From the NCBI GenBank assembly GCA_016789745.1, contig JAEUQF010000227.1:1-64000 (forward strand): DNA of 64,000 nt. Direction: 5' to 3'. The DNA is from Bryobacterales bacterium (GTDB lineage Bacteria > Acidobacteriota > Terriglobia > Bryobacterales > Bryobacteraceae). Position 1 is the first letter of the stretch, and every line of letters starts with the position of its first letter. This document shows, in pieces, positions 1 through 64,000 of this stretch. The notes below the pieces were generated by a model. That model saw nothing but the letters and a program-made list of their open reading frames with translations, ran no database searches and was not told the DNA's origin. The translations under genes and the position numbers were made by a program.

Positions 1-258
1 CTCGATGGCGGGCTTCTTGCCGTAGGTCTTTTCGAAGCTGGCGGCGCGGGATTCCGCAACTTTGAGGTCCGGGTCGCAGAGCATCACGACTTCGGCGTTG
101 GGCTGGCTCATGATGCCCTTGATGTGGTCTTTGCCGCGACCATTGACACCGAGCACGGCGATGCGGACACGGTCATTGGCCGAGAGAGCCTGTTGTGCGG
201 CCAGATGCGAGGCCGCGGCGCCGCTGGCGCCCATCAGAAACGTTCGACGACTGCTCAT
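1..258 (-). CDS. Gfo/Idh/MocA family oxidoreductase, N-terminal part
   Basis: The first 86 codons of a gene that runs off the left edge. The product begins with a twin-arginine-like export signal (SSRRTFLMGASGAAASHL), followed by a Rossmann start, RIAVLGVNGRGKDHI, and an acidic strand end (MLCDPD) that would bind the NAD(P) ribose. This layout is typical of the exported Gfo/Idh/MocA dehydrogenases common in Acidobacteria and Planctomycetes, which act on sugars or related polyols. The substrate cannot be told from the fragment. The ATG at 258 is followed directly by the Tat signal, which supports the start. It reads in the same direction as the PQQ dehydrogenase upstream (33 bp gap), so the two may be cotranscribed. 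Confidence 0.8.
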   Translation of the reverse strand, partial: MSSRRTFLMGASGAAASHLAAQQALSANDRVRIAVLGVNGRGKDHIKGIMSQPNAEVVMLCDPDLKVAESRAASFEKTYGKKPAIE

Positions 259-291
259 AAGCGGGAGATCTCCTCACTGGATTGTAGCCGC

Positions 292-2154
292 TTACGGCAG
301 TGTGTAGGCAATCAGTTCATCGGAGAAGCCTTCGTTGTACTTGTTGCCACCGCCGGCGGCGATGACGACGTACTGCTTCTTGTTCCTACCCTGGAAGGTC
401 ATGGGGGTGGCATGTCCACTGGCCGGCAGTTTGGTCACCCACAGTTGTTTGCCGGTGTCCTTGTCGAAGGCGCGGAAGCGGCTGTCGTTCGTCGCGGCGA
501 TGAAGAGCAGGCCACCAGCGGTGATGACCGAGCCGCCCAGGTTCGAGGTGCCGGTGGGCGGGATGCCCTTGGCGGTGAGTTCTTCGAACTCGCCGAGGGG
601 CACACGCCAGCGGAACTCGCCCTTGTCCAGGTCGATGGCGGTCAGGTGGCCCCAAGGCGGCTGCTGGCAGGGGTAGCGGTTCTTGTCCCAGAAGCGCGAG
701 TAAGGCGGGCCTTGCGTGCGGTAGGGCAGCAGGGAGCCTTCGGGGCGCTTCACCATGCGGAACACCATGCCGTTATCGTGCGAGTTCACGTAGAGCGTGC
801 GGGTTTCGGGGTCGAAGGACGCACCGCCCCAGTTGGTGCCACCGTTGGTACCAGGAAACAGCACGGTGGGCTTTTCGCTGAAGGGCGTGTAGAGGTCGCC
901 GAGGATGGCGCCTTCGATGAGTTTCTCGCAGAAGGCGCGGGTTTCCGGTGTGACGTTGGTGAGTTCATCGCGCTTGAAGCTCTGGCGGGCAAACGGCGGG
1001 GGCTTTACGGGCACGGGCTGCGTCGGTGAGGTGGACTCGCCGGGCATGGTGCTGGCGGGTACGGGCTTCTCGATGATGTCGAAGATCGGCTTGCCGGTGG
1101 CGCGCTCGAAGAGGAACACGAAGCCGGTTTTGGTGACCTGTGCGACCGACGGAACCATACGGCCCTCTTTGCGAACGTCGAGCAGCACGGGCTGCGCAGG
1201 CAGGTCGTAATCCCAGATGTTGTGATGGACGGTCTGGAAATGCCAGATGCGTTTTCCGGTGGCGGCGTCGAGCGCGACAAGGGAATCGCCGTAGAGATTC
1301 GCGCCCTTGCGGTCGCCACCCCACATGTCGGCGGAGGGGGAAGTGAGCGGCAGATAGACGATGCCGCGCTGTTCGTCGACGCTAAGGATGGACCAGGCAT
1401 TAACGCCGCCGCGATCCTTCCAGCTATCGCCTTCCCATGTGTCGTTGCCGAACTCGCCTTTGTGCGGGACGGTGTGGAATCGCCAGACGAGCTTGCCGGT
1501 GAGGGCGTCGAAGGCGCGCACATCGCCGCTGGGGCCCTTGGGCTCCCCATCAGGGACGATGGAGCCGCAGATGATGAGGTTCTTGTAAACCGCGGGGGGC
1601 GAGGTCATGCCGACCGGGGCTCGACTGCCTCCGGCGACGGCGACGCCATCGGGGATCATGCCCTCTTTCAGATCCACTTTGCCCTTGTTGCCAAACGAAG
1701 CCACAGGCTCGCCATTGTTGGCGTCGATGGCGAACAGGTCGCCGTCGAGCGTGCCGTAGTAGAGGCGTTTCTGTTTGCCGTCGGTCCAATAGGCGACGCC
1801 GCGGTGGAGGAAGAGATTGCGAGCGATGCGACGTTCGAGCTTTGGATCGAAGGCCCACTTCTGCTTGCCGGTTTCGGGGTCGAGCGCGATGAGGCGGTTG
1901 AAGGCGGTGGTGAAGTAGAGCGTGCCGTCCACCATCAACGGCGTGGCTTCGAAGGCGCTGCGGATGGGCAGTGCGGAGCCGTCGCTGACGTCGCCGGTGG
2001 GAAATCGCCAGGCCAGTTTCAGTTGAGCGACGTTGCCCTTGTTGATCTGTTTGAGGCGCGAGTATTTCTGACCGCCGGCATCGCCGGCATAGTAGCGCCA
2101 GTCCTGGGCGGAGGCAGACAGGGAGAGCAGCAGGAACGCGGAAAGGGTCTTCAT
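292..2154 (-). CDS. Soluble PQQ-dependent (quinoprotein) dehydrogenase
   Basis: A 620-residue exported protein with a signal peptide (about residues 1-16, ending ASA) and a beta-propeller built of repeats of the type ALDPETGKQKW, AFDALTGKLVW, ALDAATGKRIW. The segment HHNIWDYDLPAQP near the middle matches the HHDLWDMD active-site region of membrane glucose and quinate quinoprotein dehydrogenases, whose Asp is catalytic. Unlike E. coli Gcd it has no N-terminal membrane helices, and no cytochrome c CxxCH motif is seen, so the electron acceptor must be separate. It should oxidise a sugar or alcohol in the periplasm; the substrate is unknown. It is last in the operon: its ATG overlaps the stop of the response regulator gene by 4 bp (ATGA). 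Confidence 0.88.
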   Translation of the reverse strand: MKTLSAFLLLSLSASAQDWRYYAGDAGGQKYSRLKQINKGNVAQLKLAWRFPTGDVSDGSALPIRSAFEATPLMVDGTLYFTTAFNRLIALDPETGKQKWAFDPKLERRIARNLFLHRGVAYWTDGKQKRLYYGTLDGDLFAIDANNGEPVASFGNKGKVDLKEGMIPDGVAVAGGSRAPVGMTSPPAVYKNLIICGSIVPDGEPKGPSGDVRAFDALTGKLVWRFHTVPHKGEFGNDTWEGDSWKDRGGVNAWSILSVDEQRGIVYLPLTSPSADMWGGDRKGANLYGDSLVALDAATGKRIWHFQTVHHNIWDYDLPAQPVLLDVRKEGRMVPSVAQVTKTGFVFLFERATGKPIFDIIEKPVPASTMPGESTSPTQPVPVKPPPFARQSFKRDELTNVTPETRAFCEKLIEGAILGDLYTPFSEKPTVLFPGTNGGTNWGGASFDPETRTLYVNSHDNGMVFRMVKRPEGSLLPYRTQGPPYSRFWDKNRYPCQQPPWGHLTAIDLDKGEFRWRVPLGEFEELTAKGIPPTGTSNLGGSVITAGGLLFIAATNDSRFRAFDKDTGKQLWVTKLPASGHATPMTFQGRNKKQYVVIAAGGGNKYNEGFSDELIAYTLP

Positions 2155-2630
2155 AGGAAAGCTCGAAGGAGCTTGCCTTGAATTTCTTTCAGATTGGAGT
2201 GTGCGGCGTCAAGTGCCACGATCTTCTCGCGCAGATTGCGGAGCAGCGTGGTGCGCTCGATGGCGCTTTGGATGACGAGCAACAATTGCTGGTTGTCCCA
2301 GGGTTTCTCCAGGTACTGGTAGAGGCCGACCTCATTAATGGCCTGGATGGCGCTTTGTTTGTCGGCGTGTCCGGTGAGCAGGACGCGGGCCGATTCGGGC
2401 TGGAACTGTTTGGCTTTCGCGAGCAGTTGCAGGCCGTTCATTTTGGGCATGAGATAGTCGCTGACAACGACGTCGACCGGATTGGTTTCCAGGAACTGGG
2501 CGGCTTCTTCCGGTTTGGTGAAGCCGAAGATGTGGTACTCGGTTTCCAGGCGCAGGAAGGCGCGGACACTGGTGATGACCATATCTTCGTCATCGACGAT
2601 CATGACTGCCGGCTGTGCGTTCGCGGCCAC
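2151..2630 (-). CDS. Response regulator, receiver domain with helical tail
   Basis: A 159-residue protein made of one receiver domain: acidic pair VDDED near residue 13, phosphoacceptor Asp58 in VVVSDYLMP, Thr86 region LLTGHAD, and the conserved Lys109 in YLEKPW. The YLEKPWD form is common in RpfG-like receivers. A roughly 35-residue helical tail follows with no recognisable output domain, so it probably acts by protein contact. The start is GTG at 2630, with AAGGAG about 11 bases upstream; the next ATG (2603) would cut off the N-terminal residues before the first strand. It sits 14 bp behind the histidine kinase gene, its likely partner, and is translationally coupled to the PQQ dehydrogenase. 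Confidence 0.87.
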   Translation of the reverse strand: MAANAQPAVMIVDDEDMVITSVRAFLRLETEYHIFGFTKPEEAAQFLETNPVDVVVSDYLMPKMNGLQLLAKAKQFQPESARVLLTGHADKQSAIQAINEVGLYQYLEKPWDNQQLLLVIQSAIERTTLLRNLREKIVALDAAHSNLKEIQGKLLRAFL

Positions 2631-2644
2631 TGTGGGTATGCTCC

Positions 2645-3451
2645 TTAGCTCTGCTTACTGATGCTGCGGGGGTGTTCAATCGGAATGCGGACATGGAAGG
2701 TGGTTCCCTGCCCAGGCACGCTGTCGAAATCGATGGTGCCCAAGTGGGTGTCGACCACGATCTCACGGGTGATGGCAAGACCGAGGCCGGTGCCTTCGCC
2801 GACGGGTTTGGTGGTGAAGCCCGGCGAGAAGATCCGAGCCCGGTGTTCCGGGGCGATGCCCTTGCCGGTGTCGGTGATAGCGACATGGACGCAGGCGTCC
2901 TCGACGGAGGTCTTGACAGTGACAGTGCCCTCGTTCTCGATAGCCTGGCCGGCGTTCACCAGGAGATTCAGAAATACCTGGCTCATCAATTGGGGGAAAC
3001 ACTCCACCTCGGGGATCTCTCCGTAGTCTTCCACCAGGGAGATGCGGCGTCGGTATTCGCAGCCGGCGAGTTTAAGGGTATCGCGGAGAAGGTCGTTCAG
3101 ATCCATGCGGCCGAGTTGGCCTTCATTGACGCGAACGAAGGTTTTGAGACCGCGGATGACAGACGAGATGCGGTCACAGGCCAGCTTGTCTACCGCGGCG
3201 AGGCTCTTCAGCGTGTCCAGGATGTCGACGGCTTTGGCGGGCGGTGCGGTGCCCTTCTCGATGGAATCGGCCAGGAGCTTGCTCAGCGTGTCGAGCCAGC
3301 GCCCGAGCACTTCGTTGTTGGAGCGGATGGAGCCGATGGGCGTATTAATTTCGTGGACAACCTTGGCGGTCAGCCGTCCGACGGAAGCCATGCGATACAG
3401 CTCCGAGAGCTGGCGCGAGTCGGCGACGGCGGGCTTTGCTTGTTCGGTCAT
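2645..3451 (-). CDS. Soluble sensor histidine kinase
   Basis: A 268-residue kinase without membrane segments. The phosphoacceptor His33 lies in VVHEINTPIGS, and the ATP-binding domain shows the N box (NLLVNAGQAI), G1 (DTGKGIAPE) and G2 (GEGTGLGLAI). Only about 30 residues precede the H box, so there is no sensor domain of its own; input probably comes through another protein. The gene lies 20 bp behind a cyclic-nucleotide-binding protein and 14 bp ahead of a response regulator, which suggests a chain from nucleotide sensing to phosphorelay. The NTP motif (HEINTPIGSI) is of the type found in cytoplasmic kinases that work as part of larger complexes. Confidence 0.88.
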   Translation of the reverse strand: MTEQAKPAVADSRQLSELYRMASVGRLTAKVVHEINTPIGSIRSNNEVLGRWLDTLSKLLADSIEKGTAPPAKAVDILDTLKSLAAVDKLACDRISSVIRGLKTFVRVNEGQLGRMDLNDLLRDTLKLAGCEYRRRISLVEDYGEIPEVECFPQLMSQVFLNLLVNAGQAIENEGTVTVKTSVEDACVHVAITDTGKGIAPEHRARIFSPGFTTKPVGEGTGLGLAITREIVVDTHLGTIDFDSVPGQGTTFHVRIPIEHPRSISKQS

Positions 3452-3471
3452 CTGGGGCAGTACTCCACTTC

Positions 3472-3894
3472 CTATTGTTCCACCAGCTTGCGGAACCGTT
3501 TGACGAGCGTGGCAAAGATGGAGGCGGTGATCTCCATATTGTCGGACAGCAGATCGTAAAAGTCGTCGCGCTGGATGCGCAGGAGGCGGGCGCCGGACTT
3601 GCCTGTGCGCGCGGTGAGCGACATGGGTTCGGGGTCGAAGAGACTCCAGGCACCGATGACCTCGTTCTGGGTAGCGGTGTGGAGCAGGTCGCTTCCGCGG
3701 AGGATATCGACGCTGCCGTCCAGGACGACATAAAGCGATTCCTGTTGTTTACCGTCAATTACGGAATCGCCGGGGGCAACGCTCAGTTCGCGGGCGATGG
3801 TGGCAACGCGGGCCAACTGGTCCGGCGTGAGGTTTCGGAGCAGATCCACCGCTTCGAGCGCGATTACCTTTTCGATGAGATTCAGTTCCGGCAT
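3472..3894 (-). CDS. Cyclic-nucleotide-binding domain protein
   Basis: A 140-residue stand-alone cNMP-binding (Crp-like beta-barrel) domain with no DNA-binding helix-turn-helix. The barrel is seen in ARELSVAPGDSVIDGKQQES, LYVVLDGSVDILRG and NEVIGAWSLFDPEPM. The Arg expected in the phosphate-binding cassette of a true cAMP binder is not obvious, so ligand binding is uncertain. I take the ATG at 3894 (MPELNLIEKV); a longer open frame to 4050 exists but would overlap the 3' end of the upstream gene by more than 140 bp. The gene follows the HEAT-repeat transporter by 14 bp. Proteins of this transporter class often carry a fused cNMP domain, and here it appears as a separate chain. Confidence 0.82.
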   Translation of the reverse strand: MPELNLIEKVIALEAVDLLRNLTPDQLARVATIARELSVAPGDSVIDGKQQESLYVVLDGSVDILRGSDLLHTATQNEVIGAWSLFDPEPMSLTARTGKSGARLLRIQRDDFYDLLSDNMEITASIFATLVKRFRKLVEQ

Positions 3895-3908
3895 GTGGAT
3901 TCCTTGCT

Positions 3909-6665
3909 TCAGGCAGCGAGTTGCGCGACAGCCATATCCGCGACCCTTCCAACTTCCAGGCCGGCACCCTGTCTGAGTTCTTGGATGCGCGGGAGCAGAG
4001 AATGGATGCCGAGCTCGGCGGCGGCCGCCATGGAACAGCAGACCAGCCATTCCTCGCCCGAGTCAAGCAGGGTGCGAATGGCGCGCTCGGCGTCGAGCGA
4101 TTGCAGGCCGAACTCTTCGCGGCCGCGCTCGGCCAGATGCTCGGGGGCGTCGAACAGCGGCAGCAGCAGTTTCTTGTGCGGGCGTTCGAGGGTGTTATCG
4201 AGGAACTCGATCGCGGTAGACACCTCTTCGGCCTTACCGCGATTGACGGCCAGGTAGGCGGCGTACACTTCGCGGGGCGGATACTTGAGGCCGAGCAGAT
4301 AGAACAGGCGCTGGATGGTGGCTTTGAGCCTCTCTTCCAATGTCGCGGCGAGCAAGCCGGTGGCTTTGTGGCGGTCCTGGTTCTGGCGCAGGGGCGCAAG
4401 GGCGGCATGCAGTTCGTAGTAGTTGCGCGCTTCTTTCAGGATCTGGTCACTCACGGAGGTGCGTCCAAAGTTGAGCTTGGGGGCCGTCTCGCGCAAGCGA
4501 TGGAGGGCGCGGAGGACCGCGGAGCGCACGGAGAGATCGCTTTCGGCGATAGCCTCCATGAGTACGTCGACGGAACGCTGGTGGGGAATCTGTTGCAGCG
4601 CGCGGGCGATGTGGCGGCGCGAGGAAGCCGAGGAGGAGGGGTCCATCAGCAGGTCGCCGAGGGTGCCGGTGATGCGCGGGCCGAAGGCGGCCAGCGCCGA
4701 GAGAGCAGAGCCGCGCAGGCGGGATTCGCAAAGGCGATCCACCATCGGTGCGATGTAGGAGCGGTCCTGGAGGACGGAGGCGGTACGGAAGGCGGCTTCG
4801 GCGACGCGAGGATCGGGATCGCGCAGCAGGGGCAGCAGGTCGGCGTGATGCGTGTCCGGGAAGCCGCGAAGGGCGAGGGCGGCGAGGCGGCGCCGGTGCG
4901 GCTGCGCGCTGGACTTGCACTGCGAGAACCAATCGGTGGCGAGCAGTTCACGGGCAACCGCAGGAGAGTCGGCCAGGAAGTCGACGGTGCTTTCCTGCAC
5001 CTGATCGTTGGTGTGATCGAGGAGGGTTCGGGCCAGGCGTGCGACCTCCGGACTAAAGGTGAGCGCGTAGGCAACGGCGGGAGCCAGCGTTGGCGAATGT
5101 TCTCCGGCGCGGAAGGAACGCAGTTCGCGGAGCGAGCGATCCAGAAGCGCGGCATGCCCGGATTTGCGGGCCAGTTCGAGCACCTTGGCGCGGACGTCGG
5201 GGTGCGGGCTGTCTGCTAGTTCATCGAGCAGTGGGCCGAGCGCGGCGCTCTGTGAGGCTTCGAGAAGAGATAGCGCATAAGCCGCCTGGCGTGGGTTGCC
5301 TTGGCGGGCAGTGCTTTCGAGTAGCTGGATGGTAGCCGGGTCACTGACGCTGACACGGACGCTTTCGATATCGAGACGGCGGGATTCCAGGCGCTTGCGC
5401 ACGGTGGAGATGTACTCGCGGCGGGCGATGGCGGACAGGTACATCCAGCCGATACAAGACACCATTACGATGACCGAGACGTAGCGGACTTCCAGGTCAA
5501 CCAAGCCTGCCAGGATGAGGATGCCGCCGCCAAGGCCGCGGGCAAAGCGGTCGACAAAAATGTCGACAAAGGCCTTGGTGCGATTTTTCAGTTCGGTGGG
5601 CAGCGGCAGGTAGAGCAATTCCATGCCGGTGCGATTGAAGGTGTAGCGGGTGGCGGCTTCGGCCAAGCGGGCGGAGGCGGTGGAGAGAACGCTGGGAAAG
5701 GCGAGCGTGGCGATGGAGGCGAGGGTGATGGTGGCGGGCATGATCTGCAGCGTGCCGCCAACGCCGAACAAGCGCACGACCAAGGCCGTGAGAAAGAACT
5801 GGAAGAAGAATGTGATGAGGTTGAGATATATGCCGAAGAAGCTGCCGAGAAAGACGGTCATCTGCTCTTTGCTCTGGTAGTTGGCCTTCGCCATGGCGCT
5901 GAACTGATATTCGACCAGCACATCGACGATGTAGGTGATCGTGATGATACCGACGATGACCTGCAGATGGCGGTACTCCACCACGGCTGCGACAATATCC
6001 TTGAAGTGAAACTCGGCTTCTTCTTCGTCGGCGCCCTTGGCCCGATCCAGTTGAACGCCAGGTTGGCGGGTGAGGCCGACATAGGCCAAGTACGCCATGA
6101 GCACCATGAAGGCGCTGGCCAGGACCAGGTTGTTCACGCCGAACAGCTTGGTGGCGTAGGCGGTGAACGTGCCGCCGAAGGCCGCGCCGATGACGGCACC
6201 AACGCCGAGGACGCCATAGAGGCGCTTGGCTTCGCGCGAATTGAAGACGTTCGCCGCGACCAGCCAGCCCTGGCTGACGAGCATGATGCTGAACAGGCTT
6301 ACCCAGATATTGAAGAGGTAGAATAGCCAGGCGCCGGGGTTGGGCCGGTTCAGGAGCGCCCAAAGGATCACCAGGCAAGCAATGGAGATGATGGTGGAGC
6401 CGAGAACCGCCTTGCTCAGCGAAGAGCGGATGGCGACCTTGGTATAGACGAATGCCAGGACGCCCCCAACCGCGGCGATGAGGATGTAAAGCCAGGGGAG
6501 TTTGTCGATGTCGAACTTCGTGAGAAAGAGGGCGCGGGAAACCGGCTTGAGGATGTAATAGGCAAACAGGACGAACAGCAGATTGAGGAACATGAACAAC
6601 ACCCGCCCGCGTTCGTTGGGCCGGATGTCAAAGAAGCTGCGCCAGAGTTGCCGGAGAGCGTTCAT
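3909..6665 (-). CDS. Nucleotide transporter-like (TLC/Npt) protein with HEAT repeats
   Basis: A 918-residue protein. Residues about 1-430 hold around a dozen hydrophobic helices of the ATP/ADP translocase (TLC) or MFS type, opening with FFDIRPNERGRVLFMFLN. The rest is a soluble alpha-helical region of HEAT-like repeats (for example LLDELADSPHPDVRAKVLEL and LLPLLRDPDPRVAEAAF). TLC carriers exchange nucleotides in intracellular bacteria and plastids; related HEAT- or cNMP-fused forms in free-living bacteria have unknown substrates. I start at the ATG at 6665, which has GGAGG seven bases upstream; an upstream in-frame extension to 6734 lacks such a site. It is first in a five-gene operon with a cNMP-binding protein, kinase, response regulator and PQQ dehydrogenase. 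Confidence 0.83.
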   Translation of the reverse strand: MNALRQLWRSFFDIRPNERGRVLFMFLNLLFVLFAYYILKPVSRALFLTKFDIDKLPWLYILIAAVGGVLAFVYTKVAIRSSLSKAVLGSTIISIACLVILWALLNRPNPGAWLFYLFNIWVSLFSIMLVSQGWLVAANVFNSREAKRLYGVLGVGAVIGAAFGGTFTAYATKLFGVNNLVLASAFMVLMAYLAYVGLTRQPGVQLDRAKGADEEEAEFHFKDIVAAVVEYRHLQVIVGIITITYIVDVLVEYQFSAMAKANYQSKEQMTVFLGSFFGIYLNLITFFFQFFLTALVVRLFGVGGTLQIMPATITLASIATLAFPSVLSTASARLAEAATRYTFNRTGMELLYLPLPTELKNRTKAFVDIFVDRFARGLGGGILILAGLVDLEVRYVSVIVMVSCIGWMYLSAIARREYISTVRKRLESRRLDIESVRVSVSDPATIQLLESTARQGNPRQAAYALSLLEASQSAALGPLLDELADSPHPDVRAKVLELARKSGHAALLDRSLRELRSFRAGEHSPTLAPAVAYALTFSPEVARLARTLLDHTNDQVQESTVDFLADSPAVARELLATDWFSQCKSSAQPHRRRLAALALRGFPDTHHADLLPLLRDPDPRVAEAAFRTASVLQDRSYIAPMVDRLCESRLRGSALSALAAFGPRITGTLGDLLMDPSSSASSRRHIARALQQIPHQRSVDVLMEAIAESDLSVRSAVLRALHRLRETAPKLNFGRTSVSDQILKEARNYYELHAALAPLRQNQDRHKATGLLAATLEERLKATIQRLFYLLGLKYPPREVYAAYLAVNRGKAEEVSTAIEFLDNTLERPHKKLLLPLFDAPEHLAERGREEFGLQSLDAERAIRTLLDSGEEWLVCCSMAAAAELGIHSLLPRIQELRQGAGLEVGRVADMAVAQLAA

Positions 6666-6766
6666 TGGAACCTCCCCATCATAGCCTGACGTGAGTAGCC
6701 GGGGCCGGAAATCGGGACGAACGACGAGGCGCAACCTGCAAGCGACAGACGAATTACACTATCGGT

Positions 6767-7714
6767 ATGCTGTTGTCGCGTGTCGCCCTGGGGTGTGTGC
6801 TGCTGTGTGGACTGGTGTGGGCCCAGGCGCCCAAGCCGGTGGATAAGAAGGCGATTCTGGAAGCGCTCCAAATAGGTGGGCTTACCCAGAATGAACTGGT
6901 GAACTTTGTCCGTCAACGGGGCGTGGAGTTTCAGCCGACGCCGGCCGATGAGGCGCAGTTGAAGAAGGCCGGAGCTTCGCTGGCACTGGTGTCGGCGATC
7001 AAGAACAGTTATCGGGGGGCCTCGGCGTCCGCGCCGGCATCGACGCCGCGGGTGACGAGCACGAAGCCGCTGACAAAGCCTGAGCTGTTGACGCTGTTGC
7101 AGGCGCAGACGCCGGCCGAGCGGATCACGGCGATTGCGAGGGATCGAGGCCTGGATTTCCGGATTACGCCGGATGTGCAGGGGCAGCTGCAGGCCGCGGG
7201 TGCGGGGCCGGACCTGGTGGATTCTCTGGTACGGCTGCAGCCGAATCACGCGCCGGTGGCGTTGCCGCCGAAGAAAGTGATGGGACGGGCGTTGCTGCCG
7301 GAAGGAAGTGCGACGGCTGGGGCACCCGAAGCCTTGCCCGCGGTGGCTGCGAGCGCACCGGAACCGGTGACAGGCGGTGTGATGCCGGCGAAGTTGGAGA
7401 AGGCCAGCATCCACAGCCTGCGCGATGTGAAGAAGTTGTTCGTAGAGCCGTTACCGGGTGGCTTGGATGCGGCGCTGCGGAGTGAGATCGGGCGGCAGAT
7501 GGGGAAGCGGCTGGCGTTGGCCGGCAGCCGGGAGGAAGCCGATGCGGTGTTGGGCGGAGTAGGTGCGCTTTCGATTGTGGACACGAGCGGGACGCGGGTT
7601 TTGTGGGCGGAGGATAGCAAGGGCAAGAGCGCGATTGCATCCGTGAAGCCCGGCAGCGCACAGGCGGTGGCGGAGAAACTGGTGGGACGGATGAAGAAGG
7701 CATTTCCGAATTAA
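6767..7714 (+). CDS. Exported hypothetical protein with internal repeat
   Basis: A 315-residue protein with a clear signal peptide (MLLSRVALGCVLLCGLVWAQ). I do not recognise the family. Two related helical segments of about 45 residues can be aligned: residues about 38-83 (LTQNELVNFVRQRGVEFQ, then PTPADEAQLKKAGASLALV) and about 103-150 (AERITAIARDRGLDFR, then ITPDVQGQLQAAGAGPDLV). A Pro/Ala-rich linker follows, and the last 100 residues form a separate alpha/beta domain (DVKKLFVEPL to ALSIVDTSGTRVLWAEDSKGK). It is divergent from the transporter-HEAT gene, with about 100 bp between the starts. Probably periplasmic. Confidence 0.75.
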   Translation: MLLSRVALGCVLLCGLVWAQAPKPVDKKAILEALQIGGLTQNELVNFVRQRGVEFQPTPADEAQLKKAGASLALVSAIKNSYRGASASAPASTPRVTSTKPLTKPELLTLLQAQTPAERITAIARDRGLDFRITPDVQGQLQAAGAGPDLVDSLVRLQPNHAPVALPPKKVMGRALLPEGSATAGAPEALPAVAASAPEPVTGGVMPAKLEKASIHSLRDVKKLFVEPLPGGLDAALRSEIGRQMGKRLALAGSREEADAVLGGVGALSIVDTSGTRVLWAEDSKGKSAIASVKPGSAQAVAEKLVGRMKKAFPN

Positions 7715-7756
7715 CACTTCAAGCGTGCCTCCCGATGAGATGGGGAGAGGTCGGCA

Positions 7757-8179
7757 ATGCAGATTCAATCGGCGGGAGCCGGATTTAGTGGACACGGGTC
7801 TGGAGTGGAGCGGTTTGCGCGGGCGGACCGGAATCAGCAAGTCGAGGTAAGGGCCAGCCGGCGTGAGTCTGTGGACTTGAAGCTGCAAACGGCGGATGGG
7901 GACACCGTAACGCTGTCGGCGCGGGCTCTGGATGCACTGGAGCGGGGCGGGAGTGCATCGGCGGTTGGGCTGGAGATTTCCATTGAGGGCAATCTGAGCG
8001 CGGACGAGTTGAAGGACGTGCAGCAGGCGGCGCGATCTCTGCTGAAGGCGCTGACCCAGGCACAGCGAGGGAATACGCAGGGGGCGTTGCGGAGTCTGGC
8101 GTCGATTGGGCAGCAGGATAACATCGCCTCAGCCAGTTTCCACTACGAACGCCAGCACAGCATCTCGTACTACGCTTAG
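7757..8179 (+). CDS. Conserved hypothetical protein, 140 residues
   Basis: A small soluble protein with no signal peptide. The middle reads [20 protein letters not shown], a beta-rich pattern like that in other bacterial proteins of unknown role that carry 'TQDGDVVTIS' segments. The C-terminal half is helical ([25 protein letters not shown]). It starts at the ATG at 7757 behind GAGAGG and lies 42 bp after the exported protein, so both may be cotranscribed. It ends in a 4 bp convergent overlap with the DUF1501 gene. No function is assigned. Confidence 0.65.
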
Positions 8180-9586
8180 GCCAGCATCCCCTTGATGACG
8201 TTGCCACCGAAATCGGTGAGCTTTTCGTGGCGGCCGTTGTGGAGATACCAGAGCCTGTGCTGATCCAGGCCCATCAGGTGCAACATGGTGGCGTGGAAGT
8301 CGCGCATGTGCAGGCCGTTAATCGCGCGAAGGCCAAACTCGTCGGTTTCCCCTAATACCGAGCCCGCCTTCACGCCGCCGCCGGCGAACCACATCGTGAA
8401 TCCGTGCGGGTTGTGGTCGCGGCCATTGCCGGATTCCGACATCGGCAGACGGCCGAACTCGCTGCCCCAAATCACTAAGGTCGAATCGAGCAGGCCGCGG
8501 GCTTTCAGGTCCTTGAGAAGGCCGGCGATGGGCTTGTCGGTAAGGCTGCACATCTTCTCGTGGTTCTTCACGATGTCGCTATGGGCGTCCCACTGGATGC
8601 TGACCGGGCCGCCGCCCGAGTAGACCTGCACGAAGCGGACGCCGCGCTCCACCATGCGGCGCGCCAACAGCAGGCGGGTGCCGAAGTCGTTGGTGTGCTT
8701 TTCGTCCAAGCCGTACAGTTTGCGGGTGGCTTCGGATTCCTTGTTGAGGTCGACGGCTTCGGGCGCATGGCTTTGCATGCGGAAGGCGAGTTCGTAGGAA
8801 CTGATGCGGGCCGCCATCTCGGTATCGGCATCCTCGGTGTCGAGCTCATTCATTTGCTGAACGAGGCCCAGGGTGCGGCGCTGGCGTTCGGCGGTCATGC
8901 CGGCGGGAGGCTTCAGGTGGAGGATAGGAGTAGGGCCGCTGCGCAGCAAAGTGCCCTGATGAACGGCGGGCAGGAAGCCGGAGCCCCAGCAGGGAGTGCC
9001 GCCTTCCGGGGTGCCTTCGGGCTGCGGCATGACAACGTAAGCCGGCAGGTTATCGCTTTCCGAGCCGAGCCCGTAGGTAACCCACGCGCCCATGCTGGGA
9101 TAGCCCATCAGGATGCGGCCGCTATGCACCTGGTACATGGCCGGGGCATGCACGACGCTTTCGGTATAGAAGTTGCGAACGATGCACATGTCATCGACGC
9201 ATTGCGAAAGATGGGGGAAGAGCGTGGAGACCCAGGCGCCCGACTGTCCGTGTTGTTTGAATTGCCAGGGCGAACTGAGGATGGGAGTACTGCCGTCGGT
9301 GAACTGGCTCTTGATCTCACCGAAGCTTGCCGGAAGGCGCTGGCCTTCGTACTTCTTGAGGCTGGGCTTGGGATCAAAGGTGTCGATCTGGCTGGGAGCG
9401 CCCACCATGAACAGGAAGATGACGGATTTGGCTTTGGCGGGGAAATGTTGGGGTTTGGCGGCCAGCGGGCTGACCCGCGGTTTGGCGAGGCCTTCCCGCA
9501 CCAGCAGGCTTTGGAGAGCAAGCGCACCGAAGCCGTGGGCGGCACCGCGGAGGATGTCGCGGCGGGAGCGGGCGGGGCGGAAGTGA

Positions 9587-9609
<23 letters not shown>
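8176..9609 (-). CDS. DUF1501 domain protein (sulfatase/alkaline-phosphatase-like fold)
   Basis: A 477-residue exported protein with a twin-arginine-type start ([18 protein letters not shown]). It carries the DUF1501 signatures [20 protein letters not shown] near the N terminus and GSEFGRLP...[17 protein letters not shown] near the C terminus. The family has the alkaline-phosphatase/sulfatase fold, and the Asp and His residues in these motifs are the probable metal ligands, but its substrates are unknown. It is nearly always paired with a DUF1549/DUF1553 protein, as here: its ATG lies 23 bp inside the 3' end of that gene, so they are translationally coupled. Confidence 0.9.
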
Positions 9610-11785
<2,176 letters not shown>

Positions 11786-11797
11786 AATTATAGAGCG

Positions 11798-12307
11798 ATG
11801 ATCTACCGTCTGACACCGGAGATGATTATGGAGTTGGTGGAACCGCTCTCACACCTGCTGTGGGACGCTGTGGATAGCGGGGCCTCGATCGGGTTTCTGC
11901 CGCCGGTGGATCCGGTGGAGAGCCTGCGGTATTGGGACTCGGTGCGGATTGCGGTATATGAGGGATCGCGGGTGCTGCTGGCCTACATCGAAGATGATGA
12001 GATGGTCGGCACGGTGCAACTGGATCTGGCGATGCGGAAGAACGCGCTGCACCGGGCGGAGGTGATGAAGCTGATGGTGCATCGGAACGGGCGGCGGCGT
12101 GGGGTGGCGACGGCGTTGATGAACGAGGTGGAGAAGGTGGCGCGGGAGATGGGCCGGACGCTGCTGGTGTTAGATACGCGGCGGGGCGACGAATCCGAGA
12201 AGCTCTATCGCAAGTTGGGGTATTTGGAAGCTGGGGAGATACCGCGGTATGCACGCAGCGCCGATGGGACGCTGCATGCAACGGTGATTCTGTTTAAGGA
12301 GCTTTAG
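11798..12307 (+). CDS. GNAT family N-acetyltransferase
   Basis: A 169-residue acetyltransferase. The acetyl-CoA-binding segment is seen in VMKLMVHRNGRRRGVATALM (R/Q-x-x-G-x-G/A loop), with the following strand LLVLDTRRGDESEKLYRKLGY, the usual motif B. It probably acetylates an amine of a small molecule or antibiotic; the substrate is not known. I use the ATG at 11798 (MIYRLTPEM). An ATG at 11780 would overlap the divergent DUF1549 gene, and the long open frame further upstream is antisense to that gene. The stop overlaps the DinB stop by 4 bp, tail to tail. Confidence 0.85.
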   Translation: MIYRLTPEMIMELVEPLSHLLWDAVDSGASIGFLPPVDPVESLRYWDSVRIAVYEGSRVLLAYIEDDEMVGTVQLDLAMRKNALHRAEVMKLMVHRNGRRRGVATALMNEVEKVAREMGRTLLVLDTRRGDESEKLYRKLGYLEAGEIPRYARSADGTLHATVILFKEL

Positions 12308-12798
12308 TGTTCGCGGTAGTAGAAGATGAGGTCGACGCCGGGAGGGGTGTGGCCCATGGCCCGGAGCATGGCGGAAACCTGGCCGCGATGGTGGGAGGCG
12401 TGATTCACAACATGGAGGACAATCTGCCAGAGCGGGGTCTGCCAGGAGTTTCCTTTTAGATCCTTGTAGCTGATGTTTTGGCCGAGGGTTTCGTTGGTTT
12501 GCGATTGGAGGAACTCAGCCCAGCCGGTGTGCACGGCGGGCCAGTCGTTCTGGAGCACGGTCAGGTGCATGTCGCGAGCGGGGTCGAGGAAGCGGGATGG
12601 CACGTCACCCTTGACGCGGGCCAGCCAGACGCGGTCGGCTGCGAAGGTATGGACCAGGGTACCCAACACGCTCTTGTCGGCATGTTTGAAGTCGCGAGTC
12701 AGCTCTTCTTGTGAGAGGGCGACAGCCGCCTGAACCAGACGGCGGGAGGCCCAGGCCGTGAAGTCGAAATGCACCAGGGCCAGGTCAGTTGTGATCAT
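12304..12798 (-). CDS. DinB family (DNA-damage-inducible-like) four-helix protein
   Basis: A 164-residue DinB/YfiT-type four-helix bundle. The three metal-ligand histidines can be seen: one in GTLVHTFAADRVWL and two in VNHASHHRGQVSAML. These bind a divalent metal in the family, whose members include thiol transferases and isomerases; the substrate of this one is unknown. Length is normal. It lies downstream of, and on the same strand as, the recombinase-domain-like small gene (17 bp gap). Confidence 0.88.
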   Translation of the reverse strand: MITTDLALVHFDFTAWASRRLVQAAVALSQEELTRDFKHADKSVLGTLVHTFAADRVWLARVKGDVPSRFLDPARDMHLTVLQNDWPAVHTGWAEFLQSQTNETLGQNISYKDLKGNSWQTPLWQIVLHVVNHASHHRGQVSAMLRAMGHTPPGVDLIFYYREH

Positions 12799-12815
12799 TT
12801 ATCCAGAATAGGGCC

Positions 12816-13250
12816 TTAGCCAGCGCGGAAGAGGGCGTTGCGGCGTTCGGCCCATACCTCGGTGGGGAACAGGCGGGCGCCTACCTCGATGAGGCGCGGC
12901 ATGAGTTCGAAGACATCGCGGGCGGTCCAGGGGGCGCCCGCGCGGGTATGGAAGCCACGCAGATTCAGGGCAGCAGCGATGCGGCCCATGCCGTGATCCT
13001 GGACAACGCCTTCGATAATCTCGCGGACGATCTCCATCTCGCGGGGACTTTCTTCGAGCGAACAGCAATCGGCAGCCACCTGGAGGCCGTAGGGAATATC
13101 TTCGCGAGCGACCTCGTCTTCGGGAGCAGCGTCGATGTCACGCTCCCAAACGATAGCGACAGGCCGCCAGCCGGCAACGGCTCGTTGGCGAAAGTAATCG
13201 GAAGACGGCACCGCGGCCACGGCTTCACGGATGCGTTCGATGTTCCTCAT
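12816..13250 (-). CDS. Small protein with a recombinase-domain-like segment
   Basis: A protein of 144 residues (149 if the ATG at 13265 is used). The segment GVVQDHGMGRIAAALNLRG followed by FHTRAGAPWTARDVFEL closely resembles the 'Recombinase' domain that follows the catalytic domain in large serine recombinases (pattern: small-x-x-x-I-A-x-x-L-N-x-x-G then T-x-x-G-x-x-W). There is no resolvase catalytic domain with its Ser. The rest (residues about 1-75) is not recognised. It may be a DNA-binding protein that reuses this fold, not an active recombinase. It is convergent with nothing and shares the strand with the DinB gene. Confidence 0.6.
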   Translation of the reverse strand: MRNIERIREAVAAVPSSDYFRQRAVAGWRPVAIVWERDIDAAPEDEVAREDIPYGLQVAADCCSLEESPREMEIVREIIEGVVQDHGMGRIAAALNLRGFHTRAGAPWTARDVFELMPRLIEVGARLFPTEVWAERRNALFRAG

Positions 13251-13286
13251 GCTGCGGTTATACACCGAAACAGCAGGTTGCAGGTG

Positions 13287-13625
13287 TTAATTTGAGGGCA
13301 CGACGGCGCCTTTGATCATGGTGAGCAGCATCACTGTTTCCGTTTGCGCCTTGATGGCGTGTTCCAGCTTGGGCGTCATATAAACGAAGGTGCCGGGTTG
13401 CGCCTGATGCCAGTCTTCGCCGAGTTTCAACTGTGCTTCTCCGGAAACGAATTGCAGGGTAGCGGGGAAAGGAGCAGCGTGGGCAGACAGTTCCTGGCCT
13501 GGAGCGAAGCGAAAGAGGATGACCTTGGAGTTGGCGTCGCTCTGCAGGGTCCGGCTGAGAATGCTGCCCTCGGGCACGGAGCCGTTTTCTCCCAGGTTAG
13601 CTATGAAGTTGTAGGAATCGTTCAT
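13287..13625 (-). CDS. Cupin domain protein
   Basis: A single-domain cupin of 112 residues from the ATG at 13625 (MNDSYNFIANLG). A GTG at 13673, overlapping the stop of the Crp/Fnr gene, would add 16 residues and translational coupling; I cannot decide firmly. Cupin motif 1 reads GQELSAHAAPFPATLQFVSG: one His is kept, but the second His and the Glu of the usual metal site are replaced. Motif 2 (PGTFVYMTPKLEHAIKA) keeps its His. Metal binding may therefore be weak or absent. It is probably cotranscribed with the Crp/Fnr regulator just upstream. Confidence 0.75.
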   Translation of the reverse strand: MNDSYNFIANLGENGSVPEGSILSRTLQSDANSKVILFRFAPGQELSAHAAPFPATLQFVSGEAQLKLGEDWHQAQPGTFVYMTPKLEHAIKAQTETVMLLTMIKGAVVPSN

Positions 13626-13669
13626 GACTTCAGCATGGGGCCATGCGCGTCGGAATGCAGTGACGGCAG

Positions 13670-14344
13670 TCACATCTCGGTGGCGGCTTCGGTTTCGAGA
13701 GCGGAGCGGCTGAGGATCTCGACATCTTTGCGCTGTACCCGCAGCATGCCTTCCGATTGGAAACGGCTCAGGTTGCGGGAGACAACTTCGCGGACGGTGC
13801 CGAGGCGTGTGGCGAGTTCTTCGTGGGTTTCCGGGAGTTGAAAGTGGTCGGTGCCGGCCTGATCTGCGAACAGCAGCAGTTCCGTCGCGAGGCGCTGGCG
13901 AATGCTGCCGAAGGTGATGCGTTCCACGAGGGCGACGAGATGCCGGAGCCGGGAGCCGAAGACGTGCAGGAAACGGAGTGTGAGCTTCGGATTGCGCTGG
14001 CAGGCGGCAAGGAAGTCGGCGGTCAGGAGAAGCAGCGCGGTGGTAGATTCGAGGGCGGTGACAGTAGCTGGATAGGGGCCGCCGTCGAAGACGGGGACTT
14101 CGGCGATCGTGGATGGCGCCTGCTGCGTGGCCAGTACGAGTTGCCGGCCGGAGGGTGAAGCTTTGAGGATCTTGATGGCGCCTTCGGTAATGATCCAGAG
14201 CCCCTGGCAGGGGTCGCCCTCGTAGAAGAGGTGATCGCCGGACTCGAAACGCTTGGGGATGGCGACTTGAGCCAGCGATCGCATTTCGGCTTCGGGCAGT
14301 TCGGCGAAAGGGGCGATGACGGAGAAGTAGCGGTACGGCTCCAC
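13670..14344 (-). CDS. Crp/Fnr family transcriptional regulator
   Basis: A 224-residue regulator with an N-terminal cNMP-binding-type barrel (ESGDHLFYEGDPCQGLWIIT, IAEVPVFDGGPYPATVTAL), the dimerisation helix, and a C-terminal winged helix-turn-helix (THEELATRLGTVREVVSRNL, SEGMLRV). No cysteine cluster of the Fnr type is present. The start is GTG at 14344. It is divergent from the TonB-dependent receptor, 61 bp away, and so may control it. The cupin gene follows on the same strand. Confidence 0.88.
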   Translation of the reverse strand: MEPYRYFSVIAPFAELPEAEMRSLAQVAIPKRFESGDHLFYEGDPCQGLWIITEGAIKILKASPSGRQLVLATQQAPSTIAEVPVFDGGPYPATVTALESTTALLLLTADFLAACQRNPKLTLRFLHVFGSRLRHLVALVERITFGSIRQRLATELLLFADQAGTDHFQLPETHEELATRLGTVREVVSRNLSRFQSEGMLRVQRKDVEILSRSALETEAATEM

Positions 14345-14405
14345 GCCTGCGATTCTCTCACGGAGTTCTCATTTAAGCGATATGAGGCTCTGGTATACTC
14401 CCTCC

Positions 14406-17400
14406 ATGTTTGTACGGAAGCTTTCAGGGACCGTGTGTGTCTTTGTGTTCAGCCAGATGGCGTTCGCACAGATGGCGGCGCTACAAGGGGTGGTGAAGGA
14501 TCAGACGGACGCGGCGGTGGTGAACGCGCAGGTCACGGTGACGAACCTGGAGACGGGACTGCGGCGGGAAACGGTGTCGAATGATTCGGGGTTGTACAGC
14601 GTGCCGAGTTTGCCCGTGGGCAGGTACAAGGTAAGCGCGACACTGGCGGGCTTTTCGGTGGCCGAAGTACCGGAAGTGAAATTAGACGTGAACCAGACGG
14701 CGCGTGTGGATTTCACGCTGAAGCCGGGGCAGGTTACTGAAAGTGTCAGCGTCAGCGCATCGGCGGCGCTGCTGGATTCCGAGACAGCCACGGTTGGACA
14801 GGTGATCGAAAACAAGCGCATCGTAGAGCTGCCGCTGAATGGGCGGAACTACCTGGAGTTGGCGCGGTTGACGGCCGGCACGGCGCCGGCACGCGGATCT
14901 CGGCCCGAGGGAGAGGGTGTGTTCTCGGCCGGCGGGCAGCATGGGTACCAGGTGCAGGTGAACATTGATGGCGTGGATAACTCGCTGACTTACTCCGGTG
15001 GACCGATTGGGTTTGAGGCGCAGGCCGTGAAGCCGAGTGTGGACGCGGTGGGTGAGTTCAAGGTGGTGACGAACAACCTGTCGGCGGAGTATGGGACACG
15101 CATGGGTGGGCAGGTCTTCGTGAACATCAAATCCGGCACGAATGATCTGCATGGAACGGCCTTCGAGTTTCTGCGAAACTCTGCGCTGGATGGAACAAAT
15201 TTCTTCGCAAACCGGAACGGGTCGATCAAGCCGCCGTACCGTCAGAATCAGTTTGGCGGAACGGTGGGCGGGCCGATTCGGAAGGACAAGACGTTCTTCT
15301 TTGGCTCTTATGAAGGGACGCGAACGAGGATTGGCCGCAGTTTCACGACGACGGTGCCGGTCGCGGAGGTGCGCAATGGCGACTTCAATCGCATCCGGCC
15401 CATTTTCGATCCGGCGACGACGGTGGGTACGGCGGCGAGTTTCACGCGCCAGGCGTTTCCGGGCAACGTGATTCCGCGGAATCGTTGGGATCCGCTGTTT
15501 CCGAAGCTATTGGCGTTGTACCCCCTGCCGACGGATCCGAGCCGCATTGTGAACAACTACTTCTATGCGCCGTCGGAATCGAATGATGTAAACACGTACG
15601 ACGTGAAGGGTGATCACAACATCAACGATAAGAGCCGGATCTCGGTGCGATACAGCCGCCGGGAGCGGGACCGGTTCGAGCCTGGTCCGCTGCCGCTGCC
15701 GGCCGACGGTGGGTTGGCGACGACGACGGTGATCAACAGCAACAGTCTGGCGGCGACGCACACGTACACGGTGGGGCCGAGTGCGGCGAACGAGTTCCGG
15801 TTTGGGATGACGGACATGCCGACGCGTTTCGATGTGCCTTACGATAAGCCGCTTTTTGACGAGTACGGGATCAAAGGCATCCCGAAGGTGAACCTGGCGT
15901 CTTCGAATGACCATGGCTTATCGCGATTCACGCCGGCCGGGTACGCCGAGTTGGGGACGCGTTCGTTCTGGCCGAACACGAACAACGTGCGCTTCTTCAC
16001 TTTCGCCGACACATTCTTCAAGAACAAGGGTAAGCACAACATGCGGTTTGGGGGTGAGTTCCGGCATGAGCGGGTGTTCCGCAATGCGGCTCGTTTTGCG
16101 CGCGGGCAGTTTGCGTTCAACCGGGAGTTCACGGCGAATCCGGCGAATCGTGGCGCGACGGCGGATGGCATGGCGGAGTTCATGTTGGGAATGGCCGCGG
16201 GTGGCACGGTCGGAAACGAGAACGGGGAGTTGCTGACGCACCGCTCCTTCGCCATGTTCTTCCAGGATGATTGGAAGATCTCGAATAAGCTGACCTTGAA
16301 TCTTGGCGTTCGCTATGACGTGTTTTATGCACCGGTGTTTCCCGAAGGCAGGGTATCGAACTTCGAGTTGGACTTCGCCAACACGGGCGCGACGGCGCGG
16401 TTGCCGATGCTGCGCTTCCAGCCGGGCGACTGCCATTGCGACAACGACATGAACAACATCGCGCCGCGCTTGGGCCTGGCCTACAAGATGACCGACAAGA
16501 CGGTGATCCGTGCGGGAGCAGGCATCATCTACGCCCGTCCGGATTCGCTGCAGACGCAGTGGGCACGCGGGCAGAACCAGGCGCCGGATTTTCTGGAGTT
16601 CGGGTTCGGCACACTGGATCGCATCAATCCGAGGCTGACGCTAAGCGGTGGTTTCCCGGCGGTGAACTTCAACACAAATGAGGTTCCCGGGCCGAACGCG
16701 GTGGGTGTTGAGGCGTCGGCACGTTACCTGCCCACGCAGTATTCCATGCAGTGGTTCTTCGATATCCAGCGTGAGTTGCCGTTCAATACGATTCTGACGG
16801 TCGGCTATAACGGGAACGGGACGCGACAGATGTTGGGCGCGTTGAACTACGCGATTCCTTACAACATCGAGCCCTCCCCAGTGCCCCTGGCGCAGCGCAG
16901 GCTGTGGCCGTTCTACAACTCGGTGAACCGGCAGCAGCCGTTCGGGAGTTTGAGCTACAACGGACTGATCGTCAAGGCGGAGAAGCGCTTCTCGAAGGGC
17001 CTGACGTTCCTGATGTCGTACACCTGGGCGCATGCCATCGACAACCTGGATGAGGTAGGCAATGGCGAAGGGACCGGGGCATTGAAGCCGTGGGACCGGA
17101 ATCTGAACCGGGGCAACGCGCTGACCGACATCCGGCATTCTTTTGTCTATAGCTCGACGTATGAACTGCCGTTCGGCAAAGGCAAGCAGTTCCTCAGCAA
17201 TGCGGGTCGCGCGGTGGATCTGCTGATCGGCGGCTGGCAGGTGGGGGGCATCTTCAGCCGGATCAGCGGGGAGCCGTTCACGGTTTCGACGTCGGGCGGC
17301 ATCACGAACGCGGGAGGCGCGGACCGTCCGAACCGGATTCGCGACGGAGCGCTGGCCGACGGTGAACGATCCATCGATCGCTGGTTCGACGTGGGGGCGT

Positions 17401-17666
17401 TCCAGGTGCAGCCGAACTTCACGTATGGCAATTCGGGCCGGAACATTCTGTTCGGGCCGGGGGTGACGAATCTGGATTTCTCGCTGGCGAAGTTTTTCCA
17501 ATTGACGGAGAAGTTCCGGCTGCAGTTCCGGGCCGAATCCTTCAACGCCAGCAACACGCCGGCATTCGGGAACCCGGCGGCGAACATCAACACGCCGGGT
17601 GCAGGGACGATCAATTCGGCGGGTGAGCCGCGGCGCATCCAGTTCGGCATGAAGCTGATTTTCTAG
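14406..17666 (+). CDS. Oar-like TonB-dependent receptor with carboxypeptidase-regulatory domain
   Basis: A 1086-residue outer-membrane protein: signal peptide about residues 1-21 (ending MAFA), then a carboxypeptidase-regulatory-like beta domain (about 25-110; LQGVVKDQTDAAVVNAQVTV, SNDSGLYSVPSLPVGRYKV), a plug (KRIVELPLNGRNYLEL) and a long beta-barrel that ends in Phe (MKLIF), as outer-membrane barrels do. This is the large acidobacterial Oar type, thought to import oligosaccharides or similar nutrients. I start at the ATG at 14406; the ATG at 14382 would put eight residues before the signal peptide. A TATACT hexamer lies only seven bases before 14406. Confidence 0.92.
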   Translation: MFVRKLSGTVCVFVFSQMAFAQMAALQGVVKDQTDAAVVNAQVTVTNLETGLRRETVSNDSGLYSVPSLPVGRYKVSATLAGFSVAEVPEVKLDVNQTARVDFTLKPGQVTESVSVSASAALLDSETATVGQVIENKRIVELPLNGRNYLELARLTAGTAPARGSRPEGEGVFSAGGQHGYQVQVNIDGVDNSLTYSGGPIGFEAQAVKPSVDAVGEFKVVTNNLSAEYGTRMGGQVFVNIKSGTNDLHGTAFEFLRNSALDGTNFFANRNGSIKPPYRQNQFGGTVGGPIRKDKTFFFGSYEGTRTRIGRSFTTTVPVAEVRNGDFNRIRPIFDPATTVGTAASFTRQAFPGNVIPRNRWDPLFPKLLALYPLPTDPSRIVNNYFYAPSESNDVNTYDVKGDHNINDKSRISVRYSRRERDRFEPGPLPLPADGGLATTTVINSNSLAATHTYTVGPSAANEFRFGMTDMPTRFDVPYDKPLFDEYGIKGIPKVNLASSNDHGLSRFTPAGYAELGTRSFWPNTNNVRFFTFADTFFKNKGKHNMRFGGEFRHERVFRNAARFARGQFAFNREFTANPANRGATADGMAEFMLGMAAGGTVGNENGELLTHRSFAMFFQDDWKISNKLTLNLGVRYDVFYAPVFPEGRVSNFELDFANTGATARLPMLRFQPGDCHCDNDMNNIAPRLGLAYKMTDKTVIRAGAGIIYARPDSLQTQWARGQNQAPDFLEFGFGTLDRINPRLTLSGGFPAVNFNTNEVPGPNAVGVEASARYLPTQYSMQWFFDIQRELPFNTILTVGYNGNGTRQMLGALNYAIPYNIEPSPVPLAQRRLWPFYNSVNRQQPFGSLSYNGLIVKAEKRFSKGLTFLMSYTWAHAIDNLDEVGNGEGTGALKPWDRNLNRGNALTDIRHSFVYSSTYELPFGKGKQFLSNAGRAVDLLIGGWQVGGIFSRISGEPFTVSTSGGITNAGGADRPNRIRDGALADGERSIDRWFDVGAFQVQPNFTYGNSGRNILFGPGVTNLDFSLAKFFQLTEKFRLQFRAESFNASNTPAFGNPAANINTPGAGTINSAGEPRRIQFGMKLIF

Positions 17667-17926
17667 CGGTTGGAGCCGAAGTTCTTCTTAAGGATCGCCA
17701 CGACGATCAGACTGAACGCAAAGAAGCGGACGGTGTAGATGAGTGGCGATCCCTCATTGGGCCTGATCAGCAGGAGCGTAGCGACACGATTGAGTCCTTC
17801 GATGAAGAAGGACACCGCGAAAGCAAGAAAAAGGGTGTCCCGGGTATCGCGCCAGAAGCGAAGGAAGAAGAGGCCGGCGATGAACGAGGCCATCGCGATC
17901 ATGCCGAGCAGGAAGTATTCCACCAT
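17663..17926 (-). CDS. DUF5985 small membrane protein (second copy)
   Basis: An 87-residue protein with three predicted membrane helices (MVEYFLLGMIAMASFIAGLF; DTLFLAFAVSFFIEGLNRV; YTVRFFAFSLIVVAILKK). FLRFWRDTRDTLFL is the family hallmark. I use the ATG at 17926; an upstream extension to 18088 would lie over the neighbouring gene. It is the last gene of the kinase operon, 5 bp behind its paralogue. The stop overlaps the convergent receptor stop. The role is unknown; the pair may be membrane partners of the two kinases. Confidence 0.8.
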   Translation of the reverse strand: MVEYFLLGMIAMASFIAGLFFLRFWRDTRDTLFLAFAVSFFIEGLNRVATLLLIRPNEGSPLIYTVRFFAFSLIVVAILKKNFGSNR

Positions 17927-17931
17927 AGGTA

Positions 17932-18186
17932 TCAGCGCTCCCAAATCAGTCCGAACAGCAGAAGAGACATCGCCACCAACGCCGTTCCCAGACGGGCTGG
18001 ATAGAGATCGACGCCAGGAAACAACACAAGGTCCGCGAACACCAGGAAGTTTGAGAGGGTCAGCCCGGCGAAACAAAGCGAACTCCACAGCAGTAGCCGC
18101 TTACGGCTTCGCTCGTAGCCGCGCGAGAGCAGTATGGCACACGCCAGCGTGACCAGAGCACCAAGCAGATACACCACGGTGGCCAT
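17932..18186 (-). CDS. DUF5985 small membrane protein (first copy)
   Basis: An 84-residue protein with three membrane helices (VVYLLGALVTLACAILL; LLLWSSLCFAGLTLSNFLVF; LGTALVAMSLLLFGLIW). RGYERSRKRLLLWSSLCF replaces the FLRFWRDTRDTLFL of the next gene, so the two are diverged paralogues. The spacing of 4 bp to the winged-helix gene and 5 bp to its paralogue indicates one transcript. Function unknown. Confidence 0.78.
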   Translation of the reverse strand: MATVVYLLGALVTLACAILLSRGYERSRKRLLLWSSLCFAGLTLSNFLVFADLVLFPGVDLYPARLGTALVAMSLLLFGLIWER

Positions 18187-18190
18187 AGGC

Positions 18191-18568
18191 TTAGCGATCT
18201 CCTTTCCGGAATCGAAAGGCTTTGGCGAACTCGCTCACGGAGCTGGACGCCTTGGAATGAATGAGCGCAGTAACACGCACCAGTTGATTACGATGCAGCA
18301 GAGAAACCGCCTCCATCATGAGCTTGAGTGTCTGATCAGGGTCGAAGAAGTAGCAGGACTCCTTGCGGTGAAGGAGCCGGCGCTCCACCAGGTCATCTAG
18401 AACGATTCTGGCGCGCTCGTCCGGAATATAGAGCCGGTCTGCAATTTCTGACGCGGACCATGAACGGGGATGGTCGGAGAGCAGAATCAGGGCTTCCAGA
18501 TGGGGAATGGAATCGATCTGGTCCCGGATGAAGCGCAGCGCCTCTTCTTCTGTGATGGGTGCCGCCAT
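18191..18568 (-). CDS. Winged-helix domain protein
   Basis: A 125-residue protein. Residues about 20-75 have the pattern of a winged helix: IPHLEALILLSDHPRSWSAS, EIADRLYIPDERARIVLDDL, VERRLLHRKESCYFFDP. The C-terminal 45 residues are helical and basic. It may be a transcriptional regulator or a phosphorelay partner. Its ATG shares one base with the stop of the upstream kinase gene (TAATG), so it is translationally coupled to it. Confidence 0.72.
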   Translation of the reverse strand: MAAPITEEEALRFIRDQIDSIPHLEALILLSDHPRSWSASEIADRLYIPDERARIVLDDLVERRLLHRKESCYFFDPDQTLKLMMEAVSLLHRNQLVRVTALIHSKASSSVSEFAKAFRFRKGDR

Positions 18569-20130
18569 TATGAGCCCGCACCATCGGGAAGGGCAAAGCG
18601 GAGTGTGGATCCGCGTCCGGGCTCGGATTCGGCCCAGATGCGCCCGCCGAGCCGCTCCACGGCAGCGCGGCAGATGGCGAGTCCCATGCCGGCACCGGAG
18701 TTGCCATCGATTCGCTTAAACACGCCGAAGATGTATTCGAGATATCGCGGTTCAATACCGATGCCATTGTCCTGCACGGAGAAAATCCATTCGCGATTGT
18801 TGTGACGGGCCGAGATAACAACTTGCGGTGGCCGATCCGACCGGTACTTGATCGCGTTTCCAAGCAGATTCTGGAAAACCTGCACCATCAGGACTTCCAC
18901 CGAAGGGAGTGTGGGAAGCGGCTGAATCTCGATGTGGGCGCTGGTTTCGTCGATGATTCCTTTCAGATTCTCCACAACGAGGGAGACGACGGCGTGGCAA
19001 TCGACAGGTTCAGGCGAGATGACAGCCGTGTCGTTCACCAGCAGGTACTGACGAAGTGCGTTGAGCAAACGCTCCATGCGGACGGCGTTGCCCTGGACGA
19101 CATCCAGGAACTGGCATTCGTTGCCGGCGAGTTTTGGACCGGCGTTACGCATGAGCCATTGCGAGTAGATGATGATCATGCGAAGGGGTTCCTGCAGATC
19201 ATGGCTGGCGGCCCAGGCGAACTGACGTAGCGCGTCGTTGGAACGGGTGAGTTCTTCCGTACGTGCGGCGACGATGTTCTCCAACTGCGCGTTGAGCTGT
19301 TCCAATTGACGCTGGGCACGCACCTGCTGGGTCATGTCGCGAATGGCGCTGGTGACCAGCACTGTGCCATTCGTGCAGAGAAGACTGGTGGTGACGTCGG
19401 CGGGGAAGGTGGATCCATCGCGCCGGCGGCCCGTGAGCCGCGACTCGACAGAGATGCCGGTGTCGTCGTCCTCAAGGTCGGACGGGAGTTCGGGACAGCG
19501 CCACTCGGGCACCAGCAGGTCGAAGCGGCGGCCATCCAGATCGCTCGTGGGATAACCAAAGAGCTCGTCGGCGCGGGAGTTCACCAGCAGCATCTCGCCG
19601 GAAGGGTTGGTGATGACCATCGCGTCCGGCGCGGCCTCCAACAGATGACGCATCTGCTTTTCGGCCTTCGCCAGACGGGCAGCCTGTTGGCGAAGCAGTT
19701 CCGCGTTTCGGGTAAGCTCGACGAAGACACTGACCTTGCTCTGGAGGATCTCCGGCAGGATGGGCTTGAAGAGGAAGTCGACAGCGCCGAGATCATAGCC
19801 GCGAAACAGGTGTTCATCGCTACGGTATGCGGTAAGAAACAGAATCGGGGTATGGCGGGAGCGCGGGCGGCCGCGGATGAGCTGGGCGGTCTCAAAGCCG
19901 TCCATGCCCGGCATGCGCACGTCCAGCAGTACGGCGGCGAAATCATGCTCCAGGCAAAGGCGGAGCGCCTCGGGTCCGGAGTTTGCCATGTGGACCTCCT
20001 GGCAAAGCGGAGTAAGAGCAGCCTCCAGCGCCGTGAGGTTCTCCTGGTTGTCGTCAACCAGAAGTAGCTTAACAACCTGTGACCGCGGTTGAGGCGGGGG
20101 CTCCGGAGTCATGCGCGTGAAGGCTGCCAT
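18568..20130 (-). CDS. REC-PAS-histidine kinase
   Basis: A 520-residue cytoplasmic protein. In order: a receiver domain (VKLLLVDDNQEN; phosphoacceptor Asp70 in VLLDVRMPGMDG), a PAS domain about residues 160-275 (LLEAAPDAMVITNPSGEMLL), a coiled coil, a dimerisation domain with phosphoacceptor His310 (AASHDLQEPLRM), and a catalytic ATP-binding domain (QNLLGNAIKY, DNGIGIEP, GAGMGLAICR). The HDLQEPLR form is that of bacteriophytochrome-like and Cph1-type kinases. The start is the ATG at 20130 with GGGAG upstream. It lies 11 bp behind the giant poly-HAMP kinase and may receive phosphate from it on its N-terminal receiver. Confidence 0.9.
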   Translation of the reverse strand: MAAFTRMTPEPPPQPRSQVVKLLLVDDNQENLTALEAALTPLCQEVHMANSGPEALRLCLEHDFAAVLLDVRMPGMDGFETAQLIRGRPRSRHTPILFLTAYRSDEHLFRGYDLGAVDFLFKPILPEILQSKVSVFVELTRNAELLRQQAARLAKAEKQMRHLLEAAPDAMVITNPSGEMLLVNSRADELFGYPTSDLDGRRFDLLVPEWRCPELPSDLEDDDTGISVESRLTGRRRDGSTFPADVTTSLLCTNGTVLVTSAIRDMTQQVRAQRQLEQLNAQLENIVAARTEELTRSNDALRQFAWAASHDLQEPLRMIIIYSQWLMRNAGPKLAGNECQFLDVVQGNAVRMERLLNALRQYLLVNDTAVISPEPVDCHAVVSLVVENLKGIIDETSAHIEIQPLPTLPSVEVLMVQVFQNLLGNAIKYRSDRPPQVVISARHNNREWIFSVQDNGIGIEPRYLEYIFGVFKRIDGNSGAGMGLAICRAAVERLGGRIWAESEPGRGSTLRFALPDGAGS

Positions 20131-20141
20131 TGCTATCTCCC

Positions 20142-22607
20142 TCACTCGGCGGCCGCCAGCAGGGCGGTGCGGTGGGCGCTTTCGGCCAGACAAACACGCA
20201 TGGAAGAGAACAACTGGTCCATATCGACAGGCTTCGCGATATAGTCGGAGGCGCCCGCCTGCATGCACTTGTCACGATCACCTTTCATGGCCTTGGCGGT
20301 AAGGGCAATGATCGGAATGGCCTGCAAGGATGGCATGTTCCGAATAGCGCGGATGGTTTTATAGCCGTCCATTTCGGGCATCATGATGTCCATCAGCACC
20401 AGATCGATGCCGGGGTTCTGCTTGAGGATCTCGATACCGGCACGGCCGTTCTCGGCAGTGATCACGGCAATCTGGTGCTGGGTAAGGACGCTGCTGAGCG
20501 CGTAAATATTCCGGGCATCGTCATCCACCACCATGATCTGGCGGCCGGCGAGCATGGGGTCGACAGACCGTAGTTGGCGAAGCATAGCGCGCTGCCCGTC
20601 GCAGAGATGGGACTCATCGCGATGAAGGGCGATCATGGAAGCTTCCAGCAGCCGCTCGGGAGACCGCACAATCCAGACCGGACCCAGTGGCGCAGGTTGC
20701 TCCGCCAGACCATCGGCGACGTCATTCACCGGCGCCGCAACAATGAGTACGGGAATAGGACACCATGCCGATCGCTCCCGTACCCGGTGCACGAGATCGT
20801 TGGCGGAGACGGCTCCGGCATCAAGGATGACAGCATCCACGCGCTCGGATGCAAGAGCCGCGAGGAACTCATCGCGGTCATGCAGCGAGAGGAGTTCCAG
20901 GTCGGAAGCTTCAATGGCAGCGATGGACTGCGCCTGGCGCACGTCGTCGGAAATCCAGCAGAGCACGCGTTTCGGCCCTGGCCGCAACCGCTGTTCAATG
21001 CTGTTGAAGGCATCGTAGAGGGAATCGGTGGACATGGCTTTGGTGAGGCAGCTGGCGGCGCCCAGGGCGAAGGCCAAGCGGCCGTTATCATAGCCAGTGA
21101 TGACATGGACTGGGATCGGGCGCGTCACCGGGTCGTGCTTCAGGCGATCGAGCAGACTCCAACCGCTCATGTCAGGCAACTGGATGTCGAGGGTGATGGC
21201 CTGGGGCCGGAACTCACGGGCCAGCGCGATGGCGGCAGTGCCGTTGAGGGCAACCAGAGCTTTCAGTCCGCGCTGGTGGCAGAGATCGACGAGGATCCGG
21301 GCAAAAGTGATGTTGTCCTCCACCAGCAGGATGACGGCGTCGCCGGGGGTGATGGCGGTGCGGTCGTCTTTGATAGCGAGGTCCGAATCAACCACGCGTA
21401 CCGGCAGCGCCCTGCCCGAAGTAAGAATACGGTCTTCCTCGCGGGTAAGGCACACGCGGAGAACCGAGAGAAGATGGTCCAGATCGACTGGCTTGGTGAC
21501 GTAGTCTGTGGCGCCGGCATGTAGGCACTTATCCCGATCACCCTTCATGGCCTTGGCGGTGAGGGCAATGATGGGGAGCGCCGCGAAGTGAGGGATATGC
21601 CGGATGGCCCGGGTGGTCTCGTAGCCGTCCATCTCCGGCATCATAATGTCGGTGAGGACCAGATCGATGTCTGGATTCTGTTTCAGAATCTCGATGCCGG
21701 CGCGGCCGTTCTCGGCGTGAAGCACCGAGAGATGGTACTGCTCCAGCACGCTGGTGAGCGCGAAGATATTGCGCAGGTCATCGTCGATGACAAGCACCTT
21801 ACGACCAGCCAGCATCGGATCAGTCTGGCGTTCTTCGGCGATCATGCGCTGCTGTTCGGCGGAGAGTTGGGACGGTTTGAGATGCAGCAGGAGTAGCGTT
21901 TCATCCAAGGCACGGGCCAGGGAAGACGCGTGGCGGATGGGGCTGTCATGGGTGAGGGCCTGTATGCGTGGAGCGAGTTCATCGCTCAGCTTGCGGGCAA
22001 ACAGGATAGCCGGCAGGACGCGGGGTGCTGCGTGACGCCGCAGTTCGGCGATGAGGTCGAAGGCTCCAGGAACGCGGATATCGACGAGAACGGCGTCGGG
22101 CGGCATCTGGCGCGCCACTTCGATCGCGTCGGAAGCCGAATTGGCTTCGACGAGGTCGAGGTCGGGATGGAGGATTGTCTCGCGCACGGCGGCACCAAGA
22201 TGCGGGTCGAGGAAGACGGCCAGGAGACGCTTGGCCCGGCTTTGCATCGATGTCTGGATTTCGGTGAATGCCTCTTCAAGCGATTCTCCGGCCAGCACTT
22301 TCTGGTGGCAGGTAGCCGCCCCGAGTGCGTAACCGCGCTGGTTCATCTCGTGGCCGGAGATGATATGCACCGGAATGTGGCGGGTTTGCGGAGTGTGTTT
22401 CAGCCGGTCAATCAATGTCCATCCGGTCATGTCGGGAAGTCGGACGTCAAGGGTGATGGCGGCGGGTTGGTACTCGCGAGCCAGGCCCATAGCAGTGCTG
22501 CCACGAAGGGCGACAAGGGCTTTGAGGCCTCGCTCATGGGCCATTTCCAGGAGGATGCGGGCGAACGTAACGTCGTCTTCGACGATCAGGATCGCGGGAT
22601 CGCCGGG
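20142..22607 (-). repeat. Duplicated triple-receiver cassette, 420-codon period
   Basis: The six receiver domains form two sets of three. Phosphoacceptor Asp residues 2021/2143/2287 recur at 2441/2563/2707, in each case exactly 420 residues later. Matching segments include [14 protein letters not shown] with [14 protein letters not shown], and [14 protein letters not shown] with [14 protein letters not shown]. The first cassette covers about 21348-22607 and the second 20142-21347. The middle domain of each set is degenerate. Confidence 0.92.
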
Positions 22608-25600
22608 GGAAAGGAGGTTGCGATCATCATCCACCACCATGTCTTCGACAAGTTCGGCCGCTACCTTGCCGACGATCTCGTGAGAGACTTCCACGGGCGT
22701 GGCCATTCTGGCCGGGGTGAACGAGGAAGGTTCCAGTTGCTCCACTTTTGGCGCCGGCGCGATGTAGGCCTGTGGGAGATAGAGCGTGAACACGCTGCCC
22801 GCGCCGAGGGTGCTCTGCAGGCGAATCTCGCCGCCCAGCAGGCGGGCCAGTTCGCGGCTGATGGAGAGGCCCAGGCCCGTACCGCCGTACTTGCGGCTGG
22901 TGGTTCCGTCGGCTTGCTGGAAGGCTTCGAATATGATCTTCTGCTTTTCCTGAGCGATGCCGATGCCGGTATCGAGAACAGAGAAGGCGATCACGCTCTT
23001 GGCTCGGGCAAGCACAGGGTGGCCGCCAGACCAGCCGCGCGCCACACGCTCGACGCGTAGAGCTACCGAGCCACGTTCGGTGAACTTCAGAGCGTTGGAC
23101 AGCAGGTTCTTCAGCACCTGCTGCAGTCGTTTGGCGTCGGTACGGATGACTTCCGCGCCCAGGTTGCCATCGAGTTCGATACGGAACTCAAGACCCTTGC
23201 CGTCGGCAACGTGACGGAACGTCCGGGCGCAGTAGTCTTCGAGTTCGGTGAAGCGGATGTTGCCGACTTCGACATCCATCTTGCCGGATTCGATCTTGCT
23301 GAGGTCGAGGATGTCGTTGATGAGAGCGAGCAGGTCGGTGCCGGAGGAGTGGATGTTTTCGGCGTACTTGACCTGTTTGGGATTCAGATTGCCGTCGGCA
23401 TTGTCGGCGAGCATTCTGGCGAGGATTAGAAGGTTGTTGAGCGGGGTGCGGAGTTCGTGGGACATGTTGGCCAGGAACTCGCTCTTGTATTTTGAGGTCA
23501 GCGCCAACTGCTCCGCCTTTTCTTCAAGGGCCTCCTTAGCCTGCTCGATTTCGCGGTTCTTGGCTTCGACTTCGGTGTTCTGGTCGGCGAGGAGTTGCGC
23601 CTTTTCCTGAAGCTCTTCGTTCGTCTTCTGCAACTCCTCGGCAAGGGCTTTGCTCTGCTTGAGAAGCTGTTCCGTATGCATGGTGGCGGCGATGGTATTG
23701 AGCACGATGCCCATGCTTTCGGTGAGTTGCTCCAGGAAGGCGAGGTGGATATCGCTCAGAGTCTGCAGGGAGGCAAACTCCACCACGGCCTTCACTTCAC
23801 CTTCAAACAACACCGGGAGAACAATGAGAGTAGCTGGCGCAGAGGAACCAAGGCTGGAACGGATCTTGATGTAGTCTTGCGGCACCGACTTAACAACGAT
23901 ACTGACCTTCTCCTTTGCGCACTGGCCCACCAACCCCTGGCCGATGCGGAACTGGAGCGGAAGGCCTTCCACTTCGTCGTAAGCGTACCCGGAGAGGAAC
24001 TTCAGGACGGGTTGGTTGTCGGCGGTGTCGGCAATGTAGAAGGTGCCGCGCTGCGCCCCAACCAGCGGGATGAGTTCGGAAAGGAGGAGGTGAGCTACGT
24101 TGAACAGGTCACGCTGGCCCTGCACCATGCGGGTGAACTTGGCGATGTTCGTCTTCAGCCAGTCCTGATCGGTATTCTTGCGTGTGGTTTCGGCAAGGTT
24201 AACGATCATCTCATTGATGTTGTCCTTGAGCGCGGCGACTTCGCCCTGCGCTTCGACGGTGATAGAGCGTGTGAGGTCGCCCTTGGTCACGGCCGTTGCC
24301 ACTTCGGCGATCGCACGCACCTGATTGGTAAGCGTGGTGGTGAGCTGATTGACGTTGTTGGTGAGATCCAGCCAGATGCCGGCGGCACCGGGCACACGTG
24401 CCTGGCCGCCGAGCTTGCCTTCTGTACCCACCTCGCGGGCAACGGTTGACACCTGGTCAGCGAACGTTGCCAGGGTGTCGATCATGGCGTTGATGGTATC
24501 CGCCAGTTCCGCGATTTCGCCCTTGGTTTCGAGGACCAGCTTGCGTTTGAGGTCGCCGTTGGCAACTGCCGTAACCACCTTGGCAATGCCGCGCACCTGT
24601 GTGGTGAGATTGGCTGCCATCAGGTTGACGTTATCGGTGAGATCCTTCCACGTGCCGGCCACGCCACGCACTTCCGCCTGGCCGCCGAGTTTGCCTTCGG
24701 TGCCCACTTCGCGCGCCACGCGGGTGACCTCGCTGGCGAACGAGTTGAGCTGGTCCACCATGGTGTTGACGGTGTTTTTCAATTCCAGGATCTCGCCTCG
24801 CACGTCCACCGTGATCTTGCGCGAAAGGTCACCCATGGCGACGGCGGTGGTCACCTGCGCGATGTTGCGAACCTGGTTGGTAAGGTTCGATGCCATGGAG
24901 TTGACCGACTCGGTGAGGTCCTTCCATGTACCGGCCACGCCATAGACGTCCGCCTGACCGCCCAGACGGCCTTCGGTGCCCACCTCGCGCGCCACGCGCG
25001 TGACTTCGCTGGCGAAGGAACTCAACTGATCCACCATGGTGTTGATGGTGTCCTTAAGTGCGAGGATCTCGCCGCGCGCATCGACCGTGATCTTGCGCGA
25101 GAGGTCACCCTTGGCAACGGCCGTCGTTACGTCCGCGATGTTGCGGACCTGCGCCGTCAGGTTGGAAGCCATGGAGTTGACGGACTCCGTGAGGTCCTTC
25201 CAGGTGCCGGCCACGCCGCGGACATCGGCCTGGCCGCCGAGTTTCCCTTCGGTACCAACTTCGCGCGCCACGCGGGTAACCTCGCTGGCGAAGGCATTAA
25301 GCTGGTCCACCATGATGTTGATGGTGTTCTTCAGCTCCAGGATTTCGCCGCGGGCGTCGACGGTGATTTTGGTGGTGAGGTCGCCTTTCGCCACGGCCGT
25401 GGTGACCTGGGCGATGTTGCGAACCTGATTGGTGAGGTTCGACGCCATGGAGTTCACCGAGTCCGTGAGATCCTTCCATGTACCCGCGACCCCGCGGACG
25501 TCGGCCTGACCGCCGAGTTTGCCCTCCGTGCCAACCTCGCGCGCCACGCGAGTGACTTCCGATGCGAAGGAGCTGAGCTGATCCACCATCGTATTGATCG

Positions 25601-28508
25601 TGTTCTTCAGTTCGAGGATCTCGCCGCGCGCATCCACGGTGATCTTGGTAGTGAGATCGCCTTTGGCAACGGCGGTAGTCACTTGGGCAATGTTACGAAC
25701 CTGGTTGGTCAGGTTGGACGCCATGGAGTTCACGGAGTCTGTAAGGTCACGCCAGGTGCCGGCGACGCCTCGTACGTCGGCCTGTCCACCTAGACGGCCA
25801 TCGGTGCCGACCTCGCGTGCCACGCGGGTGACCTCGCTGGCGAAGGCGTTGAGCTGATCCACCATTGTGTTGATGGTGTTCTTCAGTTCCAGGATTTCGC
25901 CGCGCACTTCGACCGTGATCTTGCGGGAGAGGTCGCCACGGGCGACGGCGGTCGTCACTTCGGCGATGTTGCGCACTTGGTTGGTAAGGTTGGAGGCCAT
26001 CGAATTGACGGACTCGGTGAGATCCCGCCAGGTGCCGGCCACCCCCTTCACGTCGGCCTGACCGCCAAGTTTGCCTTCGGTTCCGACTTCGCGCGCCACG
26101 CGGGTGACTTCGCTCGCAAACGAGCTCAACTGATCCACCATGGTATTGATGGTGTTCTTCAACTCCAGGATCTCGCCGCGCACTTCCACGGTGATCTTGC
26201 GGGAAAGGTCACCCTTTGCAACGGCGGTGGTGACCTCTGCAATGTTGCGGACCTGATTGGTCAGGTTGGAGGCCATCGAGTTGACGGATTCGGTCAGGTC
26301 GCGCCAGGTGCCGGCGACCCCTTTCACGTCGGCCTGCCCACCGAGTTTGCCCTCTGTGCCGACTTCGCGGGCCACGCGGGTGACCTCGGAAGCGAAGGAG
26401 CTGAGCTGGTCCACCATGACGTTGATGGTGTTTTTTAGTTCGAGAATTTCGCCGCGAACTTCCACTGTAATCTTGCGGGAGAGATCGCCCTTGGCGACGG
26501 CCGTGGTAACCTCGGCGATGTTGCGTACCTGATTCGTCAAGTTGGAGGCCATCGAGTTTACCGAGTCGGTAAGGTCCTTCCAGACACCGCCGACGCCCTT
26601 CACCACGGCCTGTCCGCCAAGTTTGCCCTCGGTGCTGACTTCGCGTGCTACGCGGGTGACTTCGGAGGCAAAGGAGCTGAGCTGATCCACCATGGTGTTG
26701 ATGGTGTTCTTCAGCTCAAGAATTTCGCCGCGAACGTCCACCGTCATTTTTCGCGACAGGTCACCGTTTGCCACCGCGGTGGTGACCTCGGCAATGTTGC
26801 GGACCTGCGCCGTGAGGTTGCCTGCCATGGAGTTCACGGAGTCCGTGAGATCTTTCCAGACGCCGCCGACCCCCTTCACCTGAGCCTGGCCGCCGAGTTC
26901 GCCTTCCGTGCCGACTTCGCGGGCAACGCGGGTGACCTCGCTGGCGAACGCGTTCAGCTGGTCGACCATGGTGTTCATGACCTCCTTGATCTGGAGGATT
27001 TCCCCACGAACATCGACAGTGATCTTGCGGGTGAGGTCGCCGCTGGCAATGGCGGTGGCAACCTTCGACACGTCACGCAATTGGACCGTGAGGTTGCTGG
27101 CCATGAGGTTGACGTTGTCGGTGAGGTCCTTCCAGACGCCGCCGACACCGCGGACGTCGGCCTGCACGCCGAGTTTGCCTTCTGTGCCGACTTCGCGCGC
27201 AACGCGCGTGACTTCCGAGGCGAAAGAGCTAAGCTGATCCACCATCGTGTTGATGGTGTTCTTCAGTTCGAGGATCTCGCCCTGAACGTTGACGGTGATC
27301 TTGCGGGAGAGGTCGCCCTTGGCGACGGCTGTAGTCACTTCGGCGATGTTGCGGACTTGGCCGGTGAGGTTGCCGGCCATGAGGTTAACGGAGTCTGTGA
27401 GATCTTTCCAGGTGCCCGCGACGCCGCGCACATCGGCCTGCCCGCCGAGCTTGCCTTCGGTGCCGACTTCGCGGGCAACGCGGGTGACCTCGGATGCAAA
27501 GGAGCTGAGCTGATCCACCATCGTGTTGATGGTGTTCTTGAGTTCGAGAATTTCGCCGCGGACGTCGACGGTGATTTTGCGGGAAAGGTCGCCTGTGGCG
27601 ACGGCGGTGGTGACTTCTGCGATGTTGCGGACCTGGTTGGTGAGGTTGCCGGCCATGGAATTGACGCTGTCGGTGAGGTCTTTCCAGACGCCAGCGACAC
27701 CCTTGACTTCCGCCTGGCCGCCGAGCTTGCCTTCGGTGCCGACTTCCTTCGCGACGCGGGTGACCTCGGATGCAAAGGAGCTGAGCTGATCCACCATCGT
27801 GTTGATGGTGTTCTTGAGTTCGAGAATCTCGCCCTGGACGTTTACCGTGATCTTGCGGGAGAGGTCGCCATTGGCGACCGCGGTGGTCACCTCCGCGATG
27901 TTGCGGACCTGATTGGTGAGGTTGCCCGCCATGGAGTTGACACTGTCGGTAAGATCCTTCCATGTGCCGGCAACGCCGGTCACCACGGCCTGTCCGCCCA
28001 ACTTTCCTTCGGTGCCGACTTCGCGCGCCACGCGAGTGACTTCGCTGGCGAAGGAGTTGAGCTGGTCCACCATGGTGTTGACCACGCGGGCCGTGCGCAC
28101 GAACTCACCCCGCAGAGCGCGGCCTTCCACCTCAAGCGACATCTTCTGGGAGAGGTCGCCTTGCGCGACGGCGCCAATGACGCGGGCGATTTCGGTGGAG
28201 GGTTGCACCAGATCGCTCACCAGACTGTTGACGGATTCGATGGTAGCTGCCCAATGTCCAGTGCCCGCCGGAAGTGTGGCTCTCTGCGCCGTGTTACCTT
28301 CTTTCCCAACAACCCTGCTGATGCGTGCCAGCTCTTCGGCAAGCCCTTGGTTCAGGTCGAAGATCTCGTTCAAGGTATCGGCTATCTTGCCGGCAAGTCC
28401 AACCTGATTTACGGGAAGGCGGACGGAGAAGTCACCTTTTTTGAAGGCAACGAGAGTAGCCAGGAGCTGGTCGCCATCCAGCACCTTGGTCACGGCAGCA
28501 GCGGGCAT
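20142..28508 (-). CDS. Giant poly-HAMP hybrid histidine kinase with six receiver domains
   Basis: A 2788-residue protein with no membrane segment. In order: an N-terminal HAMP-like region (1-152); fourteen 92-residue units, each holding two HAMP-like halves (153-1440); a GAF domain (about 1465-1605); a coiled coil; the kinase core with His1684 ([11 protein letters not shown]), N box [10 protein letters not shown]1 DTGIGIA and G2 [11 protein letters not shown]; then six receiver or receiver-like domains with Asp at 2021, 2143, 2287, 2441, 2563 and 2707. This resembles the fungal Nik1/Os-1 group III kinases, which also carry 90-residue HAMP repeats and sense osmotic stress, but with more repeats and more receivers. 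The start is the ATG at 28508, preceded by AAAGGA; a GTG at 28523 is less likely. It heads an operon with a second kinase, a winged-helix protein and two DUF5985 proteins. Confidence 0.92.
24189..28052 (-). repeat. Fourteen tandem 276 bp coding units (HAMP pairs)
   Basis: Fourteen consecutive units of exactly 92 codons within the giant kinase. Each begins with [20 protein letters not shown] (thirteen copies; the fourteenth starts [20 protein letters not shown]) and contains WKDLTDSVN-type and GDLSRKITV-type segments. The protein is nearly invariant, while codons differ widely between most units, so this is an old array under purifying selection. An exception: positions 27482-27551 and 27758-27827 (one unit apart) are identical over 70 bases. 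Confidence 0.95.
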
Positions 28509-28723
28509 AGCGTTCCTTTCCACGTGGACTTACGGCGGAGCAAAGAGCGATTGCCGTTTGTGAAGGAAGTCAGCGCCCCAGACGGCGAGAGTGTCTTGCT
28601 CCGTTGATGTTAGAGGTACGTCGCGGGATTGACACAGGGGCTGGCGGTATTGTTTCCGGTGATTGGCTATACATTTTCGTTTCCGCGGGCCTATGGTACG
28701 ATGCAGGCGGATTGGAAGAGCGC

Positions 28724-30727
28724 ATGTATCGAATTGTGCTTTTATGCACACTGTTTAGCCTTGCGTTGCTGAGCCAGCAACGCGCACCGCAACCGCAGCC
28801 GATTGAGGCGAGTCCGACCGAACGCAAGCTGATCGAGGACAAGGTGGGTGAGATCGAGCGAGTGGTAGGTGAGTTAAGGAAGGCTCGGATTGAAGAGCGG
28901 GTAATCGCGGATATTGCGGTCTACGCCAAGGCGGGGCGTTGGCTATTGGAGTTCCCAGGCTTCTACGAGCCCAGGGATATATCTAATGCGCTTGCGGTGC
29001 TGGATCAGGGTCTGCAACGGGCCAACCAAATGGAAGGCGGGTTCTCGCCGTGGGTGAGTGCGAAGGGGCGGAAGATCCACGGGTATGTTTCCCGGCTGGA
29101 CGGTTCGGTGCAGCCATACGGGATTCGCATTCCGGACTCCTACGATGGATCGAAGCCGGTGCGTCTGTACGTGTGGCTGCATGGACGCAACAACCGGCTC
29201 ACGGAGGCAAGTTTCATTCATGGCTTCGCGACGCCGCCGGCGCCGACATCAACGGCATGGTCGGCGGACGTCGGCCAGATCCAGTTGGACTGCTACGGGC
29301 GAGGGAACAACGCAAACCACTGGGCCGGCGAGGTGGACGTGTATGAAGCGATTGCCGACTTGCAGGCTCGCTACAAGATTGATCCGAAGCGAATCATCCT
29401 GCGAGGTTTCTCGCTAGGCGGAGCAGCAGCATGGCACATCGCGTTACAGAATCCGAGCCAGTGGGCAGCGGCGGAGATTGGGGCAGGCACGTGGCCTCGG
29501 CGGTATTTGATGGCGGATGCATTTCCGCCGCACCAGGCGCCGCTGTTGCGGATTTGGGAGAACATCACAGACCAGTGGGCGTTGAATGCGTTCAACGTGC
29601 CGATTGTGGCTCATGATGGCGACAATGACACGGGCACGCCATCAATTCCTCCGCCACCGCCCGGAACGAAGCATCGCGGGCAGTTGGAGTCGTCGATACG
29701 GGTGCGGGAACAACTGGCGCGGGAGGGCTATCCCTCCGAGGGCGACACCTATGAGATGGTTGCCAAGGGCACGCCGTCTATCTTTCTGATTTCGAAGAAC
29801 ACGGGGCATGCCACTAGTCCGGAGGTGCGGAAGAAGGTAGACGGGTTTCTGAAGGCGTGGGGCGATAAGGGTCTGCAATCGCCGGATCATGTCCGATTCG
29901 TGACGTTCACAACGCGCTATAACAGGGCACACTGGGTGTCGGTGGAGGCCATGGGCAAGCATTATGAGCGGGCCGAGGTGGACGCGGTTCGGAGTGCGGC
30001 CGGATCCAGGTTTACGATCAAGACGCAGAACGTGACGCGCCTAGCGCTGTCGGAGATGAGCGCGGCGAAGAGCATCGAGATCGATGGACAGAAAGTGAAA
30101 GTCAAGGGTGGTTTCGGCGTGACGCTGGACAAGGCCAGCGGACGTTGGAAGACAGCGACAGCGAAGTGGCCCGGGCTGCATAAGACACATGCGCTGCAGG
30201 GGCCGATCGACGACGCCTTTCTCGATCCGTTCCTGATTGTGAAGCCGACGGGGAAGCCTTGGAATGCGGCGGCGCATGAGCAGGCTATGCGCATCCTGGC
30301 GCGATTCGACCGCCTGTATGCCAGGAACTACCGGTCGCATCCGCGGGTGAAGGACGACCGCGATGTGACGGCGGCGGACTTTGCCAATTACAACGTGGTG
30401 CTGTTCGGGGATCCTGGCAGCAATGCCTGGATTGAGAAGGTGATGGGGAAGCTGCCGCTGACATGGTCGCAGACGGAGATCAGGATGGGCGGAGAGAGCT
30501 ACGCCGCGGGTGATCATCTGCCGGCGCTGGTGTATCCGAGCCCGTTCAGCGCGACGCGGTATGTGGTGCTGAATTCCGGTCTGACGATTGACGAGCGGGA
30601 GTACAACGGCGACTACAGCCTGCCGCGGTGGGGAGACTTCGCTATCCTCAAGGTCAGCCGCGACGTGGAGTTCCCGGACGTGGCAAGGGCTGGGCTATTC
30701 GATGAATTCTGGCGGATCCCGCGTTGA
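28724..30727 (+). CDS. Secreted alpha/beta-hydrolase (prolyl oligopeptidase/esterase type)
   Basis: A 667-residue exported hydrolase. The signal peptide is about residues 1-18 (MYRIVLLCTLFSLALLSQQ). The catalytic domain shows VRLYVWLHGRNNR (oxyanion strand) and the nucleophile elbow GFSLGGAAAWHI, with a likely Asp in PIVAHDGDNDTG and a His in ISKNTGHATSP. The fold is that of PHB depolymerase/feruloyl-esterase-like or prolyl oligopeptidase enzymes; the substrate is unknown. A C-terminal beta-rich part follows (about 430-667). The start is the ATG at 28724 with GAAGAG upstream; the open frame extends further but has no signal peptide there. It overlaps the DUF4159 gene by 26 bp. Confidence 0.85.
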   Translation: MYRIVLLCTLFSLALLSQQRAPQPQPIEASPTERKLIEDKVGEIERVVGELRKARIEERVIADIAVYAKAGRWLLEFPGFYEPRDISNALAVLDQGLQRANQMEGGFSPWVSAKGRKIHGYVSRLDGSVQPYGIRIPDSYDGSKPVRLYVWLHGRNNRLTEASFIHGFATPPAPTSTAWSADVGQIQLDCYGRGNNANHWAGEVDVYEAIADLQARYKIDPKRIILRGFSLGGAAAWHIALQNPSQWAAAEIGAGTWPRRYLMADAFPPHQAPLLRIWENITDQWALNAFNVPIVAHDGDNDTGTPSIPPPPPGTKHRGQLESSIRVREQLAREGYPSEGDTYEMVAKGTPSIFLISKNTGHATSPEVRKKVDGFLKAWGDKGLQSPDHVRFVTFTTRYNRAHWVSVEAMGKHYERAEVDAVRSAAGSRFTIKTQNVTRLALSEMSAAKSIEIDGQKVKVKGGFGVTLDKASGRWKTATAKWPGLHKTHALQGPIDDAFLDPFLIVKPTGKPWNAAAHEQAMRILARFDRLYARNYRSHPRVKDDRDVTAADFANYNVVLFGDPGSNAWIEKVMGKLPLTWSQTEIRMGGESYAAGDHLPALVYPSPFSATRYVVLNSGLTIDEREYNGDYSLPRWGDFAILKVSRDVEFPDVARAGLFDEFWRIPR

Positions 30728-31511
30728 ACGGCTAGTCCTGGCAGGGTGTCTGGTCGCCGGCATCGCGGGGGCGTGGCAGTTAGGATTTGGTGGCCGGCGC
30801 TGGGAGCCGGCGCCACCGCAGGATCATACGCGCCGGGACGAATACCATTTCCTGCGCATGGAGTACAAGGACATGCGCTGGACGCGGCGCGGCGCGGGGT
30901 TTCCGGGCTGGTGGCGACAGGACTGGCCGGAAGCCGATGCGCACTTCACGCAGGGGATCCAGCGGCTGACGCGCATCCATGTGGGCGAGCCGCGGCACTT
31001 GCCGTTATTAGACGACCGGATCTTTGAGTACCCGTGGCTGTATGCAACACAGACCGGCTACTGGGATTTGACAGAGGCGGAGAAGAAGCGGCTGCGGGAG
31101 TATCTGCTGCGGGGCGGATTTCTGGTGACCGATGACTTCCATGGGCCGCAGGAGTGGGAGATCTTCGCGGAGACCATGCGCGGCGTGCTGCCGGAGGCGC
31201 CGATCCTGGAGATCGAAGAGGGCCACCCGTTGTTGCGTGTGATGTACGACATCGAAGAGAGGGTGCCGATTCCGGGGTTACGGCATCTGCGGGAGGGGCC
31301 GGGAGGGACGATCACTGTGCAGATGCAGTACGGGCCACCGCGATGGAGGGCGATGCACGATAGCAAGGGACACCTGGTGGTGGCGATCAACTACAACATG
31401 GATGTTGGGGATGCCTGGGAGCATGCGGACATGCCGGAGTATCCGGAAGCGATGACCGCATTGGCATACCGGTTCGGTTTGAACTACATCATCTACGCGA
31501 TGACGCACTAA
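30702..31511 (+). CDS. DUF4159 domain protein, membrane-anchored or exported
   Basis: A 269-residue protein: a short N-terminal hydrophobic segment (LVLAGCLVAGIAGAWQLGF), then a DUF4159 domain with the typical features FLRMEYKDMRW, PEADAHFTQGIQRLTRI, YPWLYATQTGYWDLTE, EYLLRGGFLVTDDFHGP and AINYNMDVGDAWEHAD. The family has a glutamine-amidotransferase-like fold and is common in Acidobacteria and Planctomycetes; its role is unknown. The ATG at 30702 lies inside the 3' end of the hydrolase gene, so the two are coupled. Confidence 0.83.
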   Translation: MNSGGSRVERLVLAGCLVAGIAGAWQLGFGGRRWEPAPPQDHTRRDEYHFLRMEYKDMRWTRRGAGFPGWWRQDWPEADAHFTQGIQRLTRIHVGEPRHLPLLDDRIFEYPWLYATQTGYWDLTEAEKKRLREYLLRGGFLVTDDFHGPQEWEIFAETMRGVLPEAPILEIEEGHPLLRVMYDIEERVPIPGLRHLREGPGGTITVQMQYGPPRWRAMHDSKGHLVVAINYNMDVGDAWEHADMPEYPEAMTALAYRFGLNYIIYAMTH

Positions 31512-31512
31512 T

Positions 31513-32130
31513 CTAAGCAGGGCAGCCGGAGTGGATGCGCGGACCAAGTTCCTGCTGGGCGAGGATCCGGGCCTCAGCATCCAATAGTGTGTTCCAGCGG
31601 TCGTCAGCGCGGCCTTTCGGGGCGATGGCATTAGCAAGCTTGAGGAAGACCTGGAAGTGGCCTTTCTCAGAAGCGAACAGGCGGCGGTAGAAGACGGCGA
31701 GTTCCTCGTCGGTACAATGCGCGGCAAGCACGGAGAACCGCTCACAGGAACGAAGCTCGATGATGGCGGAGATGAGGAGGCGGTCAAGCACTTCACCGGC
31801 GGTGCCTTTGCGGACGAGCAGGCGCAGCGCGTTGGCGTAGGGGTTCTTATGAACGCGCGCGAGACGACCTCCGCGGCGGAGCAGGATTCGCGTGACCTGG
31901 GCCAAGTGCGCGGCTTCATCGCGGGCGACGGCGGTCATGACCTGCGCCCATTCGGGGAAAAACTCCTCCGGCCACAGCGTTAGCAGGTCAAGAGCATTGG
32001 TGGCCGCTTTCTTCTCGAGGAAGGCATGGTCGATGAGCAAAGCGACGGGGTCCTGAAGGACGATTTCGGCCCAGGCGGGCGGGGTCAGCGCACGCAAGGG
32101 AAGGATGTCAGGAGCAACGGCAACGGCCAT
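31513..32130 (-). CDS. miaE: tRNA-(ms2io6A37) hydroxylase MiaE
   Basis: A 205-residue non-haem di-iron hydroxylase that modifies the isopentenyl adenosine at position 37 of tRNAs reading UNN codons. The iron ligands of the ferritin-like fold are seen as E/ExxH pairs: LIDHAFLEKKAATNA, VARDEAAHLAQV, AIIELRSCERFSVLA and LFASEKGHFQVFL, in the order and spacing of the family. Length is normal. It is convergent with DUF4159 (1 bp between the stops) and downstream of a small hypothetical gene by 6 bp. Confidence 0.9.
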   Translation of the reverse strand: MAVAVAPDILPLRALTPPAWAEIVLQDPVALLIDHAFLEKKAATNALDLLTLWPEEFFPEWAQVMTAVARDEAAHLAQVTRILLRRGGRLARVHKNPYANALRLLVRKGTAGEVLDRLLISAIIELRSCERFSVLAAHCTDEELAVFYRRLFASEKGHFQVFLKLANAIAPKGRADDRWNTLLDAEARILAQQELGPRIHSGCPA

Positions 32131-32136
32131 TCCTCT

Positions 32137-32385
32137 TCAGAGTACCTTAGGCAATCCTTCCGATTCGGTGCCGGGTGCGAGGCGCTCGGCGCGTTCTTCG
32201 AGATCAACCTTGAACATGCGGACTTTACGGCCATTCCAGCCGCACTCGATTTCTGTATCGGTGTCAGTTTGGCTATCGTTTCTGACCCGGAGCACCGTTC
32301 CAGCTTCGACTCGCAACAGGCCGGGCTTCCCTCCGTCCACAACGAGAACCAGAGTAGGTATACGAACCCTATACAAGGCAGACAT
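32137..32385 (-). CDS. Hypothetical protein, 82 residues
   Basis: A small protein, MSALYRVRIPTLVLVVDGGK at the start, with an all-beta pattern (LLRVEAGTVLRVRNDS) and a charged C terminus. The ATG at 32385 has GGAGG nine bases upstream, which argues strongly that it is translated. It lies 6 bp ahead of miaE in the same direction. I do not recognise a family. The N-terminal LVLVV stretch is too short for a membrane helix. Confidence 0.65.
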   Translation of the reverse strand: MSALYRVRIPTLVLVVDGGKPGLLRVEAGTVLRVRNDSQTDTDTEIECGWNGRKVRMFKVDLEERAERLAPGTESEGLPKVL

Positions 32386-32420
32386 AGTACAACCTCCGCA
32401 GAGACAACAAGCGGGCTGCC

Positions 32421-32443
32421 GTCCAGGGGAGAGAACCCCGGAC
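32421..32443. other. Short hairpin in a divergent intergenic region
   Basis: GTCC-a-GGGG, six-base loop, CCCC-GGAC: an eight-pair stem with one bulged base. It lies between the divergent hypothetical gene (start 32385) and the pyridoxamine-phosphate-oxidase-like gene (start 32574). There is no T-run on either side, so it is not a terminator. The other bases of this 188 bp gap hold more G- and C-runs but nothing I recognise. Confidence 0.35.
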
Positions 32444-32573
32444 ATGAGGGGTGGGGAGAGTCCCCGTAGTATGAGACGTTACCTGAATCCTGGCGGGAAT
32501 GCAAGAATTTGGACCCAATCCCCATCGGGGGTGTGTATCATGTACCACTCCGTCAGTAATAGCGGTTATCCTC

Positions 32574-33020
32574 ATGGCTATGAAGGTGCCTCCGCGACCG
32601 AATGCTGAAGATCTCCTCCCGCTGGCTCTGGCGGTCATTGCATCGGACAGGTTTCCGATGCTCGCGAGTGTGGACGGAGATCAGGCGCGAGTAAGACCGG
32701 TATCGCCGGTGAGAACGGAAAGATTCACTGTGTATGTGGCATCGCTGCGCTCGTCGCACAAGACTGGGGAGATCGGAGCGGCGGGCAAGGTGGAGCTATG
32801 TTACCTCACGTCGGACCACGACCAGGTGAGGATTACGGGAGTGGCGCATGTGGTGGATGACCTGGAAGTGAAGCAGTCGATCTGGGCCGAGAATCCGCTG
32901 CTGCGGGCATACTTAAAATCCGTGGATAATCCGGAGTTCGTGCTGTACCGCATTGAACCGCGGCAGGTGCGGTACATGCGGGAGTGGGCACTGGAGTATT
33001 TCGAAGTGCCTCTCGCTTAG
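32574..33020 (+). CDS. Pyridoxamine 5'-phosphate oxidase-like FMN-binding protein
   Basis: A 148-residue split-barrel protein of the PNPOx-like / general stress protein 26 type. Visible pieces are RFPMLASVDGDQARVRPVSP (first strands), TVYVASLRSSHKTGEIGAAG, KVELCYLTSDHDQVRITGVA and a C-terminal EFVLYRIEPRQVRYM. Members bind FMN or F420 and reduce unknown substrates; true PdxH is longer. I start at the ATG at 32574; upstream codons in the frame do not look like this family. It converges on the DUF1080 gene. Confidence 0.82.
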   Translation: MAMKVPPRPNAEDLLPLALAVIASDRFPMLASVDGDQARVRPVSPVRTERFTVYVASLRSSHKTGEIGAAGKVELCYLTSDHDQVRITGVAHVVDDLEVKQSIWAENPLLRAYLKSVDNPEFVLYRIEPRQVRYMREWALEYFEVPLA

Positions 33021-33028
33021 CTCTGGCG

Positions 33029-33856
33029 CTACTTAAGCGAGCGGATCTTGATGTTGCGGAACCAGGCGGGGTCGTTGTGATTCTGCAACACGATCGGGCC
33101 GCTTTTGCGGGGGCGGGAAGTCAGCAGTTTGTATACAGGCGAGGCGGTTCCCCAGCGCTTCTCGATCCCGGCGGTGACGGCAGGATCGGCGAGAGTGGCA
33201 TCGATGACCTTGCGCCCGTTCAGCCAGTGCTGGACCTGGTCACCGCGGACGAGGATACGCGCAGTGTTCCATTGGCCCACGGGTTTGGCGGGATTCTCGG
33301 AAGGCTCCAGCATCTGGTAGAGCGCGCCTGCCCAGGACTTCCTGGAGGATTTGGCATCGGAGTGGGCGTCGTTATCAATGACTTGGTATTCGAAGGCGAC
33401 CTGATAAATCTGACCCTTGCCGTCGACGGGCATTGTGGCGCGGGTGGCTTTGCGGCTGGAGAGGGCGTAGTCAGCCTGGCGCTCGAATTTGCGAATGTCG
33501 GGCGGGATCAGTGCAGGGTGAATGACCATGGCGTCCTGAACGCGGTACTTGACGCCGCTGTTGCCGCCCGGGGAGATCTTCCAGTCGAAGACGAGTTCGA
33601 AGTCGGCCCACTGGGAGGCGGTTTCGATGTCTTCGCGGAACTTGGGATCTTTGCGGGCGACGATGGCGCCATCTTCGATGAAGAAGGAATCGAGGGCGGG
33701 TTGGGAGGAAGGCGACGGAGTCCAGCCGGCGAAGCTGCGTCCGTCAAACAGGAGGGTCCAGCCGGCGGCTTTTTCCTGGGAGGTGAGGGTATTCGGCTGC
33801 TGTGCGCCGGCCAGGGCGGCGAAGGCGAGGAGGAGGCTGGGAAGGGAAGGTCGCAT
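33029..33856 (-). CDS. Exported DUF1080 (3-keto-disaccharide hydrolase-like) protein
   Basis: A 275-residue protein with a signal peptide (PSLPSLLLAFAALAGAQQ). It shows the DUF1080 features GWTLLFDGRSFAGW, ASQWADFELVFDWKISPGGN, SGVKYRVQDA, GQWNTARILVRGDQVQHWLN and a final WFRNIKIRSL. The family has a concanavalin-like fold. Some members are 3-keto-glycoside hydrolases; others simply bind sugars. Likely periplasmic. It is divergent from an MFS transporter gene, 37 bp away. Confidence 0.9.
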   Translation of the reverse strand: MRPSLPSLLLAFAALAGAQQPNTLTSQEKAAGWTLLFDGRSFAGWTPSPSSQPALDSFFIEDGAIVARKDPKFREDIETASQWADFELVFDWKISPGGNSGVKYRVQDAMVIHPALIPPDIRKFERQADYALSSRKATRATMPVDGKGQIYQVAFEYQVIDNDAHSDAKSSRKSWAGALYQMLEPSENPAKPVGQWNTARILVRGDQVQHWLNGRKVIDATLADPAVTAGIEKRWGTASPVYKLLTSRPRKSGPIVLQNHNDPAWFRNIKIRSLK

Positions 33857-33893
33857 CCACGGGGCATTTTCTCATGGAACGGTACAATGAGGA

Positions 33894-35063
33894 ATGAGTT
33901 TTTCCGCGCATGAGATGGGTGCGCGTTTCTGGTCTTTGATTGCCGCAACCTTTCTGGGCTTTCTTGGGATAGGAACCGTGTTGCCGAGGCTGGCGCCCCA
34001 TGTCCGTTACGACCTGGGCGGGTCAGACCAAACGGTAGGGTTCGTCATCGGCAGTTTCTCGTTTGTCGCCTTGATCAGCCGGTTTGTATCCGGGCCTTTG
34101 GCGGACAACCGGGGAAGGAAGATCGCCCTGGTGACCGGACTGGCGAGTTGTTCGGCCGCCGGAGCGGCATACCTGTTACCGATCGGGATTGGCAGCGCGT
34201 TTCTGGGGCGAATGCTGCAGGGATTCGGGGAGGCATGCCTGTATACGGGCGCGGCCGCATGGGCGGTGGAACTGGCGGGGATCGACCGCAGCAGCCAAGC
34301 TCTTGGTTACGTGAGTACCGGCATCTGGGGAGGGATTTCGGCCGGTCCGGTAGTGGGGCACTGGCTGGGGACGTTTGAACGAGCGGCGTGGTCGCAGATG
34401 TTGTTGGGCGTTGCGGCGATTGTTCTGCTGATGCAGATTCCGGAGCATTATGTTCCGCATCCGAATCCGCGCCGGAGGATGGTGGCGTCGCGATTTTTGG
34501 CTCCGGGGATCGCGATCGGTTTCGTGAACGTGCATTATCCGGTGATTACGGGCTTCCTGGTGCTGCATCTGGCGCAATATGGCAATTCAGGGCCGGTGGC
34601 CTTTTCGGCGTATGCGGCGGTAATTCTTTTGTCGCGATTCTTTTTGGGCGGACTTCCTGACCGGCTGCCGCCGTGGCGGACTTTCTATCTTGGGCTGGCG
34701 TGCATGGCGATTGGGTTGGCGGCGATTGCGGCCGGTCCACGCCCGGTGTTGGCTGTAATCGCGACGGGAGTTCTGGGGTTCGGGTTTTCGTTCCCATGGG
34801 CATCGATAGCCTCCACGGTGCTGAAGAAGACGCCCCCGCAGGAGCGTGGAAGCGCGGTGGGGATTCTGAGCGCGTTCTATGACCTGTTCGTTGGGCTGAG
34901 CTCGTTCTCGGCCGGGGCGGTGGCGAAGCGGTTTGGGTATCCAGCGGCGTTCGGGATGGCGATTGTGGGGATAGGCGCGGCGGCGCTGGCCGGAAGATTT
35001 GTGTTCTTCCGCGGTGATACGGAAGAGCCGAAAGAAGCGTGGGAAGAAGAGGTAGTGGCTTGA
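33894..35063 (+). CDS. MFS transporter
   Basis: A 389-residue, about twelve-helix major facilitator. The loop 2-3 motif is seen as GPLADNRGRKIALVTG, and its partial repeat in the second half as GGLPDRLPPWRTFYLG. The substrate is unknown; overall it looks like the small drug/arabinose efflux-type carriers. The final residues are acidic (EEPKEAWEEEVV). A DtxR/MntR-type regulator gene starts 41 bp downstream on the same strand, so metal-linked control is possible but not shown. Confidence 0.87.
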   Translation: MSFSAHEMGARFWSLIAATFLGFLGIGTVLPRLAPHVRYDLGGSDQTVGFVIGSFSFVALISRFVSGPLADNRGRKIALVTGLASCSAAGAAYLLPIGIGSAFLGRMLQGFGEACLYTGAAAWAVELAGIDRSSQALGYVSTGIWGGISAGPVVGHWLGTFERAAWSQMLLGVAAIVLLMQIPEHYVPHPNPRRRMVASRFLAPGIAIGFVNVHYPVITGFLVLHLAQYGNSGPVAFSAYAAVILLSRFFLGGLPDRLPPWRTFYLGLACMAIGLAAIAAGPRPVLAVIATGVLGFGFSFPWASIASTVLKKTPPQERGSAVGILSAFYDLFVGLSSFSAGAVAKRFGYPAAFGMAIVGIGAAALAGRFVFFRGDTEEPKEAWEEEVVA

Positions 35064-35104
35064 ACGTGAGCCGGGTAAACCAAACGAAGTTATAGTGAAA
35101 AGAC

Positions 35105-35764
35105 GTGCGGATCACGATCTCCAAGGAGAACTACCTGAAGGCGATCGCCGAAGCCGAGAGTGAAGGGCAAACGGTGATTGCAGCCACGTTAGCGCGGTGG
35201 TTGAACGTGTCACCCCCAGCGGTGACGATGGCGATCAAGCGGCTGAAGAGGGACGGCATGCTGCTGGTGGCAGCGGACGGGCGGCTGACGTTAACGGACG
35301 CGGGCCGATCGATCGCGACGCGGCTGCTGAACCGGCATCACCTGATTGAGCGGATGCTCACTGAGATTTTCGGCATGGAGTGGTACAAGGTACACGAGGA
35401 AGCCGAGGCTTTGGAGCATGCGGTGTCGGAGGACTTTGAACGGAAGCTGATGGACCGGTTGGGCCCGGGCGGCGCCTGTCCGCATGGCAACGTGATTGGG
35501 CTGGACACGCCGCAACTGCGGCGGGACCGGGGGTGGCTGCCGCTTGCCGAGTTACCACAGGGGTACGCGGCGCAGGTGACGAGCGTGTACGAGCGGGACC
35601 GCAAGTTGCTGGAGTTCCTGGACGGGTTGGGCATCCGGCCGGAGGCGCAATTGCAGGTGGTGGCGGCGAACTATGATGAGACGCTGACGTTGGAGGTTGG
35701 CGGTCGCAAGGTGCAGTTGGGACGGGCGGCGGCGGAGAAGGTGTGGACCGAGCCGGTGAGATGA
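35105..35764 (+). CDS. DtxR/MntR family metal-dependent regulator
   Basis: A 219-residue regulator with GTG start. The winged helix is near the N terminus (KENYLKAIAEAESEG, ATLARWLNVSPPAVTMAIKR, LKRDGMLLVAADGRLTLTDA). A dimerisation and metal-binding domain follows (RHHLIERMLTEIFGMEWYKV, HEEAEALEHAVSEDFERKL, CPHGN), with His/Glu/Cys residues at the usual metal-ligand places, and an SH3-like FeoA domain at the C terminus. It should repress metal-uptake genes when Mn or Fe is sufficient. Length is typical of the family. Confidence 0.9.
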   Translation: MRITISKENYLKAIAEAESEGQTVIAATLARWLNVSPPAVTMAIKRLKRDGMLLVAADGRLTLTDAGRSIATRLLNRHHLIERMLTEIFGMEWYKVHEEAEALEHAVSEDFERKLMDRLGPGGACPHGNVIGLDTPQLRRDRGWLPLAELPQGYAAQVTSVYERDRKLLEFLDGLGIRPEAQLQVVAANYDETLTLEVGGRKVQLGRAAAEKVWTEPVR

Positions 35765-35868
35765 GGAAAGTTTAATCAAGGTCTTTCTTCCGCGGTTGGA
35801 AGGTGGGACGTAACCTGGATGAACCCGGCGAAAGCGACTGGGAAAGACAGAAACAGGAGACGAAAACC

Positions 35869-36195
35869 ATGAACCGCATTCTGACGCTTACTACGGCATT
35901 GCTGCTGACCGGCAGCGTGATCTGGGCTGACGACCACAAGACGACCGTTCGAAAGGAACGAGCGCAGCGGCAGGAGAAGCGCATCGACCAGGGTGTGGAG
36001 GACGGGTCGCTGACGAAGCGGGAGGAGATCAAGCTGGAGTCCAAGGAGGCTGCGCTCCGGCGTGAGGCCCGGCAGGACAAGCGCGACGGCGGCGGCATGA
36101 CGAAGGCGGAGAAGGTTAAGATCAACGCCAAGCAGAACAAGCTGAGCCGGGAGATCTACAAAGAGAAGCACGACGCGCAGGTGCAGAAGAAGTAA
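35869..36195 (+). CDS. Small exported charged protein
   Basis: A 108-residue protein with a signal peptide (MNRILTLTTALLLTGSVIWA) and a mature part that is almost wholly charged helix (KERAQRQEKRIDQGVEDGSL, TKREEIKLESKEAALRREAR). A repeated T/K-K-x-E-x-x-K-x pattern (LTKREEIKLE, MTKAEKVKIN) recalls a pair of helices. The ATG at 35869 has AGGAG upstream. No family is assigned; periplasmic location is inferred. Confidence 0.72.
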   Translation: MNRILTLTTALLLTGSVIWADDHKTTVRKERAQRQEKRIDQGVEDGSLTKREEIKLESKEAALRREARQDKRDGGGMTKAEKVKINAKQNKLSREIYKEKHDAQVQKK

Positions 36196-36218
36196 CTGCC
36201 GCGCGGTAAGCTGGGGCC

Positions 36219-37007
36219 GTGGACAGCAAGAGACGGGTTGCCCTGATCACAGGCGCGAGTTCCGGACTAGGGGCGGAGTTCGCGCGGCAACTGGCGGCGC
36301 GAGGCTTCGAACTGATTCTGGTGGCGCGCCGGCGGGAGTTGCTTGAGAAGCTGACGGCCTCTCTGCCAGTGCGGGCCCGGGTGATGGTGGCGGATTTGTC
36401 GGATCGAGTGGCGCGTGCCGAGGTCCGGCGTTGTATTGAAGAAGAACCGGATTTGGAACTTCTGGTGAACAACGCCGGCTTTGGGACGCGCCGTCGCTTT
36501 TGGGAGGCTGACCTTGCGGGTCAACAGGCGATGCATGAAGTGCATGTGATGGCGACGGTCGAGCTCACGCATGCCGCGTTGGCAGGGATGGTGCCTCGCG
36601 GGCGGGGTGGGGTGATCAACGTTGCGTCGGTAGCGTCGTTCGCGCGGAGCGCTTCGAATGTGAGTTACTGTGCGACGAAGGGGTGGATGAAGGATTTCAC
36701 GGAGGGGTTGGTTGTCGAGTTGTCGGCGATGGGCACGCCGGTGCGAGTCCAGGCGTTGTGTCCCGGTTTCACCTACACTGAGTTCCACGACGTGCTGGGA
36801 GTGGACCGGACGAAGGTAGCCGCATCGTGGCTGTGGCTGCAGGCGGCGGAAGTGGTACGAGAGTCATTAGAGGGTTTGGCGGGTGGGAAGGCGATCGTGG
36901 TGCCGGGGTGGCATTATCGCCTGTTCACGGCGTTGTTTCCACGATTGCCGTTTGGGGTGCGGGTGTGGCTGCAGAAGAGATCGCCGCATACGCGGGACCG
37001 GCTGTAG
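36219..37007 (+). CDS. Short-chain dehydrogenase/reductase
   Basis: A 262-residue SDR. It has the cofactor loop TGASSGLGAEFA, then NNAGFGTRR, and catalytic residues Ser in VINVASVASFA and Tyr/Lys in SYCATKGW. Arg residues after the second strand (VARRRELLEK) favour NADP(H). The substrate is unknown; the DltE-like YqjQ/short-chain group is a fair comparison. Start is GTG at 36219. It is followed after 34 bp by a phosphoesterase gene. Confidence 0.9.
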   Translation: MDSKRRVALITGASSGLGAEFARQLAARGFELILVARRRELLEKLTASLPVRARVMVADLSDRVARAEVRRCIEEEPDLELLVNNAGFGTRRRFWEADLAGQQAMHEVHVMATVELTHAALAGMVPRGRGGVINVASVASFARSASNVSYCATKGWMKDFTEGLVVELSAMGTPVRVQALCPGFTYTEFHDVLGVDRTKVAASWLWLQAAEVVRESLEGLAGGKAIVVPGWHYRLFTALFPRLPFGVRVWLQKRSPHTRDRL

Positions 37008-37041
37008 GTGCACGCGGCGCGCCTGTGGTAGGGTGGACGCG

Positions 37042-37581
37042 ATGCAGATCGCGGTATTGTCCGACATACATGACAACGTGTGGAAGCTGGCGGTGGCGTT
37101 GGAAGCGGTGAAGGGGGCCGAGATCCTGGTATGTTGCGGCGATTTGTGTTCGCCGTTCGTGCTGGATCAACTGGCGCGAGGGTTCCAAGGGCCGATACAC
37201 ATCGTTTTCGGCAATAACGATGCGGATTTGTATCGGATCACGGCAAAGAACGCGAAGTACCCGCATGTGCAGTTGCGCGGCGAGTATTTCGAGGCTGATT
37301 GGGATGGCAGGAAGATCGCGGTGAATCACTTCAACTACATTGCGATGCCGATTGTCCGGTCCGGGGAGTATGATGCGGTGTTCTTCGGCCATAACCACGT
37401 TTACCAGAACCAGCGCGTGGGCAAGACGCTTGCGTTGAATCCGGGGTCCATCATGGGATGCCAGTTTGACGGAGAGGCCAATCGCACGGATGTGGACTCG
37501 ACTTTCGCCATCTATGACACGGGAACGGGAGCGGCCACCGGCTTTCGTATTGTTGGGCAGGATGTGGCGGTGATGGCGTGA
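37042..37581 (+). CDS. YfcE/MJ0936-type metallophosphoesterase
   Basis: A 179-residue calcineurin-like phosphodiesterase. All five family motifs are seen: SDIHDN at residue 7, CGDLCSP, FGNNDAD, the His in AVNHFNY, and FFGHNHV. These bind two divalent metals. Such small enzymes hydrolyse phosphodiesters, for example cyclic nucleotides, in vitro; the natural substrate is unknown. The stop overlaps the next start by 4 bp (GTGA). Confidence 0.9.
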   Translation: MQIAVLSDIHDNVWKLAVALEAVKGAEILVCCGDLCSPFVLDQLARGFQGPIHIVFGNNDADLYRITAKNAKYPHVQLRGEYFEADWDGRKIAVNHFNYIAMPIVRSGEYDAVFFGHNHVYQNQRVGKTLALNPGSIMGCQFDGEANRTDVDSTFAIYDTGTGAATGFRIVGQDVAVMA

Positions 37582-38264
37582 GGCGGGTGGCGTTCGTGCT
37601 GTTTCCTGGGTTGACGCAACTGGATCTGACCGGCCCGTGGGAGGTGCTGCGGCGATTGCCGGACGTTCGGTTGTACTTGGTATGGAAGACGCTGGACCCG
37701 GTGGTGAGTGATTCGGGGATGGCGATTGTGCCGACGGCGACGTTTGAGACCTGCCCACGTTGCGAGGTGCTGTTTGTACCGGGCGGGCCGGGGCAGGTGG
37801 AGTGTATGGAAGACGGGGAGGTGTTGGGCTGGCTGCAGCAACAGGGCGCGCAAGCGGAGTGGGTGGCTTCGGTGTGTACCGGGTCGCTGTTGCTGGCGGG
37901 TGCGGGTTTGCTGGGAGGGTATCAGGCGACCAGCCACTGGATGTCACGGGACCAGTTGGCGCGATTGGGCGCAACGGTGGTGAATCAGCGGATTGTGGTG
38001 GATCGGAACCGGATTACGGGTGGCGGCGTGACGGCAGGCATCGACATGGCCTTGGAGTTAGCAGCTTTGCTGAGCAGCGAAGAAGAGGCGCGACGCATCG
38101 GGCTGCAGATGGAGTATGATCCGGCACCGCCATTTGGACCGGGCTCGCCGGAATGTTCGGAGTTGGAGATGATTGTCGAGGTGCAGCGCCGCGCGAAGGC
38201 CCTGTTGACTCGTCGCAGGGAGGCAACGGAGAAGGCGAGGGTGCGGCTGGGTTTGACGGATTAG
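37578..38264 (+). CDS. DJ-1/PfpI family protein (isonitrile hydratase-like)
   Basis: A 228-residue protein of the class I glutamine amidotransferase-like fold. The nucleophile elbow is SVCTGSLLLAGAGLL, with Cys in the position used by isonitrile hydratase InhA, followed by ATSHW, as in that enzyme, and an acidic residue early on (LTQLDLTGPWEVL). Isonitrile hydration is a reasonable guess but other members are transcriptional regulators; here there is no AraC helix-turn-helix, only a helical tail. Start is GTG, coupled to the phosphoesterase. Confidence 0.85.
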   Translation: MRRVAFVLFPGLTQLDLTGPWEVLRRLPDVRLYLVWKTLDPVVSDSGMAIVPTATFETCPRCEVLFVPGGPGQVECMEDGEVLGWLQQQGAQAEWVASVCTGSLLLAGAGLLGGYQATSHWMSRDQLARLGATVVNQRIVVDRNRITGGGVTAGIDMALELAALLSSEEEARRIGLQMEYDPAPPFGPGSPECSELEMIVEVQRRAKALLTRRREATEKARVRLGLTD

Positions 38265-40750
38265 TAGTAACGCAAGGCGATCTGCGGGTCGATCTTGGTG
38301 GCGCGGCGGGCGGGCAGGTAGCCGGCTACGGCAGCAACGAAGACAATGCAGGCGACAGCACTGCCGATGACGAACGGGTCGTAGGTGGTGACGTTGAAGA
38401 GCATGGATGCAAGCATGCGGGCAATGCCCAGGCCACCAGCCAATCCGAGGGGGACACCAATGGCGGCGAACATAGCGACATCACGCATGACCAGGAAGCG
38501 TACGTCGCCGGCGCGCGCACCAAGGGCGATGCGGATGCCGATTTCGCGAGTGCGGCGGGCGACGGTGTAGGCAAGGACGCCGTAGAGGCCGATGGCGGCG
38601 AGGAGTGTGGCGAGAGCGCCGAAGGAGATGGAGGCGAAGGACATGATGCGCTCTCCAAACAGGTTCTGGTCGATCTGCGACTGCATGGTGCGGATTGGGG
38701 AAACCGGAATGGTGGGGTCCAGCGCAGCGATTTCGCGTCGCAGGATGGAGAGCATCTGCTCCGGCTGCAGCGTTGTGCGGACGTAGTAGTTCAGGCTTTC
38801 GGCACGGTCATTCTGGCGATAGGGGAGATAGAACACAGGCTTGGGCTTGTCCTGCACGCTGGCATATCCAGCGTCCTTGATGAGGCCGACGATTTCGATG
38901 TCAAGTTTGGCGGCGCGGCCGAGGGCAAAACGGGCACCCAGCGGGTTACGGCCTTCGAGGAAGCGCTTTACGAAAGTCTGGTTGACGATGGCGACCTTGG
39001 GAGCACCGATGGCGTCCTGCGGGGTGAACTCGCGTCCATTCAGGAGTGGAATGCCGAGCGTAGCAAGGGTGGTTGGGCCGATCTCGGCGAGGGAGGAATG
39101 GGTGTCGGTATCGGGGCCGGCGCGATAGCCCTCCACGCTGACGTTTGTCCCCCAGTTGTCGCCGGCGAGGAAGGACACGGTGGAGCCGCCCACCATTTGC
39201 ACACCGGGAATGGCGGAGAGCCGGTTCTCGAGCTGTTCGAAGAATTGCAGGGTGCGTTGTGGCGTGTAGCCGGAAAGCGCAGGGTTGAGGGAGAAGGTGA
39301 GCAGACGGTCAGTCCTGATGCCGACGTCGATATTGGTGATGCGCCAGAGGCTCAACGTGAGCAGGCCGGAGGTGATCAGCAGCACCAGGGACATGGCGAT
39401 CTGGCCGACTACCATGGCGCTGCGGAAGTACTTGGCCGCGCCGGAAACGGCGATGATCTCGCCCTGGTCTTTGAGCGATGGGGATACGTCGGTGCGAGTG
39501 GCTTGTAAAGCCGGGAAGATGCCAAAGGCGAGGCCCGTGAGGATGGAGGCGCAGAAGCTGTAGAGAAGCACGTGCGGGCTTAGGTCGGAGTTGAAGTATT
39601 GGGTTCCGGCAACGTCGGGTATTCCCGCGAGGAGCAAATCCAGGGTCCATTGGGAAACGAGGATGCCAAGCAGCCCGCCAGCCATCGAAAGGACACAGGC
39701 TTCCACGAGGAGTTGGCGGATCAACTGCCAGCGATTGGCGCCAATGGAGAGGCGGATGGCGATTTCCTTTCTGCGTACGGCGGAGCGGGCAAGCAGCAGG
39801 TTGGCCGCATTGGCACAGGCGATAAGGAGGACGAAGCCGGTGATGAGCAGGAGGATGAAGAGCGGCTGCTGGGCTTCGGAGATGAGCGACCCACGGCCGT
39901 ACTCGCCGGGCTTGAGGACGATAGTCTTGTTCTTCCAGCCGCGAGTGAAGTTGGGCGATGGGTTCTGGACGAGTTTGAACTCTTCGTCGAGCATGGCGCG
40001 GTAAGGGACGTTGATTTGGTGCTGGGCCTGTTGGAGAGTGACCCCGGACTTGAGCCGGGCGCACAGGTACAGCCAGTAATCCTTGCGATCGTCGAGGCCG
40101 TTCCAGCGAGGCGTGACCTGTGCTTTCATCATGATGGGAACGTACACGTCAACGGTCTGGCCGATGGATTCGGTGTAGAAACGAGGCTGGGTGACACCGA
40201 CAATGGTCATGGGGTGGCCATTTACGATCAGCGCTTTGTTTAGTACGTCGGCACGGGCGCCAAAGCTGTTCTGCCAGTAGGAATGGTTGAGGACGACGAC
40301 GGCGTGGGCGCCGGGCGTACGGTCGTCTTCTTCGGTAAGCAAGCGGCCGAGCACCGGCCTTACGCCCAGCACATCGAAGTAGTTGCCGCTAACGAGGGCG
40401 ATTTCGCCACGCTTGGACTGGCCCTGGTAGGAGAGGCTGCCGTCGACGGAGCGATGGGCCGCGATACCGAGGAACGAAGACTGTTGCTTCCGCAAGTCGC
40501 GGAACATGGGATGGGTGAAGACAGCGCCGCCATCTTCGTTGGACGAGACGCGGCCCTGGGCCGGGCCTGGCTGGTAGAGGTTGACGATTTCGGCCGAGTT
40601 CCGGATGCCCAGATCGCGATAGAGGATCTGACGCATTAGGGAATAGATGGCAGTATTGGCACCGATGCCAAGCGCGAGGGAGGCAATCACCACGCCACTG
40701 AGAACCGGAGTGCGGAGGAGCATGCGGACGGCGTATCGCAACGTAGACAT
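38261..40750 (-). CDS. ADOP-type ABC transporter permease (MacB/FtsX)
   Basis: An 829-residue permease with two MacB-type periplasmic domains and two FtsX domains, about eight membrane helices. The N-terminal helix region reads LSGVVIASLALGIGANTAIY and the second half GALATLLAAIGLYGVLAYTV followed by ARRTREIGIRIALGARAGDV. This 'acidobacterial duplicated orphan permease' form is abundant in Acidobacteria and has no ATPase gene beside it; none is seen here. I use the ATG at 40750; a TTG at 40771 has no better ribosome site. The stop overlaps the convergent PfpI-like gene. Confidence 0.9.
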   Translation of the reverse strand: MSTLRYAVRMLLRTPVLSGVVIASLALGIGANTAIYSLMRQILYRDLGIRNSAEIVNLYQPGPAQGRVSSNEDGGAVFTHPMFRDLRKQQSSFLGIAAHRSVDGSLSYQGQSKRGEIALVSGNYFDVLGVRPVLGRLLTEEDDRTPGAHAVVVLNHSYWQNSFGARADVLNKALIVNGHPMTIVGVTQPRFYTESIGQTVDVYVPIMMKAQVTPRWNGLDDRKDYWLYLCARLKSGVTLQQAQHQINVPYRAMLDEEFKLVQNPSPNFTRGWKNKTIVLKPGEYGRGSLISEAQQPLFILLLITGFVLLIACANAANLLLARSAVRRKEIAIRLSIGANRWQLIRQLLVEACVLSMAGGLLGILVSQWTLDLLLAGIPDVAGTQYFNSDLSPHVLLYSFCASILTGLAFGIFPALQATRTDVSPSLKDQGEIIAVSGAAKYFRSAMVVGQIAMSLVLLITSGLLTLSLWRITNIDVGIRTDRLLTFSLNPALSGYTPQRTLQFFEQLENRLSAIPGVQMVGGSTVSFLAGDNWGTNVSVEGYRAGPDTDTHSSLAEIGPTTLATLGIPLLNGREFTPQDAIGAPKVAIVNQTFVKRFLEGRNPLGARFALGRAAKLDIEIVGLIKDAGYASVQDKPKPVFYLPYRQNDRAESLNYYVRTTLQPEQMLSILRREIAALDPTIPVSPIRTMQSQIDQNLFGERIMSFASISFGALATLLAAIGLYGVLAYTVARRTREIGIRIALGARAGDVRFLVMRDVAMFAAIGVPLGLAGGLGIARMLASMLFNVTTYDPFVIGSAVACIVFVAAVAGYLPARRATKIDPQIALRYY

Positions 40751-40878
40751 CGCGGGAGGAGGAGCATGCAAGATGCCATGGAGCGGATGGCGAAGATCAA
40801 TGAGTTGCGGGCGGGCAGTGTTCGATTTTGGGAATGAGGCGTGCGCGGCGGAACAGCCTGCGGGCCTGATATGATCGG

Positions 40879-42159
40879 ATGCTTATGAGATATCGCGTAC
40901 GGGTGCTGATCCTGCTGTTCCTGCTATCGATCATTACGTACATCGACCGGGTGTGCATATCGGTGGCGGGGCCGCGGATGCAGGCGGAATTGGGGTTGAC
41001 GCCGGACAAGTGGGGCTGGGTGGTGGGAGCGTTCACGTTATCGTACGCGTTGTTTGAGATTCCGTCGGGGGCGATGGCGGATAGGATTGGCGCAAGGGCG
41101 GTGCTGACGCGCATTGTGCTGTGGTGGTCCTTATTCACGTCGCTGACCGGAGCGGTGTCGAACTTCTTCATGTTGTTGCTGGTGCGGTTCTGCTTTGGAG
41201 CGGGTGAGGCGGGTGCGTACCCGGGCAGTGCGTCGGCGGTTTCGCGGTGGTTCCCTGCGCCGGAGCGTGCGAGGGCGACCGGAATCGTCTGGATGGCAAG
41301 CCGGCTAGGGGGCGCGATTTCACCGATCCTGGTGGTGGCGATCCAACAGGCGTACGGTTGGCGGATGTCGTTTTACGTGTTTGGAATCCTGGGAGTGATC
41401 TGGTGTGCGCTCTGGTACTGGTGGTATCGCAATCATCCGACGGAGAAGCCCGGGGTTACGGCGCAGGAGCTACAGGAGATCGGCGGCGGTTCACCGAAGC
41501 AGCATCACGGGATGCCGTGGCGCGAGGCACTAGGCAAGTGGCGGTTCTGGAATATTCTGCTGATGTACCACACCTATTGCTGGGGGAGCTATTTTTACCT
41601 TTCGTGGCTGCACACGTATCTGCAGAAGGGGCGCGGGTTCAGCGAAAACGAGATGGCGATTTTCGCGACGGCGCCGTTCCTGTGTGGTGCATGCGGAAAC
41701 CTGCTGGGAGGTACGTTGAGTGACATCCTGGTGCGGAAGAAAGGGCTGAAGTTCGGGCGTCGGATAGTGGGGGCGTTGGGCCTGGCGATGTCGGGGACGT
41801 TTATGTTGCTGACGTCACAGACGCCGGACAAGTACATGGCGGTGCTGTTTTTAGCACTGGGTTATGGAAGCATGGACTGCATGTTGCCGGTGGCGTGGGC
41901 GGTTTGCCTGGACGTAGGCGGGCGTTATGCGGGCGCAGTGAGCGGATCGATGAACATGGCCGGACAGATGGGGTCGTTCCTGACGTCGCTGACGTTTGGG
42001 TATATTGTGACGGCAACGCAGAGCTACAATGCGCCTCTGATTCCGATGGGGACGATGTTGTTGATCAGTGCGTTCCTGTTCTCCCGAATTGATCCGACGC
42101 AACCGTTGATCGCGGATGAGGACAGCCACGGGACGAAGACACTGCCGAAGGCGGCTTGA
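40879..42159 (+). CDS. MFS transporter, ACS (anion:cation symporter) type
   Basis: A 426-residue, twelve-helix transporter. ITYIDRVCISVAGPRMQAEL near the start and PSGAMADRIGARAVL (loop 2-3) are typical of the ACS group, which includes hexuronate, glucarate and tartrate carriers; GEAGAYPGSASAVSRWFP fits the same group. It probably takes up a sugar acid. Two ATG codons (40879, 40885) precede the first helix. The gene is divergent from the ADOP permease and 25 bp ahead of the PBP4-type gene. Confidence 0.9.
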   Translation: MLMRYRVRVLILLFLLSIITYIDRVCISVAGPRMQAELGLTPDKWGWVVGAFTLSYALFEIPSGAMADRIGARAVLTRIVLWWSLFTSLTGAVSNFFMLLLVRFCFGAGEAGAYPGSASAVSRWFPAPERARATGIVWMASRLGGAISPILVVAIQQAYGWRMSFYVFGILGVIWCALWYWWYRNHPTEKPGVTAQELQEIGGGSPKQHHGMPWREALGKWRFWNILLMYHTYCWGSYFYLSWLHTYLQKGRGFSENEMAIFATAPFLCGACGNLLGGTLSDILVRKKGLKFGRRIVGALGLAMSGTFMLLTSQTPDKYMAVLFLALGYGSMDCMLPVAWAVCLDVGGRYAGAVSGSMNMAGQMGSFLTSLTFGYIVTATQSYNAPLIPMGTMLLISAFLFSRIDPTQPLIADEDSHGTKTLPKAA

Positions 42160-42184
42160 GGTTTTGGCCGGAGGCGAGTCAGGG

Positions 42185-43687
42185 ATGAGATTACTCGCGA
42201 GTTTCTTGGTTGCGGCTTGTCTTGGACTTGCGGCGGATGGGCGCGACGTGGACGTCGCGCGCAGACCGAGAGGTCTGCCCCACAAGGCGCGAATTCAGGC
42301 GCTGTTGCGAAGTGAGGCTGGGCAGAGTGCACGGTGGGGGATTCTGGTTCGTAGTTTGAAGACGGGGCGGACGGTGTTCGCGCTGAATGCCGATGAGCAT
42401 ATGACGCCGGCTTCGAACACGAAGCTGTTTTCCACATCGTTGGCACTGGAGCGATTGGGGCCGGATTACCGGTTTGTCACGACGGTCCGGGCGGACCGGG
42501 CAATTGATGGTGAGGGCGTGTTGGTGGGGGATCTGCGGCTGGTGGGAGGTGGCGATCCGACGCTTTCCGGGCGGGCGTATCCGTATCAGAAAGAGAATGA
42601 GGGTGGGGATCCGATTGAGCCGATTGTGGCGTTGGCGGAGCAGCTAACGGCGCGGGGTTTGCGGGAGATACGTGGAAGTGTGATTGGGGACGACCGGCGG
42701 TATGTGTACCAGCCGTTTCCTGAGGGTTGGACGGTGGACGATGCGCTGTGGGAGTACGGGGCGCCGGTAAGTGCTCTGCCATTTAACGACAACGCCTTCA
42801 CTGTGCGTGTAGAGCCGGGTGAAGTTGGGGATTTGGCGCGGGTGTTCTTGAATCCGCCGTCGCTGCCGTTTGTGATTGATAACCGGGTGATGACGGTGGC
42901 GGAGAGGCGAGGGAAGTTGGAGGTAGACCGGACGCCTGGGAGCCGGCAGTTGCGGCTGAATGGGACCGTGGGGAATGCCGGGGCGCGGCAGTTGCTGGCA
43001 GTGGATGATCCCGCCCTATACGCGGCGGCGGTGTTTCAGGATGTACTGACGCGACGGGGTGTGCGGATTTCGGGAGAGCCGGGTGCGATGCATCGGTATC
43101 GGGCCGATGAGCCGTTCGATGCGGGATATGGAGTCGAACTGGCGCGGCGGGAGTCATTGCCGTTGACGGAAGTGGCGCGGGTGGTGAATAAGGTGAGCCA
43201 GAACCTGCATGCGGAGTTACTGCTGCGAGAGGTGGGTCGGGTGCGGCAGAACGAGGGGACGCGGGAGGCAGGGTTGAAGGAGTTGGGAGCGTTTCTGAAA
43301 GAGGTAGGGGTGGAGGAGAAGGAGTATCACTTCGAGGATGGGTCGGGGTTGTCGCGGCGAGGGATCGTTTCGCCCACGGCCATCGTGAAGTTGCTGACCT
43401 ATATGCACTCGCGGTCCTACGGAGCGGATTGGGATTCGATGCTGCCGTTCGGGGGCGAGGATGGGACGCTGCGGTCGCGGTTTGATAAGGCGGAGGCGGC
43501 GCGGGTGATCCATGCGAAGACGGGGACGCTGGGCACGGTAAGTGCGCTTTCGGGATATCTGACAACGAAGCGAGGGGCGCGGCTGGTGTTTTCGGTGATC
43601 GCGAATAACTACACGGCGCCGGGGCCGGAGGTGCGGAAAGTGATCGATCGGATCGGGTTGGCGTTGACGGCGTGGGAGGGGCAGTAG
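42185..43687 (+). CDS. dacB: D-alanyl-D-alanine carboxypeptidase/endopeptidase (PBP4 type)
   Basis: A 500-residue periplasmic PBP4-type enzyme that trims or cleaves peptidoglycan cross-links. Signal peptide about residues 1-17. Catalytic motifs: Ser77-N-T-Lys80 (TPASNTKLFS), Ser338-Q-N (NKVSQNLHAEL) and Lys445-T-G (HAKTGTLGTV). The three-domain insertion of PBP4 lies between the first two. Oddly, residues about 19-33 (RDVDVARRPRGLPH) are encoded by a double-hairpin repeat that recurs twice elsewhere in the window, in frame just after the signal peptide. The start is the ATG at 42185 behind GGAGG; the longer frame would place it inside the transporter gene. Confidence 0.9.
   Translation: MRLLASFLVAACLGLAADGRDVDVARRPRGLPHKARIQALLRSEAGQSARWGILVRSLKTGRTVFALNADEHMTPASNTKLFSTSLALERLGPDYRFVTTVRADRAIDGEGVLVGDLRLVGGGDPTLSGRAYPYQKENEGGDPIEPIVALAEQLTARGLREIRGSVIGDDRRYVYQPFPEGWTVDDALWEYGAPVSALPFNDNAFTVRVEPGEVGDLARVFLNPPSLPFVIDNRVMTVAERRGKLEVDRTPGSRQLRLNGTVGNAGARQLLAVDDPALYAAAVFQDVLTRRGVRISGEPGAMHRYRADEPFDAGYGVELARRESLPLTEVARVVNKVSQNLHAELLLREVGRVRQNEGTREAGLKELGAFLKEVGVEEKEYHFEDGSGLSRRGIVSPTAIVKLLTYMHSRSYGADWDSMLPFGGEDGTLRSRFDKAEAARVIHAKTGTLGTVSALSGYLTTKRGARLVFSVIANNYTAPGPEVRKVIDRIGLALTAWEGQ
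42241..42283 (-). repeat. Double-hairpin GTGGG repeat, copy A (inside dacB)
   Basis: On the minus strand: GTGGG, then GCAGACC-TCTC-GGTCTGC, then GCGCGACGT-CC-ACGTCGCGC. Stems of 7 and 9 pairs, without mismatch. Same architecture as copies at 47720 and 49409. It adds 14-15 codons in frame to dacB. Confidence 0.75.
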
Positions 43688-43696
43688 AATAGAGCT

Positions 43697-43924
43697 ATGC
43701 CGATCTTTGAATATAGCTGCGAGGATTGCGGGACGCATTTTGAGAAGCTGGTTCGCCGGGTGACGGACGACGTGACGTGCCCGAGTTGCGAATCGGGGCA
43801 TTTGAAGCAGGAACTGTCGACGTTTGCGGCGCATGCCGGAACGGCTTCGAAGGGGGCGCCGGCACAGATGCCGTCGTGTCCGGGCGGGATGTGCCAAAAC
43901 CCGGGAATGTGCGGCCGGAACTAA
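43697..43924 (+). CDS. FmdB-type zinc ribbon protein
   Basis: A 75-residue protein with the FmdB regulatory-type zinc ribbon: MPIFEYSCEDCGTHFEKL and DVTCPSCESG give two CxxC pairs. The C-terminal tail is Ser/Pro/Gly-rich with further Cys and Met (SCPGGMCQNPGMCG), a common tail in this family. The role is unclear; FmdB was described as a regulator of formamidase/amidase genes. The stop is directly followed by the next start. Confidence 0.88.
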   Translation: MPIFEYSCEDCGTHFEKLVRRVTDDVTCPSCESGHLKQELSTFAAHAGTASKGAPAQMPSCPGGMCQNPGMCGRN

Positions 43925-44203
43925 ATGGACGAACGCGACTATTACGTCGAGAGCCGAACGACGAAGCCGATCGAACTGGTATGCAGCTTCTGCAAGACCA
44001 AGGACACGTACGAACTGCCCTGGGTGGTGCGTAAGAAGAAGGGCACGCTGCCGCGCGGGGCGGATGAGCGGGACCGGGCGAAGTTCGCGAAAGCGCAAAG
44101 CTACATGGTGCTAGCGCAGGATAAAGTGAACTGCAAGAACATGCGCTGCCGGCGGCCGTTTGAGGTGTCGGGAACCAAGACACTGGCCTTTCTGACGGAT
44201 TGA
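43925..44203 (+). CDS. Small zinc-ribbon-like hypothetical protein
   Basis: A 92-residue basic protein with a CxxC (LVCSFCKTK, residues about 19-27) and a second Cys pair (NCKNMRCRRPFE, near residue 70), which could hold one zinc. I do not recognise the family. It is placed immediately after the FmdB-type gene with no gap (TAA-ATG) and 19 bp before the PhoD gene, so the three are probably cotranscribed. Confidence 0.72.
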   Translation: MDERDYYVESRTTKPIELVCSFCKTKDTYELPWVVRKKKGTLPRGADERDRAKFAKAQSYMVLAQDKVNCKNMRCRRPFEVSGTKTLAFLTD

Positions 44204-44222
44204 GGTTTGATAGGCTAGTGCC

Positions 44223-46082
44223 ATGCCAAAGTTCAACCGCCGCGACCTGACGAAGGCCGCGTTAACCGCTATGGCGGCTCCTTCCGCGCTACAGGCGCAG
44301 GCCGGTGGTATCACGCATGGACCGATGCTGGGTCATGTGACAGCGAACGAGATTCGGATTTGGGGACGGACGCAGCGTCCGGGCGAGTTTCGGGTGCGGT
44401 ACGGGACCAGCGAGCAGAACCTAGAACAAGTTTCCGACGCGGCGAAGACAACGCTCGATCACGATAATGCGGCGTGGGTGCAGCTAAGGGGATTGAAGCC
44501 GGGGACAAAGTATTACTTCCGGTTGGTGGCGGGAGCTAGTAATGAGGGCCGGCCGGAGCACAGCGGGACTTTCTTGACGCTGCCGGATCCGAATGATTAC
44601 CGGCATCTGGAGACGAATCCGCGCGGGCTGTTCAACTTCCGGTTTGAGTTTGGGTCGTGCAATAACCAGAAGCCGAACAACGGCACAGGGCCGGGTCTGC
44701 CTGCGTTCAAGACGATGCGGGAGAAGTTGACGGACAAGGTACTGTTTTCGATAACGAACGGGGACTGGCTGTATGAGGACAAGCGCGACTTCCCGGTTGA
44801 GGAGTGGTGTAAGCAGACGGGTTGCGCGGCAGACGCAGTGCCGGGGATTGTGAAGTTAGCGCCGAGCATCACGGGTGTGTGGGAGAACTATAAGTTCTTT
44901 CTGGAACGCGGCGTCAACATGGCGGAGTGGCACAAGAAGGTGCCCTCTTACTTCACGCCGGATGATCACGAGATTCTGAATGATGTGTATGGGACGGCAG
45001 CGGCAGGGAATCGGAGCCGGCGGGCGGTTTTTCGCGATATTGCGATGCGGGGGTGGTTCGATTACGTAGCCGGGGCAAATCCGCTGGCGACTTCGACCAA
45101 CACGCACTTCAGCCACGGGACGTTCAAGGCGGGCAGTGATGTGATGGAAGACGCCTCAACGGACTTTACGAAGGTGAAACTTAGCGAGTTGAGTAATCTG
45201 CATGTGCACTGGGGCGGGCAGATGGCCGGAGTGGATATTACGAAGCAGGAAGAGCCTGCTGGGAGTGCGAATGCGGGAGTTTACGACGTGGTGGAGGTTC
45301 TAGGGCCGAATAAGCTCAGGATCAAGCCGGCGGCGCAGGAGAGCGGGACCAGCGCGTACTCCATTGGGCGGCACTCTTACGGGAAATTCCGGGTAGGGAA
45401 TGTTGAAGTCTACCTGCTGGATACGCGGAGCTTGCGGGACCAGCACGATCCGAAGAACCCGAAGCGGAAGGGCCTGTCGATGATTGGGCAGGCGCAGCGG
45501 AAGTGGTTAATGGCGAGTATGCGGGCGAGCGATGCCGACTTCTTCTTTTTGGCTTCGAGCGTGAACCTGATGATTCCGCACGTTGGGTCTCCTGGGTCGA
45601 CCGGCCCAATTGATGGGAAGGACGATGCATGGACGGCATTCCTGGAAGAGCGGGAGATGTTACTCAAGTTCTGGGATGGGCTAGGGAAGCCAGTTATCGT
45701 GATGACCGGCGACTTACATAATTCATTCGCGATTAAGGTGACGGATCGAGTTTGGGAGTTTTGTTCGGGGCCGCGCGGGTCACAGAATCATCCGATGAAG
45801 AGCGAGGGTGGACGTATGCCGAATGGGCAGTTCGACTCGCACGGGACGCCGTGTGACATTCGGTGGTCCAGCTATTTCCGTAACGATGTGCCTACGCAGA
45901 AGCGGAAACAGCCGATTTACGCGGTGGCGCAAGTGAACAACGCATTTATGAATCCGGACGATAAGGGTCGTGAGCGGTGGGTGGCTTATCCGAAGCCCCA
46001 CGTGGTGATTCAGTATTATGACGGGTTCACGGGCGATTTGATGTATGCGGAGTCGATCCACGCCTCGGGAGATCGGGTCTAG
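44223..46082 (+). CDS. PhoD-type alkaline phosphatase family protein, Tat-exported
   Basis: A 619-residue exported phosphatase or phosphodiesterase. A twin-arginine signal (FNRRDLTKAALTAMAAPSAL) is followed by a PhoD N-terminal Fn3-like domain (about 30-120; IRIWGRTQRPGEFRVRYG, LRGLKPGTKYYFRLV) and the metallophosphatase domain: FEFGSCNNQKP, ITNGDWLYED, YFTPDDHEILND, and near the C terminus VIVMTGDLHNSFAI. These match the Asp/Asn/His metal ligands of PhoD. It probably releases phosphate from diesters or teichoic-acid-like polymers. It converges on the nitrile hydratase accessory gene with a 4 bp overlap. Confidence 0.9.
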   Translation: MPKFNRRDLTKAALTAMAAPSALQAQAGGITHGPMLGHVTANEIRIWGRTQRPGEFRVRYGTSEQNLEQVSDAAKTTLDHDNAAWVQLRGLKPGTKYYFRLVAGASNEGRPEHSGTFLTLPDPNDYRHLETNPRGLFNFRFEFGSCNNQKPNNGTGPGLPAFKTMREKLTDKVLFSITNGDWLYEDKRDFPVEEWCKQTGCAADAVPGIVKLAPSITGVWENYKFFLERGVNMAEWHKKVPSYFTPDDHEILNDVYGTAAAGNRSRRAVFRDIAMRGWFDYVAGANPLATSTNTHFSHGTFKAGSDVMEDASTDFTKVKLSELSNLHVHWGGQMAGVDITKQEEPAGSANAGVYDVVEVLGPNKLRIKPAAQESGTSAYSIGRHSYGKFRVGNVEVYLLDTRSLRDQHDPKNPKRKGLSMIGQAQRKWLMASMRASDADFFFLASSVNLMIPHVGSPGSTGPIDGKDDAWTAFLEEREMLLKFWDGLGKPVIVMTGDLHNSFAIKVTDRVWEFCSGPRGSQNHPMKSEGGRMPNGQFDSHGTPCDIRWSSYFRNDVPTQKRKQPIYAVAQVNNAFMNPDDKGRERWVAYPKPHVVIQYYDGFTGDLMYAESIHASGDRV

Positions 46083-46441
46083 CGTTTTAGGATTACCGGT
46101 TGGCCGTGGGGCGTGTGGCGATAGGCATCGGCCCAGGCTTCCTTGCGGTCGTTGAGGGCTTGCTGATTCGTGAGGCCTTTGGCTTGAGCGAGGCGTTCCA
46201 GGGTATTGAGCCAGTGCTGGTAGTATTTGGAACCATCGTCTGGTTCCCCCCGGCCGGCGGCGGCTTTGAGTTCCGCGGCTAACTCCGCCGCCCATTCTGT
46301 CCATGTGAAATAACCGGCGTGAGATAACTTCACGGCCATGGCGAAGGCTTGCGCCTGCCAAGGTTCGGCGAAGATGGGGCCGCCTTCGTCTTTGGGGAGG
46401 CCGGGCAGTTGGGTAAGGTCGGGCTGGTTAGGCTGGTTCAA
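46079..46441 (-). CDS. Nitrile hydratase accessory protein (metal-insertion type)
   Basis: A 120-residue protein with the family core GGPIFAEPWQAQAFAMAVKL, FTWTEWAAELAAELKAA and DDGSKYYQHWLNTLERL, also related to the N terminus of the beta subunit. It acts as the chaperone or activator that helps load metal into the alpha subunit. The start is uncertain: I use TTG at 46441, which has GGGAG seven bases upstream and agrees with the family's length. An ATG at 46546 would overlap the beta gene by 119 bp. It is third in the nthA-nthB-accessory order. Confidence 0.8.
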   Translation of the reverse strand: MNQPNQPDLTQLPGLPKDEGGPIFAEPWQAQAFAMAVKLSHAGYFTWTEWAAELAAELKAAAGRGEPDDGSKYYQHWLNTLERLAQAKGLTNQQALNDRKEAWADAYRHTPHGQPVILKR

Positions 46442-47084
46442 GGTAGCTCTCCCACAGGTCGATGTAAACGGCGTCTTTCGCGGAGGCTTGGGGGCCCCAG
46501 AGTTCCTGGAATGAGAATCGGACGGAGTAGAGGTGTTGGCGGACATCTTCGCCTTCGGCGGAGGCGTCGGGTAGCGGATGAACGCCTTGGTCTCTGTGAA
46601 TGGTACCGAGTTTGCCTCGGGCGTAGCGGGGCAGGCGGGTGTGGCCGGTGGGGTTGATGATCTTTGCTTGGACGGACTGCCCTACGTGGTAGTGGGGTGG
46701 GATGGTGGGATCGTCGGTGGGGGGCAGACCGCGGCTGATGAAGGCCTGGTCCATGTTGGGGGTGAGGGCGGGTTGGCCCTTTGGCTGGGTGGGGTCTGGC
46801 CGGTGGTTGGCGAACTCTTCGGGAGTGATAAAGCCGTAGTCGATGGCTTGCTTTTCGAGCCGGGTGAACCAGCGCTCGTAGTAGGACATGCGGAGGTATT
46901 CGGCCGGGGGGAGGAGTTCGAGGGCGTAGCGGTCCTGGTCGAGATTCCAACGCTTGAAGGCACGGAGGGCCCGGCAGAGGGCGAAGGCGTGCCCTTCCCA
47001 CGGGGCGTGGAAGACGGGTTCGTTGGTTTCGGGGTTGACGGGTCCCATGCCGTGCATACCGCCCATGTCATGGACGCCGTTCAT
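46428..47084 (-). CDS. nthB: Nitrile hydratase subunit beta
   Basis: A 218-residue subunit. It opens with [19 protein letters not shown], the standard beta-subunit start, continues with the helical half ([38 protein letters not shown]) and ends in the SH3-like barrel ([46 protein letters not shown]). It pairs with the alpha subunit to hydrate nitriles to amides; beta-subunit Arg residues contact the oxidised Cys cluster. The ATG overlaps the alpha stop by 4 bp. Confidence 0.93.
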
Positions 47085-47695
47085 AACTTAGTGACTCCTA
47101 CCATGGAGTCTCTGGTTACTAAGTCGGCTAATTGTTCTTCGGTGAGGCTTTCCGTGTTAGACGGGCGTTCGGGGAGGACCAAGTAGCGGACTTCGGCAGT
47201 GCTGTCCCAGACCCGTATTTCGGTGTCTTCCGGGAGAGCGGTGCCGAATTCTTTGAGGATGCCCCTGGGGTCGATGACGGCTCGGGAGCGGTAGGCATTG
47301 GATTTGTACCAGACCGGCGGGAGGCCGAGGACGGGCCAGGGGTAACAGGAGCAGAGGGTGCAGACGACCAGGTTGTGGACTTGCGGGGTGTTTTCGAGGA
47401 CAACCATGGATTCGCCTTCGGCGCTGAGGAAGCCGAGTTCGGCTATGGCTTTGGGGGCGTCAGTGAGCAGGCGGGCTTTGTACTCGGGATCGAGCCAGGC
47501 TTTGGCTACCACTTTGGCGCCGTTTCGAGGGCCTATTTTGTTCTCCATGGTGTCGATGAGGGCGTCGAGCGCGGCGGGATCGACGTAGCCCTTTTCGATT
47601 AGGAGGGATTCGAGGGCTTTGACGCGGAGGGTCAGGTCGTGAGGGACGGCTTGGTGTTCGTGGTCGTGGTGATAGTGTTGGTCGTGACCGGACAT
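47081..47695 (-). CDS. nthA: Nitrile hydratase subunit alpha, cobalt type
   Basis: A 204-residue catalytic subunit. The metal site is [21 protein letters not shown] marks the cobalt type (iron enzymes have C-S-L-C-S-C). Two of the Cys are oxidised to sulfinic and sulfenic acid in known enzymes. The His-rich N terminus ([12 protein letters not shown]) could hold metal before insertion. Start is the ATG at 47695; an in-frame extension to 47767 would pass through the intergenic repeat. It lies 81 bp behind cimA on the same strand, with a double-hairpin repeat between them. Confidence 0.93.
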
Positions 47696-47719
47696 GAAGG
47701 AAGTATAGCTTCCGGAAGG

Positions 47720-47766
47720 GTGGGGCGACCTGGGGGTCGCCCGCGGGTCTGGGGACCCGCCCTCCA
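47720..47766 (+). repeat. Double-hairpin GTGGG repeat, copy B
   Basis: On the plus strand: GTGGG, then GCGACC-TGGG-GGTCGC, then GCGGGTC-TGGG-GACCCGC, then CCTCCACC. Stems of 6-7 pairs with TGGG loops. It lies between cimA and nthA, opposite in orientation to copies A and C. Confidence 0.7.
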
Positions 47767-47776
47767 CCTGATCAAG

Positions 47777-49384
47777 TTAGACGCCCCAGCAGTAGTCTTC
47801 TACGGCGCGTTCGATGGCTTCGTCTTTCTCGACGAGGCGCATGAGTTCGAGGCGGATGGCGTCGAGGAGGGCGTGCCAACTGGCGCTGATTACGTTGTCA
47901 CTTACTCCGACGGTGGCCCAAGAGCGGCGATTGTCGGACCATTCGACTAAGACGCGGACTTTCGCGGCGGTGCCTTTTTTGGTGTCAAGGACTCGGACTT
48001 TGTAATCGGTGAGGCGGACGTTAGAGATGGCGGGATAGAGCTGGGCGAGGCACTGGCGGAGGCAGAGGTCGAGGGCATTCATGGGGCCGTGGCCGTTGGC
48101 GGTGGCGGAGTGGATGCCGTCCTGTGCCTTGAGGGTGACGGTGGCCGTGGTCTGGACGTCCTTGCCGTTACTCTTCATGGCCACTTCGTAGTTCACGACT
48201 TCGAAGAGGTTGAGGTTGGGGTGGAGGGCTTCGCGCACGAGCAATTCGAAGGTGCCTTCGGCGGCTTCGAGTTCGTAGCCCATGAACTCCATCTGCTTGA
48301 TGCGTTCGAGGAGTTCGCGGTGGGAGGCATCGCTAAGACGGTCGACAAGACCGTGCTGCTTGAGCTTGTAGAGGATGTTGCTGCGTCCGCTGAGATCGGA
48401 AAGCAGGACACGCTGGCGGTTGCCTACGGTGTCGGGACGGACGTGTTCGTAGGTGGCGGAATCCTTGAGGACCGCGCTGACGTGGACACCGCCCTTGTGG
48501 GCAAAGGCGCTGCGTCCGACATACGGCTGGTCATTGCGGACGGAGAGGTTCGCCAGTTCGGCGATGAAGCGGGCGACGCTGGTGAGGTGAGTGAGCTTTT
48601 CGGGGCCGATGGTGGTGTGACCGAGTTTGAGTTCAAGGTTGGCGAGGAGAGACGCCATGTTGGCGTTTCCGCAGCGCTCGCCGTAGCCGTTGAAGCAGCC
48701 TTGGACGTGAGTGGCACCGGCTTCGACGGCGGCCAAGGTATTGGCAACGGCTACGTCGGAGTCGTTATGGCAGTGGATGCCGATGATGCCATCGAAGCGT
48801 TTGCGAACGTCGGCGAAGATCTCGACGAGACGACCGGGGAGGGTGCCGCCGTTGGTGTCGCAGAGGCAGAGAACGGAGGCGCCGGCTTTTTGGGCGGCTT
48901 CGAGAGTGCGGAGGGCGAAGGAAGGGTTGGAGATGTAGCCGTCGAAGAAGTGCTCGGCGTCGTAGACAACTTCTTTGCCGTGTTGGATGAGGTAGCTGAC
49001 GGTCTCACTGATGAGGGCGATGTTTTCGTCTTCGGTGATGCCGAGCGCGCGCTGGGTATGAAGGTCCCAACTTTTTCCGAAGATGGAGACTACGGGCGTG
49101 CCGGCTTCGAGGAGATTGCGGACGTTGGAGTCCTGGTGGACGGGATTGCGGGCGAAGCGGGTGGAGCCGAAGGCGGTGAGCTTGGAGTGCTTGAGTTGGA
49201 GGTCGCGGGCACGGGAGAAGAACTCCTTGTCGCGAGGGTTGGAGCCGGGCCATCCACCTTCGATGTAGTCAATACCGAGTTCGTCCAGCTTTTGGGCGAT
49301 GACGAGTTTGTCATCGACGGAGAAGGAGACGGCCTCGCCTTGGGTGCCGTCGCGGAGGGTGGTATCGAAGGTGAAGATTTTCAT
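47777..49384 (-). CDS. cimA: (R)-citramalate synthase
   Basis: A 535-residue enzyme that condenses pyruvate and acetyl-CoA to citramalate, the first step of the threonine-independent route to 2-oxobutyrate and isoleucine. The TIM-barrel start is FTFDTTLRDGTQGEAVSFSV, with metal and substrate residues in IGIHCHNDSDVAVANTLAAV and HVQGCFNGYGERCGNANMAS; the C-terminal regulatory domain is present (about 400-530). The IEGGWPGSNPRDKEFF segment is that of the Geobacter-type citramalate synthase, not of LeuA. Start is the ATG at 49384. It follows ilvC by 75 bp, with a repeat between. Confidence 0.92.
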   Translation of the reverse strand: MKIFTFDTTLRDGTQGEAVSFSVDDKLVIAQKLDELGIDYIEGGWPGSNPRDKEFFSRARDLQLKHSKLTAFGSTRFARNPVHQDSNVRNLLEAGTPVVSIFGKSWDLHTQRALGITEDENIALISETVSYLIQHGKEVVYDAEHFFDGYISNPSFALRTLEAAQKAGASVLCLCDTNGGTLPGRLVEIFADVRKRFDGIIGIHCHNDSDVAVANTLAAVEAGATHVQGCFNGYGERCGNANMASLLANLELKLGHTTIGPEKLTHLTSVARFIAELANLSVRNDQPYVGRSAFAHKGGVHVSAVLKDSATYEHVRPDTVGNRQRVLLSDLSGRSNILYKLKQHGLVDRLSDASHRELLERIKQMEFMGYELEAAEGTFELLVREALHPNLNLFEVVNYEVAMKSNGKDVQTTATVTLKAQDGIHSATANGHGPMNALDLCLRQCLAQLYPAISNVRLTDYKVRVLDTKKGTAAKVRVLVEWSDNRRSWATVGVSDNVISASWHALLDAIRLELMRLVEKDEAIERAVEDYCWGV

Positions 49385-49408
49385 GACTAACTCTTTTCGA
49401 ACTTGGAA

Positions 49409-49453
49409 GGGGCGGCTTGGAAGCCGCCCCGCAGACGTGGACGTCTGCCCCAC
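49409..49453 (-). repeat. Double-hairpin GTGGG repeat, copy C
   Basis: On the minus strand: GTGGG, then GCAGACGT-CC-ACGTCTGC, then GGGGCGGCTT-CC-AAGCCGCCCC. Perfect stems of 8 and 10 pairs. It fills most of the 75 bp gap between ilvC and cimA. Its first hairpin starts GTGGGGCAGAC, as copy A does. Confidence 0.75.
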
Positions 49454-49459
49454 AACGGA

Positions 49460-51029
<1,570 letters not shown>

Positions 51030-51046
51030 GGTGGAGTTACCTAACT

Positions 51047-52780
51047 TTACTTAGTACCGACAGCGACGGGTTGCGGCGCGGAGAGCACCATTTCGTTAAT
51101 GGCGCCGCCGGCGGGAACCATGGGGAACACGTTGTCGAACGGGGTGACCTTGACGTTCAGCAAATAGGGTCCAGGCTCATTGACGGCTTCCTGAAGGGCG
51201 GCGGTGAGGTCCGCGGGCTGGTCAATGGTGCGACCTTTAAATCCATAGGAGCGGGCTAGCAGTTCGGCGTCGGGGAAGCAATCGAGCTGCACCGAGCACA
51301 TGCGGTTGTTGTAGAACAATTCCTGCCACTGACGGACCATGCCGAGGTAGCCATTGTTCATGATGATGATTTTGATGGGCAGGCCCTGGCTGGCGATGGT
51401 GGCGAGTTCGGGGATGGCCATCTGGAAGCCGCCGTCACCGGAGATGGAGAACACGAGTTTGTCGGGGCAGGCCATCTGGGCGCCGATGGCGGAGGGCAGG
51501 CCGAAGCCCATAGCGCCGAGGCCGCCGGAGTTGATCCAGAGACGGGGGTGATGGAAGCGAATGAACTGAGCGGCCCACATCTGGTGCTGGCCGACGTCGG
51601 AAGTGACGATGGCCTCGCCGCCGGAGATGCGGTCGATTTCGTGCATGAGGTGCTGGGGGCGGATTTCGGAGGTGGAGAAAGAGGGGACGAGCGGGTGCTC
51701 TTCCTGCCAGCCACGCACCTGTTTCCACCAGGCTTTCCGATGAGCGCTGTTCTGCTCGCTCATAGAGGGCTGCAGTTCTTCGAGGGCCTTGACGAGTTTC
51801 GGCAGGACTTTCTTGGCGTCGCCAACGATGGGGAGGTCGGGGTTGCGGATCTTGCCGATTTCGGCGGCATCGATGTCGAGGTGAATGACTTTGGCGTGGG
51901 GGGCGAAGGCGTTGAGGCGGCCGGTGACACGGTCGTCGAAGCGAACGCCGAGAGCGATGATAAGGTCCGTGTGGGTCATGCCCATGTTGGCGGCATAGCT
52001 GCCGTGCATGCCGGGCATGGAGATGAAGTTCGGATGCGAGGACGAGAGCGAGCCGAGGCCCATCAAGGTACAGACGGCCGGGGCATCGAGAATCTCGACG
52101 AGTTGCTTCAGTTCTTCACTGGCGCCGGCGGCGATGATGCCGCCACCTGCATAAATGAAGGGGCGTTGCGCTTCCCACATCATTTGGGCAGCGCGACGGA
52201 TCTGGCCGGAGTGGCCTTCTGTGACGAGTTTGTAGCCGGGGAGGTGGATGGAACTGACGGGCACGTAGTGACCTTGCGCCTGGAAGACGTCCTTGGGGAT
52301 GTCGACGAGGACGGGGCCGGGGCGGCCGGTGCTGGCGACGTAGAAGGCTTCGTGGATGATAGCGGGGAGGTCGGCGAGGCTCTTAACAAGATAGTTGTGC
52401 TTGGTGCAAGAGCGGGTGATGCCGAAGGTGTCGGCTTCCTGGAACGCGTCGCTACCGATGAGTTTGGATGTGACCTGGCCGGTTAGGGCGACGACGGGGA
52501 TGGAGTCCATCATGGAGTCGACGAGGCCGGTGACGAGGTTGGTGGCGCCGGGGCCGGAGGTGGCGCAGCAGACACCGACTTTGCCAGTGGCACGAGCGTA
52601 GCCCGAAGCGGCGAAGCACGCATTTTCTTCGTGACGAACGAGGACGTGACGGATGGGGTGCTCATACATGGCGTCGTAGAAGGGCAGGGTGACGCCACCG
52701 GGGTAGCCGAACATTACGTCTACGCCTTCCCTCCCTAGGCATTCGAGAAGCATCCTAGCGCCACTCATCAGGTTCGACAT
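51047..52780 (-). CDS. ilvB: Acetolactate synthase large (catalytic) subunit
   Basis: A 577-residue thiamine-diphosphate enzyme that joins two pyruvates, or pyruvate and 2-oxobutyrate. The catalytic Glu is in VRHEENACFAASGYARATG, with CCATSGPGATNLVTGLVD after it. The cofactor motif is SGDGGFQMAIPELAT...MNNGYLGMVRQWQ. Length is normal. It is preceded by AAGGAAAGGA and by a leader peptide and attenuator, so it is probably controlled by charged branched-chain tRNA levels. Confidence 0.96.
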   Translation of the reverse strand: MSNLMSGARMLLECLGREGVDVMFGYPGGVTLPFYDAMYEHPIRHVLVRHEENACFAASGYARATGKVGVCCATSGPGATNLVTGLVDSMMDSIPVVALTGQVTSKLIGSDAFQEADTFGITRSCTKHNYLVKSLADLPAIIHEAFYVASTGRPGPVLVDIPKDVFQAQGHYVPVSSIHLPGYKLVTEGHSGQIRRAAQMMWEAQRPFIYAGGGIIAAGASEELKQLVEILDAPAVCTLMGLGSLSSSHPNFISMPGMHGSYAANMGMTHTDLIIALGVRFDDRVTGRLNAFAPHAKVIHLDIDAAEIGKIRNPDLPIVGDAKKVLPKLVKALEELQPSMSEQNSAHRKAWWKQVRGWQEEHPLVPSFSTSEIRPQHLMHEIDRISGGEAIVTSDVGQHQMWAAQFIRFHHPRLWINSGGLGAMGFGLPSAIGAQMACPDKLVFSISGDGGFQMAIPELATIASQGLPIKIIIMNNGYLGMVRQWQELFYNNRMCSVQLDCFPDAELLARSYGFKGRTIDQPADLTAALQEAVNEPGPYLLNVKVTPFDNVFPMVPAGGAINEMVLSAPQPVAVGTK

Positions 52781-52839
52781 CGGGGAAGATCCTTTCCTTA
52801 CTTACAGTTCCCTTGGCCAGGGAGAGTTGGTTAACAACG

Positions 52840-52880
52840 AAAAAGGCCACCGGCTGGTTATTTTAACCCCGCCGATGGCC
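52840..52880 (-). terminator. Attenuator terminator of the ilv operon
   Basis: On the minus strand a long stem: GGCCA-t-CGGC-gg-GGTTA, loop AAA, TAACC-a-GCCG-g-TGGCC, then TTTTT (bases 52844-52840). It lies between the leader stop (52904) and ilvB (52780). The GCGGGG of its 5' arm (52867-52872) can instead pair with CCCCGC at the end of the leader coding sequence (52908-52913), extended by two G-T pairs, which would open the terminator. Confidence 0.85.
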
Positions 52881-52903
52881 TTAAGAGCTTAGTTGGTCTC
52901 AGG

Positions 52904-53026
52904 CTACGCGGGGCCGGGTACGATGACCCCAATAATCCCTACTACGGGTGGAAGCACGACGTTGGCGACTACACGGATGGTGTTGGCGATGGATACGGCA
53001 TAGGGGTGGCCAACAGTCGTGGGCAT
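52904..53026 (-). CDS. ilv operon leader peptide
   Basis: A 40-residue leader. The last 25 residues (TIRVVANVV-LPPVVGIIGVIV-PGPA) contain thirteen Val, Ile or Leu codons, with runs such as VV, VVL, VV, II and VIV. This is the signature of ribosome-mediated attenuation, as in E. coli ilvL (similar VV/II-rich end). It precedes a terminator hairpin and ilvB. The ATG at 53026 has a poor ribosome site, and an in-frame open frame extends upstream to 53212, so the exact start is uncertain. Confidence 0.8.
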   Translation of the reverse strand: MPTTVGHPYAVSIANTIRVVANVVLPPVVGIIGVIVPGPA

Positions 53027-53053
53027 AGAAGGTGGTGGTTGAGACCTAGGACT

Positions 53054-53083
53054 AGGGTAGAGCAGGTGGGGAGGTAAATGCAA
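53054..53083 (-). promoter_or_regulatory. Candidate ilv promoter
   Basis: On the minus strand TTGCAT (53083-53078), an 18-base spacer and TACCCT (53059-53054). It would start transcription about 20 bases ahead of the leader ATG. The match is moderate (TTGCAT is good; TACCCT is weak) and is supported mainly by its position. Confidence 0.35.
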
Positions 53084-53335
53084 GGGGTGCTTTTCATAAA
53101 TTCGGCTAATGTGTGCATTTGAGAAGGGCGCGCGATGCGGGTAGAAAAAGTGCAAGTTGTTGATTACAGGCCGGATAGGGATGGGTGCAAAGTCGGCCAA
53201 AAGCTCGTTCACAGGAGTTGCAGAGAAATCGACGTTTTCTTTTCAACAACTTAGCAAAAGAGCGGCAAAGTTGGTCCGGAGGGGACTGGTAGCTTCGAGT
53301 CAGAGAAAGGGAGTTGCACCGAGGAGCCAGCCGGA
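53084..53335. other. Intergenic junction between ilv leader and phage module
   Basis: About 250 bases without a gene. It holds no integrase, tRNA end, or clear inverted or direct repeat that would mark an attachment site. It is slightly more A/T-rich than its surroundings (for example GAGAAATCGACGTTTTCTTT). It probably contains the plus-strand promoter of the phage genes, but no convincing pair of hexamers is seen. Confidence 0.4.
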
Positions 53336-53602
53336 ATGAAGAGAAGCAGCAAGCCGGAGGGTACAGAAGAAGTTGCATCGGAGAAGGCGCCGCAGAGCGG
53401 GCCGGGTGTGGTGCAAAGCGACAGCGAATTACTGGAAGAACTGCTGCAGCGAGTAAAGGAAAAGATCTTATCGGATCGGACGAACTTCTCGGTCGGAGAT
53501 CTAATACGGCTGCTAGAAGCCCGACAGGAGTTACGGACCGATGAAGTACGGGAGATCGTGGTGCGATGGGTAGGCGATTCGAAAGAGGAGTCTGCCGGTT
53601 AG
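53336..53602 (+). CDS. Small phage protein, terminase-small-subunit position
   Basis: An 88-residue protein that lies directly ahead of the terminase and overlaps it by 37 bp. The C-terminal 55 residues look helical (DSELLEELLQRVKEKILSDR, FSVGDLIRLLEARQELRTDE); the N terminus is charged and probably disordered. A small terminase subunit is suggested by position only; no helix-turn-helix is clear. It starts at ATG 53336. Confidence 0.6.
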   Translation: MKRSSKPEGTEEVASEKAPQSGPGVVQSDSELLEELLQRVKEKILSDRTNFSVGDLIRLLEARQELRTDEVREIVVRWVGDSKEESAG

Positions 53603-54870
53603 ACATAGCTTACACACCGCTGCCGTCGCAGAGGGCTTTTCACGAGTCGCGAGCGCGGTTCAAGGGGTTCTCGGGGCCGGTGGGGAGCGGAAAGAGCGCG
53701 GCGTTGTGTCAGGAAGCGCTGCGGATGGCGTTCGTGAATGCGGGACGGACGGGGCTGCTTGGAGCGCCGACGTATCCGATGCTGCGGGACACGACACAGG
53801 CGGCGTTTCTGGAGTTGCTGGAGAGCAACGAAGTTCCGTACGACCTAAACCGGTCGGAGAACATCCTGGTTCTGAAGGACGTGGGATCCAGGATTCTGTT
53901 CCGCTCGCTGGAAGAGTACGAGCGGCTACGAGGGACGAACCTTGCATGGTTCGGGGTGGATGAGTTGACGTATACGCACGAGGAGGCGTGGCTTCGGCTG
54001 GAAAGCCGGTTGCGAGATCCGAAGGCGAAGGAGTTAGGCGGTTTCGCGGTATGGACGCCCAAGGGGTTTGACTGGGTGTACCGCCGGTTCGTCAACCCGG
54101 GGACTACCGGGTACAGCACGGTGATGGCCCGCCCCATGGAGAACAAGTACGTGCTCAGGGCGGCGCCAGATTTTTACGAGCGGCTGAAAGCGAGTTACGA
54201 CGAGAGCTTCTATAAGCAGGAAGTGCTTGGAGAGTATGTGGAGAAGGATCGAGACCAGGTGTACTCGAACTTCGACCAGAGGCGGCACTTGCGGCGGATG
54301 GAGTTTGACCCGTCGTTACCGTTGTTGTGGTCGCTGGACTTCAATGTTGACCCGTTGTGTTCGGTGATTGCGCAGCGTGCGCGGGACGGGATCCGTGTGC
54401 TGGATGAGATTGTGCTAAAGCGGGCCACGACGAAAGATGCGTGCCAGGAACTGCTAACGCGGTACGCACGGCGGCTACAGGCGGTGATCATCTACGGCGA
54501 TGCCAGTGGCTGGCACATGCACACGTCGGGATCGAACGACTACACGGTCATAAAAGAGATGTTTCAGCGGGCGGGGTTCCGCACGGTGGATATCCGTGCG
54601 CCGAGGAGCAATCCGGCGGTAGCGGACCGTGTGGCGGTGGTGAACGCCAAGCTGCTGAACGCATATGGAGACACGGAGTTGTGGGTGGATCCGAGGTGCC
54701 GGGCGTTGATCCAGGACTTTGCGGAGGTTATGTACAAGCCGCGGAGCACGGTCGTGGACAAGGAGCGGGATCTGAACCGGACACATTCGAGCGATGCGCT
54801 TGGGTATCTGATCTGGCAGGAGTACGGAGAGCGGCAGAAGGTTGGAGAGCAAACACGGAGGCTGTTGTAG
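53566..54870 (+). CDS. Phage terminase large subunit
   Basis: A 434-residue DNA-packaging motor. The ATPase half has Walker A GPVGSGKSAALC (residues about 37-48) and Walker B LAWFGVDELTY, with a coupling motif likely in AVWTPKGFDWVYR. The nuclease half carries the acidic residues LDFNVDPLCSV, IIYGDASGWH and a final HSSDALGYLIW, as in the RNaseH-fold nuclease. It cuts and threads DNA into proheads through the portal. The upstream ORF overlaps by 37 bp, and the portal gene follows after 33 bp. Confidence 0.9.
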   Translation: MGRRFERGVCRLDIAYTPLPSQRAFHESRARFKGFSGPVGSGKSAALCQEALRMAFVNAGRTGLLGAPTYPMLRDTTQAAFLELLESNEVPYDLNRSENILVLKDVGSRILFRSLEEYERLRGTNLAWFGVDELTYTHEEAWLRLESRLRDPKAKELGGFAVWTPKGFDWVYRRFVNPGTTGYSTVMARPMENKYVLRAAPDFYERLKASYDESFYKQEVLGEYVEKDRDQVYSNFDQRRHLRRMEFDPSLPLLWSLDFNVDPLCSVIAQRARDGIRVLDEIVLKRATTKDACQELLTRYARRLQAVIIYGDASGWHMHTSGSNDYTVIKEMFQRAGFRTVDIRAPRSNPAVADRVAVVNAKLLNAYGDTELWVDPRCRALIQDFAEVMYKPRSTVVDKERDLNRTHSSDALGYLIWQEYGERQKVGEQTRRLL

Positions 54871-54903
54871 CAGAGGGAGGAGAAGGGAGGCGGAAAGGAA
54901 GCG

Positions 54904-56289
54904 ATGGACATAACGAGAGAACACCCGGAATACCGGGGCTCGCGACGGCTGATGAAGCGCTACTCGGACCTATATGCCGGGGGCGAGCAGCTGAAGAACA
55001 GCGCGCGGGACTACCTGGAGATGCGGCAGAAGGAGCCGTATGACGTCTACACGGAGCGTTTGGCGAGGGTTTACTACGAGAACTACATCGGGTCGATCAT
55101 CGACTGGTACTCGGCGACGTTATTTAAGCGGGAGCCGGTGATCGAGTTCGAGGGAAAGGGGGAGGCCGGGCGGAAGTACTTCGCGGAGTTTCTGGAGGAC
55201 TGCGACCAGCGGGGGACGTCGCTGGCGGCGATGCTGCAGCAGCAGTTCGTATCGGCGCTGGTGAAGGGGAAGAGCTATCTTCTGGTGGACTTTCCGAAGC
55301 CGACGCGGCCGGCATCGACGTGGGCGGAAGAAGAGGAAGCTGGACTGTCGCACGCGTACCTTGTGGATTTCAGCGAGGAGGAACTGATCAACTGGAGCCG
55401 CGACGAACGGGGGCGATTCGACTGGGTAGTGCTGCGGCAGGTCAACCGGAACCGCAGCGCTGTGGAGGAAGAAGGGCCGCGCACGGAGACGACGTACCTG
55501 TACTTTGACCGGACGAGCTACAAGACGTTCGTTCAGGTGGGTGACAAAGGTCCGGCGCTGCTGGTAGATGAAGGCGTGCACGGGCTGGCCGATCTGCAGA
55601 TGGTGCCGTTGTTCGAGTTCAAGGTCAATGAAGGTTTATGGCTGATGAACAAGGCGGCGCTGATTCAGTTGGAGCACTTCAACAAGTCGAACGCGCTGTC
55701 GTGGGCTTTGTCGATGGGGTTGTTCGCGATGCCGGTGGTGTATACAGACCGGCAATGGGAACAGATCGTCGGGGAGAGCTACTACATCCAACTGGCGCCG
55801 AATGACCGCTTCGGGTGGACGGAGCCGGAGGGGAAGGTTTTTCAGATTGCTTCGGAGAATCTGGCGCGGCTGCAGGAGGAGATCTACCGGGTCTGCTATC
55901 TGCTGCACCAAGCGCGAGGGGTTCACAGTAGTGCGCTGAGCCAATCGGGGATGAGTAAGGCACGCGACTTCGCGGTGACGCAGGAAGTACTGCGGTCCTA
56001 CGGAGACCAGGTGAAGGACTTCACGAAGCGGCTGCTGCGAGCGATCGCGGGAGCGCGGAAGGACGATCTACTGATCAACGTCTCGGGGATGGACGATTTC
56101 GACATTGCCGAGTTCACGTCGGATCTGGAGGACGCCGAGCGGTTGCTGGGGATGGGGATGGCGTCGCCAACGCTGCGGGCACACATATATAAGCGGCTGG
56201 CATCGAAGTATCTGTGCGATGTGAGGCAGGAGATCAAGGATCGCATACACAGTGAGATCGACGGCGAATTGTTAGGGAGAAGGGACTGA
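54904..56289 (+). CDS. Phage portal protein
   Basis: A 461-residue protein of the DUF4055-like portal class. It begins with a helical stem (TREHPEYRGSRRLMKRYSDL; NYIGSIIDWYSATLFKREPV), has the wing and clip region (FEGKGEAGRKYFAEFLEDCD; LVKGKSYLLVDFPKP) and the long crown helix (QSGMSKARDFAVTQEVLRSY; KDFTKRLLRAIAGARKDDLL). It should form the dodecameric ring that binds the terminase. Its stop shares one base with the next start. Confidence 0.82.
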   Translation: MDITREHPEYRGSRRLMKRYSDLYAGGEQLKNSARDYLEMRQKEPYDVYTERLARVYYENYIGSIIDWYSATLFKREPVIEFEGKGEAGRKYFAEFLEDCDQRGTSLAAMLQQQFVSALVKGKSYLLVDFPKPTRPASTWAEEEEAGLSHAYLVDFSEEELINWSRDERGRFDWVVLRQVNRNRSAVEEEGPRTETTYLYFDRTSYKTFVQVGDKGPALLVDEGVHGLADLQMVPLFEFKVNEGLWLMNKAALIQLEHFNKSNALSWALSMGLFAMPVVYTDRQWEQIVGESYYIQLAPNDRFGWTEPEGKVFQIASENLARLQEEIYRVCYLLHQARGVHSSALSQSGMSKARDFAVTQEVLRSYGDQVKDFTKRLLRAIAGARKDDLLINVSGMDDFDIAEFTSDLEDAERLLGMGMASPTLRAHIYKRLASKYLCDVRQEIKDRIHSEIDGELLGRRD

Positions 56290-56894
56290 TGGAGACAAAT
56301 ACTGATTTGCACACAGAGCCAACGGAAGGAGGCGGGATGGAGGAGATCCGAACGCTGATCAAGCAGGTCATTCGTGAGTATGACTCTGTGGAGAAAGACA
56401 AGCGGGAGCCGGCCCATCGGGCGGAACTAGCCGAGGAACGGCGGCGTAGAGAGAGTCTGGAGAAGCGGGTGAATGAGCTGGTGGAAGAGAACCAGCGGAG
56501 CCGTGCGATAGCAGAGGAGGCGGAGCGCACCACTGCGATCCGGTCAGAACTGCAGCGGCATGGTGTGACGAAGCTCGACCTTGCGTTCCGGGCCGTGCGG
56601 GACGACGTAAAGCGGACCACGGACGGGAAGCTGATTGCGAGCACGCCGACAGGCGATGTTGTGCAGTTGAGTGAGTTCATCGAAAGTTTCGTGCAGGAGA
56701 ACCCTGAGTTTCTACCGGCACGGCTGTCGGGCGGAGCCGGCGCGACAGGAGGGGCCAAGAGTGGACCGGGAGGCGGCGGTTTTACGGTGGACATTGAAAA
56801 GATCAAGCCGGGGATGGACCGCGCGGAGTTGGAGAAGATCCGGGACGAAGTTGCCCGGGTGGCCCTTCACACATTGGGCGGCGGGAAACGCTAG
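56289..56894 (+). CDS. Phage scaffolding-like protein
   Basis: A 201-residue protein, almost all coiled coil in the first 100 residues (IRTLIKQVIREYDSVEKDKR; REPAHRAELAEERRRRESLE; RVNELVEENQRSRAIAEEAE). A Gly-rich linker (RLSGGAGATGGAKSGPGGGG) separates a C-terminal helix (GMDRAELEKIRDEVARVAL) that could dock on the coat. Position between portal and coat, and the composition, point to a scaffold that is removed during capsid maturation. No protease is seen. Confidence 0.72.
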   Translation: METNTDLHTEPTEGGGMEEIRTLIKQVIREYDSVEKDKREPAHRAELAEERRRRESLEKRVNELVEENQRSRAIAEEAERTTAIRSELQRHGVTKLDLAFRAVRDDVKRTTDGKLIASTPTGDVVQLSEFIESFVQENPEFLPARLSGGAGATGGAKSGPGGGGFTVDIEKIKPGMDRAELEKIRDEVARVALHTLGGGKR

Positions 56895-56959
56895 CCAAGG
56901 CAAAGCAAGCAAGTAACTAAGTAAGCAAGTAGATCCAAGAACGAGGAGACCAACATCAA

Positions 56960-57871
56960 ATGGGAGTCATTACTTCCGCGAATGTAGCGAATGCGATTGT
57001 GAAGCTGGTGGCCGTGGATGCACTGCCGTCGCTGATGGGGAACCTGGTAATGGGGAACCTAGTCAATCGAGACTTTGAACCGACGCTGGCGCAGGCGGGC
57101 GACACTGTCAATGTGCCGATTCCGCCGACGCTGACGGCCAACAACATCGCTGAAGGCGGTTCGGTTCTGGCGCAGAGCCCGAACCTGGGTAATGCGCAGA
57201 TCGTGCTGAACACGCACGCTGAAGCCACGTTCCAGATTCCGGACGTGACGAAGGTTCTGGCGGCGCCGGACCTGCTGAGCCTGTACATGCAACCGGCCGT
57301 GGTTGCTTTGGCGGAGAAGATCGAGTCGGATCTGCTGGCGCTGTACTCGCAGTTCACGGCGAACACGCCGGTGGGCACGGCGGGCACGGCGATCACGGAA
57401 GCCGTGGTGGACTCGGCGGAGACGGCCCTGTTCCAAGCGAAGGTGCCGGCGAGCGCGCCGAAGTACCTGGTAGTGGATGGCAACGCGTACTCGTCGCTGC
57501 GTCAGATTCCGCGGTTCAGCGAATACAGCAGCGCGGGCGACGCTGGTTTGCGGGCGCTGGTGGACGGGTCCGTGGGCAAGATCAAGGACTTCTACGTGTT
57601 CCGTTCGCAGTTTGTGCCCAAGACCGGTAGTTCGCCGGTATCGACGCACAACCTGGCGTTCACGAAGAATGCGATTGGGCTGGTGGTTCGCCGCCTGCCG
57701 CAGCCGCTGCCGGGTACGGGCGCCGTTGCCGAGTACGCGGAGTTGGGCAACTTTGGCATGCGCGTGCTGATGACCTATCAGCCGAACACGCTGTCGCAGC
57801 AGTTCACGGTGGACGTGCTCTACGGCTGCGCGGTGTTGCGCAACAACCACGCTGTGCGAGTGACCAGCTAA
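56960..57871 (+). CDS. Phage major capsid protein, P22-coat-like
   Basis: A 303-residue coat protein. MGVITSANVANAIVKLVAVD, NLVNRDFEPTLAQAGDTVNV and IPPTLTANNIAEGGSV at the start match the P22 coat (gp5-like) family rather than the HK97 type, with no N-terminal scaffold domain. The middle contains VVDGNAYSSLRQIPRFSEYS, and the end ELGNFGMRVLMTYQPNTLSQ. GAGGAG upstream of the ATG gives strong translation, in keeping with its abundance. A 65-base AAG-rich stretch separates it from the scaffold gene, and a group of three hairpins follows the stop. Confidence 0.87.
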   Translation: MGVITSANVANAIVKLVAVDALPSLMGNLVMGNLVNRDFEPTLAQAGDTVNVPIPPTLTANNIAEGGSVLAQSPNLGNAQIVLNTHAEATFQIPDVTKVLAAPDLLSLYMQPAVVALAEKIESDLLALYSQFTANTPVGTAGTAITEAVVDSAETALFQAKVPASAPKYLVVDGNAYSSLRQIPRFSEYSSAGDAGLRALVDGSVGKIKDFYVFRSQFVPKTGSSPVSTHNLAFTKNAIGLVVRRLPQPLPGTGAVAEYAELGNFGMRVLMTYQPNTLSQQFTVDVLYGCAVLRNNHAVRVTS

Positions 57872-57885
57872 CCAGCGGGTGTGGA

Positions 57886-57978
57886 CTGAGGCGGTGGGTC
57901 GCCTCAGGCCCAGGCTGTCCGGAAGGGCAGCCGAGAACGCTAGACGGGCCTTCGGGGGCGGACCCTGGAGGCCCTTTT
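57886..57978 (+). terminator. Three successive hairpins with T-run after the coat gene
   Basis: Hairpin 1: CTGAGGCG-GTGGGT-CGCCTCAG (57886-57907), perfect 8 pairs. Hairpin 2: GGCTGTCC-GGAA-GGGCAGCC (57913-57932), a GNRA loop and one G-T pair. Hairpin 3: GGGCCT, 17-base interior, AGGCCC, then TTTT (57946-57978). The last looks like an intrinsic terminator and would limit readthrough from the coat gene. Confidence 0.65.
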
Positions 57979-57996
57979 CATTTGGAGAGAAGAAGG

Positions 57997-58329
57997 ATGG
58001 AACTGAGGCTGTACTACCAGAAGGTACGGGAAGTGATGGAGTCAATTCCTGGCGAGTTTGCCGTGGTCATCAGCAACGACACGGGCGATGGCGGGCGAGC
58101 GGGCATGCCGGAGGAGGTATCCCGCGCGCTGGCTGGGCGATTGGTTGTGGATGGCAAGGCCCGACTGGCGACGGCGGAGGAGACGCTGGCGTTCCACAAG
58201 GAGAACGAAGACCGGCGTATCGCGCTGGCGCGGGAGAACGCAGCGCATCGCTTGCAGGTGGCGCTGGTTTCGGAGGAAAGCATCGCGGCGCTGGCGCGGG
58301 AACGGGCGAAAGAGAAGAAAACGGAGTAA
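57997..58329 (+). CDS. Small phage protein after coat
   Basis: A 110-residue protein: N-terminal MELRLYYQKVREVMESIPGE with a beta-like half (FAVVISNDTGDGGRAGMPEE, VSRALAGRLVVDGKARLATA), then a long charged helix (LAFHKENEDRRIALARENAA). Family not recognised; the position suggests a head-joining or decoration protein. I use the ATG at 57997 with GAAGG ahead; a TTG at 57982 is also open. Confidence 0.62.
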   Translation: MELRLYYQKVREVMESIPGEFAVVISNDTGDGGRAGMPEEVSRALAGRLVVDGKARLATAEETLAFHKENEDRRIALARENAAHRLQVALVSEESIAALARERAKEKKTE

Positions 58330-58335
58330 CTACAT

Positions 58336-59076
58336 ATGGCGCTGTGGAAAGACGGGAGCAGTCCGACGATCGCAGATTTGCAGAGGTACGAATCGGACAT
58401 ATTGCAGGTAGCGACGGTGGAGGATATCGATCTCAGCAGGAAGCTGGAGATCGCACGCGGGATCGTGAGTTCGGATCTGCGGGACTTCCTACGGCGCCAA
58501 ACGGGAGCAGAGGGCTCGGCACTGGAGGACGTAGTCGTGACCGAGCCCCTGCATCGGTGGGCCGTGATGATGACGCTGCAACTGATTTATCGGGACGCGC
58601 ACTACCAGCAACTGGCGGAGCGATACAAGGGCAAGTGGATGGAGTACAGCGAGCAGGCGAGGTTAACGCGCCGGGAGTACTACGAACACGGGGTTGGGCG
58701 CGTGAGGCGAGTGCTGCCAAGGCCAGCGGCGCCCCTGATTGTGGTTTCCAACGGTGGGCAGATCGCGGCCGGAACCTACTATTACCGTGCTTCTCGGGTG
58801 GCGGGAGGTGTTGAGAGCGAGGCAAGTGAGATAGCCGCGGTGACGGTGACAACGGGGTCCGCGATCCAGGTGCAGTTCGCAGACGAGAATCTGGCCGGCG
58901 ACGGGTGGCACGTTTACGCGGGGCTGTTCGAGGATGAACTGGCGAAACAAAGCGTGCAGGCACTGGCATTTGGGAGTAGCTGGGGACAGACGCAGATACA
59001 GCCCGGGGCGAGGCCTGGCGACGGGCAGCAGCCTGACTTCTATATTCGCCAGCGGAATGTGCTTTGGCGGGGGTGA
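58336..59076 (+). CDS. Head-tail connector-like protein with Fn3-like domain
   Basis: A 246-residue protein in two parts. Residues 1-130 are helical (SDILQVATVEDIDLSRKLEI, RWAVMMTLQLIYRDAHYQQL, ERYKGKWMEYSEQARLTRRE), like a head-tail adaptor. Residues about 135-235 are beta-rich (APLIVVSNGGQIAAGTYYYR, GVESEASEIAAVTVTTGSAI) and look like an Fn3 or Ig-like surface domain, which may bind the capsid outside or a cell surface. It is 6 bp behind the previous gene. Confidence 0.65.
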   Translation: MALWKDGSSPTIADLQRYESDILQVATVEDIDLSRKLEIARGIVSSDLRDFLRRQTGAEGSALEDVVVTEPLHRWAVMMTLQLIYRDAHYQQLAERYKGKWMEYSEQARLTRREYYEHGVGRVRRVLPRPAAPLIVVSNGGQIAAGTYYYRASRVAGGVESEASEIAAVTVTTGSAIQVQFADENLAGDGWHVYAGLFEDELAKQSVQALAFGSSWGQTQIQPGARPGDGQQPDFYIRQRNVLWRG

Positions 59077-59079
59077 CAT

Positions 59080-59562
59080 ATGTCGCAAGTAGCAACGTTG
59101 GTGAGTAATGCGCTGTTGGGCGCTCTGGATGGAGAGAACGGACTGCGAACGTGGCTGGGGGATGCGAGCCGGCTGGGTGAGTTGGCGCGGAATGTGACGG
59201 TGGTCGGGCAGCACATAGACATGGATCTGGCTGACCGGAGTCCGCAGGGTTATCCAGCGGTGTACGTGCATTGTGACCGGGTGACGAATTCGTTACGGGA
59301 GAAATTCCGGTCGTTCGCGGGAACCGCCGAACTTGGAGTGGACGTACGGGCGACGGCGGAGCGCGCTGAGGAGACGACAGATTTACTTCACTACACCGTG
59401 GATGGGCTGATTCGCGTATTGGAGTCCGTTCGTGGTGACTGGGGAGCGGGGATGTACTACGGAGGTGGTTACGAGGTGACGTATCAGGCTTTGAAGAAGG
59501 GCGGGCGGAACTTCGTGAAGACAGCCAAGGTGAAGCTGACGGTGGAAGTGAGCAAGAGCTAA
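59080..59562 (+). CDS. Tail-completion-type phage protein
   Basis: A 160-residue protein with a mixed alpha/beta pattern: RTWLGDASRLGELARNVTVV, HIDMDLADRSPQGYPAVYVH, RSFAGTAELGVDVRATAERA and a final VKLTVEVSKS. Position after the connector and before the tail tube suggests a tail-terminator or completion protein. No specific family is recognised. Confidence 0.6.
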   Translation: MSQVATLVSNALLGALDGENGLRTWLGDASRLGELARNVTVVGQHIDMDLADRSPQGYPAVYVHCDRVTNSLREKFRSFAGTAELGVDVRATAERAEETTDLLHYTVDGLIRVLESVRGDWGAGMYYGGGYEVTYQALKKGGRNFVKTAKVKLTVEVSKS

Positions 59563-59584
59563 GGACGGAGGGCGGGAAGCGATT

Positions 59585-60757
59585 ATGGCTTGTTACATAG
59601 CGTCACGGGAGAACAGATTCTACGTGAATGTGGAGGAGAGCTTTGGGGCAGTGGCCGCGGTGACGGCATCGCACCGGTTTACGGCAAGCGCGATGGAGGT
59701 GAAAGAGGAAGCGCTGTATCCCCAGAGGCGGGACAAGACGGGCACGCGAACGCGAGGACCGGTGATGGGTCCGCTGCGCCGGAAGGTGCAGTTCGCGGTG
59801 AAGAGCTACTTAGTGGGGACGGAGGCGGGGACAGCGCCGAACTACGGCCCGCTGGTTCACTCGGCGATGGGCAAGGAGCCGCTCGTGTCGGCAGGCGGGA
59901 TTGTGGAGTCGGTGCCGGCTTCGAACCGGATCCGGTTTACGACGCCGCACGAGATGGTGGCGGGACAGGGTGTGAGCTTTGGAGGTGAAGTCCGCTTTGT
60001 GGCAGCGGTAGTGGACGAATTCACCGTGGAATTGAATATTCCGTTCACACTCGTGCCAGGACCAGGCGCATTAACCGGACCGACGGTCAGCTACGCGTTG
60101 GGCAATGATCTGAAGAGTCTGAGCCTGTTCGACTACTGGAGCCCGGAGAGCGCCGTGCAGAGAATCGTGAGCGGCGGCGTGGTGAACCGGATGACGATTT
60201 CGGTGAACGGGGATGTTCATGACTTGGAGTTTGCCGGACCCGCGCGAGACGTGATCGACAGTTCGAGTTTCGAAAACGGCGTTGGGGAACTGATGGCCTT
60301 CCCCCTGGAACCTGCGGTGGCGGCGACCTATGAGGCTGTGCCGGTGAGCGGGCACTTAGGGCAGGCGTGGATCGGTGCGGTGCCGTCGCAATTTCTGACT
60401 CTGACGAAGGCGTCTGTGGAATTGGACAACGGCGTGGAGATGAGGAGTTCGGAGTTTGGCAGTTCGCTGCCGCGTTGCGTGGTGCCGGGTGCGCGCGAAG
60501 TAACGTTCGACTGCATGCTGTACGGCCGTGACGACGGTGCAACGAAGGAGATCTATCAGGCGGCCCGGACCCGTTCACCGCTGCAGGTAATGCTGCAACT
60601 TGGACAACAGGGCGGCCAGATGATGGGTGTTTATGTGAAAAGCCTGGTGCCGGAGGTGCCGGAGTTCGTCGACAAGGAGACGCGACTGCAGTGGAAGCTG
60701 AGCGGATGCCTTGCGGAAGGGAGTAGCGATGACGAACTTTACATCGCCTTCGCCTAA
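59585..60757 (+). CDS. Major tail (tube) protein
   Basis: A 390-residue, beta-rich protein: SFGAVAAVTASHRFTASAME, LRRKVQFAVKSYLVGTEAGT, SVNGDVHDLEFAGPARDVID, AREVTFDCMLYGRDDGATKE and RLQWKLSGCLAEGSSDDEL. The final domain resembles phage tail-tube folds, and the place just before the frameshifted chaperone is the usual one for the tube gene. It is longer than most (about 200), so it may carry an extra outer domain. It overlaps the chaperone start by 29 bp. Confidence 0.7.
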   Translation: MACYIASRENRFYVNVEESFGAVAAVTASHRFTASAMEVKEEALYPQRRDKTGTRTRGPVMGPLRRKVQFAVKSYLVGTEAGTAPNYGPLVHSAMGKEPLVSAGGIVESVPASNRIRFTTPHEMVAGQGVSFGGEVRFVAAVVDEFTVELNIPFTLVPGPGALTGPTVSYALGNDLKSLSLFDYWSPESAVQRIVSGGVVNRMTISVNGDVHDLEFAGPARDVIDSSSFENGVGELMAFPLEPAVAATYEAVPVSGHLGQAWIGAVPSQFLTLTKASVELDNGVEMRSSEFGSSLPRCVVPGAREVTFDCMLYGRDDGATKEIYQAARTRSPLQVMLQLGQQGGQMMGVYVKSLVPEVPEFVDKETRLQWKLSGCLAEGSSDDELYIAFA

Positions 60758-61121
60758 GCACTACAGCAGCAGTATCAGGAAAGAGTCGGTGGTGTTGCCG
60801 GGTGTTGCGTACACCATCCGCAGGATGTCGTTTCAAGGCCGGCTGGAATTACTGCGTGAGTTGCGCGACTTGATGACCAAGGCGGAGTTTGCGGCTGCGG
60901 GAAGCAGCGCAACGGATCGTGTGGAGGCGGCACTGCTGGAGGGCGCGATCCGGAAGCGGCAGCTGGAATGGGGCCTGGTGGCAATCGAGGGCCTGGAGAT
61001 CGACGGAGAGCCGGCGACGACAGCGAGGTTGCTGGCAATGGGTCCGGAAGAGTTGACGACGGAGATCCAGGCGAGCATCCAAGGGCAGATGGGTCTAAGC
61101 GAAGAAGAACGAAAAAACTGA
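60729..61121 (+). CDS. Tail assembly chaperone, short (G-type) form
   Basis: A 130-residue protein in zero frame: helical after a short N terminus (RMSFQGRLELLRELRDLMTK, EAALLEGAIRKRQLEWGLVA). It ends in EEERKN-stop. The last two sense codons form A AAA AAC, a canonical -1 slip site, immediately before TGA. In tailed phages, such genes make a short G and a long G-T protein in a fixed ratio, both needed to coat the tape measure during tail assembly. Start is the ATG at 60729 with GGAAGGGAG upstream. Confidence 0.75.
   Translation: MTNFTSPSPKHYSSSIRKESVVLPGVAYTIRRMSFQGRLELLRELRDLMTKAEFAAAGSSATDRVEAALLEGAIRKRQLEWGLVAIEGLEIDGEPATTARLLAMGPEELTTEIQASIQGQMGLSEEERKN
61112..61118 (+). promoter_or_regulatory. 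Slippery heptamer for programmed -1 frameshift
   Basis: A AAA AAC, read in phase (codons CGA AAA AAC) and followed at once by the zero-frame TGA (61119-61121). The -1 frame is then open for 113 codons to 61459. A purine-rich GAAGAAGAAC just upstream could act as a ribosome-binding-like stimulator. No strong stem-loop is seen downstream. Confidence 0.75.
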
Positions 61122-61459
61122 TAGTCGCCTTTCACTTTACCCAAGGGAGCCAAGCCGGGTGGAAGTGCGACGAATGCAGGAAGGCAAAGCTAGAGGCTGG
61201 GCGCGCGTGTGGGTTGTTGACGCCGATGCCGGCTGAGAGTGAGCGTCCGGTGTGGGTGAGGAAGGGAGTGATGACGACCCGCTGCCCTAAATCCATTATC
61301 CGGGCGGAGAGTACAGGGTGGCTCGATCTGTACGCGGCGAATCAGGCGGCGGGAGTGCGGTTGCATGCGATGGAACTGGACGCCCGGGCGGTTGAAGCGC
61401 TGCTGGTGTTGGAGGGCGAGCATCGAAAGGAACGCGAGGAGGGCGTAGCCAATGCTTGA
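61118..61459 (+). CDS. Tail assembly chaperone, T extension read after -1 frameshift
   Basis: An open frame of 113 codons joined to the short chaperone by the slip site; the joined product would be about 243 residues. It contains WKCDECRKAKLEAGRACG and TTRCPKSI, a set of Cys that could form a small zinc site, and ends in a helix (EALLVLEGEHRKEREEG). There is no sensible start codon near its beginning. Its stop overlaps the start of the next gene by 8 bp. Confidence 0.7.
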   Translation: MIVAFHFTQGSQAGWKCDECRKAKLEAGRACGLLTPMPAESERPVWVRKGVMTTRCPKSIIRAESTGWLDLYAANQAAGVRLHAMELDARAVEALLVLEGEHRKEREEGVANA

Positions 61460-61991
61460 GTTGTTGATCTCAGAACTGCTGCGGGGACAGGGTGCCGCCA
61501 CGTCTCGTGATGCACAGAGCCTGTTGCGTTTGCTTGGTCCTCTGGCAAGCGCCCTGCTGCCGACGGGGGAACCAGGGTTGAGCACGGGGCTTTCGTCGAG
61601 CGGGCGGCCAGCGAGCGTATTGCAGATGGTGAGCGGGGCCGGAGGTTTTCTGGGGCTGCCGAGCCTGGTGCAGGCGCTATTTGGCCGACGGCAGCAAGTG
61701 CCGGTGGCCGCACCACCGCTGCGACTACCTCGATACGAGGCTCCGGCAGCCTACAACGAGGAGTACGGCGTGGCATCCCGAACGGGTACTCAGGTGGTCG
61801 CGCGGCAGGACGAGTTTGGGCGTAGCGAGGTGCGGAGGCGACAAGAGGGAGGCTCGGAAGTGAGCGTGACCACGACGGCCAGTCAGACGCTGGATGGCCG
61901 GGTGTTGCTGCAGTACAGCGACGAGATCGCGCAGGCGGTTCGACAGGCGCTGCTGTATTCGCATCCGTTAAGCGAGTTGATCTCGGAGTGA
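61452..61991 (+). CDS. Short protein in the tape-measure position
   Basis: A 179-residue protein. The N-terminal half has hydrophobic helical stretches (MLELLISELLRGQGAATSRD; SLLRLLGPLASALLP; GFLGLPSLVQALFG); the rest is polar with a Gln/Arg-rich part and a terminal helix (DEIAQAVRQALLYSHPLSEL). The tape measure normally follows the chaperone; here this is the only candidate and it is very short, closer to the roughly 220-residue g11 of the Rhodobacter capsulatus gene transfer agent than to phages. It is coupled to the chaperone stop. Confidence 0.55.
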   Translation: MLELLISELLRGQGAATSRDAQSLLRLLGPLASALLPTGEPGLSTGLSSSGRPASVLQMVSGAGGFLGLPSLVQALFGRRQQVPVAAPPLRLPRYEAPAAYNEEYGVASRTGTQVVARQDEFGRSEVRRRQEGGSEVSVTTTASQTLDGRVLLQYSDEIAQAVRQALLYSHPLSELISE

Positions 61992-61994
61992 GCG

Positions 61995-62348
61995 ATGGCA
62001 CTATTTCCGAAGTTGAAGACGGGAGCCGCGACGCAGTATCCGGCAACTGCGTCGCTGGAAAGCAGTACGCATGTGACGCGATTTGTGGACGGGACGCAAC
62101 AGAGGTTTCGGCGAAGGGGCGAGATGGTTAGGCGATGGGATCTTGATCTGTCGCTACTGGATGAAGCCGAAACGAGAGCGCTGGAACAGTTTTTCGTAAG
62201 TCAGCGAGGGGCGGCCGGCACATTCTCGTTTGCGGATCCGCTGACCGGAGAGATTTACGAGAGCTGCAGGTTCGAACAGGACACGGCGGAGTTCGAAGCG
62301 AGTGAACTTTTTCAAAACAACGGAAGACTGCGGATAAGGACGGTGTAG
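61995..62348 (+). CDS. Distal-tail-like protein (DUF2460-like)
   Basis: A 117-residue protein: FPKLKTGAATQYPATASLES, MVRRWDLDLSLLDEAETRAL, EQFFVSQRGAAGTFSFADPL. The 'LxxFFxxxRGxxxxFxFxDP' element resembles the DUF2460 proteins (gene transfer agent gp12) that form the distal tail hub ring. The next gene is a paralogue with an inserted domain. It starts 3 bp after the tape-measure candidate. Confidence 0.7.
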   Translation: MALFPKLKTGAATQYPATASLESSTHVTRFVDGTQQRFRRRGEMVRRWDLDLSLLDEAETRALEQFFVSQRGAAGTFSFADPLTGEIYESCRFEQDTAEFEASELFQNNGRLRIRTV

Positions 62349-62352
62349 GGCA

Positions 62353-63141
62353 ATGCTAGCGTTTCCACAGTTTGGGGATAAGGCGGTGATCCAGTATCCG
62401 TACCGCTGGCGTCAGAAGTTTCGGACACGACTGGCAGATAACGACTGGGGCAGTTTGCCCCGGCAGACGGATGGCGGATTTGAGGAGCGACGATTCAGTT
62501 GTGTACTGCGGGGGCTCAGCGATGGGGAGCGGGTCTCGATTCAGAATCTGTTCGTAGCAACAGCAGGGGGATACCGTGCGTTCACGTTTCTGAGTCCGCA
62601 CGAGAACCTGCTGGCCGATAGCGAGGCGCTGGCTACGGGCTCGTGGATTAAGGATCCGGGGCTTGTACTGGTGAGTGGTTTTGCTGATCCGCTTGGTGGG
62701 TTGGGGGCGACGAGGGTGTCGAATCCCGCGGGTATGGCACGACGATTTCGGCAGGTAATTGAGGCGCCGAGTGAGTACCGCTACTGCGCTTCCTTCTGGG
62801 GCCGTTCCGCGAGCTCCAGCAACATCACCTTTCAGGGTGGAGCGGCAACCGCACCGAGCGAGCGAGTCTTGCGCTTCGACGGCACATGGAGACGGTTTGT
62901 TGTGACCGTTCAAAGCAGTGAGGTGGTGGGACAGACCGCTTTTGGCCTGGTTCTTCCGGCGGTGACAGAGGTGGAAGTGTTTGGGTGGCAAGTGGAGGCG
63001 AGCGGCGCGGCAACGGAATACAAGAAGACGGTGGGCCCAGGGGGAGTGATTGCAAATTGCAGGTTCGCGGATGACCGGCTGGAGTGGACGTCGGAGTTTC
63101 CGGGCCAGCACACGGTGAGGATTAATCTAGCGGCGACGTAA
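62353..63141 (+). CDS. Distal-tail paralogue with inserted carbohydrate-binding-like domain
   Basis: A 262-residue protein. Residues about 1-85 align with the preceding gene (FPQFGDKAVIQYP; ERRFSCVLRGLSDGERVSIQ; NLFVATAGGYRAFTFLSP), and the last 28 residues (NCRFADDRLEWTSEFPGQH) match its C terminus (SCRFEQDTAEFEASEL). Between them lies a domain of about 145 residues with a jelly-roll pattern (LADSEALATGSWIKDPGLVL; CASFWGRSASSSNITFQGGA; RWRF-like DGTWRRFVVTVQSSEV), as in carbohydrate-binding and LamG-like modules. It probably decorates the tail tip and may bind the host surface. Confidence 0.65.
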   Translation: MLAFPQFGDKAVIQYPYRWRQKFRTRLADNDWGSLPRQTDGGFEERRFSCVLRGLSDGERVSIQNLFVATAGGYRAFTFLSPHENLLADSEALATGSWIKDPGLVLVSGFADPLGGLGATRVSNPAGMARRFRQVIEAPSEYRYCASFWGRSASSSNITFQGGAATAPSERVLRFDGTWRRFVVTVQSSEVVGQTAFGLVLPAVTEVEVFGWQVEASGAATEYKKTVGPGGVIANCRFADDRLEWTSEFPGQHTVRINLAAT

Positions 63142-63148
63142 GGATGCT

Positions 63149-64000
63149 ATGGCGACGATCAATGTACTGAAAGAACAAGAGGCAACGGACACTCCGATTG
63201 CCCTTTTTGAGATCGGGCTGGCCGGAGGCGGGGTTCTCCGGCTGAGCACTCATGCGCTAACGCATGAAGGAGTGTCGTATTCGGCGCGTATCGTGCGTCA
63301 TGAACCGTTCGAGCTTAAGATCGGCGGGGACGGCAGCGACAGCAACGGCCGGCTGAGCCTGACGCTTGCGAATCCGGATTCGTACTTTTCGGGCATTGAT
63401 CCAGTGGACTGGCGGGGCGCATCGGTTACGGCGCGGTTCTGTTTTTTCGACCTGACAAGCGGAGTGGCGACCAGCGAGACTCGTGTTGTGTTTCGCGGGG
63501 TTTGCGGCGGCGCTGAGGAGATTACGGAGGAGGCGATCCGCCTGATTTTTCACAACCGCCTGGGGCTGCAGCGGGTATGGCTGCCGACGGTTCGGTTGCA
63601 AAGAACCTGTCCATGGCTTTTCCCGGCTGACAATGACCAACGCCAGGAGGCAGTTGCCGGTGGTAGCGAGGGGACTTACTCCGCGTTTTATCGGTGTGGC
63701 TACTCGGCAGGTGAGGTGAACGGAGCAGGGAATCTGAATGGGGGGCAGCCATATACCAGTTGCGGCTACACGAAGGAGGATTGCGCTGCCCGGGGCATGC
63801 TTGATTCCGATAGCAGCAGTAGCCCGACTGCGCGGTTCGGAGGATTCCCGATTCTGCCTGAGCCGGGAGCGGGGCGTGTAGAATTGGCGCCGCTCATCTA
63901 TGGGACAGGCTGGTGTGATGCACCCGTGGTGAATGTCTGGCGTGAGAGCGATCGAGTTCGCGCCGAGGCCATCGTCGCAATGGGCCGGATTGAGGGCGTG
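63149..64000 (+). CDS. Tail-tip/baseplate protein (DUF2163/gp13-like), 3' end outside window
   Basis: 284 codons, open to the window's end. The N-terminal half (ATDTPIALFEIGLAGGGVLR, KIGGDGSDSNGRLSLTLANP) is a hub-like beta domain. The second half has Cys-rich segments RTCPWLFPADN, FYRCGYSAG, TSCGYTKEDCAARGML, which match the four-Cys patterns of the lambda gpL / BR0599 / gene transfer agent gp13 group, known in lambda to hold an Fe-S cluster. ATG at 63149. In related modules the next genes encode a peptidase and the tail fibre. Confidence 0.75.
   Translation, partial: MATINVLKEQEATDTPIALFEIGLAGGGVLRLSTHALTHEGVSYSARIVRHEPFELKIGGDGSDSNGRLSLTLANPDSYFSGIDPVDWRGASVTARFCFFDLTSGVATSETRVVFRGVCGGAEEITEEAIRLIFHNRLGLQRVWLPTVRLQRTCPWLFPADNDQRQEAVAGGSEGTYSAFYRCGYSAGEVNGAGNLNGGQPYTSCGYTKEDCAARGMLDSDSSSSPTARFGGFPILPEPGAGRVELAPLIYGTGWCDAPVVNVWRESDRVRAEAIVAMGRIEGV

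Follow-up and report, generated by a model that had tools for sequence, protein, structure and literature searches.

Gene organization of the locus

The window, by which we mean the whole 64,000-nucleotide stretch of Bryobacterales DNA that was analysed, ends within a compact cluster of head and tail genes. The cluster measures about 16 kb (53.3–69.7 kb) and lies between the host genes ilvB and mutM. The features on which the analysis rests are as follows, with positions counted from the first letter of the window.

53336..64000, forward strand: part of the cluster lying in the window; it runs on to contig position 69712 (L005:9712), after which comes host mutM
from 53566, forward strand: terL, preceded by a small ORF
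from 54904, forward strand: portal
from 56289, forward strand: scaffold
56960..57871, forward strand: MCP (coat), of the P22 coat family PF11651, not the HK97 gp5 family
59585..60757, forward strand: tail tube (phrog_290, E 1.8e-7), overlapping the start of the chaperone gene
60729..61121, forward strand: zero-frame ORF from the ATG at 60729, short product of 130 aa, putative analogue of lambda gpG and HK97 gp13
61112..61118, forward strand: slippery heptamer A AAA AAC
61119..61121, forward strand: zero-frame stop TGA, adjoining the heptamer
61119..61123, forward strand: spacer of 5 nt between heptamer and hairpin
61119..61459, forward strand: -1 frame extension of 113 codons and a stop, encoding a T-like domain
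61124..61134, forward strand: 5' arm of the hairpin (lower part GUCGC, 61124–61128; upper part, 61129–61134)
61160..61171, forward strand: 3' arm of the hairpin (upper part UGGAAG, 61160–61165; one bulged base; lower part GCGAC, 61167–61171)
61452..61991, forward strand: tape-measure-position ORF of 179 aa, so called by position only; it starts before the -1 frame has ended
62353..63141, forward strand: orf262, spike-fibre-like (NCBIfam NF048003, GTA_spike_fiber, E 2.8e-14)

The gene order is thus terminase, portal, scaffold, coat, connectors, tail tube, the chaperone pair and the tape-measure-position ORF, followed by DUF2460, the spike-fibre protein, a 1272-aa hub, a 913-aa tail protein and then mutM; orf262 accordingly sits among the distal tail genes. 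The tape-measure-position ORF matched no family, and tblastn detected homologues of it in 57 of 103 related loci, with rapid divergence.

The initial annotation of this DNA, made from the letters alone, had proposed a programmed -1 frameshift in the gene for a tail chaperone, placed between the tail tube and a tape-measure candidate, and its description of the site agrees with the frames as we read them. Near position 61100 the zero frame reads ...AGC GAA GAA GAA CGA AAA AAC TGA TAG TCG CC..., so that the heptamer is in phase and its last base adjoins the stop codon. The -1 frame reads KKLIVAFHFTQGSQAGWKCDECRKAKLEAGRACG... and stays open, as had been stated, until its stop at 61457–61459; the 130 aa of the zero frame and the 113 codons of the -1 frame would together give a 243-aa fusion.

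Conservation of the heptamer among relatives

Relatives of the locus were fetched with the upstream tail-tube protein, which gave 103 loci, all of the family Bryobacteraceae. A homologue of the zero-frame ORF was found by tblastn in 100 of them, and the junction of the two frames was present in 98 loci, representing 96 genomes (two loci were fetched twice). The heptamer occurs at every one of these 98 junctions, as AAAAAAC in 97 and as AAAAAAT in the other. Two of the five remaining loci (L056 and L106) are on contigs that end before the site, and three (L060, L129 and L072) are losses. In L072 the -1 domain is kept and the heptamer is replaced by AGAGAAAC, so that the heptamer is retained in 98 of the 99 loci with a -1 domain. 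Among the other losses, L060 (genome G371) has a chaperone without the -1 domain, and L129 (genome G476) has no chaperone gene between the tail tube and the tape-measure-position ORF; both keep the rest of the cluster.

An independent set of loci, on IMG/VR contigs located with a degenerate protein pattern, has AAAAAAC in all 73 distinct cases. The same heptamer is present in L261, in relatives from the same order and the same class (L256–L258) and in L259, which is a second, divergent copy in its genome; L262 and L263 have AAAAAAT. The heptamer is therefore conserved where both frames are kept, which was the comparison that the initial annotation had put forward as a check on its reading. The position of the zero-frame stop is nearly as constant: it directly follows the heptamer in 87 of the 98 loci, is delayed by a single codon in 10, and comes 33 codons after that point in one.

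Retention of the heptamer exceeds what codon usage would give by chance. The Lys codon at the site is AAA in 98/98 loci, whereas the adjacent tail-tube gene uses AAA for 23% of its Lys. An A also closes the preceding codon in 98/98, whatever the amino acid (CGA in 47, AGA in 40, others in the rest). Arg codons in that position end in A in 87/87 cases, compared with 17% in the tail-tube gene. Elsewhere in these regions AAAAAAC was found at 48 other sites in 1.82 Mb, or about 0.026 per kb.

A conserved hairpin downstream of the slip site

A bulged hairpin of 10–11 bp begins 5 nt 3' of the heptamer. RNAalifold, applied to 84 distinct in-register sequences, returned this hairpin (-9.9, 10 pairs), and all ten counted pairs can form in 66 of the 84 sequences and nine in a further 17. 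The outermost pair, 61124–61171, covaries, being GC in 49 loci, CG in 12, AU in four and GU in seven; it forms in 72 of 84 loci, compared with at most 61 in 5000 shuffles. An eleventh pair is formed between a C of codon 5, where this codon is GCC, and base 61165, which is G in 53 of the 54 sequences with GCC, compared with 10 of the 30 with other codons (Fisher P = 5e-11, a value that ignores the relatedness of the genomes). Because GCC and GCA both encode Ala, this alternation is accounted for by RNA structure rather than by the protein. The covariation falls at first and third codon positions, and several loci that carry loop insertions still have the lower stem. Shuffling of synonymous codons showed a modest gain in hairpin energy (mean z -0.73), the effect being modest because conserved residues already dictate part of the stem.

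We also considered a Shine–Dalgarno-like stimulator 5' of the slip site, the purine-rich GAGGAAGAA being found there in many loci; it was set aside because it is missing from the window itself.

Products of the two frames

An AF2 model of the zero-frame product (pLDDT 92) had as its first neighbour by VIA-align the HK97 tail assembly chaperone, 2ob9, at a twilight-range Z of 5.8 where the tool's reliable level is 8, with an rmsd of 4.2 over 93 of 107 residues and 8% identity; 2ob9 was absent from Foldseek's own list for this product. Modest as the match is, its family is the one to be expected at this position. Neither half of the fusion has a credible match in Pfam or NCBIfam, and PHROG gave only stray weak matches, among them two chaperone families at E 0.08–0.1, each through single members.

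The -1 domain was also modelled with confidence (pLDDT 91). Neither PDB nor BFVD offered a usable match to its structure, although an unlisted match does not mean a new fold, and its sequence has no match in PDB. Counted from 61112, the residues K1, K2, L3, A6, W17, C19, C22, R23, R31, C33, V47, W48, C58 and P59 are invariant, the four cysteines having been counted in 52 sequences. The initial annotation had remarked on CxxC-like cysteines in this part of the protein as unusual for the family; the comparison goes further than that remark, in that C19, C22, C33 and C58 never vary. To judge from this sequence pattern, the four cysteines probably form a zinc site.

Both frames are under purifying selection. 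In comparisons of close genome pairs the zero frame has a median dN/dS of 0.20 and the -1 frame one of 0.24, from which it follows that both are translated and selected.

Expression of the -1 frame

How the -1 domain comes to be translated was judged against three explanations other than ribosomal frameshifting. It could be a separate protein with its own start inside the chaperone gene, and on this point the initial annotation, which had denied the -1 frame any start of its own, is literally wrong for the window: the frame is open 5'-ward to 60859 and contains an ATG at 60968, 48 codons 5' of the slip site. Many loci, moreover, have a GTG eight codons upstream. In substance the statement stands by comparison, however, since the window ATG is not conserved among relatives and 29 of the 98 loci offer no ATG, GTG or TTG anywhere in the -1 frame from its preceding stop, which in these startless loci is often only one to four codons before the slip site, up to the conserved Trp. 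The same absence is seen in 30 of the 73 IMG/VR loci. In the 29 startless loci frameshifting is the only ordinary route to the -1 domain, and an internal start would, in addition, leave both the invariance of the heptamer and the covarying hairpin unexplained; we consider it very improbable. Slippage of RNA polymerase on the A run, instead of slippage of the ribosome, would account for a homopolymer at the junction, which reaches 10 As in L085. The run is nevertheless exactly six in 92 of the 98 loci and seven in five, and runs of six or seven As are short for polymerase slippage. The phase of the run and the C or T that follows it are also kept, as is the covarying hairpin at the spacing expected for ribosomes, and transcriptional slippage seems to us scarcely credible. 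Finally, the window comes from a draft genome of 499 contigs, in which a misassembly might be suspected, or else a pseudogene in decay whose frame was shifted by an ordinary mutation; conservation already refutes this explanation, since about 96 independent genomes share the identical arrangement, as do 73 metagenome contigs, and dN/dS is much lower than 1.

Programmed -1 ribosomal frameshifting, as originally proposed, is thus supported by the conservation of the heptamer, the hairpin, the selection on both frames and the likeness of the predicted fold, and we conclude that the locus very probably encodes a tail assembly chaperone pair of the lambda G/GT type. Most ribosomes would read CGA AAA AAC TGA and stop, releasing the chaperone of 130 aa. 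The bulged hairpin would hold up a minority, which would slip as the tandem Lys and Asn tRNAs re-pair from A AAA AAC to AAA AAA, and would continue into the -1 frame to give the fusion, whose C-terminal domain has the four cysteines and probably binds zinc. If the parallel with lambda holds, the short form may coat the tape-measure protein, and the fusion may act as the initiator, its C-terminal domain recruiting the tail-tube protein. The slippage event itself, its efficiency and the chaperone function are inferred.

Comparison with known tail chaperone frameshifts

The resemblance to lambda gpG/gpGT lies in the position of the gene, which the tail-tube gene precedes and the tape-measure position follows, in the production of a short and a -1-extended product, and in a heptamer of the XXXYYYZ form that is in phase and close to where the first frame ends. 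The lambda heptamer is G_GGA_AAG. The present site differs in having A_AAA_AAC with an adjoining stop and a strong covarying hairpin, and its -1 domain differs in having the four cysteines and no detectable sequence kinship to known families. The mechanism is hence a classic one in an unusual variant. In lambda it is the short product that binds to the tape measure, and recruitment of the tail tube falls to the -1-extended product (PMC5009743).

The choice of heptamer is of interest in itself. A_AAA_AAC is a weak slip site in Escherichia coli by comparison with A_AAA_AAG, yet it is used for the tail chaperone g-t frameshift of the haloarchaeal tailed virus HCTV-2 (PMC5009743); the likeness of that archaeal virus to our locus is one of heptamer. 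Taken together, these observations suggest that the conserved hairpin may be what makes the weak A_AAA_AAC site work. A lack of queuosine, as a simple cause of a slippery AAC codon, was discarded, a Tgt gene being present in the genome of the window and in its genus.

Distribution and inheritance of the cluster

The tail-tube protein matched 169 of 200 genomes of the family, with one match each in most, and gave only three matches in 297 genomes across the phylum. Neither the viral contigs nor 50,697 phage records yielded a free-phage relative of it. In a sample of the class, the -1 domain was present in 56 genomes of the window's family, in one of the eight listed of the order's next family and in two others. 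The gene order is constant in 103/103 loci and dN/dS is low throughout the cluster; the coat protein is about 70–88% identical across the family, compared with about 45% for the tail proteins. Three flanking chromosomal sites recur, of which the ilvB site is common to at least four genera. No integrase, repressor, phage replication or lysogeny gene was recognised in the window's cluster. What the initial annotation had missed is this setting, which looks to be not an ordinary phage but a family-wide, usually single-copy and syntenic cluster of 16 kb.

At least 584 IMG/VR contigs classed as viral encode the -1 domain. Many of those among L136–L215 are about 16.0–16.9 kb long, close to the length of the cluster, and these are probably clusters inherited by their hosts that have been catalogued as viral. 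In two genomes, G394 and G327, there is an additional, divergent cluster (L259 and L260). In L259 the coat is 64% identical, AAAAAAC is kept and an 8-bp hairpin is possible, whereas the junction of L260 lacks an A6 heptamer and reads gggggaatcc instead; these copies could be genuine related prophages or ancient duplicates.

The distances between clusters are correlated with those between the rpoB genes of their hosts (Mantel r 0.445, compared with no more than 0.33 in 2000 shuffles), and the two trees share seven of 23 splits, compared with at most three by chance. Several supported rpoB splits are not recovered in the cluster tree, however, and the deep branches disagree, so that vertical inheritance of the cluster is supported only in part.

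A possible gene transfer agent

Published criteria for gene transfer agents (GTAs) are a genome endogenized in full, inheritance that is mainly vertical with diversification alongside the hosts, and particles that carry random host DNA, in amounts smaller than the cluster, into other cells (PMC9662315). As the first of these asks, the present cluster lies within assembled host contigs, between ilvB and mutM. It resembles the Rhodobacter capsulatus agent, RcGTA (g1–g15), in being a compact head–tail cluster inherited by a bacterial clade and in having a spike-fibre protein, orf262, that matches the GTA_spike_fiber family. The two are also alike in a short tape measure, RcGTA g11 having about 216 residues and the ORF in the corresponding position here 179 aa, and this similarity of size suggests a very short tail. 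It is unlike RcGTA in the phylum of the host and in the coat protein, which matches the P22-like PF11651. The chaperone functions of RcGTA are carried by two genes, g10 and g10.5 (PMC11409702), and no frameshift is mentioned in the RcGTA literature cited here. Prophages have been predicted in bacteria of this group, Bryobacter and Solibacter among them (PMC5900883). We found no paper on an acidobacterial GTA in the open-access literature, subscription papers and preprints being outside the scope of the search.

The main competitor is that the cluster represents a normal or remnant prophage family which spreads by infection. The hundreds of IMG/VR contigs classed as viral, the extra divergent copies in some genomes and the conflict of the deep cluster branches with rpoB would all be expected of such a family. 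Against this, the cluster is usually present in a single copy in 169 of 200 genomes and matches no phage record, its 16-kb gene order is constant and its chromosomal sites are recurrent, with the ilvB site shared by several genera. Nor does the window's copy contain a recognisable phage replication, repressor or integrase gene, and the agreement with rpoB, both in the Mantel correlation and in the shared splits, exceeds anything seen by chance. An infectious prophage family is accordingly possible, if somewhat doubtful, and the cluster appears most likely to be a GTA-like prophage that the Bryobacteraceae have domesticated and pass on vertically. The fuller proposal is that it constitutes an undescribed Bryobacteraceae GTA, derived from a prophage head–tail cluster domesticated once and retained almost universally in this major family of soil bacteria, with a very short tail, a chaperone ratio set by the frameshift and a zinc-binding T domain; to this we would give an even chance.

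Frameshifting in tail chaperone genes is itself classic, and what stands out here is its retention over a whole family in a cluster that behaves like host genes. It provides a natural case in which a supposedly weak bacterial Lys–Asn slip site is maintained together with a conserved stimulator, and the combination of hairpin and A_AAA_AAC offers a sequence signature with which more such clusters could be found. If the GTA reading is true, hundreds of 'viral' contigs from soil metagenomes would be misclassified GTA clusters. Whether GTAs also occur beyond the lineages already recognised, soil Acidobacteriota being one example, becomes a directly testable question. The family-wide retention of the frameshift, and with it selection on a translational ratio, would imply that a tail is still being built, and that in the Bryobacteraceae a particle is still made and is useful.
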